DNA of 36,989 nucleotides from Haliea sp. (GTDB taxonomy: Bacteria > Pseudomonadota > Gammaproteobacteria > Pseudomonadales > Halieaceae), in contig JAACFI010000006.1 of the NCBI GenBank assembly GCA_009937575.1, positions 1-36,989 on the forward strand, given 5' to 3'. A program made the position numbers and the translations under genes. How positions within the stretch are numbered: position 1 is the first letter of the stretch; every line of letters starts with the position of its first letter. Positions 1 through 36,989 of this stretch are shown here, one piece after another. The notes below the pieces were generated by a model. The model ran no database searches. It was not told where the DNA came from and saw nothing but the letters and a program-made list of their open reading frames with translations.

Positions 1-1319
1 GGGTCGAATACCGTGATATCCGCGTCGGCGCCCGCGCTGATCCGGCCCTTGCGGGCGAATACCGGCGCTATTGGCTCCAGGCGCTTCGCCGGAAACAGGG
101 TCATTTTCGATAGGGCGGTCATCAGGTCCAGGGCCTTTTGTTCACGCACGTAGCGGCCCAGCACCCGGGAATAGCTGCCGATTCCCTGGGGCGGCACACC
201 GATGGACTCGCTGACAATCGGGGTGCCGTCGGTGACCACGATCACCCCGGGCTCCAGCAGGGCCTCCCGGGTCCACGCCTCCTTGACATAATGGTGGATA
301 ACCATGCCTTCCGGGTGCTCCTTGCGATAGCGCTCCCAGGTAGTTCTATCGAAGCGCTCCCCGGTGGCTGCCCATTCCACATCCTCGTAAGTGATGTCGA
401 AAATAGCCTGCCAGTCGCGACCGAACACTGCTGCGGAGATGGAGGTGGTGCCGGCATTGTAAGGGAACATTTCTGTGGTGATGTCCACCCCTTGCTCCCG
501 TGCCTTGCGAATCGCGGCCAGGAACTCGCCGGTGGCCTTCATGGCACTGTGCTGCAGGTGACAGACGTGCACCGGTGCGCCGGTGGAGCGAGCCATGTCG
601 ATCACTTCCACCAGACCCGCCGGGTCCCCGGCCAGGCCGCGGCGAATGTGTACGAAGACCGGCACCTGGCGCTTGCCGGCCACCTCGAAGATCATCCGCA
701 GTTCCTCCGCACCGACTGCAGCACTGATGTAATCCAGGGGCAGGCCGATTCCCAGCCCGCCCTGGTCGAGTGCCTCAAGTAGCAGGCCACGCATAGTTTC
801 AATCTGCTCGGTAGTGGCCCGCTGACGGAACGCAGGACCGGCAAAATCGATACCGCTGGCTCCGCTCAGCAGTTCCTGGGGCCTGACGCCCTGCACTACC
901 TGCAGGCGGATCATAGTGTAACCGGCGGAAGCGCCGTGATTGAGCGGCGCCCCCTGCCGCAACTGCGCACCGGCCGCGTCTACCGGCCAGGCCCCAGCCT
1001 CCAGTTCCAGGGTCGTGGTCACACCATCCAGTGCCTGGTAACGCAGGCCCAACGGGGTGAGGGAATGATTGTGCAGGTCGATGAAGCCCGGCGCCACCAC
1101 CAGCCCGGACACATCGATGACCCGCTCCCCAGCCAGTGGCTGCTCGCTGATCGCTGCGACACGGCCGTCCCGGACACCGACATCATAGATGCCGTCGCGG
1201 CCACTCTCGGGGTCCATAACTCGACCACCGTGCAACACCAGATTGTAGTTCCCGCCGTGAGCGAGCGCCGAAAGACACAATAAAAAAAGAGTTACTACGT
1301 GTCGGCAAGTCCTCGCCAT
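1..1319 (-). CDS. Secreted D-aminoacylase-type amidohydrolase (3' end cut by window edge)
   Basis: The frame is open from an ATG at 1319 to the left edge: 439 codons and no stop, so the C-terminus lies outside. Residues 1-22 look like a signal peptide, suggesting a periplasmic enzyme. The amidohydrolase-superfamily metal motif GFIDLHNHS is at about 78-86, followed by GVTTTLELEAG (about 99-109), then His-containing strands (VFVHIRRG, VHVCHLQHS) and a VVTDGTP motif carrying the likely catalytic Asp. This order fits the D-aminoacylase / N-acyl-D-amino-acid deacylase group, which removes acyl groups from D-amino acids. The ELE segment replaces the Cys-bearing loop of classical D-aminoacylases and resembles the branch annotated as D-glutamate deacylase, but the substrate is not provable from sequence. 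It diverges from the TonB receptor across about 115 bp. No clear Shine-Dalgarno precedes the ATG. Confidence 0.85.
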   Translation of the reverse strand, partial: MARTCRHVVTLFLLCLSALAHGGNYNLVLHGGRVMDPESGRDGIYDVGVRDGRVAAISEQPLAGERVIDVSGLVVAPGFIDLHNHSLTPLGLRYQALDGVTTTLELEAGAWPVDAAGAQLRQGAPLNHGASAGYTMIRLQVVQGVRPQELLSGASGIDFAGPAFRQRATTEQIETMRGLLLEALDQGGLGIGLPLDYISAAVGAEELRMIFEVAGKRQVPVFVHIRRGLAGDPAGLVEVIDMARSTGAPVHVCHLQHSAMKATGEFLAAIRKAREQGVDITTEMFPYNAGTTSISAAVFGRDWQAIFDITYEDVEWAATGERFDRTTWERYRKEHPEGMVIHHYVKEAWTREALLEPGVIVVTDGTPIVSESIGVPPQGIGSYSRVLGRYVREQKALDLMTALSKMTLFPAKRLEPIAPVFARKGRISAGADADITVFD

Positions 1320-1434
1320 ATCAGAATCCGGGGTATTATTGCAGGGAGACTCCCAAACTATCCCCATTACGTGCTCTAAATCAAGGAATTGACTCTGCCA
1401 TCACCTAGAATAAGCCAAAAAATTGAGACCACGA

Positions 1435-3519
1435 ATGGACAACAATAAATTTCGTCGCTGCAAGCTGGCGCTGGCAGTTTGCGTTGTTACCGGTTCTGCC
1501 TCGGTACAATCTGCCAACGAGGAGCGCTCTATCGAGGGAGGCAGACTAGAGGAAACCGTCGTCACGGCTAGCCGCACCGAGCAGCGGATATTCGATAGCA
1601 GCGCGTCGCTGAGTGTGATAAATGAGGAAGATCTTGCACGGTCTACCGCACCGAGCCTGGCGGAACTGATGCGCGATCTTCCCGGTGTGCAGGTAACCGA
1701 CTCCGGTCAGCCCGGCCTCGGCCGGGTGCGCATCCGCGGGGAGGAGTCACGCCGCACTGCTATCCTGATCAACAGCCAGGAGGTCACTGACCACTATGAG
1801 GTGGGCACACCCCTGACCCTTCACCCCGCGATGATCGAGCGCATCGAAGTCATCCGCGGCTCCGGTGCGGTACTCTACGGCTCCCGCGCCCTGAGCGGAG
1901 TGGTTAATTTCATGACCCGCAAGGGCGGTACGGAACCCGTGCAGGTAACCCTCTCCGGGGGTTATGACAGCGCCACCGAGGGTTACGACAACTTCGCCAG
2001 CGTCTACGGCAACCTCAATGGCTTCGAGTATCGCGTTGCCTGGTCGAAAAGCGACCACGAGGAGCGCTCCACGCCGGCAGGTGAGATGGAAAATACGGCC
2101 TTCGACAACGAAAGCCTGTACCTCTATGCTGGCAGGGCCTTCGGTGATCACCGGTTTGAGTATACTTATGAGGACTTCGAATCCAGCAGTGACGTCTTTG
2201 TGGAAGAAGAGGTCAAGCACACCTATCCACTCACCGATTTCTACCTGGAAACACCGAAGCGCGATCGTGACAAGCACGGTCTTTTTTATACCTGGGACGC
2301 CGACGGTACCTGGCTCAAATCCCTCAGTGCCAACGCCTATCACCAGGAGAGTGACAGGCACTTCTATACCTACTCGGAACTGGTGTGGTACCAACGGGAT
2401 ATCAACAACTACAGCGATCTCGAAACCGACGGTGCACTGCTGCAACTGGATCTCCAGCCACTGGCGGGGCACAGCCTGATCGCGGGCCTGCAGTACCTGA
2501 ACGACGAGGTGGACCAGACCCGTCATGTGGACACCCTGTCGTGGACGCCAACGATCGCCCAGACCGGTGTCGAAATCATCAGCGACAAGGCCAACATCGA
2601 AACCTGGGCCTGGTTCGCCCAGGACCAGTGGGACATCAGCGAAAGCCTGTCGCTGACCGCGGGGCTTCGCCAGTATTTCGTGGAGGGTGAACTGGACGAT
2701 ACCAACCGGGAATCCCTGACCCCGGGTAACCTGGACGACGACGACGAATTGATCGGCGCACTGGGCCTGGTGTGGAGCCTGAACGACAGTATCCGCCTGC
2801 GGGCCAACTACTCGGAGGGCTATGTCTATCCCTCGCTGGCACAACTGGCCACCGGCGCCTACGCGGGTTCCAGTTTCGTCAACCCGGATCCCGAGCTGGA
2901 GCCGGAAACCTCGGATAATTTCGAGCTGGGCATGCGCCTGCAGAACGGTGGTTTCATGCTCGATGCCACCGTTTTCTACACTGAGTCCGACGACTACATT
3001 CACCACCTGCCCTGCGAGCCCGAGGATGGCTGTCCGGGCCGCAGGGACCGCTACTACACCAATATCGGTGAGTCCAAGGCCCATGGCGTGGAGCTGTACA
3101 TGGCCTACGCCAGCAGTTGGGCGAACCTGGAGCCCTACACCAGTCTCACCTGGACCAAGCGGCGCCTGGACTACGCGGAGTTTTCCACCTGGGATTCCGG
3201 CATTCCGGACTTCAGCGGCCGGGCCGGCCTGCGCTGGCAGGGGACCATCATGTCTGTTCCCAACCTCTGGTCCGACATCTACCTGCGCGGCGAATCCTCC
3301 TCCCAACTCTCGGAGCCGGGCACGGTTCGCGACGTACTGGAGGACAAGGACGACTGGGTCACTGTAAACCTGGAGACCGGCATCGACTTCGGCAGCCGCC
3401 AGCAGTATCAGTTCGCCCTGAACCTGTTCAACATGACCGACAAGGAATATATCGCTTCCACTGAGAATCTCTATGGTCCTGAACGAAGTGTGGCAGTTAA
3501 GCTTACTTTGAACTGGTAG
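1435..3519 (+). CDS. TonB-dependent outer-membrane receptor
   Basis: This 694-aa protein has an N-terminal signal peptide (about 1-27) and a TonB-box-like segment EETVVTASRTEQ (about 39-50). A plug domain follows (VINEEDLARS, LPGVQVTDSG, RIRGEE, IEVIRGSGAVLYGSRALSGVVN), then a beta-barrel with a terminal strand ending VKLTLNW. Such receptors import ligands across the outer membrane using TonB-ExbBD energy. The FepA/CirA-like plug suggests a siderophore, heme or other metal complex, but the ligand cannot be read from the sequence. The ATG at 1435 is preferred over an in-frame TTG at 1423 because it directly precedes the basic n-region. I see no Fur box. The gene is convergent with nrdJb, with a REP-like hairpin between them. 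Confidence 0.93.
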   Translation: MDNNKFRRCKLALAVCVVTGSASVQSANEERSIEGGRLEETVVTASRTEQRIFDSSASLSVINEEDLARSTAPSLAELMRDLPGVQVTDSGQPGLGRVRIRGEESRRTAILINSQEVTDHYEVGTPLTLHPAMIERIEVIRGSGAVLYGSRALSGVVNFMTRKGGTEPVQVTLSGGYDSATEGYDNFASVYGNLNGFEYRVAWSKSDHEERSTPAGEMENTAFDNESLYLYAGRAFGDHRFEYTYEDFESSSDVFVEEEVKHTYPLTDFYLETPKRDRDKHGLFYTWDADGTWLKSLSANAYHQESDRHFYTYSELVWYQRDINNYSDLETDGALLQLDLQPLAGHSLIAGLQYLNDEVDQTRHVDTLSWTPTIAQTGVEIISDKANIETWAWFAQDQWDISESLSLTAGLRQYFVEGELDDTNRESLTPGNLDDDDELIGALGLVWSLNDSIRLRANYSEGYVYPSLAQLATGAYAGSSFVNPDPELEPETSDNFELGMRLQNGGFMLDATVFYTESDDYIHHLPCEPEDGCPGRRDRYYTNIGESKAHGVELYMAYASSWANLEPYTSLTWTKRRLDYAEFSTWDSGIPDFSGRAGLRWQGTIMSVPNLWSDIYLRGESSSQLSEPGTVRDVLEDKDDWVTVNLETGIDFGSRQQYQFALNLFNMTDKEYIASTENLYGPERSVAVKLTLNW

Positions 3520-3530
3520 TGCTGGGAGTG

Positions 3531-3554
3531 ATGGTGCGTGGTACGCACCCTACG
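3531..3554. repeat. REP-like hairpin, single copy
   Basis: ATGGTGCGTGGTACGCACCC followed by TACG forms a hairpin: GGTGCGT at 3533-3539 pairs with ACGCACC at 3543-3549. The same unit occurs twice, inverted, at 22504-22549. It lies between two convergent 3' ends (TonB receptor and nrdJb), a typical place for REP elements, and has no T-tract to act as an intrinsic terminator. Confidence 0.7.
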
Positions 3555-3592
3555 GAGGGGATAAAGCAGGCCTCGCACTTGCCTGGGTCACC

Positions 3593-4291
3593 TCAACCGC
3601 ACTTGGAGTCGCCGCAACTGAGGCAGGTCATACAGCCGTCCATCATCACCATGGCCTTGGTGTAGCATTTGCCACACAGGGTAGCGCTGTCAGGGAAATT
3701 CACATCACTGCCTGACTCGTGATCGCCACCGGCCTTTGCCGCTTCGAACTCGGCGCGTTTCTCGGCGAGGTATTTACGCTGGTGCTCGTCCAGTCCCTCA
3801 TCCTGCAACAGCCCGATCATCTTCATATGCGACTCTATCGCATAGCCGATATCCGCCACCAGCGATGGCATATAGCGTCCGCCCGGCTTGAAATAACCAC
3901 CTTTGGGATCGAAGACCGCCTTCATTTCCTCCACCAGGAAAGTGGAATCGCCCCCCTTGCGAAATACCGCGGAAATTACCCTGGTAAGGGCCACTACCCA
4001 TTGGAAGTGATCCATATTCTTGGAGTTGATAAAGATCTCGAAGGGTCGGCGCAGTTCGTGCTCGGTGCCCTCATTGAGCACGATATCATTAATCGTGACG
4101 TACAGCGCATGCTCCGACAGGGGCGTTTTTATCTTGTAAGTGGAGCCCATCAGTAATTCAGGGCGTTCCACGCTCTCATGCATATGCACCACGTCCGCCT
4201 TGCGTTCCGGGGCCGCATCCCCGTCACCGCCCGCGTGACTCTCCTCCACCACCCGGTAGTCGACGATTTTGCTGTCTATTTTTTTTGCCAT
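3593..4291 (-). CDS. nrdJb: Class II ribonucleotide reductase, C-terminal subunit NrdJb
   Basis: The 232-aa protein carries the C-terminal part of a split adenosylcobalamin-dependent ribonucleotide reductase. The body (about 50-170) looks like the TSCPD-type domain found after class II catalytic domains. The end is a cysteine cluster, CGKCYTKAMVMMDGCMTCLSCGDSKC, abbreviated here as CGKC...CMTCLSCGDSKC, which fits a zinc-binding and thiol-relay tail that re-reduces the active site. Length and position match PA5496-type NrdJb of Pseudomonas. It starts 10 bp after the nrdJa stop, so the two form one transcription unit. Codons 3-5 make a run of eight A, a possible slippage site just after the start. 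Confidence 0.93.
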   Translation of the reverse strand: MAKKIDSKIVDYRVVEESHAGGDGDAAPERKADVVHMHESVERPELLMGSTYKIKTPLSEHALYVTINDIVLNEGTEHELRRPFEIFINSKNMDHFQWVVALTRVISAVFRKGGDSTFLVEEMKAVFDPKGGYFKPGGRYMPSLVADIGYAIESHMKMIGLLQDEGLDEHQRKYLAEKRAEFEAAKAGGDHESGSDVNFPDSATLCGKCYTKAMVMMDGCMTCLSCGDSKCG

Positions 4292-4301
4292 GGCTGCGAC
4301 C

Positions 4302-6449
4302 TCAGAATTTTCCGTAGTAACCTTCTTTCAAGGCGTCATAGAGATTGGCCACGGTGTGAACCTGACCGTCGTATTCCACCTCTTCATCCCCTGCAAGTTG
4401 TACGCTGGAACCGTTTTCCAGGGTGAATTCATAGCGTGTATTCTTAAGGTCCTGTTCCTTTACCATCACCCCCTGGAAAGCCTCGGGGTTGAAGCGGAAA
4501 GTGGTACAGCCCTTGAGGCCCTTCTCGTGGGCGTAGCGGTAGATATCCTTGAAATCTTCAAAAGGAAAATTGGTCGGCACATTGGCGGTTTTGGAGATGG
4601 AGGAATCCACCCATTTCTGCGCCGCCGCCTGCACATCCACGTGCTGCCGCGGAGTTATATCATCCGCGCTGATGAAATAATCCGGCAGGCATTTATCCTC
4701 GTCCTCGCTGTGAGGCATCGCCTGCGGATTGATATGGTGCCGGTAAGCCAGCAGCTCATAGGAAAATACATCTACCTTGGCCTTGCTCTTCTTGCCCGGC
4801 ACGATGATATTGCGCGCGTAGTGATGGGCAAAACTCGGTTCAATCCCGTTGCTGACATTATTACCCAGTGACAGGGAAATGGTGCCGGTAGGGGCTATGG
4901 AACTGTGGTGGGTAAAGCGACTGCCCTCCTCTTCCAGTGCGGCAACCAGATCGGGCTCCACCTCCCTCAGCTGCCGCATGTAGCGACTGTAACGCGTGTG
5001 CAGGATACGGCCCGGTACCGTATCCCCCTGCCGGAAGCCATCGGCCTCAAGTTCAGGCCGCAGACGCAACAGTGCGGGGGTGATTTCGAACTCCTCTTCC
5101 ATAATCGGCGCCGGGCCTTTTTCGCGGGCCAGTGCCAGTCCCTCACGCCAACCCTCCACCGCGAGGCTGCGGGCCACGGACTCGGTGAACTCCAGTGAAT
5201 CGGCCTCGCCATATTTCATCCGCAGCATCGTCAGGGCCGAACCCAGGCCCAGGAAGCCCATACCGTGGCGGCGTTTTGCAAGAATCTCCCCGCGCTGGCC
5301 CTCGAGGGCCAGGCCGTTGATTTCAACCACGTTATCCAGCATGCGGGTGAAAACGGCCACCACTTCCCGGAACCTTTTCCAGTCGAAGTGGGCGTCGGCG
5401 GCAAATGGACTGACCACAAAGCGCGTGAGGTTGACCGAGCCCAGAAGACAGCTTCCATGGGGGGGCAGGGGCTGCTCCCCACAGGGATTGGTCGCGCGTA
5501 TATTCTCGCAGAACCAGTTATTGTTACAGTCGTTGACCCGATCGATGAGAATGAAGCCGGGCTCTGCATAGTCATAGGTGGAACGCATGATGGTGTCCCA
5601 CAGCTCCCGTGCCCGCACCGTCCTCAAAATCCGGCAGGCAACCCGGCCACTGTCGTCGCTGATATATGGATGGCCCACCGGCCACTCGCGCCACAGCACC
5701 TGCCCCTCGTCCGCCAGATCTATATCCTGCTGCACTGCTTGTTCCGAAGTGAGCGGGAACACCAGCGGCCAGTCACTGTCTTCGCTCACTGCCTGCATGA
5801 ATTCCTCGGTGATCAGCAGTGACAGGTTGAACTGTCGTAGTTTTCCGTCCTGGCGTTTGGCCGCGATGAACTCTTCCACATCCGGGTGGCTGACATCGAA
5901 CGTCGCCATCTGTGCCCCCCGCCTGCCCCCGGCGGAGGAGATGGTAAAGCACATACTGTCATAGACGTCCATGAAGGACAGCGGACCTGAAGTCTGCGCC
6001 CCGGCGCCGGCGACGTAGCTGTCCCGGGGGCGCAGCGTGGAGAATTCATAACCTATTCCACAACCGGCCTTCAGGGTAATACCCGCCTCATGCAGGCCAC
6101 CCAGGATGTCGTCCATGGAATCCTCTATGGTGGCGGAAACGGTACAGTTGATGGTAGATGTTTCCGGCTTGTGCGCCCCCGCTCCCGCATTGGACAGAAT
6201 CCTGCCCGCAGGAATCGCGCCCTGGCGCAGTGCCCAGAGAAAACGCTCGTACCAGTGATGCCGGGCATCTTCAGATTCGAGGTCCGCGAGGGCCCGGGCT
6301 ACACGCGCCAGGCTCGCGTCGACATCTCTGTCAAGCGCCTCGCCTACACTGTTCTTCAATTGGTATTTCTGGCGCCAGATGTCCAGGGCGGCACCCTGTA
6401 ACGGCACAAGGTCTTCATATTCGGTGGCTGGGGAAGATGCGACGTGCAT
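4302..6449 (-). CDS. nrdJa: Adenosylcobalamin-dependent ribonucleotide reductase, catalytic subunit NrdJa
   Basis: This is the 715-aa catalytic chain of a class II ribonucleotide reductase, which reduces ribonucleotides to deoxyribonucleotides using a cobalamin-derived radical and needs no oxygen. The active-site cysteines are visible: Cys102 in INCTVS, Cys323 in NPCGEQPL (thiyl radical, with Glu325) and Cys334 in GSCLLGS. A PTGTISLSLGN motif lies further on. The ATG at 6449 is preferred over a TTG at 6494 because GGAG sits about 6-10 nt before it. The C-terminal thiol relay is missing and is supplied by nrdJb downstream. The upstream region has an FNR box, a -10 and two NrdR boxes, which predict induction at low oxygen and NrdR repression when dATP is high. 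Confidence 0.95.
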   Translation of the reverse strand: MHVASSPATEYEDLVPLQGAALDIWRQKYQLKNSVGEALDRDVDASLARVARALADLESEDARHHWYERFLWALRQGAIPAGRILSNAGAGAHKPETSTINCTVSATIEDSMDDILGGLHEAGITLKAGCGIGYEFSTLRPRDSYVAGAGAQTSGPLSFMDVYDSMCFTISSAGGRRGAQMATFDVSHPDVEEFIAAKRQDGKLRQFNLSLLITEEFMQAVSEDSDWPLVFPLTSEQAVQQDIDLADEGQVLWREWPVGHPYISDDSGRVACRILRTVRARELWDTIMRSTYDYAEPGFILIDRVNDCNNNWFCENIRATNPCGEQPLPPHGSCLLGSVNLTRFVVSPFAADAHFDWKRFREVVAVFTRMLDNVVEINGLALEGQRGEILAKRRHGMGFLGLGSALTMLRMKYGEADSLEFTESVARSLAVEGWREGLALAREKGPAPIMEEEFEITPALLRLRPELEADGFRQGDTVPGRILHTRYSRYMRQLREVEPDLVAALEEEGSRFTHHSSIAPTGTISLSLGNNVSNGIEPSFAHHYARNIIVPGKKSKAKVDVFSYELLAYRHHINPQAMPHSEDEDKCLPDYFISADDITPRQHVDVQAAAQKWVDSSISKTANVPTNFPFEDFKDIYRYAHEKGLKGCTTFRFNPEAFQGVMVKEQDLKNTRYEFTLENGSSVQLAGDEEVEYDGQVHTVANLYDALKEGYYGKF

Positions 6450-6514
6450 GGTGAACTCCTGTCCCGCTGTTTTTGTTGTTATTGCACCGGGCAACCGGCT
6501 GAGCGAGCGCCAGA

Positions 6515-6530
6515 ACCCAACATATGGTAT
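6515..6530. promoter_or_regulatory. NrdR box, promoter-distal
   Basis: ACCCAACATATGGTAT matches 12 of 16 positions of the NrdR consensus ACACWATATATWGTGT. It is exactly 32 bp from the second box at 6547-6562, about three helical turns, as paired NrdR boxes normally are. Both lie at or downstream of the predicted nrdJ transcription start. Confidence 0.75.
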
Positions 6531-6546
6531 TTACAATACATACATA

Positions 6547-6562
6547 ACACCATATATGGGTC
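6547..6562. promoter_or_regulatory. NrdR box, overlapping transcription start
   Basis: ACACCATATATGGGTC matches 11 of 16 consensus positions, including the central ATATAT. It abuts the predicted nrdJ -10 (TATAGT on the minus strand, 6568-6563), so NrdR binding would block RNA polymerase. Confidence 0.78.
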
Positions 6563-6589
6563 ACTATACACCCACAGATTCGATGTATG

Positions 6590-6603
6590 CTGATCCAGAT
6601 CAA
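6590..6603 (-). promoter_or_regulatory. FNR/Anr-type box of the nrdJ promoter
   Basis: CTGATCCAGATCAA matches TTGATNNNNATCAA at 9 of 10 informative bases. On the minus strand a TATAGT -10 is centred 31 bp downstream (6568-6563), close to the spacing of a class II FNR promoter with the box at -41.5. That places the start near 6556, about 107 nt before the nrdJa ATG. Confidence 0.75.
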
Positions 6604-6658
6604 TAGAACGGCCGCCACCACTCCTTTCCCACCCCTGTAGTGTGGAACTGGTGGAACT

Positions 6659-6718
6659 GGGGACAGACCCCAATTTAAAAAAGGGGCTGGCCCCTTTTTT
6701 AAATTGGGGTCTGTCCCC
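6659..6718. repeat. 60-bp near-perfect palindrome (REP/MITE-like)
   Basis: Two 29-bp arms, GGGGACAGACCCC plus AATTTAAAAAAGGGGC and their exact complement, flank a 2-nt centre (TG). The GGGGACAGACCCC / GGGGTCTGTCCCC ends are of the type I recall from dispersed intergenic repeats associated with Y1 (REP-type) transposases in proteobacteria. It sits between the nrdJ promoter and the nirS terminator. There is no coding capacity. Confidence 0.85.
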
Positions 6719-6733
6719 TAAAAAGAAAGCCAT

Positions 6734-6760
6734 AAAAAAACCGGCGCCACAGGCGCCGGT
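6734..6760 (-). terminator. Intrinsic terminator of nirS
   Basis: On the minus strand an 8-bp stem CCGGCGCC / GGCGCCGG with a 3-nt loop is followed by TTTTTTT. It begins about 26 nt after the nirS stop codon, so it closes the nirI-nirS unit. Confidence 0.92.
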
Positions 6761-6785
6761 TCAGGTTCAGATTGGCAGCTCTAGA

Positions 6786-8570
<1,785 letters not shown>

Positions 8571-8594
8571 CTATGCTTCCCAATAAAAAGTACC

Positions 8595-8608
8595 ATGATG
8601 CAGGTCAA
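8595..8608 (-). promoter_or_regulatory. Weak FNR-like box before nirS
   Basis: ATGATGCAGGTCAA (minus strand TTGACCTGCATCAT) matches the FNR consensus at 8 of 10 bases. TAGTCT on the minus strand is centred about 31 bp downstream and could be the -10, giving a start near 8560, about 30 nt before the nirS ATG. This would allow nirS to be induced separately from nirI. Confidence 0.55.
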
Positions 8609-8627
8609 GAAAAACCCAGCCGAACGC

Positions 8628-10154
8628 TCAGGCATCGGAAGCGATCACCGCCTCGGCCTTGCGGCGCTCCTTGTCCTCGCGCTTCTTGCGTTTCTCCACC
8701 AGCGGCGGGCAGCGCCCGTCATCCCAATAGGTTACCTGGCACTCCAGGCAGTAGTGACACTCGTTGTCGATGATCTCGCCGGTGGGTTTGATCGCGGCAA
8801 TCTGGCACTGGTGGGCGCAGGCCTGGCAGGGTTTGCCACATTCCCGCCGGCGGCGCAGCCAGTCGAAGATCCGGAAGCGGGTGACGAAACTCAGCCCCGC
8901 TCCCAGGGGGCAGAGGTACTTGCAGTAGAACTTGCTGTTGATGGCGGAAACCGCCAGCAGCGCCACCGCGTAGATGACAAACTCCGGCTCACGGGCAAAG
9001 CGCAATATAAAGGTGGTCTTGAAGGGCTCCACTTCCGCCAGGCGCGCCGCGTTCACCATGGAGTCCAGTGACAGGCCCACCAGGGCGATGAGGATCAGGT
9101 ACTTTATCGCCCACAGACGCTCGTGCACCATCTGCGGCAGGCGGTAACCCTCGAACCCCAGGCGATTCGCCAGTTTGCTGATCAGGTCCTGGGCGGCACC
9201 AAAGGGGCACAGCCAGCCGCAGTACACCCCCCTGCCCCACAGCAGGATGCTGATGGCAACGAAGGCCCACAGCACGAACACTATCGGCTCAATCAGCAAC
9301 GTATCCCAGGAAAACCCGCCGGTAAGGCTGTGGAAGAAGGCCAGCAGATTGATGACCGACAGCTGCGCCGAGCAATAGAAGCCGATAAAAAATACCGTGA
9401 AGAGCAGATACACCACCCGCAGGCGATGAAACAGCACCGTGTGTTCCACCAGCAAGTCCTGGAAAAACAGGATGGCCATCAACAGCAGCAGTGCCAGCAG
9501 GATAACGCCGAGCTCAATAGCCCGGTCTTCCCACAGTAACTGCCAGGCGGGGACTTCCTCGAAAGCGCTCTCTTGCGGCTCTGCTCCCGGCGCGGGGCCG
9601 AAACCCGGCATCGCCGGTGATCTCCCGCGGGGAATACCGTAGGCCTCGGCAACACTGCGCACCGCCTTGTTGACCGAGCTGGTCAGCACCATGGTGGTGA
9701 TCGTGGCACCGGTAATACCGTCGATACCCACGTAGCCGGCTCGCCGATGGGCCCCCACCCGCACCCTGTCCGTCGTTTTCTTACCCACGAACTGCGCGAT
9801 AAAGGTGTTCAGGTCGTCATCTGACACACCGATCACCAGGATAGGCTCCTCGTGATGGAGGATTTCGACACCCTTTATTAGGCCATCTTCACCCAGCCCC
9901 ACCACCGTGTTGATCGGTTTGCCCGAATAGGCGGAGATCGGCGCCAACTCACCGGTGGTAAACGCGAACCCCAGCTGGCCGCGTTCACCGCGCACCGCGT
10001 AGGCCGGGACCTTGCCATTGAGGAGTGTGATCGACTGAGCCGTGGGAAAAACCCTGCGCACTTCTTCCAGTGTCAATTCACCCGCATTGGCAGACACCGA
10101 TGATGCCAGCAGGAATAATGTCAACAGCGAGATCAGGAACCGGCGAACAGGCAT
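8628..10154 (-). CDS. nirI: NirI/NosR-type membrane flavo-iron-sulfur protein
   Basis: This 508-aa protein has the NosR/NirI architecture. After a signal peptide comes a periplasmic FMN-binding domain with DGITGAT, where Thr151 is the likely covalent FMN attachment. About five membrane helices carry two CxxxCP motifs (CGWLCP at 312-317 and CKYLCP at 411-416). A cytoplasmic ferredoxin-like tail has Cys439, 443, 446, 450 and Cys466, 469, 472, 482. Such proteins support nitrite or nitrous-oxide reductase expression or activity, probably by electron transfer. It is shorter than typical NosR (about 700 aa) or NirI (about 640 aa as I recall), the shortfall being in the periplasmic part. Its place upstream of nirS, and the absence of nosZ here, favour NirI. 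A perfect FNR box lies 78-91 bp upstream. Confidence 0.85.
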   Translation of the reverse strand: MPVRRFLISLLTLFLLASSVSANAGELTLEEVRRVFPTAQSITLLNGKVPAYAVRGERGQLGFAFTTGELAPISAYSGKPINTVVGLGEDGLIKGVEILHHEEPILVIGVSDDDLNTFIAQFVGKKTTDRVRVGAHRRAGYVGIDGITGATITTMVLTSSVNKAVRSVAEAYGIPRGRSPAMPGFGPAPGAEPQESAFEEVPAWQLLWEDRAIELGVILLALLLLMAILFFQDLLVEHTVLFHRLRVVYLLFTVFFIGFYCSAQLSVINLLAFFHSLTGGFSWDTLLIEPIVFVLWAFVAISILLWGRGVYCGWLCPFGAAQDLISKLANRLGFEGYRLPQMVHERLWAIKYLILIALVGLSLDSMVNAARLAEVEPFKTTFILRFAREPEFVIYAVALLAVSAINSKFYCKYLCPLGAGLSFVTRFRIFDWLRRRRECGKPCQACAHQCQIAAIKPTGEIIDNECHYCLECQVTYWDDGRCPPLVEKRKKREDKERRKAEAVIASDA

Positions 10155-10231
10155 ATTGTTTTTTCCGCCCGGGGCGCAGCATTACACCCCATTATGGCAG
10201 ATCATCCTAGTACGCGCCGTTAACGGTCCCG

Positions 10232-10245
10232 TTGATCTGAATCAA
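10232..10245 (-). promoter_or_regulatory. Perfect FNR/Anr box driving nirI
   Basis: TTGATCTGAATCAA is a full match to TTGATNNNNATCAA. On the minus strand TAGGAT (10209-10204) is centred exactly 32 bp away, the geometry of a class II FNR promoter, giving a start near 10197 and a leader of about 42 nt before nirI. In the other direction the same geometry would put a start on the ATG at 10279, so it fits nirI better. Confidence 0.88.
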
Positions 10246-10278
10246 ACATCTATTGGCTACTTTGAGGTCTGATAAGGT

Positions 10279-10677
10279 ATGAATTCCACCCGCATACTCT
10301 CCCCGCTGCTGTTGTTACTGCCCCTGGTAACGTTCGCAGATGCCGATACGGACGCCGTCAACGAACGCCTGCCGGTGAGAAAGGCGGAGCTTGAGAGCCA
10401 CTGGCAGGTCGACTGCCTGGGTAGTTGGTCGGCTGTTACAGAGGCCTTCGAACAGGGCCCGGAACCGGCGGATTGCCGCCCTGCTCCGGAGCAGAGACGG
10501 CAGCTGGAACTGTGCGCCTTCATCTACCAGCCCCCCGGGGAAATATCACGGCACGACTGCCCCGACTACCGCGGCCTGCTGCGGTTGCTGGACGCCACTC
10601 CGGCGCGGGACTGCGACCAACTGGCGGGATGGTTCGGCACCCGAACGGACTGCGCGGACAATACTCCCACAAATTGA
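10279..10677 (+). CDS. Secreted six-cysteine protein of unknown function
   Basis: I do not recognise this 132-aa protein. An N-terminal signal peptide (about 1-20, ending VTFADA) indicates export. The mature part has six cysteines, five of them preceded by Asp (DC) or in similar short contexts, and no CxxCH, so it is not a c-type cytochrome; three disulfides or a metal site are possible. It is acidic and soluble. It is divergent from nirI and precedes the NOR operon, so a role in nitrogen-oxide metabolism is inferred only from position. The ATG is kept because the signal peptide starts there. GAGG lies about 12 nt upstream, which means the mRNA must begin close to the FNR box and not 41.5 bp after it. 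Confidence 0.72.
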   Translation: MNSTRILSPLLLLLPLVTFADADTDAVNERLPVRKAELESHWQVDCLGSWSAVTEAFEQGPEPADCRPAPEQRRQLELCAFIYQPPGEISRHDCPDYRGLLRLLDATPARDCDQLAGWFGTRTDCADNTPTN

Positions 10678-10710
10678 CCGGCTATTAATCAAGCCCCCGC
10701 GAACAAATCA

Positions 10711-10724
10711 TTGATCGAGGTCAA
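10711..10724 (+). promoter_or_regulatory. FNR/Anr-type box of the NOR operon
   Basis: TTGATCGAGGTCAA matches 9 of 10 consensus bases. TACCAT (10747-10752) is centred exactly 32 bp downstream and fits a -10, giving a start near 10759 and a 56-nt leader before the 51-aa gene. This is class II FNR geometry. Confidence 0.82.
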
Positions 10725-10757
10725 GATACGGCCCCGACGGCGGGAGTACCATCATCG

Positions 10758-10785
10758 AAAGCCTGACCCGCGAGGTGGGCTTTTT
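10758..10785 (+). terminator. Hairpin with short T-tract in the NOR leader
   Basis: AAAGCC (10758-10763) pairs with GGCTTT (10778-10783), with an inner ACC/GGT extension, followed by TT. It could end transcription of the six-Cys gene. It also starts at the predicted first base of the NOR mRNA, so it may instead be a 5' stabilising hairpin or attenuator. The U-run is short. Confidence 0.45.
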
Positions 10786-10814
10786 CACTTTCACTGATCA
10801 GGGAGAACAGAACA

Positions 10815-10970
10815 ATGTCCGATCAGGATCAAGCCGATTCCGGCGAAGTACCAATGATGCAAAAGTTACTGGACAACCCATTCCTGCTGCTTTTCCTGGG
10901 TGTAGCATCGCCTGCCCTGCTGTATCTGGTGTGGGGATTAGCGGAGATTTTCACTATTCCCGTTCGCTGA
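10815..10970 (+). CDS. 51-aa single-pass membrane peptide, first gene of the NOR operon
   Basis: The small ORF begins at an ATG with GGGAG about 10 nt upstream and ends at TGA 10968-10970. It encodes a soluble, acidic N-terminus (about 1-20) and one clear membrane helix (LLLFLGVASPALLYLVWG, about 24-41), ending in VR. It precedes the CuA subunit by 38 bp and follows a class II FNR promoter, so it is translated first. Small hydrophobic subunits (CcoQ-like or subunit IV-like) are common in heme-copper oxidases, and a similar structural or assembly role is inferred. I cannot assign it to a family. Confidence 0.8.
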   Translation: MSDQDQADSGEVPMMQKLLDNPFLLLFLGVASPALLYLVWGLAEIFTIPVR

Positions 10971-11008
10971 TTACGCGAAATAACGAGAACCCATAAGGGG
11001 GTCTGAAT

Positions 11009-11551
11009 ATGTCCAGCCTGTCGCCTCCCGCCAAAAAACTCTGGTGGAAAGAGCCAATTCATAAATCCGAGCTGCTGTGGATATCGCTGGTCTTCGTCTG
11101 GGGCCTGGTGATGACCTTCATGATGCCCTACTGGCACGTGGTGGGAAAACAGAACCTCGGTACCGATACCTACAAGACCACGCCCAAGGCTTTCCAGGCC
11201 GCTACCGAGGCCTTCGTGGAGAAGTACGAGGTGCGCAAGGAGGGGCCGCGCAACTACCCGGTCGTGGCGCCGCCGGCGGGTGGCGATGTCTACCTGATCG
11301 CCCGCCTGTGGGACTGGTGGCCCATCGTTGAACTGAAGAAAGGCGAAACCTACCGCTTCCACCTGTCTTCCCTGGACTGGCAGCACGGATTCTCCCTGCA
11401 ACCGGCCAATATCAACATCCAGGTCGTACCCAACTATGAGCACGTATTCAACCTGACGCCCAACGAGACAGGCGAATACTCGGTCATCTGCAACGAATAC
11501 TGTGGCGTCGGTCATCACCTGATGATCGGCAAGATCCACGTGGTCGATTAG
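11009..11551 (+). CDS. norS: CuA-containing subunit II of an atypical heme-copper NO reductase
   Basis: This 180-aa protein has one N-terminal membrane helix (about 22-42) and a periplasmic cupredoxin domain. The full CuA ligand set is present: His126, then Cys161, Glu163, Cys165, His169 and Met172 in CNEYCGVGHHLM. It takes electrons from a periplasmic donor and passes them to subunit I. One helix and a short chain resemble ba3-type subunit II more than mitochondrial-type subunit II. The symbol norS is tentative: it follows the gene order norS-norY-senC known from ammonia oxidisers. A canonical oxidase subunit II is the alternative, judged less likely because of the next gene. Confidence 0.85.
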   Translation: MSSLSPPAKKLWWKEPIHKSELLWISLVFVWGLVMTFMMPYWHVVGKQNLGTDTYKTTPKAFQAATEAFVEKYEVRKEGPRNYPVVAPPAGGDVYLIARLWDWWPIVELKKGETYRFHLSSLDWQHGFSLQPANINIQVVPNYEHVFNLTPNETGEYSVICNEYCGVGHHLMIGKIHVVD

Positions 11552-11562
11552 GAGAACGGGAC

Positions 11563-13257
11563 ATGGCTACTACAACATTCAGAACCTGTCCGGACACCGG
11601 TCTCAAGTTTTTCAACTCTACCGAAAACCTGCTTAAGGCCAACGCAGTGGCGGCGGTGGTCTTCCTGCTGGTAGGCGGGTTGCACGGACTGCTGGTGGGC
11701 ATGACCCGCTGGCAGGCAGTTCACCTGCTGGGCGCAGAAGATTTCTACATGGTGCTCACTGCCCACGGCCTCAACGTACTGATTTTCTGGATCATCTTTT
11801 TCGAGATCGCGGTGCTGTATTTCGCCTCTTCGGTTTTGCTGGGCTGCCGCCTGGCCACGCCCAAGTGGGCCTGGGCAGGCTTTGCACTGATGGTCATCGG
11901 CGCCGTGATGAACAACGTGGTGGTACTGCAGGGCAACGCCAGCGTAATGATGACCTCTTACGCACCAATGGAGGCGCCGCCCCTGTTCTACCTCAGCCTG
12001 ATTCTGTTTGCGGTGGGCGCCCTGATTGGCTGCTTCGTGTTCTTCGGCACCCTGGTGGTTGCCAAGAACGACAAGACCTACGAGGGCTCCGTGCCCCTGG
12101 TGACCTTCGGTGCCATCACCGCGGCAATTATCGCGGTGTTCACCATCGTCAGTGGCGCCATCATCCTGATACCGACCTTGTTGTGGAGTCTCGGCCTGGT
12201 GGGTGAAATCGACGCCCTTGCCTACCGCCTGATCTGGTGGGCCTTCGGTCACTCCTCACAGCAAATCAACGTATCGGCCCACGTGGCGGTGTGGTACGCC
12301 ATCGCAGCCATCCTGTTCGGCGCAAAGCCGCTATCGGAAAAGGTGAGTCGCACGGCCTTCCTGATGTACATCCTGTTCCTGCAAATCGCCAGTGCACACC
12401 ATCTGCTGGTGGACCCGGGTGTCAGCTCCAACTTCAAGATGTTCAACACCAGCTATGCCATGTACCTGGCGGTCATGGCGTCCATGGTGCACGGTCTCAC
12501 CGTTCCCGGTTCCATCGAGGCGGCCCAGCGGGCCAGAGGACACAGCGCCGGTCTGTTTACCTGGCTGCGCAAGGCACCATGGGGCAATCCGACCTTTTCG
12601 GGCATGTTCATCTCCCTGGTTGGCTTCGGATTTCTCGGCGGTATCACTGGCGTGGTCATGGGGGCGGAGCAGATCAACCTGCTGGTGCACAACACCCTGT
12701 ATGTACCGGGCCATTTCCACGCCACCGTGGTGGTGGGCACCACCCTGGCATTCATGGCCCTCACCTACTGGCTGGTGCCGGTGCTGTTCCGCCGTGAAAT
12801 TGTCATGAAGGGCCTGGCGAAATGGCAGCCCTATCTGTTCGGCCTGGGCATGTCCGGGGTCTCCCTGTTCCTGATGGGCGCGGGCACCCTGGGTGTACCG
12901 CGTCGTCACTGGGATATCGGGTTCGCCGCCACCGGTGGTATTACCCACGATTTCCCCGCCGCCGCCTATACCATGCTGGCCCTCAATGGCCTGTCAGTCA
13001 TCGTGGCAGTGATCGGCGGGGCAGCCTTCTGTGTAATCATCGTAGGCTCCCTGCTGTTCGGGCGTAAGCTTGGCGACCAGAAGATGAGTGAGCAGTGGAT
13101 CGCCGATCCAGTGACAGATGAAGAATACAGTGCCAACGGGGGGAGTGCTTTCGCCATCCCGGGTACGGTAGTATTGGCGATGGTGTTCTTCGTCAGCTTC
13201 GCGCTGTACTACTTCATCAACTGGAAGTACCTGGCAGAGACCTGGGGTATCAGCTAG
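11563..13257 (+). CDS. norY: Catalytic heme-copper subunit I, probable CuA-type nitric oxide reductase
   Basis: The 564-aa polytopic protein has at least 12 helices and all six canonical ligands: His68 (low-spin heme), His230, His279 and His280 (CuB), and His384/His386 in VPGHFH. In O2 reductases His230 begins GHPEVY, whose Tyr is cross-linked to the CuB His. Here the motif is GHSSQQ, with Gln234 at the Tyr position. Loss of that Tyr is expected for a NO reductase rather than an oxidase. The CuA partner, SenC, FNR box and nearby nirS support reduction of NO to N2O. Several CuA-type NOR classes are described (eNOR, bNOR, sNOR, gNOR, nNOR); I cannot place it without a tree. The gene starts 11 bp after norS, with GGAG upstream. 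The symbol is tentative. Confidence 0.85.
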   Translation: MATTTFRTCPDTGLKFFNSTENLLKANAVAAVVFLLVGGLHGLLVGMTRWQAVHLLGAEDFYMVLTAHGLNVLIFWIIFFEIAVLYFASSVLLGCRLATPKWAWAGFALMVIGAVMNNVVVLQGNASVMMTSYAPMEAPPLFYLSLILFAVGALIGCFVFFGTLVVAKNDKTYEGSVPLVTFGAITAAIIAVFTIVSGAIILIPTLLWSLGLVGEIDALAYRLIWWAFGHSSQQINVSAHVAVWYAIAAILFGAKPLSEKVSRTAFLMYILFLQIASAHHLLVDPGVSSNFKMFNTSYAMYLAVMASMVHGLTVPGSIEAAQRARGHSAGLFTWLRKAPWGNPTFSGMFISLVGFGFLGGITGVVMGAEQINLLVHNTLYVPGHFHATVVVGTTLAFMALTYWLVPVLFRREIVMKGLAKWQPYLFGLGMSGVSLFLMGAGTLGVPRRHWDIGFAATGGITHDFPAAAYTMLALNGLSVIVAVIGGAAFCVIIVGSLLFGRKLGDQKMSEQWIADPVTDEEYSANGGSAFAIPGTVVLAMVFFVSFALYYFINWKYLAETWGIS

Positions 13258-13281
13258 GACGCTTTCCACAAGCGGTTATAC

Positions 13282-14088
13282 ATGCACAAGTGTCTATGGC
13301 CGGCTCTCGCCGGCCTTTTTCTTTCAGCGGCGGCAATTGCCACGGCGGAGCCTGATTTTTCCGCCTTCAGCCGCGACGATGCCCTGGCCTACAGTCAGGC
13401 GGTCATCGGCAATTCCCTGGAGAATGTCGAGCTCGTGACTTCCGAGGGGTTGCCGGTATCCCTGGCGGACTACCGCGGCAAGCCGCTGGTGATCAGCATG
13501 ATCTTCACCAGCTGCCACCATATCTGCCCCACCACCACCCAGCACCTGGACCAGGTGGTAAAAAAGGCGCGCGACGCACTGGACGAGGACAGCTTTCGGG
13601 TGGTCACGGTGGGCTTCGATACGCCTAACGACCATCCGCAGCGCATGGCGAGCTTTCGCGACAGCAACGGGGTGACCGATACTCGCTGGGATTTCCTGTC
13701 GGCAGACGAGGAGAACATACGTTCGCTGACCCGCCAGCTGGGCTTTATCTACATGCCCTCCCCCAGAGGCTTCGACCACCTGATCCAGTCCTCCATTATC
13801 GATGCCCAGGGCAAGGTATACCGCCAGGTGTATGGCATTACCTTCCCCACGCCAAAGTTGATCGAGCCGCTGAAACAACTGGTGTTCGGTGAGCCCGCCA
13901 GCCCCTCCACGCTGGACTACCTGGAAAACCGCATCCGACTGTTCTGCACCGTCTACGACCCGGCAACGGACAGCTACCACATCGATATCTCAGTATTCAT
14001 CGGGACCTTCGTAGGGCTGATCGTCTCCATTATTTTCGCGCGCGCCCTGATCATCGAGTGGCGTCGCAGTATCAAGGCGAACCGATGA
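13282..14088 (+). CDS. senC: SCO1/SenC-family copper chaperone for CuA assembly
   Basis: The 268-aa protein has a signal peptide (about 1-22), a thioredoxin-fold SCO domain and, unusually placed, a C-terminal membrane helix (about 236-258). The copper-binding residues are Cys78 and Cys82 in TSCHHICP and His166 in GFDHLIQ. SCO proteins deliver copper to, or reduce, the CuA site of subunit II, so this fits the norS product. The start is fixed by the signal peptide. Codons 6-15 overlap a strong terminator-like hairpin (13298-13325), so expression may be set lower than that of norS-norY. It overlaps the next gene by ATGA. Confidence 0.9.
   Translation: MHKCLWPALAGLFLSAAAIATAEPDFSAFSRDDALAYSQAVIGNSLENVELVTSEGLPVSLADYRGKPLVISMIFTSCHHICPTTTQHLDQVVKKARDALDEDSFRVVTVGFDTPNDHPQRMASFRDSNGVTDTRWDFLSADEENIRSLTRQLGFIYMPSPRGFDHLIQSSIIDAQGKVYRQVYGITFPTPKLIEPLKQLVFGEPASPSTLDYLENRIRLFCTVYDPATDSYHIDISVFIGTFVGLIVSIIFARALIIEWRRSIKANR
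13298..13325 (+). terminator. Terminator-like hairpin inside the start of senC
   Basis: GGCCGGC (13298-13304) and GCCGGCC (13309-13315) form a perfect 7-bp GC stem with a 4-nt loop, followed by TTTTTCTTTC. It has every element of an intrinsic terminator but lies 16-43 nt inside senC, within the signal-peptide codons. It could give partial termination after norS-norY. Confidence 0.65.
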
Positions 14089-15620
14089 AGGCGCTGTTGA
14101 AAAAGGGCTTCAACCACCTGGACAGCTTTTTCTCGGTTTTCTTCACGCCCAAATGGAACCCCATGTACCAGTTGGGGGCACTGTCGTTTTTCTACTACTG
14201 GATCGTCGCCATCACCGGCGTCTACCTGTTCATCTTCTTCGAAACCAGCATCTCCGGCGCCTACAGTTCCATCGAGCGCATTACCCATGATCAGTGGTAC
14301 ATCGGTGGTGTCATGCGCAGTTTTCACCGCTATGCCTCAGCGGCCATGGGTATCTGCGTCACCCTGCACCTGGTGCGCGAATACGCCATGGACCGTTACA
14401 GCGGCCCGCGCTGGTTCAGCTGGGTCACCGGCATACCGCTGCTGTGGCTGCTGTTCGCCTCAGCCATCGGCGGCTACTGGCTGGTGTGGGACCAGCTGGC
14501 CCAGTACATCGCCATACTGACCGCCGAGTGGTTCGACTGGCTGCCGATCATGGTGGATCCCATGGCCAGCAATTTCCTCAACGAATCCACCCTCAGCGAC
14601 CGCTTTTTCTCCCTGCTGGTATTCCTGCACATCGGCATTCCGCTGGCACTGCTGCTGGGCATGTTTATTCACATCAAGCGCGTCACCGGCGCCCGCACCA
14701 ACCCCGCCAGCGGCCTGGCCATAGGTACCCTGCTGGCTATGCTGGTGGTATCCCTAGTGTGGCCGGCCCTCAGCCAGGCGCCCGCCAACCTGGACGTTGC
14801 GGTAACGGAGGTTGGCCTGGACTGGGTGTTCCTCAACCCCTACCCGCTGATCAACAGCTGGGGGCCGGGCCAGACCTGGGCGCTGCTGGTGGGACTTTCC
14901 TGCATTCTCACCCTGCTCCCCTGGCTGCCCTCGAAACGCCCTGAACAGACGCCGGTGGCAGTGGTGGACCCGGACAACTGCAATGGCTGCGGCTGGTGCC
15001 TGGCGGACTGCCCCTACGAGGCGGTGAGCATGAAGGACCACGATTACAAGAAGGATCACAAGCAATCGGTGGTAGACCCCGACCTCTGTGTCAGCTGCGG
15101 AATCTGCGCAGGGGCCTGTCCCTCATCGTCACCGTTCCGGCATGTGGACGAATTGACCACCGGAATCAGCATCCCGGGCTTTCACATCAAGGAGCTGCTG
15201 TCCCTGACCGAGAACAAGCTTAAAGCCCTGGATTCCGTTGCACCACATATCATGCTCTATGGCTGCGACCACGGCAGTACCGTGGATCAGCTGGAGTCGG
15301 GCAGCGTGGCCGCCATCAGCATGCCCTGTTCAGCGCTGGTACCGCCCGCTTTTATCGACTACGTGCTACGCAGGGGCCTGGCTGATGGCGTGATCATCAG
15401 CGGTTGCTGTGAGGGAGACTGCTATTACCGCCTTGGCAATACCTGGCTGGACCAGCGTTTCAGCCAGGAGCGCATGCCGATCCTGCGCACCCGGGTACCA
15501 AGGGAGAAGGTCCGCCTGAGCTGGCTGGGTGTGCAGGGCACCGCGCAACTGGGCACTGAAATCGAGGAATTCCAGCACTATCTCCACCACGCCGAGGAGG
15601 AGGAAGCCTACTATGGCTGA
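14085..15620 (+). CDS. Fusion: cytochrome b - two [4Fe-4S] ferredoxin motifs - MvhD/FlpD-like domain
   Basis: This 511-aa protein joins three redox modules. Residues about 25-215 are a cytochrome b N-terminal domain with bis-His pairs His81/His95 and His182/His196, both H-x13-H as in bc1. Two more helices follow (about 210-228 and 264-282). Next are two complete [4Fe-4S] motifs (Cys299, 302, 305, 309 and Cys335, 338, 341, 345). The C-terminus (about 385-480) resembles the MvhD/FlpD subunit, with Cys393, Cys415 and SGCCEGDCYYRLGN (Cys441, 442, 446). Basic residues after helices 4 and 6 place the Fe-S part in the cytoplasm. A link between cytoplasmic reductant, quinone and the NOR is inferred. 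The ATG at 14085 overlaps the senC stop (ATGA), better than an upstream GTG. Confidence 0.88.
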   Translation: MKALLKKGFNHLDSFFSVFFTPKWNPMYQLGALSFFYYWIVAITGVYLFIFFETSISGAYSSIERITHDQWYIGGVMRSFHRYASAAMGICVTLHLVREYAMDRYSGPRWFSWVTGIPLLWLLFASAIGGYWLVWDQLAQYIAILTAEWFDWLPIMVDPMASNFLNESTLSDRFFSLLVFLHIGIPLALLLGMFIHIKRVTGARTNPASGLAIGTLLAMLVVSLVWPALSQAPANLDVAVTEVGLDWVFLNPYPLINSWGPGQTWALLVGLSCILTLLPWLPSKRPEQTPVAVVDPDNCNGCGWCLADCPYEAVSMKDHDYKKDHKQSVVDPDLCVSCGICAGACPSSSPFRHVDELTTGISIPGFHIKELLSLTENKLKALDSVAPHIMLYGCDHGSTVDQLESGSVAAISMPCSALVPPAFIDYVLRRGLADGVIISGCCEGDCYYRLGNTWLDQRFSQERMPILRTRVPREKVRLSWLGVQGTAQLGTEIEEFQHYLHHAEEEEAYYG

Positions 15621-16107
15621 TCTTCGTCGCTACCTGGGCCAGGCCCTGCTCTATGCCGCATTCTTCGTGCCCCTGGTGTACATCACCCACCTGCCGACTT
15701 TCACCCACCTCGAAGAGGATATGGCGGTACTGAAAATCGCCGTGCGCCACGCCGGCAAGATCATCGGGGAGTGCAAACCCCTGAGCGGTGCGGAGTACGA
15801 CAAGCTGCCCAGCAACATGAAACGCCCGGAGATCTGTCCCCGGGAGCGCTCGCCCCTGCAACTGGAGTTGCTACTCGACGGTGAATCGCTGTACCGTGCC
15901 ACCGTGTCGCCCTCAGGGCTGCACAACGACGGGGTGTCCAGTATGTACCAGCGGTTCGAAGTCCCGGCGGGTGCGCATCACCTGCAACTGCTGATGAACG
16001 ATGATGTCGCCAGCGAGGGCTATACCTGGCAGCTGGAACGGGACGTGGTATTAGAGCCCGCCCAGGTGATGGTGGCCAGTTTCAAAGAGGGATTCAGGTT
16101 ACAGTGA
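15613..16107 (+). CDS. Membrane-anchored protein of unknown function in the NOR operon
   Basis: I do not recognise this 164-aa protein. One N-terminal helix (about 8-25) is followed by a soluble, probably periplasmic, beta-rich domain with two cysteines (GECKPL and PEICPRE), suggesting a disulfide or metal site. The ATG at 15613 overlaps the preceding stop by 8 bases, with GAGGAGGAGG just upstream, so translation is coupled. It overlaps the next gene by GTGA. This embedding makes it a likely structural or assembly partner of the cytochrome b fusion or the second heme-copper protein. Confidence 0.78.
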   Translation: MADLRRYLGQALLYAAFFVPLVYITHLPTFTHLEEDMAVLKIAVRHAGKIIGECKPLSGAEYDKLPSNMKRPEICPRERSPLQLELLLDGESLYRATVSPSGLHNDGVSSMYQRFEVPAGAHHLQLLMNDDVASEGYTWQLERDVVLEPAQVMVASFKEGFRLQ

Positions 16108-17492
16108 CGACAGATCAGGATTACAGCCTGGAAGTACCGACAGATTCCAGGCGACTGTTGGCACTGGGCTGGCTGTGGCTCTGCGTGCTGGCGCTGCTGG
16201 TGGCCGGCGTGTTCTCGCTACTGCTGGTAGTATCGCGTACACCCTACGTATCCGAGATCATCCCCTGGATCGGCTTCTTTCACTCGGCGCTGGTAGTGCA
16301 CGTGGATCTCTCGGTGCTGGTCTGGAGCCTGGCCTTCGGCGGTTTCCTGTGGAGCCTCAACCAGCGCCCGGGAACCGCGATCCTGGCATGGGCCGCACTG
16401 GCCCTGGCAGGCGCCGGCGCACTGGTGATCACCGCTTCGCCCTTCGTGCGGGACGCACAGCCGCTGATGAGCAACTACGTGCCCGTATTGCAGCATCCGC
16501 TGTTCTTCTCCGGCCTGTTTATGTTCGCCCTGGGCTTCAGCCTGCTGGTGCTCAACAGCATGATTTTCATGGCCCCGGTGGGCCCCTGGGTGAGCGCCCG
16601 CGGCGCCCTGCGTTTCGGGCTCAACACCGCGTCAGTATCAGCGGCGGTGGCAATGATCTGTTTCGTCTGGTCCTACCTGCAGATTCCCGACTACCTGATG
16701 GGCCGCTCCTTCTTCGAGTTGCTGTTCTGGGGTGGCGGCCACGTGCTGCAGTTCACCTACACGCTGCTGATGCTGGTGTGCTGGCTTTGGCTGTGCCGGG
16801 AGGCGGGCCTGCAACTACCCGTGACACCGCGCGTGGTATTGCTGATCCTGTTTGTCGGGCTTGCCTGTGTGTTCGTGTCTCCCCTGTTCTACCTGGCCTA
16901 CCCGATCACCGCGCCGGAACACGTCAAACTGTTCACCTGGCTGATGCGCTGGGGTGGCAGCCTCGGTACCCTGCCCCTGGCAGTGGCGATCATCGTCGCC
17001 CTGCTGCGCTACGGCGGGCAGAACCAGCAGGAGTGGCAGGCGCGCTCGGCCCTGCAGTGCTCACTGTTCCTGTTCGGTATCGGCGGCCTGATCGGGTTCC
17101 TGATTTCCGGGAGTGACGTCACCATCCCGGCGCATTACCACGGCTCCATCGTCGGCGTTACCCTGGCCATGATGGGGGTGTGCTATGTATTGCTGCCCCA
17201 GCTCGGCTTCCCATTGCGCAACCCGAAGATGGCCATCTGGCAGCCGATTATCTACAGCGGCGGCCAGTTGATGCACGTGGGGGGGCTGGTCTGGTCCGGA
17301 GGCTACGGCGTACAGCGCAAGGTGGCCGGGGCGGAACAGGCGCTGAATTCCATCGAACGCGTCCTGGGAATGGGCCTAATGGGGCTGGGCGGCCTGGTTT
17401 CCTCGATCGGCGGGCTGCTGTTCCTGATTATCGTGCTGCGCGCCCTCGCCGGGGTAAAGCCAGATGCGCAGCAGGCTGAAAGTGGACAGTGA
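16104..17492 (+). CDS. Heme-copper-like subunit I paralogue lacking the CuB His pair
   Basis: The 462-aa, about 12-helix protein resembles subunit I of heme-copper reductases but is divergent. His60 and His66 in helix 2 (FFHSALVVHVDLS) and IPAHYHGS (His344, His346) match the heme-ligand positions. His213 in FWGGGHVLQF corresponds to the first CuB His. The region that should hold the HH pair reads FYLAYPITAPEHVKLFTWLM, with only His273, so a normal CuB site looks absent. The oxidase Tyr is absent too. It may bind hemes only, acting as an electron-transfer partner, or be a distinct NOR-like enzyme with altered ligands. The GTG start overlaps the preceding stop (GTGA), so it belongs to the operon. 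It is usually the type of sequence auto-labelled cbb3 subunit I. Confidence 0.82.
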   Translation: MTTDQDYSLEVPTDSRRLLALGWLWLCVLALLVAGVFSLLLVVSRTPYVSEIIPWIGFFHSALVVHVDLSVLVWSLAFGGFLWSLNQRPGTAILAWAALALAGAGALVITASPFVRDAQPLMSNYVPVLQHPLFFSGLFMFALGFSLLVLNSMIFMAPVGPWVSARGALRFGLNTASVSAAVAMICFVWSYLQIPDYLMGRSFFELLFWGGGHVLQFTYTLLMLVCWLWLCREAGLQLPVTPRVVLLILFVGLACVFVSPLFYLAYPITAPEHVKLFTWLMRWGGSLGTLPLAVAIIVALLRYGGQNQQEWQARSALQCSLFLFGIGGLIGFLISGSDVTIPAHYHGSIVGVTLAMMGVCYVLLPQLGFPLRNPKMAIWQPIIYSGGQLMHVGGLVWSGGYGVQRKVAGAEQALNSIERVLGMGLMGLGGLVSSIGGLLFLIIVLRALAGVKPDAQQAESGQ

Positions 17493-17630
17493 CAGGGTCA
17501 GGATCAGCACGAAGAACACCACATTGCGCTGTGGTAGCGGTTCACCATGCATGTTCTCCAACAGAACCAGCAGGCGATCACACACCACGTACAATACGAT
17601 ACCGACGGCGGTAAAAAGTAAAATTTCCAC
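17376..17630 (-). CDS. Small two-helix membrane protein, antisense to the operon end
   Basis: The 84-aa protein has two predicted helices (about 1-24 and 37-59), separated by a charged, Pro-containing loop, and a polar Gln/Asn-rich tail. The GTG start is supported by a strong GGAGG six bases upstream. Its last 117 nt overlap the 3' end of the preceding plus-strand gene in antisense. The overlap encodes only the polar tail, so the membrane part occupies otherwise empty sequence. Function is unknown. Confidence 0.68.
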   Translation of the reverse strand: MEILLFTAVGIVLYVVCDRLLVLLENMHGEPLPQRNVVFFVLILTLSLSTFSLLRIWLYPGEGAQHDNQEQQPADRGNQAAQPH

Positions 17631-17675
17631 GTTTGGCCTCCAGGGTCAATGTGAGTTTGCAGTAAGCGGAATGGC

Positions 17676-18221
17676 ATGACAATGATCAAACACAATAAAC
17701 CCGTTACCCGACATCACCTCACGGCGCTCCTGCTGGTCTTGTGTACCTGGCTGGCCGGCTGCGGTGAACAACGCTTCCAGGCGCCAATGGCACAGGACTT
17801 CGACTTACCACTGCTGGACGGCAGCGGCAGCGTAAGGCTGAGTGACCTGCGCGGTGAGGTGGTCTACCTCAGCTTCTGGGCCTCCTGGTGCATTCCCTGC
17901 CGCCAGGAGATGCCACACCTGCAGGCCCTGTGGGAGGAACACCGCGACCAGGGTTTCCAGGTGATCGGCATCAACGTGGATGACGATCCGGAGGCAGCAA
18001 TGGCCTTCGCACGTGAACACGGCATCGAGTTCCCACTGGTGCGCGACGCGGACCGCAGCGTCAGCAAGCTGTACCGGGTAGCGGGCTACCCCAGTCACTA
18101 CATCGTCGGCCGGGATGGCAGGGTTCACTTCTCCGCCCTCGGTTTTACCGAGGACGATGCGCTGGCGGTCACCGTGGAAGTGCAGACCCTTTTGCGGGGG
18201 TCAGCCGATGGAGCAAATTGA
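17676..18221 (+). CDS. TlpA/ResA-like thiol-disulfide lipoprotein
   Basis: The 181-aa protein has a lipoprotein signal with lipobox LAGC (Cys at about 29) and a thioredoxin fold of the TlpA/ResA type with active site WCIPC (about 70-74) and a cis-Pro region, GYPSHYIVG. Such proteins work in the periplasm to reduce the thiols of apocytochromes c or of CuA/SCO sites. Position after the NOR operon and opposite ctaA suggests maturation of the CuA subunit or SenC, or of NirS heme c. Start is ATG 17676 or 17682. The last 53 nt overlap ctaA tail to tail. Confidence 0.88.
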   Translation: MTMIKHNKPVTRHHLTALLLVLCTWLAGCGEQRFQAPMAQDFDLPLLDGSGSVRLSDLRGEVVYLSFWASWCIPCRQEMPHLQALWEEHRDQGFQVIGINVDDDPEAAMAFAREHGIEFPLVRDADRSVSKLYRVAGYPSHYIVGRDGRVHFSALGFTEDDALAVTVEVQTLLRGSADGAN

Positions 18222-19125
18222 TACTGGCCAGCAGCAGGCAGGCCGCCAGCACGTTGTGCAGGGTCAACAGTAATAGGGGGACATCCAGCCAGATCGTCGT
18301 CACCCCCACCACAATCTGCCCAATAGAACAGACTGACAGCGCCAGCACGGTCGTTCTCAAAGCTGACTCGCTCTTCAGCTTGCGTACCAGCCAGGCAAGG
18401 TAACCTGCCGTCAGCAAGGCGAACAGGCGATGCGCCATGCTCAGCAGGCCCAGGGCATCATCGCGGATCACAGCTCCGCTGTCATCGAGGCGCACTTCCC
18501 GCAGAGGATTGAAAGCTCCGCTTACGTTCTCTGCTGCCAAAATTTCCCCTTCGCAGGTCACGAGGCCCGGGCAGCTGGCAGACGCGAAATTAGCACTGCT
18601 CCAGCCTCCCAGCACAATTTGCAGTGAGACAAGCAGCGTGGCACAAAGGGCCAGGGGACGAAAAGAACAAACCGACCCGGATACCTCACCCGTATCGACC
18701 TCCCGCTGCATCATCCACCACAGCAGGCCCAACAGGCTCATACCACCCAGGAGATTGCCCATGGTAATCAGCGGATTGCTGCGGGTTGGCGTGTAGTAAC
18801 CCAACAGGGAGAGAAACACCATGATCGCGAACAGGGCTGTCGGAACAAGGAGGCCGGTAGAGCGCTTCCCACCCTGGCGAAGGGCCACAAGGTAGATCAC
18901 CAGGATAAGCAGCCCCAGCACGCTGGCAATATATCGATGGGCAACCCTGGCACCGTAGTGGGCCATCTGCTGGCCCTCTTCCGTGAGCACCGTGATTCCC
19001 TTCTTCTCCGTCGCGGGGTTGAGTTGGGCGTAGCAGGCGGGCCAGTCCTCGCAGCCGATACCGACCTCTGCGAGACGTATATAAGCGCTCAAAACGACCG
19101 TGACGATGGTCAGCAACAGTGACAC
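18169..19125 (-). CDS. ctaA: Heme A synthase CtaA/COX15 family
   Basis: This 318-aa, about eight-helix protein oxidises heme O to heme A. CtaA hallmarks are IGCEDWPACYAQ near the N-terminus, conserved heme-ligand histidines (MAHYGARVAHRYIA, LSMAHRLFA, LTLHNVLAACLL) and a Cys pair in the loop around SCPGLVTC. It has no ctaB (heme O synthase) beside it. Convergence with the NOR/TlpA genes raises the possibility that the NOR uses heme A, though it could equally serve an aa3 oxidase elsewhere. The GTG at 19125 is the only usable start before an in-frame TAG 30 bases upstream. It leaves a very short N-terminus and has no clear Shine-Dalgarno. Confidence 0.9.
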   Translation of the reverse strand: MSLLLTIVTVVLSAYIRLAEVGIGCEDWPACYAQLNPATEKKGITVLTEEGQQMAHYGARVAHRYIASVLGLLILVIYLVALRQGGKRSTGLLVPTALFAIMVFLSLLGYYTPTRSNPLITMGNLLGGMSLLGLLWWMMQREVDTGEVSGSVCSFRPLALCATLLVSLQIVLGGWSSANFASASCPGLVTCEGEILAAENVSGAFNPLREVRLDDSGAVIRDDALGLLSMAHRLFALLTAGYLAWLVRKLKSESALRTTVLALSVCSIGQIVVGVTTIWLDVPLLLLTLHNVLAACLLLASINLLHRLTPAKGSALPR

Positions 19126-19217
19126 ACTGATAAGCGAACGGTAGATATTGGTCTACTCCGGCTAGTGGGCGCGGTCCAGATTAAACAATCGGCGGCGAAA
19201 CACAACTAAATCCCTGG

Positions 19218-20786
19218 TCACTCCTGTTGCCCGCCCTCGGCACCAGAAAAATAAGCCCTGATCTCGTCGATTTTGGACTTGACCATGTCCTTCATCACCT
19301 GCTGCTTGATCGCACCCATGGTGGTATCCAGGGCCGCATCGGAAAAAAACGGCACGCTTGTTTCGAACACCTCGGGCTTCTTCCCCCCTGGGAGAATCAG
19401 TCCGTACTGCTCCACGCTGTGGACGTATTCAAAGACGGGCTTGAGAGCCGGGGCCAGCAACCAGAGATTCTGCAGGGCCAGGTCATGGTATTCCCCGGGG
19501 TCCAGTTCCAGGTTGTAGGCCTGGGGCGCCCACAATTCCTGGTAACCGCGCTGGTCGATTTCCGGGGACTCGCCGTGGAGATAGATCTTGAACTGGCGCC
19601 ATTTAACGGCCATCAGGTGCTCGCCCGCAAAAAACAACAGGCTCTCGCGATTGGAGTGCGCTTGTTCACCACGGATAAAGACACTCTGGTCCACACCATC
19701 GATAACCCGGTCATCCGGAACGCGGCCGCCGACTATGGCCGCCAGCGTAGGAAAAATATCGTTAATGCTGATGAGTTCGTTGCTCACCACATCAGCGGGC
19801 ACCTGCCCCGGCCAGCGGATCATCATCGGTGTACGGATCGACCCCTCGTGTACCGTTCCCAGATAACCGCGATAGGGACCCGAATTCCCCACGTAGGGAT
19901 ATTCGGCCCGGTCCGGTCCGTTGTCGCTGGCGTAGATCACCAGGGTGTTGTCCTCGATGCCCGCCTCGCGAATGGCCGCCAATACCTGCCCCACGCGATG
20001 GTCGTGCTCGATCATTGCATCACCGTAGCGACCCGCGCCGGATTTACCCTCGAAACCCGGGTTCGGCAGCGAGGGATGATGCACCAGGGACCAGGGAATG
20101 TAGAGAAAAAACGGCTCATCATCCCGGGCATGTGCCTTGATATAGGCCACTGACTTTTCGGCAATAAGGCCGTCGATAAGGGGGCGCACGCTCGCGTCGT
20201 AGGGCTCCAGAGCCTTCAGCTCCTCCCCTTTTCGCCCCTGATACAGGCGCGGTGCCGCGAACAGTGCCGGGTCGAAACCCACTGCCTCCGGATACCAGGC
20301 CACATCCGTGCTGAAGGGAAAACCCCACCACTCATCGAAGCCCTGGTTCAATGGCAGTCGTTGCTCCACATAACCCAGGTGCCACTTGCCGAAGATGGCG
20401 GTGTTGTAACCACGATCCGACAGCATCTCCGCCAACGTATATTCCCAGGGAGCGAGTCCCACCGGTAGGCCCGGCACCGGGATCGCCCGGGTGGTCCCGG
20501 AGCGGATCGCCATGCGACCGGTCATCAGCGCGGAGCGTGAAGGCGTGCACTCCGCCTCCACGTTGAAATTGGTGAAGCGCATTCCCTCGGCGGCCAGCTG
20601 GTCGATATTGGGGGTGGGCGCGCCGCGGGTTACGCCACCGCCGTACACCCCCAGGTCGCCGTAACCCAGGTTGTCGCTCAGCATAATGACGATATTGGGC
20701 CGGCCCCTGTCCGCGGCGGCGGTCAGCAGCGGCATCGCCAGGACCGCCGCAAGCAATATCGTTAATGTGGTCCTCAGCATATTCAT
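19218..20786 (-). CDS. Secreted type I (formylglycine) sulfatase
   Basis: The 522-aa enzyme has a signal peptide (about 1-25) and the sulfatase signature CTPSRSALMTG, in which Cys80 would be converted to formylglycine. GKWHLG and YASDNGPD also fit arylsulfatases. The metal motif usually read as DDLGYGD is SDNLGYGD here, with Asn39 replacing one Asp. The enzyme would hydrolyse sulfate esters in the periplasm; the substrate is unknown. It starts 4 bp after the FAD oxidase gene, so the two are almost certainly co-transcribed. It needs a sulfatase-modifying factor that is not in the window. Confidence 0.92.
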   Translation of the reverse strand: MNMLRTTLTILLAAVLAMPLLTAAADRGRPNIVIMLSDNLGYGDLGVYGGGVTRGAPTPNIDQLAAEGMRFTNFNVEAECTPSRSALMTGRMAIRSGTTRAIPVPGLPVGLAPWEYTLAEMLSDRGYNTAIFGKWHLGYVEQRLPLNQGFDEWWGFPFSTDVAWYPEAVGFDPALFAAPRLYQGRKGEELKALEPYDASVRPLIDGLIAEKSVAYIKAHARDDEPFFLYIPWSLVHHPSLPNPGFEGKSGAGRYGDAMIEHDHRVGQVLAAIREAGIEDNTLVIYASDNGPDRAEYPYVGNSGPYRGYLGTVHEGSIRTPMMIRWPGQVPADVVSNELISINDIFPTLAAIVGGRVPDDRVIDGVDQSVFIRGEQAHSNRESLLFFAGEHLMAVKWRQFKIYLHGESPEIDQRGYQELWAPQAYNLELDPGEYHDLALQNLWLLAPALKPVFEYVHSVEQYGLILPGGKKPEVFETSVPFFSDAALDTTMGAIKQQVMKDMVKSKIDEIRAYFSGAEGGQQE

Positions 20787-20790
20787 CCCG

Positions 20791-22485
20791 CTAATCGACC
20801 AGCACCCCCCGAGCCGTGGCCCGCCGATCGGGTGTATCGACCAGCACTCCTGGATTCATCATACCGGTAGGATCCAGCTCCCGTCGGGCGCCGGCAAATG
20901 CCCGCCTGAACAGGGGCGGGGCTTGATCGTCGTAGCCACCGGGGCGGTGATCGCGGCCCACCGCGTGGTGGTGGGTCACGGTACCGCCCAGCCCCACCAC
21001 CGCCTCGTTGGCAGCCAGCTTGATCTCGCGCCAGCGGGAAAGCATGGAGGCCATATCACCCTCCCGGCTGCCCATGGCGTAAAAGGTGAAGTACGGCGCC
21101 GGGCCGTCGGGATAGATATGGGTGAAGCGGCAGCTCAGCATGCAATCGGTGCCGGTCACTTCCTTCAGGGACCTGCCTACCCGCTCGCGTACCCCCTGGT
21201 AGAGATCCTCGAAACGGTCCCAGGTAATGGACGTCTCGAAGGTATCCACGATCACCCCCGCCGGCGTCAGGTAGTTGCGGTAGTATGGCGCCCGCAGGAA
21301 CTGGTTGCGCCACTGCCCGGCGGCGCCCTGCCGGTGCTCGCCATCCTCATCGGCACTGTCGGAGCCTGACAGTGAGCGGTCTACAGCCGCCTGGTCCCAA
21401 CTGCCCCCGTGATCGCCAGCCAGTTCCAGGGCCCGCGCCATCCAGGCCTGCAGGGGATGGTCAGCGGACTCGAAGGCCAGCACCAGCAGCGCGGTATCGC
21501 CGTCTCCCACCCCGTTCATCATTGCCTCGGCCGGGTCCAGCAGGCGGCAGTTGCTGGGAAACAGCGCCGCCTGGCTGATGGCGCGCACCGCGGACCAGGC
21601 CTGTTCCATACCGGGGAAACTGACGCTGGCGGAGGCGCGGAAACGCGGTCGGTCCTGCAACCGCATCCAGGCCCGGGTGATGAAACCCAGGGTGCCCTCT
21701 GAGCCGATCATCATCCGGTCCGGTGACGGGCCGGCGCCGGAACCGGGCAGGCGGCGGCTGACCATGACCCCGGCGGGAGTCAGCATGCGCACGCTCTCCA
21801 CGAAGTCGTCGACGTGGGTGTAGTTGCTGGCGAAATGCCCGCCTGCCCGGGTCGCGATCCAGCCGCCCAGGGTGGAAAACTCGAAGCTCTGGGGGTAGTG
21901 GCGCAGGGTCAGGTTATGGGGCTTGAGGTCCGCCTCCAGTTCCGGGCCCAGGGCGCCCCCCTCGATCAGGGCGGCACGGCTGGTCTTGTCTACTTCCAGT
22001 ACGCGGTTGAGGTATTGCAGGTCCACGCTGATCACCGCGCCGTAGTCGCCCCCCACGTCCGGTTCCACCCCGCCACAGACGCTGGTGCCGCCGCCAAAGG
22101 GAATCAGCGCGGCGCCGCTGCTGGCGGCGAATTCCATCAGCGCGGCAATATCCTCCTCATTGCGGGGAAAGGCCACCCAGTCGGGCGGGTTGGGCATCTC
22201 GCGCATCTGCATGCGCACCAGGTCGCCGAAGGACTTGCCGTAACCGTGGGTGATGCGGTCGTAGGGGGTGCATGACAGGATCGGGGAGAGATTATCCGGG
22301 GCGGCGATACGTGGTGCAGCCAGGTCGAATTCTTCCAGGCGAGGTGCCGGGCCGGGTTTGTGCTCCGCTCCCAGGCCGGAGGCCAGCCTGGCGACATGGG
22401 TTTCCTCCTCGGGGGTGAGGCCCTGGTCGGTGTAGCCCCAGCCCCAGAAGCAGAGTTCACGGCGGTGTGCGAGTGTGTTGGTCAT
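20791..22485 (-). CDS. FAD-linked oxidase of the alkyldihydroxyacetonephosphate synthase family
   Basis: The 564-aa protein has a PCMH-type FAD-binding domain (PFGGGTSVCGGVEP at about 128-141, and MIGSEGTLGFITRAWMRL) and the C-terminal cap. THHHAVGRDHRPGG matches the HHH active-site region of alkyl-DHAP synthase. Family members make ether-lipid precursors or oxidise 2-hydroxy acids. The N-terminal region (ELCFWGWGY) is typical of the bacterial AGPS-like group. Its pairing with a sulfatase and a nearby alkylsulfatase might point to degradation of alkyl or ether-linked sulfate compounds, which is only inference. An inverted REP-like pair lies immediately upstream. Confidence 0.88.
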   Translation of the reverse strand: MTNTLAHRRELCFWGWGYTDQGLTPEEETHVARLASGLGAEHKPGPAPRLEEFDLAAPRIAAPDNLSPILSCTPYDRITHGYGKSFGDLVRMQMREMPNPPDWVAFPRNEEDIAALMEFAASSGAALIPFGGGTSVCGGVEPDVGGDYGAVISVDLQYLNRVLEVDKTSRAALIEGGALGPELEADLKPHNLTLRHYPQSFEFSTLGGWIATRAGGHFASNYTHVDDFVESVRMLTPAGVMVSRRLPGSGAGPSPDRMMIGSEGTLGFITRAWMRLQDRPRFRASASVSFPGMEQAWSAVRAISQAALFPSNCRLLDPAEAMMNGVGDGDTALLVLAFESADHPLQAWMARALELAGDHGGSWDQAAVDRSLSGSDSADEDGEHRQGAAGQWRNQFLRAPYYRNYLTPAGVIVDTFETSITWDRFEDLYQGVRERVGRSLKEVTGTDCMLSCRFTHIYPDGPAPYFTFYAMGSREGDMASMLSRWREIKLAANEAVVGLGGTVTHHHAVGRDHRPGGYDDQAPPLFRRAFAGARRELDPTGMMNPGVLVDTPDRRATARGVLVD

Positions 22486-22503
22486 ATTTTTGGCCCCGGT
22501 TTA

Positions 22504-22549
22504 ATGGTGCGCAGTGCGCACCCTACGTAGGGTGCGTATCACGCACCAT
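22504..22549. repeat. Inverted pair of REP-like units (46-bp imperfect palindrome)
   Basis: Two hairpins, GGTGCGCAGTGCGCACC (22506-22522) and GGTGCGTATCACGCACC (22531-22547), flank the palindrome CTACGTAG. Each unit resembles the copy at 3531-3554. The element starts right after the 3' stop of the alkylsulfatase-like gene and precedes the FAD oxidase gene, so it separates two same-strand genes. Confidence 0.75.
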
Positions 22550-24322
22550 TTATCGGACATGCATATAAAACCCGGGCTGCTCCCGGTCCAGGAACCCGAG
22601 CAGGCGTTGCAAGGTCTCCCCATCCCCCACCCCATCCGGCATCGGCTTACCCATCATCACCTGCCGCAACTGCGTCGCACTGAGGCTGACTTTCGGTGTG
22701 CCCCTGGTAATCTGGCCGGGTATGATTTCCAGGATACTGTTGCGCAGCTCCACCGTGTAAGTGTCGCTGGAGTCGGTAAACTCAAAGCCAAGGGTGAGAC
22801 GCGTATCGCCGGCTTTTTCCGCGTCCACCTGGTAGCGCCAGTTCTCCAGTAACTGCCCACCGGGCCGGGCGCCCTGCATCACCGCCATGCCCATTTTGAT
22901 CAGCTTGCCGGGATCCACCTTGCCCTCCAGTTCGTTGGCGCCATTCAGGTACCAGGCTCGGGCGATGGTGTTCAGCTCCCGGTAACCACGGGCGCGCAGG
23001 CTGGCCGCCTTGAGGTAGCGCGCTTCCCAGTCCTGGTGATCGATACGCACCAGCATCTGGGTCAGCTCGGCGGCGAACTGCACGTCTCCGGCCTTGAACG
23101 CCTTCTCGGCCTCCGCAAACACCCGGTCGCGCCCGCCCATCAATTCCACCATGCGCCGGGCTTTCTCCACCGGCGCGGTGGGTGAGAGGTCGGTGGCGTC
23201 GCCGCTGAACCAGCTTACCCAACCGGTGTACAGCTCCGGCGCGATGATCCAGGGCGTTCCATACATCGGGCGGGTGAAGGGGTCCAGATCGAGATACTCA
23301 GGCAGTTCGCGGAACTGCTGCTGCAGCTCCGCCGGCGTATAGCCCTTGTTGATATAGCGTATCCCCTGGTCCCACAGGTACTGGATGGCGTCGCGACTGG
23401 TGGTCACGTACTGCTGGATTTTATCCCGGCCCTGGATGGGCATGATATGGGAACCCAGCAGCCACTCAGGCTTGATCTCGCGCACCGTGTCCAGGGCATT
23501 CAGGTAGTTTTCCGGCAGGCGCGGCTTGGAACCCCGGATGGAGTGAATGTTGGCCAGGGCGTAGAAAAACTCGTCGCCGATCAGCACCATGTCGAACTCG
23601 GGAATATGCAGGCCGAACTCGGATATGGCCTCCCCGCCGGTGTAGAACACGTTGATCTTCAGCCCGGCGATGTCCAGGGTGGTATTCTCGCTGAAGGTAT
23701 CGGTGGGTGGGATATAACCCGGCTTACCCCCCAGCACCCGGGGCGAGCAGCAGCCGTGGTGGTGCTTGTCCTCCGGCGGTAACATGTCCGGGCCGTAGTA
23801 GAACACCCCCAGCAACTGTCGCGGCAGGATCGCGCCGAACTCGTTGGCGATCTCTTCCTCGAAATTGTCCCAGGCGTAGATCTTCACCTTGCCGCTGGCC
23901 ACCTGCTCCGGGGTCACCAGGGCGGAGGTGCCGTTATAGTGGTCTGTGTGGTGGTGGGAATAGAAAATCGCCTTGATGGGTTTATCGGAAATCTTGCGGA
24001 TTTCCTCGGCGATATATTCCCCCGCTGCCACGTTGACACTGGTGTCGTAAACAATCAGGCCGTCATCGCCCTCGATGATGGTACTGTTGCCGATCCAGCC
24101 ACCGGGGACATGCACGGTCCAGACCGGGTATTTCCCCGCCCTGTAGGTGCCGGCCTGCTCGGTGAACAGTTTCTGGTGCTCGAGGAAGTAGTCGGGCCAG
24201 CTGCGTTCAACCTGGTAGGGGTTCGGCGCTATAGGCGCCGCGGCCAGGACAACTTTGGCCAGGCCCAGCAAAAGGCCAGGAAAGACTAACGGGCGAACGC
24301 ATGAACGCAGTCTTCTGATCAT
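22550..24322 (-). CDS. Secreted alkylsulfatase-type metallo-beta-lactamase hydrolase
   Basis: The 590-aa protein has a signal peptide (about 1-29) and an N-terminal metallo-beta-lactamase fold with the zinc motif HHHTDH (His123, His125, Asp127, His128), a GGEAISEFG segment with metal-binding acidic residues, and a later GSHIMPIQG. An alpha-helical dimerisation domain (about 395-470) and a C-terminal SCP2-like domain (about 480-590) follow, the architecture of SdsA1/BDS1 alkyl sulfatases, which release sulfate from alkyl sulfates such as SDS. The first motif is HHHTDH rather than the usual THxHxDH, so the substrate may differ. The neighbouring sulfatase suggests organosulfate use. Confidence 0.88.
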   Translation of the reverse strand: MIRRLRSCVRPLVFPGLLLGLAKVVLAAAPIAPNPYQVERSWPDYFLEHQKLFTEQAGTYRAGKYPVWTVHVPGGWIGNSTIIEGDDGLIVYDTSVNVAAGEYIAEEIRKISDKPIKAIFYSHHHTDHYNGTSALVTPEQVASGKVKIYAWDNFEEEIANEFGAILPRQLLGVFYYGPDMLPPEDKHHHGCCSPRVLGGKPGYIPPTDTFSENTTLDIAGLKINVFYTGGEAISEFGLHIPEFDMVLIGDEFFYALANIHSIRGSKPRLPENYLNALDTVREIKPEWLLGSHIMPIQGRDKIQQYVTTSRDAIQYLWDQGIRYINKGYTPAELQQQFRELPEYLDLDPFTRPMYGTPWIIAPELYTGWVSWFSGDATDLSPTAPVEKARRMVELMGGRDRVFAEAEKAFKAGDVQFAAELTQMLVRIDHQDWEARYLKAASLRARGYRELNTIARAWYLNGANELEGKVDPGKLIKMGMAVMQGARPGGQLLENWRYQVDAEKAGDTRLTLGFEFTDSSDTYTVELRNSILEIIPGQITRGTPKVSLSATQLRQVMMGKPMPDGVGDGETLQRLLGFLDREQPGFYMHVR

Positions 24323-24353
24323 AATTATTGTCTCTGTTTTGCGTGTTAAGAAA

Positions 24354-25148
24354 CTAAAAGGTGGATCGGCCCATCAAACCAGTTAGGCGGTGCAGCAACC
24401 ACTTGGGTGTATTTCGGGCGGTGAGCGTAAGCGCCTGGTTGAGAGCGCCGGGTACTTCCACAGTCTCTCCCTTCATGCAGGCCCGGAAACCGTCCCGGGC
24501 CACCGATTCGGCGTCACCGATCACCATGCGCGGTAGTTTGAGACCTTCGCTGGAAGCCATGGCGTCGTTCATCATATGCGTATCCGTTACTCCCGGGCAG
24601 AGAGTCGTCACCGTGACGCCACTACCGCGCAATTCCTCTGCCAGCGCCTCGCCCAGGGACAGAACATAAGCCTTGGTAGCCGCATAGGTCGCAAGGCTGG
24701 GCACCGGAAGGAAAGAGGCGATGGAAGCCACATTGAGTATGCGCCCGGAACCGCGCTCGAGCATATCGGGCAGGAAACAGGCCAGCAGATCCGTCATCCC
24801 GGCCACGTTTAATTGAATCATGCGCTGGTGATCCCCGGGCGACATCTCTGCGAAGGCACCGTGTTGAAGCACCCCGGCGTTGTTTACCAGGACGTCGATC
24901 TCCCAACCTTCACGCCGAAGGCCATCTGCCAGTTTGCCCGCGCTGCGCGGCTTGGAAAGATCCACTGTACGCACCGCAACTACCACACCGTGGTCCGCCA
25001 CGAGCTGGTCCGCCAGTTGTTCCAGCTTGTCAGCGCTCCTGGCTACCAGTACCAGGTCGTGCCCGTGCTCTGCGAATACACTGGCCAGTGCCTCGCCGAT
25101 ACCGGAGGAGGCACCGGTGACGAGAACGGTTCCTCCACTCTCTCGCAT
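24354..25148 (-). CDS. Short-chain dehydrogenase/reductase
   Basis: The 264-aa protein is a classical SDR with a Rossmann fold. The cofactor motif TGASSGIG is at about 11-18, NNAG in mid-protein, and the catalytic YAATK follows a conserved Ser. Arg after the glycine motif (VARSADK) suggests NADP(H) preference. It is the DltE-like, uncharacterised type common in lipid metabolism; no substrate can be named. Its ATG overlaps the stop of the upstream small secreted-protein gene (TGATG), indicating translational coupling. Confidence 0.9.
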   Translation of the reverse strand: MRESGGTVLVTGASSGIGEALASVFAEHGHDLVLVARSADKLEQLADQLVADHGVVVAVRTVDLSKPRSAGKLADGLRREGWEIDVLVNNAGVLQHGAFAEMSPGDHQRMIQLNVAGMTDLLACFLPDMLERGSGRILNVASIASFLPVPSLATYAATKAYVLSLGEALAEELRGSGVTVTTLCPGVTDTHMMNDAMASSEGLKLPRMVIGDAESVARDGFRACMKGETVEVPGALNQALTLTARNTPKWLLHRLTGLMGRSTF

Positions 25149-25555
25149 CAGCGGATAAAACCGGGATCCGAATTGAGGTAGAGGCGAATCGGCCAGCGTG
25201 AATTCTTACCCAGGCGAATCACCAGGCCGTAGTTGTCGTTGTCATAATCATCCAGCCATTCGTAGTCTATTTCCAGTGGTTCGGGCTCCTCCGGCTTGCG
25301 GCCGACCACAACCACTTCCTCGATCTCATCCGGGTGGCTGATGGACTTTTTGGGAATCGCCAGAGTCACGGTGCGCGTATCGCCGTCATCTTCGATTTCG
25401 CGCAACTCCGTGCCCAGGGTCGCACCTTTGTAGCCCTTGACCAGTTCCAACCAGTCTGACTCGATCGGCTCCACGTCCTCTCCACGCGCAGGCATGACCA
25501 GGGGAAGCAACAGCAGGAGGCAGATACCGAGCTGCCGACAACGTGATATGCGCAT
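25148..25555 (-). CDS. Small secreted acidic protein of unknown function
   Basis: The 135-aa protein has a signal peptide (about 1-25, ending PARGED). The mature part is acidic, with EEVVVVGRKPEEPEPLEIDYEWLDDYDNDNYG in mid-protein (key residues: paired Pro-Glu and Asp-rich stretch), a possible ligand or cation-binding region. I recognise no family. It overlaps the SDR gene start, so it heads a two-gene operon; no promoter element is obvious. Confidence 0.75.
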   Translation of the reverse strand: MRISRCRQLGICLLLLLPLVMPARGEDVEPIESDWLELVKGYKGATLGTELREIEDDGDTRTVTLAIPKKSISHPDEIEEVVVVGRKPEEPEPLEIDYEWLDDYDNDNYGLVIRLGKNSRWPIRLYLNSDPGFIR

Positions 25556-25729
25556 GGTTAAACCTCCACCCTCCCGGGGCGTTTGTTATGAGAATAGTTG
25601 AAAATATACCGCGGGCAAGCAGGGTGCAACTCTAACAGGCCTTCCATCTTTACAGCAGACATATCGTACTCTCCCTGTCATTATTCGCTCTCCACAAGTC
25701 AGTGTCGCAGAGAGTGCCGGGGAAATAAC
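25556..25729. other. Intergenic region without a recognised gene
   Basis: This AT-richer stretch lies between two divergent genes. Together with the following 70 bp it forms a 244-bp gap. Apart from the FNR box at 25730 and its -10, I see no repeat, RNA or small ORF with a ribosome site. Confidence 0.6.
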
Positions 25730-25743
25730 ATGATCACGATCAA
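25730..25743 (+). promoter_or_regulatory. FNR/Anr-type box before the methyltransferase gene
   Basis: ATGATCACGATCAA matches the FNR consensus at 9 of 10 bases. GATAAT (25767-25772), five of six to the -10 consensus, is centred 33 bp downstream, giving a start near 25779 and a short leader with GGGAG before the ATG at 25800. Confidence 0.7.
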
Positions 25744-25799
25744 TTCCCTGCACCTCTACAGCAACCGATAATGGCCACAATTAAACAGGGAGAGTCGCG

Positions 25800-26651
25800 A
25801 TGAGCAACGAGGAACAAGTCGAATACTGGAATGGCGAAGCTGGCAAACGCTGGGCCAAGGAAGATGCCACCATGGCGCGCCTACTGCAACCGGTATGCGA
25901 GGCCCTGCTGGATCACGCCGGGGTCGAAGGCTGCCGCAAGGCCCTGGACGTGGGTTGTGGCGGGGGCAGCCAGAGCCTGTTGCTGGCACAGCGGCTTGGC
26001 GCAGGCGCCAGCGTACTGGGCATCGATATATCCGGACCGATGCTGGAAGTAGCCGCAGACAAGATAGCCCGGACCGACGACTCCACCGCCAGCCTGGGAT
26101 TCCTGCAGGCGGACGCCGCCGATCACCCCTTCGAGGCGGGGAGCTTCGACCTGCTGTTCTCGCGCTTCGGTGTCATGTTTTTCGACGACCCGGAGGGGGC
26201 ATTCAGCAACCTGCGCCGTGCCCTGAGCGACGACGGGCGTGTGGCCTTCAGCTGCTGGCAGCCGCTGGCGGCCAATGACTGGACCCGCATTCCCCTGCAG
26301 GCCGCCCTGCAGTACGTAGAGCTGCCGGCGCCACCCGACCCCAATGCGCCTGGACCCTTCGCCTTTGCCAACCCCGATCGCGTGCGGCAGATTCTCGGCG
26401 ACGCGGGCTTCGCCAATATCAACATCGAATCCCACAACCGGGAGATACGCTTCGGTGAAGCACCTACCCTCGGGGAGAGTGTTCGCCAGCTGGCTGAAAT
26501 CGGTCCCGTCGGTCGCCTGCTGATGGACCAGGACCAGGACACCAAAGAAAAGGTGTTCAGCGCCATGGAAGTGGTACTGGCGCCCTACTACCGGGACGGG
26601 GCCCTGCTGATGTCGGGGGCCATCTGGTTCGTGACGGCGGAAGTTGCCTGA
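25800..26651 (+). CDS. Class I SAM-dependent methyltransferase
   Basis: The 283-aa cytosolic protein has a Rossmann-type methyltransferase domain: motif I ALDVGCGGGSQS (about 48-59), motif II GIDISGPML, and an ADAADHPFEAGSFDLLFSRFG segment (motifs III-IV). The N-terminus EYWNGEAGKRW is typical of UbiE/Methyltransf_11-like proteins often encoded near lipid or quinone genes, but the substrate cannot be stated. The ATG has GGGAG 8-12 nt upstream. An FNR-type promoter predicts low-oxygen expression, which might fit modification of a quinone or lipid under anoxia. Confidence 0.88.
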   Translation: MSNEEQVEYWNGEAGKRWAKEDATMARLLQPVCEALLDHAGVEGCRKALDVGCGGGSQSLLLAQRLGAGASVLGIDISGPMLEVAADKIARTDDSTASLGFLQADAADHPFEAGSFDLLFSRFGVMFFDDPEGAFSNLRRALSDDGRVAFSCWQPLAANDWTRIPLQAALQYVELPAPPDPNAPGPFAFANPDRVRQILGDAGFANINIESHNREIRFGEAPTLGESVRQLAEIGPVGRLLMDQDQDTKEKVFSAMEVVLAPYYRDGALLMSGAIWFVTAEVA

Positions 26652-26730
26652 GTAAGGGCGATTAAGGGAGTGGACGGAGACAATAGATTGCGTAAGAATA
26701 CCTGCCTCCGATAATAGACACAGGGTACTT

Positions 26731-28026
26731 ATGGATATTCTGCGCAAACGCCTGCTGCACCTGAGCGACATCCCCCGGGACCTGGACGAGGTCACCACCA
26801 TCGACACCCGCCAGGAGGTGGACCCACAGGACGTGGGCTTGAATGCCGCCGACGTCAACGCCATCTGGGATAACGTGGTAAAGCTCTATCGCAGCGGCGT
26901 ACACCCCGGCATCAGCCTGAGTATCCGGCACCGGGGCAAAGTGCTGCTGTCCCGGGGCATCGGTCACGCCAGGGGCAACGGCCCGGAAGATGATCCCTCC
27001 GACGAAAAAATACTGATGCGCCCGGATACACCGGTGTGCCTTTACTCAACGTCCAAGGGCATCACCGCCCTGATGATGCACATGCTGGCGGAAGACGGCC
27101 TGATCAACGTGATGGACCCGGTGGCCTTCTACGCCCCCGAGTTCGCCCGCAACGGCAAGGACAATATCACCATCCACCAGATCCTGGCTCACCGGGGAGG
27201 TATTCCCGGGCTGCCGCCGGATACGCCCCTGGATACCCTGTGGGACGAGGACGCCACCTGGGATCTTCTGTGCGATGCGGAGCCCATCATCACTGACGGC
27301 TCCAAACTGGCCTACCACGCCATCACAGGGGGTTTCGTACTGGAGCGGGTGGTGCGCCAGGTTACCGGCGATACCATCAACGCCTATATCGACAGAAAGA
27401 TCCGCCAGCCCATGGGCATGAAGTACTTCAGCTATGGCATCGAGCGGGAACACCTGGCGGACCTGGCGCCCACCTACGCCACCGGCCCGAGGCCGGGATT
27501 CCTGCTGCGGGCATTCCTGAAGCGGGCCCTGGGTACAGGAGATATCACGTCCCTGGAAAGCATGTGCAACGACCCGCGCTTCCAGGACGCCATTATTCCC
27601 GCCGGCAACCTGGTGGGCACGGCAGACGAGACATCGAAGTTCTTCCAGATGATGCTCGATGGCGGCAAGTGGAGGCGGCGACGCGTCTGCGCGTCGGCCA
27701 CCATCGCCCGGGCAGTGCAAGAGTTCGGCAACCGCACTGTGGACCAGACCCTGGGCATCCCCATGCGCTACAGTGCGGGACTGATGCTGGGGGACGAGCC
27801 CTTCGGCGTCTGGGGCCCCAACAGTCCCCAGGCGTTCGGCCACCTGGGGCTGATCAACAAGTTCGCCTGGGCAGACCCGGAGCGGGAAATGTCGGCATCG
27901 ATATTAACCACCGGCCTGCCGCTGCTGACCCACCACGTGGTGCCCCTGGTTAACCTGGTGCGCTCCATCGGCAACCGCATTCCCCGACTGGAGAGCGCGG
28001 AACCCTTCGCCCTCAGTATGGCCTGA
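26731..28026 (+). CDS. Serine beta-lactamase-like hydrolase (class C/EstB family)
   Basis: The 431-aa protein has the beta-lactamase/penicillin-binding-protein fold of esterases such as EstB. The nucleophile motif is Ser106-Thr-Ser-Lys109 (STSK), the YHA motif gives the second catalytic Tyr (LAYHAITGG, about 186-194), and a C-terminal FGHLG corresponds to the KTG box. No signal peptide is seen, so it is probably cytosolic and an esterase or lipid hydrolase rather than an antibiotic-resistance enzyme. It converges on the next gene with a 3-bp gap. Confidence 0.88.
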   Translation: MDILRKRLLHLSDIPRDLDEVTTIDTRQEVDPQDVGLNAADVNAIWDNVVKLYRSGVHPGISLSIRHRGKVLLSRGIGHARGNGPEDDPSDEKILMRPDTPVCLYSTSKGITALMMHMLAEDGLINVMDPVAFYAPEFARNGKDNITIHQILAHRGGIPGLPPDTPLDTLWDEDATWDLLCDAEPIITDGSKLAYHAITGGFVLERVVRQVTGDTINAYIDRKIRQPMGMKYFSYGIEREHLADLAPTYATGPRPGFLLRAFLKRALGTGDITSLESMCNDPRFQDAIIPAGNLVGTADETSKFFQMMLDGGKWRRRRVCASATIARAVQEFGNRTVDQTLGIPMRYSAGLMLGDEPFGVWGPNSPQAFGHLGLINKFAWADPEREMSASILTTGLPLLTHHVVPLVNLVRSIGNRIPRLESAEPFALSMA

Positions 28027-28029
28027 GAT

Positions 28030-28413
28030 TCACCGCGCAGGGCCCTCGTGCTCGATGGTGACGCCGTCCCCGTCCTGTTCCAGCTGACGGTTGGAGTCTA
28101 CCGCCAGCCAAAGGGCGCGCAGCATATTCACCGCCGCCATGCTCAGGTGTTTCTCCGCAGCGTCCAGCGCCAATTCCGCCGCCTGCTGCTTCTGCTGGGG
28201 GCTCAGGTGGGCAGCCTTCTGGCTCATTTCCTGGTCGACGCTGTACAACAGGGCCTGGATTTCTCGCGCCACTTCGTCCGAGGCCTCGCGGATTTCAGCC
28301 ATTACCTGCTCGAAGTCACCGGGCATGCTCAGCATGGCCCGGGTGCCGCGGTAGGTCATACGCGCAGGCAGGGTGGCCAGGTCAAAGCCCAGTGAAACCA
28401 TTTTTCCGATCAT
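28030..28413 (-). CDS. Small helical protein of unknown function
   Basis: The 127-aa protein is predicted largely helical and is rich in Ala, Glu and Gln (EVAREIQALLYSVDQEM region), possibly coiled-coil. I do not recognise the family. The ATG at 28413 (MIGKMVSLGF) is preferred to an upstream in-frame ATG at 28521: it has GAGGA about 9 nt upstream, and the longer form would overlap the neighbouring gene. No signal peptide or membrane segment is seen. It may form an operon with the preceding membrane protein gene (64-bp gap). Confidence 0.7.
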   Translation of the reverse strand: MIGKMVSLGFDLATLPARMTYRGTRAMLSMPGDFEQVMAEIREASDEVAREIQALLYSVDQEMSQKAAHLSPQQKQQAAELALDAAEKHLSMAAVNMLRALWLAVDSNRQLEQDGDGVTIEHEGPAR

Positions 28414-28477
28414 GCCGGAATTCCTCGTTACATCCTTGCCGCCAATTATACGGGCAAATGTGACAGTCAGTGCGAAT

Positions 28478-28891
28478 TTATGTGTCGGGGTGATCAAAAG
28501 GTGCCTGCCCCTGGCGCCCACGCAGCCAGTTCAGTGCGCGCAACATGCCGGGGCGCAACACCAGCCAGCGTTCCAGCTGGTACTTGCCGGGAAAATTCAT
28601 CAATAACAGCCCCGCCAGCAGGGTCAACAGGCCCTGCCCCGGTGTCACCAGCATGATCAGGCCCAGCACCACCAGTATCGCCCCCACCATGTTCTTAAGC
28701 AGCCCGATGAAAACGGCGAACAGGGGCTCGCCATCCGACTCGCGCCAGGTATGGCGTTCGGGCTGGCTGAAGTAGTCCGCGGGCAGCCGGATGACCACCC
28801 AGGGCACACCCACCAGGGCCAGTATCACCGCCCCCAGGGACATACCGCTGGCGATCAGCAGCAGTTCGTGTACATCCACCGGAATTTCCAT
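28478..28891 (-). CDS. PGPGW-like small membrane protein
   Basis: The 137-aa protein has an N-terminal helix (about 9-33), a central charged segment and a pair of helices around GAILVVLGLIMLVTPGQGLLTLLAGLLLM (key motif TPGQG). This pattern resembles the putative transmembrane PGPGW family. Function is unknown. The start ATG has no strong Shine-Dalgarno. Confidence 0.75.
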   Translation of the reverse strand: MEIPVDVHELLLIASGMSLGAVILALVGVPWVVIRLPADYFSQPERHTWRESDGEPLFAVFIGLLKNMVGAILVVLGLIMLVTPGQGLLTLLAGLLLMNFPGKYQLERWLVLRPGMLRALNWLRGRQGQAPFDHPDT

Positions 28892-28975
28892 GGGCCGATT
28901 TTACCCCAATAGTCATTGGCCTTGGCGGACCAATACCGGATAATGCGCCTCAGCCCAGACAGCAATTAGCCCCCT

Positions 28976-29962
28976 ATGTCCCTCCCCCTTTCCGTACTGG
29001 ACCAATCTCTGGCACGCACCGCCGGCGAGGCCGCCACCGCCCTGCAGGAGACCCTGGCCATGGCCCGCTGGTGCGAGCAGCTGGGTTACAAACGCTTCTG
29101 GGTGTCCGAACACCACGCCTTTGCCGCCGTCGCCGGCAGCGCACCGGAGGTTCTGCTGGCGGCCCTGGGCGCCGCCACCGACAGCATACGCATCGGCTCC
29201 GGCGGCATCATGCTACCCCACTACAGCGCCTACAAGGTCGCCGAGGTATTTTCCCTGCTGGCCAACCTCTACCCGGGCCGGGTGGACCTGGGTGTGGGCC
29301 GCGCCCCAGGGGCAGATATGTCCACCGCGGTGGCCCTGGCCACCGACGGGCGACCAAAATTCGAGAAATTCCCGGAACTGGTGGCACAGCTCAGTGACTA
29401 CCTGTGGCAGGAGGAGACGAAGCCGCTGGTCAGCCCCAGGCCACCTGAAGATATTCCCCTGTGGATGCTGGGCTCCAGCCCGGACAGCGCGGTGCTGGCC
29501 GCCCAGCGGGGCCTGCCCTATAACCTGGGCTTGTTTATCAATCCCCAGGCGGATGCGCGGCTGATCGGTCTGTATAAACAGCATTTCCTGCCCAGCGAGA
29601 AACTGGACCAGCCCTATGCCATTCTCACCCTCAGCGTATTCTGTGCCGACAATGAGGAGCAGGCCCGCGCCCTGCAGCTGACCTATGATCTCAACCTGTT
29701 CCGCTTTTTCACCGGGCAATCGGAGGGGCGTTCACTGACACCCTCGGAAGCACAGGCCTACACCCTGGGACCGCAGGAGAAGGCCTTTATCGCCAGCCGG
29801 GAAAACAGCCGCGCCGCCGGCACCCCGGCGCAGGTCCGGGAACAGATACGACAGCTCGTCGACCTGCACCGGGCGGACGAGATCATGGCGGTCACCAACA
29901 TGTACTATTTCGAGGACCGCAAACGCTCCTTCGAACTGCTGGTCCAGGCCTTGGCCGACTGA
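28976..29962 (+). CDS. LLM-class flavin-dependent oxidoreductase
   Basis: The 328-aa protein is a bacterial-luciferase-like TIM-barrel enzyme of the MsnO8 type. Hallmarks are LGYKRFWVSEHHAF near residue 40, IRIGSGGIMLPHYSAYKVAE, GRVDLGVGRAPGAD and the C-terminal REQIRQL segment. It uses reduced FMN or F420-type flavin chemistry, with FMN more likely here. The substrate is unknown. It is a single gene, tail to tail with the next gene with a 3-bp gap. Confidence 0.92.
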   Translation: MSLPLSVLDQSLARTAGEAATALQETLAMARWCEQLGYKRFWVSEHHAFAAVAGSAPEVLLAALGAATDSIRIGSGGIMLPHYSAYKVAEVFSLLANLYPGRVDLGVGRAPGADMSTAVALATDGRPKFEKFPELVAQLSDYLWQEETKPLVSPRPPEDIPLWMLGSSPDSAVLAAQRGLPYNLGLFINPQADARLIGLYKQHFLPSEKLDQPYAILTLSVFCADNEEQARALQLTYDLNLFRFFTGQSEGRSLTPSEAQAYTLGPQEKAFIASRENSRAAGTPAQVREQIRQLVDLHRADEIMAVTNMYYFEDRKRSFELLVQALAD

Positions 29963-29965
29963 AGC

Positions 29966-31393
29966 TTATTTTTTCCGCGGCCGTTTCTTCGTCTTGCGCC
30001 GCTGCAGGCCGGCGGCATCTTCCAGTTCCTGCAGCGCATCTTCCAGGTCGTCGATCAGGCGTTGTACCTGGGGCAGGGTGCGGCGGCAGGCGATGATGCC
30101 GAAATCCACGTTCTTGCCATAGCTGACCAGGGTAATATTCAGGGCCACCCCTTCAGACACGATGGACGCCGGATAGATGCCCTCTAAACGCGCCCCGTTC
30201 CAGTACATGGGCTTGCGCGGCCCCGGCACATTGGAAATTACCGTATTGTAAGGCGGGAAACGCCCGATCAGGCCCAGGGGTATCAGTAGCACGCCCGGCA
30301 ACTGGGTCACCTGCATGAACAGCTCGGACTCCTTGGCGGACATTCCCTTGAACATATCCTTACCGGCGCGGGTGGATGACTGGATCAGGGCAAAGCGCTT
30401 GAGTGGGTCCTTGATATTAGTCCCCAGGTCGGCGCTGATAGCGCCCACCGCATTAGACGAATCGATATCCCCTTCCCGACGCAGGGACACCGGCACCATG
30501 GCCTTGAGTGAGTGGGACGGCAGACCCTGCTGCCGCTTGAGGTAGGCGCGCAGGGCCCCCGCGCACATGGCCAGTACCGCATCATTGAAGGTACCGTCCA
30601 GTGCCTTGCCCACCGCGCGGATCCGCTCGAAGGGCCAGGACTGGGCCACGAAACGCCGTGCGCCATCCACGTGGGTGTTGATCGGCGAGCGCGGCACGTC
30701 CAGCCAGGGCAGGGACAAGGCCCCGCCCCGCCCCATCCAGGCGCTGGAAAACTGCTTCAGGGCGCCGGTGAGGTGGACACCGCTGTCATAGGCGGCCTTG
30801 AGCCTGTCGGCCACGTTGCGTATCTCCGCATCCGAGGGTGGAATCGCCGCCCGTTCCAGTGATTCCCGGTAACGCTCCATCGCCGCCATGGACAACGGTG
30901 AATCGTGCATTCGCGCACGGGCGCTGGTGGAGTACATACTCTGGGTGAGGTGCATGGATCGCACCCCGTCGATCGCCGCGTGGTGGTACTTGGAATACAC
31001 CGCGAACTGGCGATCCTTGAGGCCCTCTATGAGGTGCATTTCCCACAGGGGCCGGTTGCGGTCCAGCAGCGTGGCGTGCAGGCGCGACACCAGGGTGAAC
31101 AACTCCCGGTAACGCCCCGGCGCGGGCAGCGCCGAGTGGCGGATGTGGTAGTTGATATCCAGGTTTTTATCCGGCTCCCAGTACATGGAGCCGAGGGCAC
31201 CGCGCCGGGGTTTATCACCGAAAATTGGCTGGAAGTTTTTTCCAGACTTCAGCTGGTCGGACAGCTCGTGAAGAAAAGTACTGGAATCTGCCCTGGAAGG
31301 CAGGGTGAACAGGTTCACGCTGCCGACATGCATCGGCGTTTCGCGACTCTCGGCGAGTAAAAAGGCGCTGTCGAGGAAGCTGAGTTTCCGCAT
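29966..31393 (-). CDS. Wax ester synthase / acyl-CoA:diacylglycerol acyltransferase family
   Basis: The 475-aa protein begins LSFLDSAFLLAESRETPMHVG, as WS/DGAT enzymes do. The acyltransferase motif HHAAIDG (His137, His138, Asp142) follows PLWE (115-118), and the C-terminal NVPGPRKPMYWNGARL matches the conserved ND/VPGP region. These enzymes esterify fatty alcohols or diacylglycerol with acyl-CoA for storage lipids. A basic C-terminal tail (RRKTKKRPRKK) is notable. It probably allows storage of carbon as wax esters or triacylglycerol. Confidence 0.93.
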   Translation of the reverse strand: MRKLSFLDSAFLLAESRETPMHVGSVNLFTLPSRADSSTFLHELSDQLKSGKNFQPIFGDKPRRGALGSMYWEPDKNLDINYHIRHSALPAPGRYRELFTLVSRLHATLLDRNRPLWEMHLIEGLKDRQFAVYSKYHHAAIDGVRSMHLTQSMYSTSARARMHDSPLSMAAMERYRESLERAAIPPSDAEIRNVADRLKAAYDSGVHLTGALKQFSSAWMGRGGALSLPWLDVPRSPINTHVDGARRFVAQSWPFERIRAVGKALDGTFNDAVLAMCAGALRAYLKRQQGLPSHSLKAMVPVSLRREGDIDSSNAVGAISADLGTNIKDPLKRFALIQSSTRAGKDMFKGMSAKESELFMQVTQLPGVLLIPLGLIGRFPPYNTVISNVPGPRKPMYWNGARLEGIYPASIVSEGVALNITLVSYGKNVDFGIIACRRTLPQVQRLIDDLEDALQELEDAAGLQRRKTKKRPRKK

Positions 31394-31415
31394 ATCTCTG
31401 GGTTACCGTTTTGAC

Positions 31416-31439
31416 TGTAGTGTGATCTGTAGTGTGATC
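31416..31439. repeat. 12-bp tandem repeat, two copies
   Basis: TGTAGTGTGATC occurs twice directly, followed by a partial third TGTATT, in the 132-bp divergent gap between the acyltransferase and SRPBCC genes. It may be a regulator site or a slippage product. Confidence 0.6.
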
Positions 31440-31525
31440 TGTATTATGGTGCAAACGACAGGACATAATACACCCGGCGCAGCCTACCGGAAACACAGGC
31501 TACGCCCCAAAGGAAACACAGCCGC

Positions 31526-32023
31526 ATGACCCAGGAAGTCAGCACCAACATTGTCATTGACATCCCAAGGGAACAGGCCTGGGAGAAACTGCGGGATATC
31601 TCCCTGCCCCACAACTACGTGCCCGGCATTGTGAAAACCGAGATCGTCAGCGACGATGCCGAGGGCGTCGGCGCAAGCCGCTACGTCTATCGCAACGCCA
31701 GGAGCTATATTCAGGAAACGGTGGAGGAGTGGAACGAAGGCCAGGGCTTCCTGATCCGTCTGCACAAGGGTGACAAACCCGCCCCGCCGTTCAGGTCGGC
31801 CTGGTTCCGTTACCAACTGGACGACCAGGGCAATGACCAGACCCTGTTCACCGCCAGCATGGGCTTCGACCTGCCATGGGGCCCGGTCGGCGCGTTCCTG
31901 GAAAAACGGATGGTGGGTATCGTGCAAAAAACCATCGCCGACGTCGCCTGCTCGATGAAGCTGTTTTACGAGACCGGCGAGCCCACCACTGCTGCGGCCC
32001 TCAAAGCCTTCAAATCCAGTTGA
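31526..32023 (+). CDS. SRPBCC (START/Bet v1-like) family protein
   Basis: The 165-aa cytosolic protein shows the SRPBCC pattern: an early strand and helix (IVIDIPREQAWEKLRDISLPHNYVPG), curved strands (SRYVYRNARSYIQETVEEW), and a long C-terminal helix (VGAFLEKRMVGIVQKTIADVACSMKLFYE). Such proteins bind hydrophobic ligands such as lipids or polyketides. No specific role is visible. It precedes the CHAD gene by 10 bp and may be co-transcribed with it. Confidence 0.82.
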   Translation: MTQEVSTNIVIDIPREQAWEKLRDISLPHNYVPGIVKTEIVSDDAEGVGASRYVYRNARSYIQETVEEWNEGQGFLIRLHKGDKPAPPFRSAWFRYQLDDQGNDQTLFTASMGFDLPWGPVGAFLEKRMVGIVQKTIADVACSMKLFYETGEPTTAAALKAFKSS

Positions 32024-32033
32024 AATATGTCTG

Positions 32034-32858
32034 GTGAAAAACCTGGAACGCAAGCTGATCAAACGCCGCGACGCGCTATTGCAGTGTTACGACGAAGAGC
32101 ATCTGCACCAGCTGCGGATCAACCTGCGGCGCATGCGCAGTCGACTCAAACAGCAATCAGGGAAAAAAATCCGCAACCTGCGTCGCGACCTGGGTCTGTT
32201 GGCCGAGACCACCAACGCCGCCAGGGATTGGGACACACTGGTTCTCCGCGCTCGTAACATCCTGCCAGAGGAACAGTTCGAGTACCTGCTACCCCGGCTG
32301 GAACACTACCAGTACGCCGCGCACCAGCAGGTCTTGGTCATGCTTGAGTCGCGGGAGTGGATGTCTGCAATCAAGCGCTGGCGACAGTTCCTGGATGAGG
32401 AACGGCGGGAGCAGGCCGAGGTGGAAGATGATCGCGGGAGGGACTTGTCAAAGATACTGAGGCAGGTATCCAGCGCCAGGCTGAAGGCACTGTCGCAGAA
32501 CGATGAAAAACGCTGGCACAAGCTGCGTATCGCCGTCAAGGAGCTTCGCTACGCGCTGGACGCAACTCCCAAAAAAAAACGCACCAAAAGTGCTGCGAAG
32601 ACCATCGAACTGTGCAAGGCGCTACAGGAGGATCTAGGCGAGTGGCACGACACGGTCGTTCACGGCCAGTTACTGCTGGAATTGGCTGACAGTCTGGACC
32701 CGGTGAGTCAACCAGCGGTAGCGGATGCCCTGGACATACTGCGTACATCCATCGCCCAGCGTGGCCGCGACAAACTCGAACGGGTCACATTGACCCTGCA
32801 GAAACCTAAGACGGGGAAGGCCCTTTCCCCTGTCAACCCAGCGCCGCCTGCACAATAG
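32034..32858 (+). CDS. CHAD domain protein
   Basis: The 274-aa protein is a helical CHAD domain: conserved [17 protein letters not shown] (about 24-38) and a second repeat, [17 protein letters not shown], with histidines and basic residues that bind polyphosphate. An [10 protein letters not shown] segment in the first half and [12 protein letters not shown] in the second are the other conserved boxes. CHAD proteins associate with polyphosphate granules. The CYTH domain often fused to it is absent. The GTG at 32034 is the chosen start, weakly supported. The last 26 nt overlap pgm tail to tail. Confidence 0.88.
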
Positions 32859-34473
32859 CCCTGGCCTCCTCCTGGATCTGGCGCAGGTGCTGCTCGCCGT
32901 TGAAACTCTCGGCATAGATCTTGTAGATATCCTCGGTACCGGAGGGCCGGGCAGCAAACCAGCCGTTGGCGGTACACACCTTGAGGCCGCCGATAGCCGC
33001 ACCATTGGCCGGGGCGTGGGTCAGCTTGGCCGTAATCGCCTCCCCTGCCAGGCTGTCGGCGGTTACCTGCTCCGGTGACAGGGCGGCGAGCCTGGCCTTC
33101 TGTTCCCGGTTCGCGGGGGCGTCGACCCGGTCGTATACCGGATCGCCGTACCGCTCGACAAGTTGCCGATAGTGTTCCGCGGGATCGCTGCCGGTGACCG
33201 CGGTAATTTCACAGGCCAGCAGGCACAGGATGATACCGTCCTTGTCGGTGCTCCAGACCGTGCCATCCTTGCGCAGGAAGGACGCGCCGGCGGACTCCTC
33301 GCCGCCGAATCCATAGGAACCGTCCAGCAGGCCCGGCACAAACCACTTGAAGCCCACCGGCACTTCCTGCAGTTTCCGGGCCAGGCCCGCCGCCACCCTG
33401 TCGATCATGGAGGAACTCACCAGTGTCTTGCCCACCCCCGCATCGGCGCGCCACTGCCCGCGATGACTGAAAAGGTACTGGATAGCCACCGCCAGGTAGT
33501 GGTTGGGATTGAGGAGCCCGGCACCGCGGGTGACGATTCCGTGGCGGTCATAGTCCGGGTCGTTGCCAAAGGCAATATCGTACTGGTCCCGCAGCTCGAT
33601 CAGGCTGGCCATGGCCCAGGGCGAGGAGCAGTCCATGCGCACCTTGCCGTCACGGTCCACGGTCATGAAGCTGAAGCGGTGATCCACCAGGTCGTTGCGC
33701 ACCGTGAGGTCCAAGCCGTAGCGGCCGGCAATCGCCTCCCAGTAGCGCAGGCCCGAGCCCCCCATGGCATCGGCGCAGATCTTTAGGCCGGAACCGGCAA
33801 TCGCCTGCATATCGACCACGTCCTGCAGGTCTTCCACGTAGGGCGTCATGTAGTCGTAGGCGATGGTGGTGTCGGCCGCGAGGGCCTCGCTGTAGGACAG
33901 CGCCGGGGCGCTGACACCACCGACTGACAGCAATCCATTGGCGCGCGCCGCAATCCAACCAGTGGCGTCAGAATCCGCCGGCCCGCCGTTGGGCGGGTTG
34001 TACTTGAAGCCGCCGTTATCCGGCGGGTTGTGGGAGGGGGTGATCACCACGCCGTCGGCCAGTCCCTCTGAACGGTCGCGGTTGTAACAGAGTATCGCGT
34101 GGGAGATCACCGGGGTCGGTGTATAACCGCCCTGCCCCTCGATCATTACCGTCACCCCCCGGTTGGCGAACACCCGCAGGGCCGACATCTCCGCGGGAGT
34201 GGACAGGGCATGTGTGTCCTTGCCCATGAACACGGGCCCGGTGATCCCCTGTTCCTGTCGGTAATCGCAGATCGCCTCTGTGATCGCCAGGATATGCGCC
34301 TCGTTGAAACTGGTATTGAGGGAACTGCCCCGGTGGCCGGAAGTCCCGAAGCTGACTTTCTGGTCCGGGTTGTCCACGTCCGGGCGCCCCTCGTAGTAGC
34401 GACTGACCAGTTCGGCCACATCCGTCAGTGACTCCGGCGCAACCGGTTTTCCGGCGTTGGGATGAGCATCCAT
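32833..34473 (-). CDS. pgm: Phosphoglucomutase (alpha-D-glucose 1-phosphate)
   Basis: This 546-aa enzyme interconverts glucose 1- and 6-phosphate, feeding glycogen, trehalose and surface polysaccharide synthesis. Motifs are SFGTSGHRG (about 41-49), the phosphoserine loop ITPSHNP with Ser147, a metal loop ([11 protein letters not shown]), the sugar-specificity loop ([11 protein letters not shown]) and the phosphate-binding RPSGTED near the end. Length matches the single-domain-order E. coli Pgm type. The ATG at 34473 fits the family N-terminus and has a moderate AGGT upstream. Confidence 0.95.
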
Positions 34474-34691
34474 AAGCTGTTACCTGCGTTAATTCCCGGT
34501 AATTATGCGGGCAATCCCGACGTGCCGTCTACGCCGGAAGTGTCAACAACAACGTCACACGGCGGCGGCGCCTCGGCACGGGTCCAGCCCGACTGAGCGC
34601 AGCCCCCGGCGTCATGGAATTATCCCCAAGCTGTGCTAGGGTGTTATCAGCAGGCAGCCAACAATAAACGACAGGATATGGAGATTCGACC

Positions 34692-36599
34692 GTGAAACGT
34701 TTAAACCTCAGCGCGATGACGGCCGCCCTGGTCGTCGCAGTGGCCACGCCCCTGGCATTGGCACAGGATGCAACACCCTCGAAGGAACAGGTCTCCCGGG
34801 TACACGGCGGCAGCGAGTTTTCCCCTTACGCCGGGCGTTCCTTCCCGACCAGGGTATTGTTCGGCGACACCCACCTGCACACCGCCGTCTCGGTGGATGC
34901 AGGTACCATGAATCGCCTGGGCCAGGAAGACGCCTACCGTTTTGCCCGCGGCGAGGAGGTAGTTTCCACCGGCGGCCTGCGCGCCAAGCTGTCGCGGCCA
35001 CTCGACTGGCTGGTAATCTCTGATCACGCGGAAATGTACGGGCTGATGCCCAAACTGCTGACCGGCGATCCCGATATCCTGGCCACCGAGCAGGGTGGTC
35101 GCTGGTACAAGGAACTCAAGAGCGGGGACCGGGAGCGTATCTTCAATACTGCCATGGAGATCGTCGCCGCGCTGCAGAAACCGGACCCGCCCTTCCGCAG
35201 TGACCGACTGGTGCGTGACGCGTGGCGGGAATACACCGCACTGGCGGACCGCTACAACGAACCGGGCCGCTTCACTGCCATGATCGGCTACGAGTACACC
35301 ACCCGCGGGGGATTCAACCTGCACCGCAACGTGCTGTTCCGCGGCGATGCGGCCACTGCCAATCGCACCGTGCCCTTCTCCCAGTTCGACAGCCAGAACC
35401 CGGAGGACCTGTGGCGGGCCCTGGAAAAGTTCGAGAACAGCGCCGGCGCCGACGTGCTGGCGATCCCCCACAACGGCAACCTGTCCAATGGACTGATGTT
35501 TTCCGACAAAACCAATGCCGGCAAACCCCTGACGAAAGAGCTCGCCGACCTGCGATCACGCATCGAGCCGGTGGCCGAGGTCACCCAGATCAAGGGTGAT
35601 GGTGAAGCGCACCCCTTCCTGTCACCGAACGACGAGTTTGCCGACTACGAGACCTGGGACGCTGCTAACCTGGACGGCACCGAACTCAAGAAAAAGGAGA
35701 TGCTGCAATACGAGTACGCCCGTTCTGCCCTACGCAAGGGGCTGCAGCTCGAGAAGAAACTGGGCATCAACCCGTTCAAGTTCGGCATGATCGGCAGCAC
35801 CGACGCCCACACGTCACTGGCGGCGGTGGAGGAGGAAAACTTTTTCGGCAAGCACTCCGGTGTGGAGCCTGAAGTCGAACGCTACAAACACATGGTGATC
35901 AGGTCACCCCTGGATCCCGACCTCACCGTCTACGGCTGGCAGCAGGCATCCTCCGGCTACGCGGCGGTGTGGGCGACGGAAAATACCCGGGAGGCGATTT
36001 TCGACGCCATTGCCCGCAAGGAGGTTTACGCCACTACCGGTTCCAGGATACTCGTACGATTTTTTGGCGGCTGGGAGTTTACCGCGGACGACGCACTGTC
36101 ACGCCTGCCGGCGGGCGCCGGATATACCAAGGGCGTGCCCATGGGCAGCGACCTGAGAGCAGCCCCGAAAGGTAACAAGGCACCCAAATTCCTGGTGGCC
36201 GCCCAGAAAGACGCCTACAGCGGCAACCTGGACCGAATCCAGATCGTCAAAGGCTGGATGGACAGCAAGGGCAAGACCCACGAGAAAGTCTACGATGTGG
36301 TGTGGAGCGGCCAGCGTAAACCGGGTTCCAACGGCAAACTGCCGGCGGTGGGCAATACCGTCGACGTGGCCAATGCCACCTGGAGCAACAGCATCGGCTC
36401 CCCGGAACTTATCACCGTATGGACTGACCCGGATTTCGACCCGAAGCAGGCAGCTTTCTATTATGCCCGCGTGATCGAGATCCCCACGCCCCGCTGGACT
36501 GCCTACGAGGCCAAACGCTTTGGCGTGAAGATGCCTGACGATGTGCCCATGATCACCCAGGAGCGCGCCTACACCTCACCGATCTGGTACACGCCGTGA
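34692..36599 (+). CDS. DUF3604 family secreted protein (PHP-like metal centre)
   Basis: The 635-aa protein has a signal peptide (about 1-25) and the DUF3604 core. Metal-binding motifs resemble those of PHP hydrolases: LFGDTHLHTAVSVDAG (about 56-71), VISDHAEMYG, and IGSTDAHTSL late in the protein. Length fits the family. Function is unknown; a hydrolase is likely from the motifs. The GTG start at 34692 has GGAG about 10 nt upstream, and the signal peptide begins there. Confidence 0.9.
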   Translation: MKRLNLSAMTAALVVAVATPLALAQDATPSKEQVSRVHGGSEFSPYAGRSFPTRVLFGDTHLHTAVSVDAGTMNRLGQEDAYRFARGEEVVSTGGLRAKLSRPLDWLVISDHAEMYGLMPKLLTGDPDILATEQGGRWYKELKSGDRERIFNTAMEIVAALQKPDPPFRSDRLVRDAWREYTALADRYNEPGRFTAMIGYEYTTRGGFNLHRNVLFRGDAATANRTVPFSQFDSQNPEDLWRALEKFENSAGADVLAIPHNGNLSNGLMFSDKTNAGKPLTKELADLRSRIEPVAEVTQIKGDGEAHPFLSPNDEFADYETWDAANLDGTELKKKEMLQYEYARSALRKGLQLEKKLGINPFKFGMIGSTDAHTSLAAVEEENFFGKHSGVEPEVERYKHMVIRSPLDPDLTVYGWQQASSGYAAVWATENTREAIFDAIARKEVYATTGSRILVRFFGGWEFTADDALSRLPAGAGYTKGVPMGSDLRAAPKGNKAPKFLVAAQKDAYSGNLDRIQIVKGWMDSKGKTHEKVYDVVWSGQRKPGSNGKLPAVGNTVDVANATWSNSIGSPELITVWTDPDFDPKQAAFYYARVIEIPTPRWTAYEAKRFGVKMPDDVPMITQERAYTSPIWYTP

Positions 36600-36608
36600 G
36601 CGGAAGGT

Positions 36609-36989
36609 TCACCACATCGCCACCGGGTTGATGATCATCTGCACACTGCCCCGAACCCTGGCCTGACCCAGCACGAACATGAACTCACGCACTCCCTCGG
36701 CGGCGAGGCGGCCGGTGTTCATGGTCTCCAGGATGTAGATCCCGTTGTGCTTCAGCAGGATCACATGATCGAAGATGTCCTTGTCCCCCGGTTTCGGCGG
36801 TGAGGCGCCCAGCCCCCAGGTGTCGGCACCGACGGCAACGGGATTGAGACCGGCGAGATAAATCGCCGCGGCATTGTCGATACCGGGCTGCCCGGATCCC
36901 CAGGCCGCCGGGTCACTTTCGAATTTAGCGTCAGTCCAACCGGTGTGCAGGAGAATGATATCGCCCTCCCGAAACACGACACCCTGGGC
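36609..36989 (-). CDS. Cyclase/kynurenine formamidase family protein (5' end cut by window edge)
   Basis: The last 127 codons are present and stay open to the right edge. REGDIILLHTGWTD, GVGADTWGLG-like VAVGADTWGLG, and the C-terminal INPVAMW belong to the cyclase family (KynB-like, Mn/Zn metal-dependent amide or lactone hydrolases). The metal-binding HxGTHxDxPxH motif would lie upstream, outside the window. It converges with the DUF3604 gene with a 9-bp gap. A GTG at 36977 is only an internal candidate start. Confidence 0.82.
   Translation of the reverse strand, partial: AQGVVFREGDIILLHTGWTDAKFESDPAAWGSGQPGIDNAAAIYLAGLNPVAVGADTWGLGASPPKPGDKDIFDHVILLKHNGIYILETMNTGRLAAEGVREFMFVLGQARVRGSVQMIINPVAMW

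Follow-up and report, generated by a model that had tools for sequence, protein, structure and literature searches.

A bc-type cytochrome b fused to ferredoxin and MvhD modules, seen almost always with proteobacterial eNOR, is a candidate electron wire to NO reduction

NADPH oxidases and ferric reductases carry a cytoplasmic NAD(P)H-FAD domain and two b hemes, and they move electrons outward; they offer an analogy to the protein family described here. Among the NO reductases, eNOR is marked by Gln in place of the active-site Tyr, according to the accessible text of PMC8756737. The accessible text of another paper gives ba3-a1 as a second name of eNOR and states that its electron donor is cytochrome c (PMC8879329). 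In this study, we analysed a stretch of 36,989 nucleotides from Haliea sp. (the window, whose positions are used throughout), in which a cytochrome b with an iron-sulfur tail is encoded next to eNOR genes.

The fusion protein of 511 aa is encoded on the plus strand at 14085-15620 (frame 14085-15617 plus stop), and its ATG at 14085 is overlapped by 4 nt by the end of the SenC gene. The b6-like helices A-D lie in residues ~11-198 (14115-14678) and carry the heme ligand pairs H81/H95 and H182/H196, each spaced H-x13-H. Pfam Cytochrome_B matched residues 21-197 above the gathering score (6.2e-18). Two complete [4Fe-4S] ferredoxin motifs, C299-x2-C302-x2-C305-x3-C309-P and C335-x2-C338-x2-C341-x3-C345-P, were located by alignment and Pfam at residues 298-347 (14976-15125; two Fer4 motifs, and Fer4_7 at 1.4e-11, above the gathering score). 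A [2Fe-2S]-type MvhD/FlpD domain occupies residues ~390-501 (15252-15587) and includes an SGCCEGDC segment at residues 439-446. Pfam FlpD matched residues 407-501 (3.9e-14; 53.2 bits against a cut-off of 22.3), and the PDB MvhD chains 5odc_D and 9sw2_D were matched as well. NCBIfam related residues 291-504 to the C-terminal ferredoxin-MvhD part of HdrA2 with 85.5 bits, a score well short of the full-length cut-off. When a profile of 32 homologues was compared with solved chains, it matched cytochrome b6, cytochrome b, the C-terminal ferredoxin of HdrA, and MvhD.

The ligands are nearly invariant. In a 68-row alignment, made of the window and 67 of 80 named loci (the earlier alignment and profile had 32 rows), the four His, the eight [4Fe-4S] Cys and the MvhD residues C394, C415 and C446 were found in 68/68 sequences, and C441 in 67/68. 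The 13 loci omitted by hand (L082, L085, L089, L105, L113, L123, L130, L136, L139, L141, L148, L149 and L152) were checked afterwards, and 11 of them keep all ligand residues. The homologue in L085 is truncated ahead of H81; that in L141 has lost C446, which counts against an electron path through the MvhD domain. Judged by this conservation, chance is excluded as the source of the ligand pattern. The initial annotation had described a single 511-aa chain with two H-x13-H pairs, two CxxCxxCxxxCP motifs and SGCCEGDC, and had proposed an MvhD domain. Translation, Pfam and the near-invariant ligands confirm the former, and the FlpD score, the PDB matches and the four Cys support the latter. A plasmid search for the fusion returned one record; the NCBI name of the Defluviimonas plasmid copy is only 'cytochrome b N-terminal domain-containing protein'.

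The membrane part continues beyond helix D. A profile of residues 200-291 (14682-14957) matched subunit IV of the b6f complex (2e74_B, E 4.5e-6), corresponding to helices E-F with a Qo-type motif xDW. D246-W247 align over the Glu-Trp of PEWY in 2e74_B; Asp and Trp are both present in 68/68 sequences, so that no aligned member carries the Glu form of the Qo motif. The accessible text of PMC6349771 describes a PDWY Qo motif as indicative of an ancestral low-potential chain. The PEWY Glu is not universal, and the other cytochrome b of the same Haliea genome reads PVWY. In an AF2 model of the fusion (pLDDT 91.6, pTM 0.87), residues 10-288 matched bc-complex cytochrome b with Z 23.7 and an rmsd of 3.6 A over 262 residues; together with the invariant His, this indicates a four-helix bundle holding two bis-His b hemes. 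By the subunit IV match, the D-W pair and the model match, helices A-F and a Qo-like pocket are retained and the later helices lost, and the A-F fold is shown in the predicted structure. By homology of topology, the tail would begin on the cytoplasmic side. The cytoplasmic location proposed earlier for the Fe-S part is supported in the same way, as the six helices are placed as in cytochrome b and the alternative tails described below bind NAD(P)H.

Upstream of the fusion on the plus strand are the genes for eNOR subunit II (11009-11551), with the CuA motif CNEYCGVGHHLM, an NCBIfam CoxB-like match below cut-off and no Pfam match; for heme-copper subunit I (11563-13257; 11563-13254 without stop; Pfam COX1 5.1e-64), in which the motif GHSSQQ has Gln replacing the catalytic Tyr; and for the SCO1/SenC copper chaperone (13282-14088; Pfam 2.2e-13). 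On the minus strand are cytochrome cd1 nitrite reductase, nirS, as a source of NO (6786-8531; Pfam Cytochrom_D1 1.2e-146), and a membrane flavo-ferredoxin protein of the NosR/NirI family (8628-10154; NCBIfam NosR 603 bits, below the cut-off of 1000; FMN_bind, Fer4_5). A subunit I match of >45% identity was found in 69/80 named loci. The Gln signature was present in all 65 homologues covering the site (GHSSQQ in 63, GHASQQ in 2), four partial ones stopping short of it, and the CuA motif of subunit II in 48/49 locus homologues. The norSY-senC gene order had prompted an assignment to sNOR, which has Asn; it was dropped because Gln occupies the diagnostic site. These results suggest that the NO reductase is likely the upstream subunit I, of eNOR type, together with the CuA subunit II.

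The gene after the fusion (15613-16107, plus strand; 15613-16104 without stop) encodes a conserved 164-aa protein with one TM helix and a predicted periplasmic beta domain, and had no Pfam or NCBIfam match. Its C54 and C75 are invariant across 36 rows, and in L095 and L096 it is fused to the cytochrome b chain. Foldseek found no match to its model (pLDDT 94.9) at E<=0.001. VIA-align gave Z at most 9.5, to human HGSNAT, a likeness of the model that we take as a common beta-sandwich arrangement. The 164-aa protein is probably a membrane-anchored periplasmic subunit in the complex of the fusion. No electron-carrier motif was recognised in it, which leaves the periplasmic exit of a wire through the fusion unexplained. 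The next gene (16104-17492, plus strand) encodes a degenerate protein like heme-copper subunit I (Pfam COX1 35.3 bits against a cut-off of 34.8) that lacks the CuB His pair of TM7. The initial annotation had placed the fusion between SenC and this heme-copper protein and had seen the latter as the partner in NO reduction. The overlap with SenC agrees with the first point, but the 164-aa gene intervenes on the other side. The partnership was rejected, since two CuB ligands are missing (the TM7 His pair is kept in 0/25 sequences) and eNOR subunit I lies upstream instead.

The same order recurs across the 80 named loci. These were the best matches among at least 585 found, so that all synteny counts lean toward close relatives. 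The carriers among them include the cultured Seongchinamella sediminis (L083) and Thioalkalivibrio denitrificans (L145), the latter with two copies of the fusion gene. Neighbours were counted by tblastn in the 58 loci with >4.5 kb upstream and in 78 loci downstream. Within the set distance upstream we found subunit I in 57/58, subunit II in 57/58, SenC in 56/58 and CyoE in 33/58; downstream, among these best 80 of at least 585, the 164-aa gene was present in 76/78, a hemerythrin in 42/78 and the degenerate heme-copper protein in 22/78. CtaA was present in 23/80 loci. Wherever subunit I, subunit II, SenC or the 164-aa gene was missed, the locus is L137 or L153; in these two, another cytochrome b copy intervenes, and the eNOR genes are still present on the locus. 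In a general survey of the 40 most recurrent neighbour clusters from the 80 loci, no Rieske protein, cytochrome c1/f or cytochrome c family was recognised. No cytoplasmic dehydrogenase was recognised among the recurrent neighbours either.

We then compared the occurrence of the fusion and of eNOR subunit I across genomes. At the class level (369 genomes), the fusion was found in 34 (E<=1e-40) and eNOR subunit I in 33 (E<=1e-100); 32 genomes had both, one had only eNOR and two only the fusion. At the phylum level (398 genomes; the draws overlap, at least in the source Haliea genome), the counts were 34 for the fusion (E<=1e-30) and 30 for eNOR (E<=1e-90), with both in 29, eNOR alone in one and the fusion alone in five. 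eNOR thus occurs in roughly 8% of the sampled proteobacterial genomes. Fisher tests that ignore kinship gave 1e-42 and 8e-38, respectively. A link of the fusion to NO reduction had been suggested before, to be abandoned if the fusion occurred mainly with unrelated systems. The co-occurrence with eNOR in 32/35 and 29/35 of the genomes with either gene speaks strongly for the link. In the two eNOR-only genomes, G358 and G519, the contigs break off directly behind subunit I and SenC, respectively, where the fusion would follow. In three genomes of one genus (G487, G497 and G522), the fusion and eNOR lie well inside different contigs, and both are retained; the fusion of G497 (locus L206) adjoins nirS. 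G500 also has the genes on different contigs and was left out of the unlinked genomes because only 397 bases separate the start of its fusion from a contig end. The seven genomes with the fusion and no detected eNOR count against a wire dedicated to this enzyme; five (G309, G565, G580, G667 and G718) are 69-82% complete, and in G353 (98% complete) and G587 (96%) the fusion is on 5.3 kb contigs. Near relatives showed a patchy distribution, with a match of >=77% identity in 11/97 genomes searched, including the source genome. The eNOR of two Thermus plasmids and one Thermomicrobium has a subunit I 44-45% identical to that of the window, with GHGAQQ and a CuA motif, and no fusion gene is annotated in the 6-8 kb shown to either side. 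The fusion is therefore not needed for NO reduction as such. It was seen here only with Pseudomonadota eNOR, and these surveys suggest that it is almost always present with it, as a near-obligate companion.

The cytoplasmic tail is exchanged in some members. A Fer2 + FAD_binding_6 + NAD_binding_1 tail was found on the same cytochrome b in L137:5723-7657, L153:7483-9423, L201:8640-10619 (minus strand) and L198:7586-9571 (minus strand). Those of L137, L153 and L201 belong to eNOR clusters in which an MvhD-type copy is present as well; the gene in L198 is outside the eNOR cluster, elsewhere in genome G177. L199:5675-8224 (minus strand), at the far end of an eNOR cluster, encodes cytochrome b with flavodoxin, FAD_binding_1 and NAD_binding_1, a diflavin form. 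All five proteins retain the four His and the D-W pair. Among the 67 fusion-bearing genomes, an NAD(P)H-tailed gene is contiguous in two (G177 and G805) and probably split over contigs in G435. The two cytochrome b halves of L199 are identical over 873 bp, a suspiciously perfect repeat that reflects a recent duplication, a gene conversion or a fault in the assembly; the diflavin form is known from this one genome (G251), and the other genome searched from its family (1/2) gave no match. A quick tree of 95 rows set the fusion family apart from bc1 (support 100). It grouped the four NAD(P)H-tailed rows together (99) and put this group within the MvhD rows on weaker branches (SH-aLRT 82-93 only). 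The diflavin row joined the MvhD copy of its own genome (100), giving at least two tail changes by the starred branches. The row L201_mvhd had a very long branch.

That three unrelated cytoplasmic redox modules are joined to a single membrane core argues for electron exchange between this core and the cytoplasm. In their known families, two of the three module types oxidise NAD(P)H, and flow from inside to outside is thereby favoured. The sequence evidence covers the cofactor sites, the tie to eNOR across genomes and the tail swaps for NAD(P)H-type reductase domains. We tentatively propose, with somewhat less than even confidence, that the fusion serves proteobacterial eNOR as a dedicated transmembrane electron wire. 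In this scheme, a cytoplasmic donor would dock on the MvhD domain, and electrons would pass from its [2Fe-2S] cluster through the two [4Fe-4S] clusters to heme bH and then heme bL. They may leave on the periplasmic side through a quinone in the Qo-like pocket or directly toward CuA of eNOR, where NO would be reduced to N2O with the electrons so delivered. Against such a wire, no cytoplasmic dehydrogenase that could be the donor to the MvhD form was recognised among the recurrent neighbours. Other points also count against it. The Haliea genome has a second cytochrome b gene, 28% identical and probably bc1, which would be enough to supply CuA through cytochrome c. The conservation of the Qo-like pocket may instead point to oxidation of quinol.

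In that case, quinol would be oxidised at the pocket and its electrons passed to eNOR, with the cytoplasmic tail as a side branch. Helices E-F, the invariant D246-W247 and the published association of PDWY with a low-potential chain are consistent with such a quinol dehydrogenase; we nevertheless regard it as quite unlikely, as three unrelated redox tails make a mere side branch hard to accept and no Rieske-like acceptor was recognised among the recurrent neighbours. The same pocket, joined to a low-potential ferredoxin-MvhD segment like the HdrA2 C-terminus (a match below cut-off, as given above), would suit quinone-based bifurcation, in which strongly exergonic NO reduction pulls one quinol electron to CuA and the other reduces cytoplasmic ferredoxin or NAD(P)+ via bL, bH and the Fe-S clusters. 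This is very unlikely in our judgement: no high-potential one-electron acceptor such as Rieske was recognised among the recurrent neighbours; the low branch would flow into the cytoplasm against the membrane potential; and CysJ/CPR-type tails normally oxidise NADPH.

CcoG in cbb3 assembly and NosR for NosZ are proposed examples of a reductase that acts in assembly or activation. In such a role for the fusion, cytoplasmic electrons would hold copper, or the CuA/SCO thiols of eNOR, in the reduced state while the enzyme matures. The fusion gene overlaps SenC, a SenC-fusion-164-aa block recurs at most loci, the operon is rich in maturation genes because CyoE and CtaA recur, and a cytochrome c family was not recognised among the recurrent neighbours. 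Against this stand the Thermus eNOR loci, where a CuA motif is present and neither SCO nor the fusion is annotated in the part shown; copper reduction, moreover, does not require a full Qo-like pocket. We consider this role unlikely. Returning to an electron wire serving eNOR, a broader form is possible but doubtful: a bc-type cytochrome b may have been turned into a plug-in transmembrane reductase that couples NO respiration to the cytoplasmic NAD(P)H/ferredoxin pool via its Qo-like pocket, its two b hemes and an exchangeable module (Fd-MvhD, NAD(P)H reductase or diflavin reductase). It might feed eNOR past bc1 and cytochrome c or, reversed, bifurcate quinol electrons into low-potential reductant.

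If such a near-obligate companion does connect eNOR to the cytoplasm, NO reduction by this N2O-producing enzyme would have a different energy balance. The reuse of a bc-type cytochrome b with swapped reductases is also relevant to the recombination of quinone-linked with flavin-linked electron transfer modules. We found no account of the fusion, its tie to eNOR or the exchange of tails in the literature covered, which left outside the principal eNOR paper and the operon figures of PMC6431628, where a prior description is possible. The modules and eNOR are already known; apparently new, within that coverage, are the fusion itself, its nearly obligate association with proteobacterial eNOR and the swapping of its tails.

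Among known proteins, the best NCBIfam match of the fusion was the ExtP b-type cytochrome NF040969 (residues 27-201, 98.9 bits, far below the cut-off of 290), a model of 205 positions that, unlike the fusion, has no Fe-S/MvhD tail. The C-terminus of HdrA2 has the same order as the fusion, 2x[4Fe-4S] followed by MvhD with its cluster cysteines, but the fusion has cytochrome b where HdrA has its flavin core. A search of the Haliea genome (94.6% complete) found no HdrA above cut-off, the best match being the fusion itself, and no second FlpD. The connection to heterodisulfide reductase or hydrogenase drawn in the initial annotation was therefore rejected for this genome. Compared with NADPH oxidases and ferric reductases, the membrane fold is bc-type by Pfam and structure, not of the ferric-reductase type, and the proposed likeness is one of mechanism only. 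The window locus shares with eNOR, the ba3-a1 subtype among B-family heme-copper enzymes, the Gln at the Tyr position, the CuA subunit II and an SCO gene in the operon; relative to the Thermus and Thermomicrobium loci, the fusion is an added protein. Cytochrome b of bc1 and b6f (b6 plus subunit IV) has the same four His in two H-x13-H pairs, helices A-F and Qo-like loop, but the fusion operon has no recognised Rieske or cytochrome c1/f among its recurrent neighbours; in the fusion, Asp takes the place of the PEWY Glu, and a cytoplasmic redox tail replaces the helices after F.

The gene directly 3' of the cytochrome b-[4Fe-4S]-MvhD fusion (positions 15613-16104, + strand) encodes an uncharacterised 164-aa protein with a TM segment and a predicted beta domain. 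Members of this family share two invariant Cys residues and the common motif NMRxPxxCxRER, and searches of Pfam and NCBIfam returned zero matches. At two loci (L095 and L096), the 164-aa family was joined to the cytochrome b chain as one protein.

The next gene (16104-17492, + strand) encodes a heme-copper subunit-I-like protein. In an alignment of 25 sequences, H66, H213, H344, and H346 were retained in 25/25, and both TM7 CuB histidines were absent from all (0/25). Because both of these ligands are lost, the alignment indicates that this is a degenerate or re-purposed oxidase-fold protein carried within eNOR clusters. Elsewhere in the window (3593-6494, - strand) lies an adenosylcobalamin-dependent ribonucleotide reductase whose TSCPD part is encoded by its own downstream gene.

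A hemerythrin-family gene was found 3' of the fusion in 42 of 78 named loci, among the best 80 of at least 585; none was seen at the corresponding position downstream of the fusion in the window. A 165-kb Defluviimonas plasmid (L190, NZ_CP156080.1) carried an eNOR cluster containing CyoE, SCO, the fusion, hemerythrin, and a hypothetical gene at the 164-aa position.

At one locus, L199, two genes on a single contig (5675-8224 and 12653-14530, - strand) shared 873 bp of 100% identical DNA spanning the cytochrome b part, and the tails beyond it differed. MvhD-type fusions also occurred in tandem within one operon at L145 (9989-11587 and 12247-13785) and L211 (7581-10994). Since bc-type cytochrome b is dimeric, these tandem copies might form heterodimers.

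In another homologue (L141, 10001-11518), the last MvhD cysteine was replaced by Gly, and all heme and 4Fe-4S ligands were retained. The Qo motif was xDW in the fusion, whereas the other cytochrome b of the source genome (G000:C6, L002), which is probably bc1, carried PVWY.
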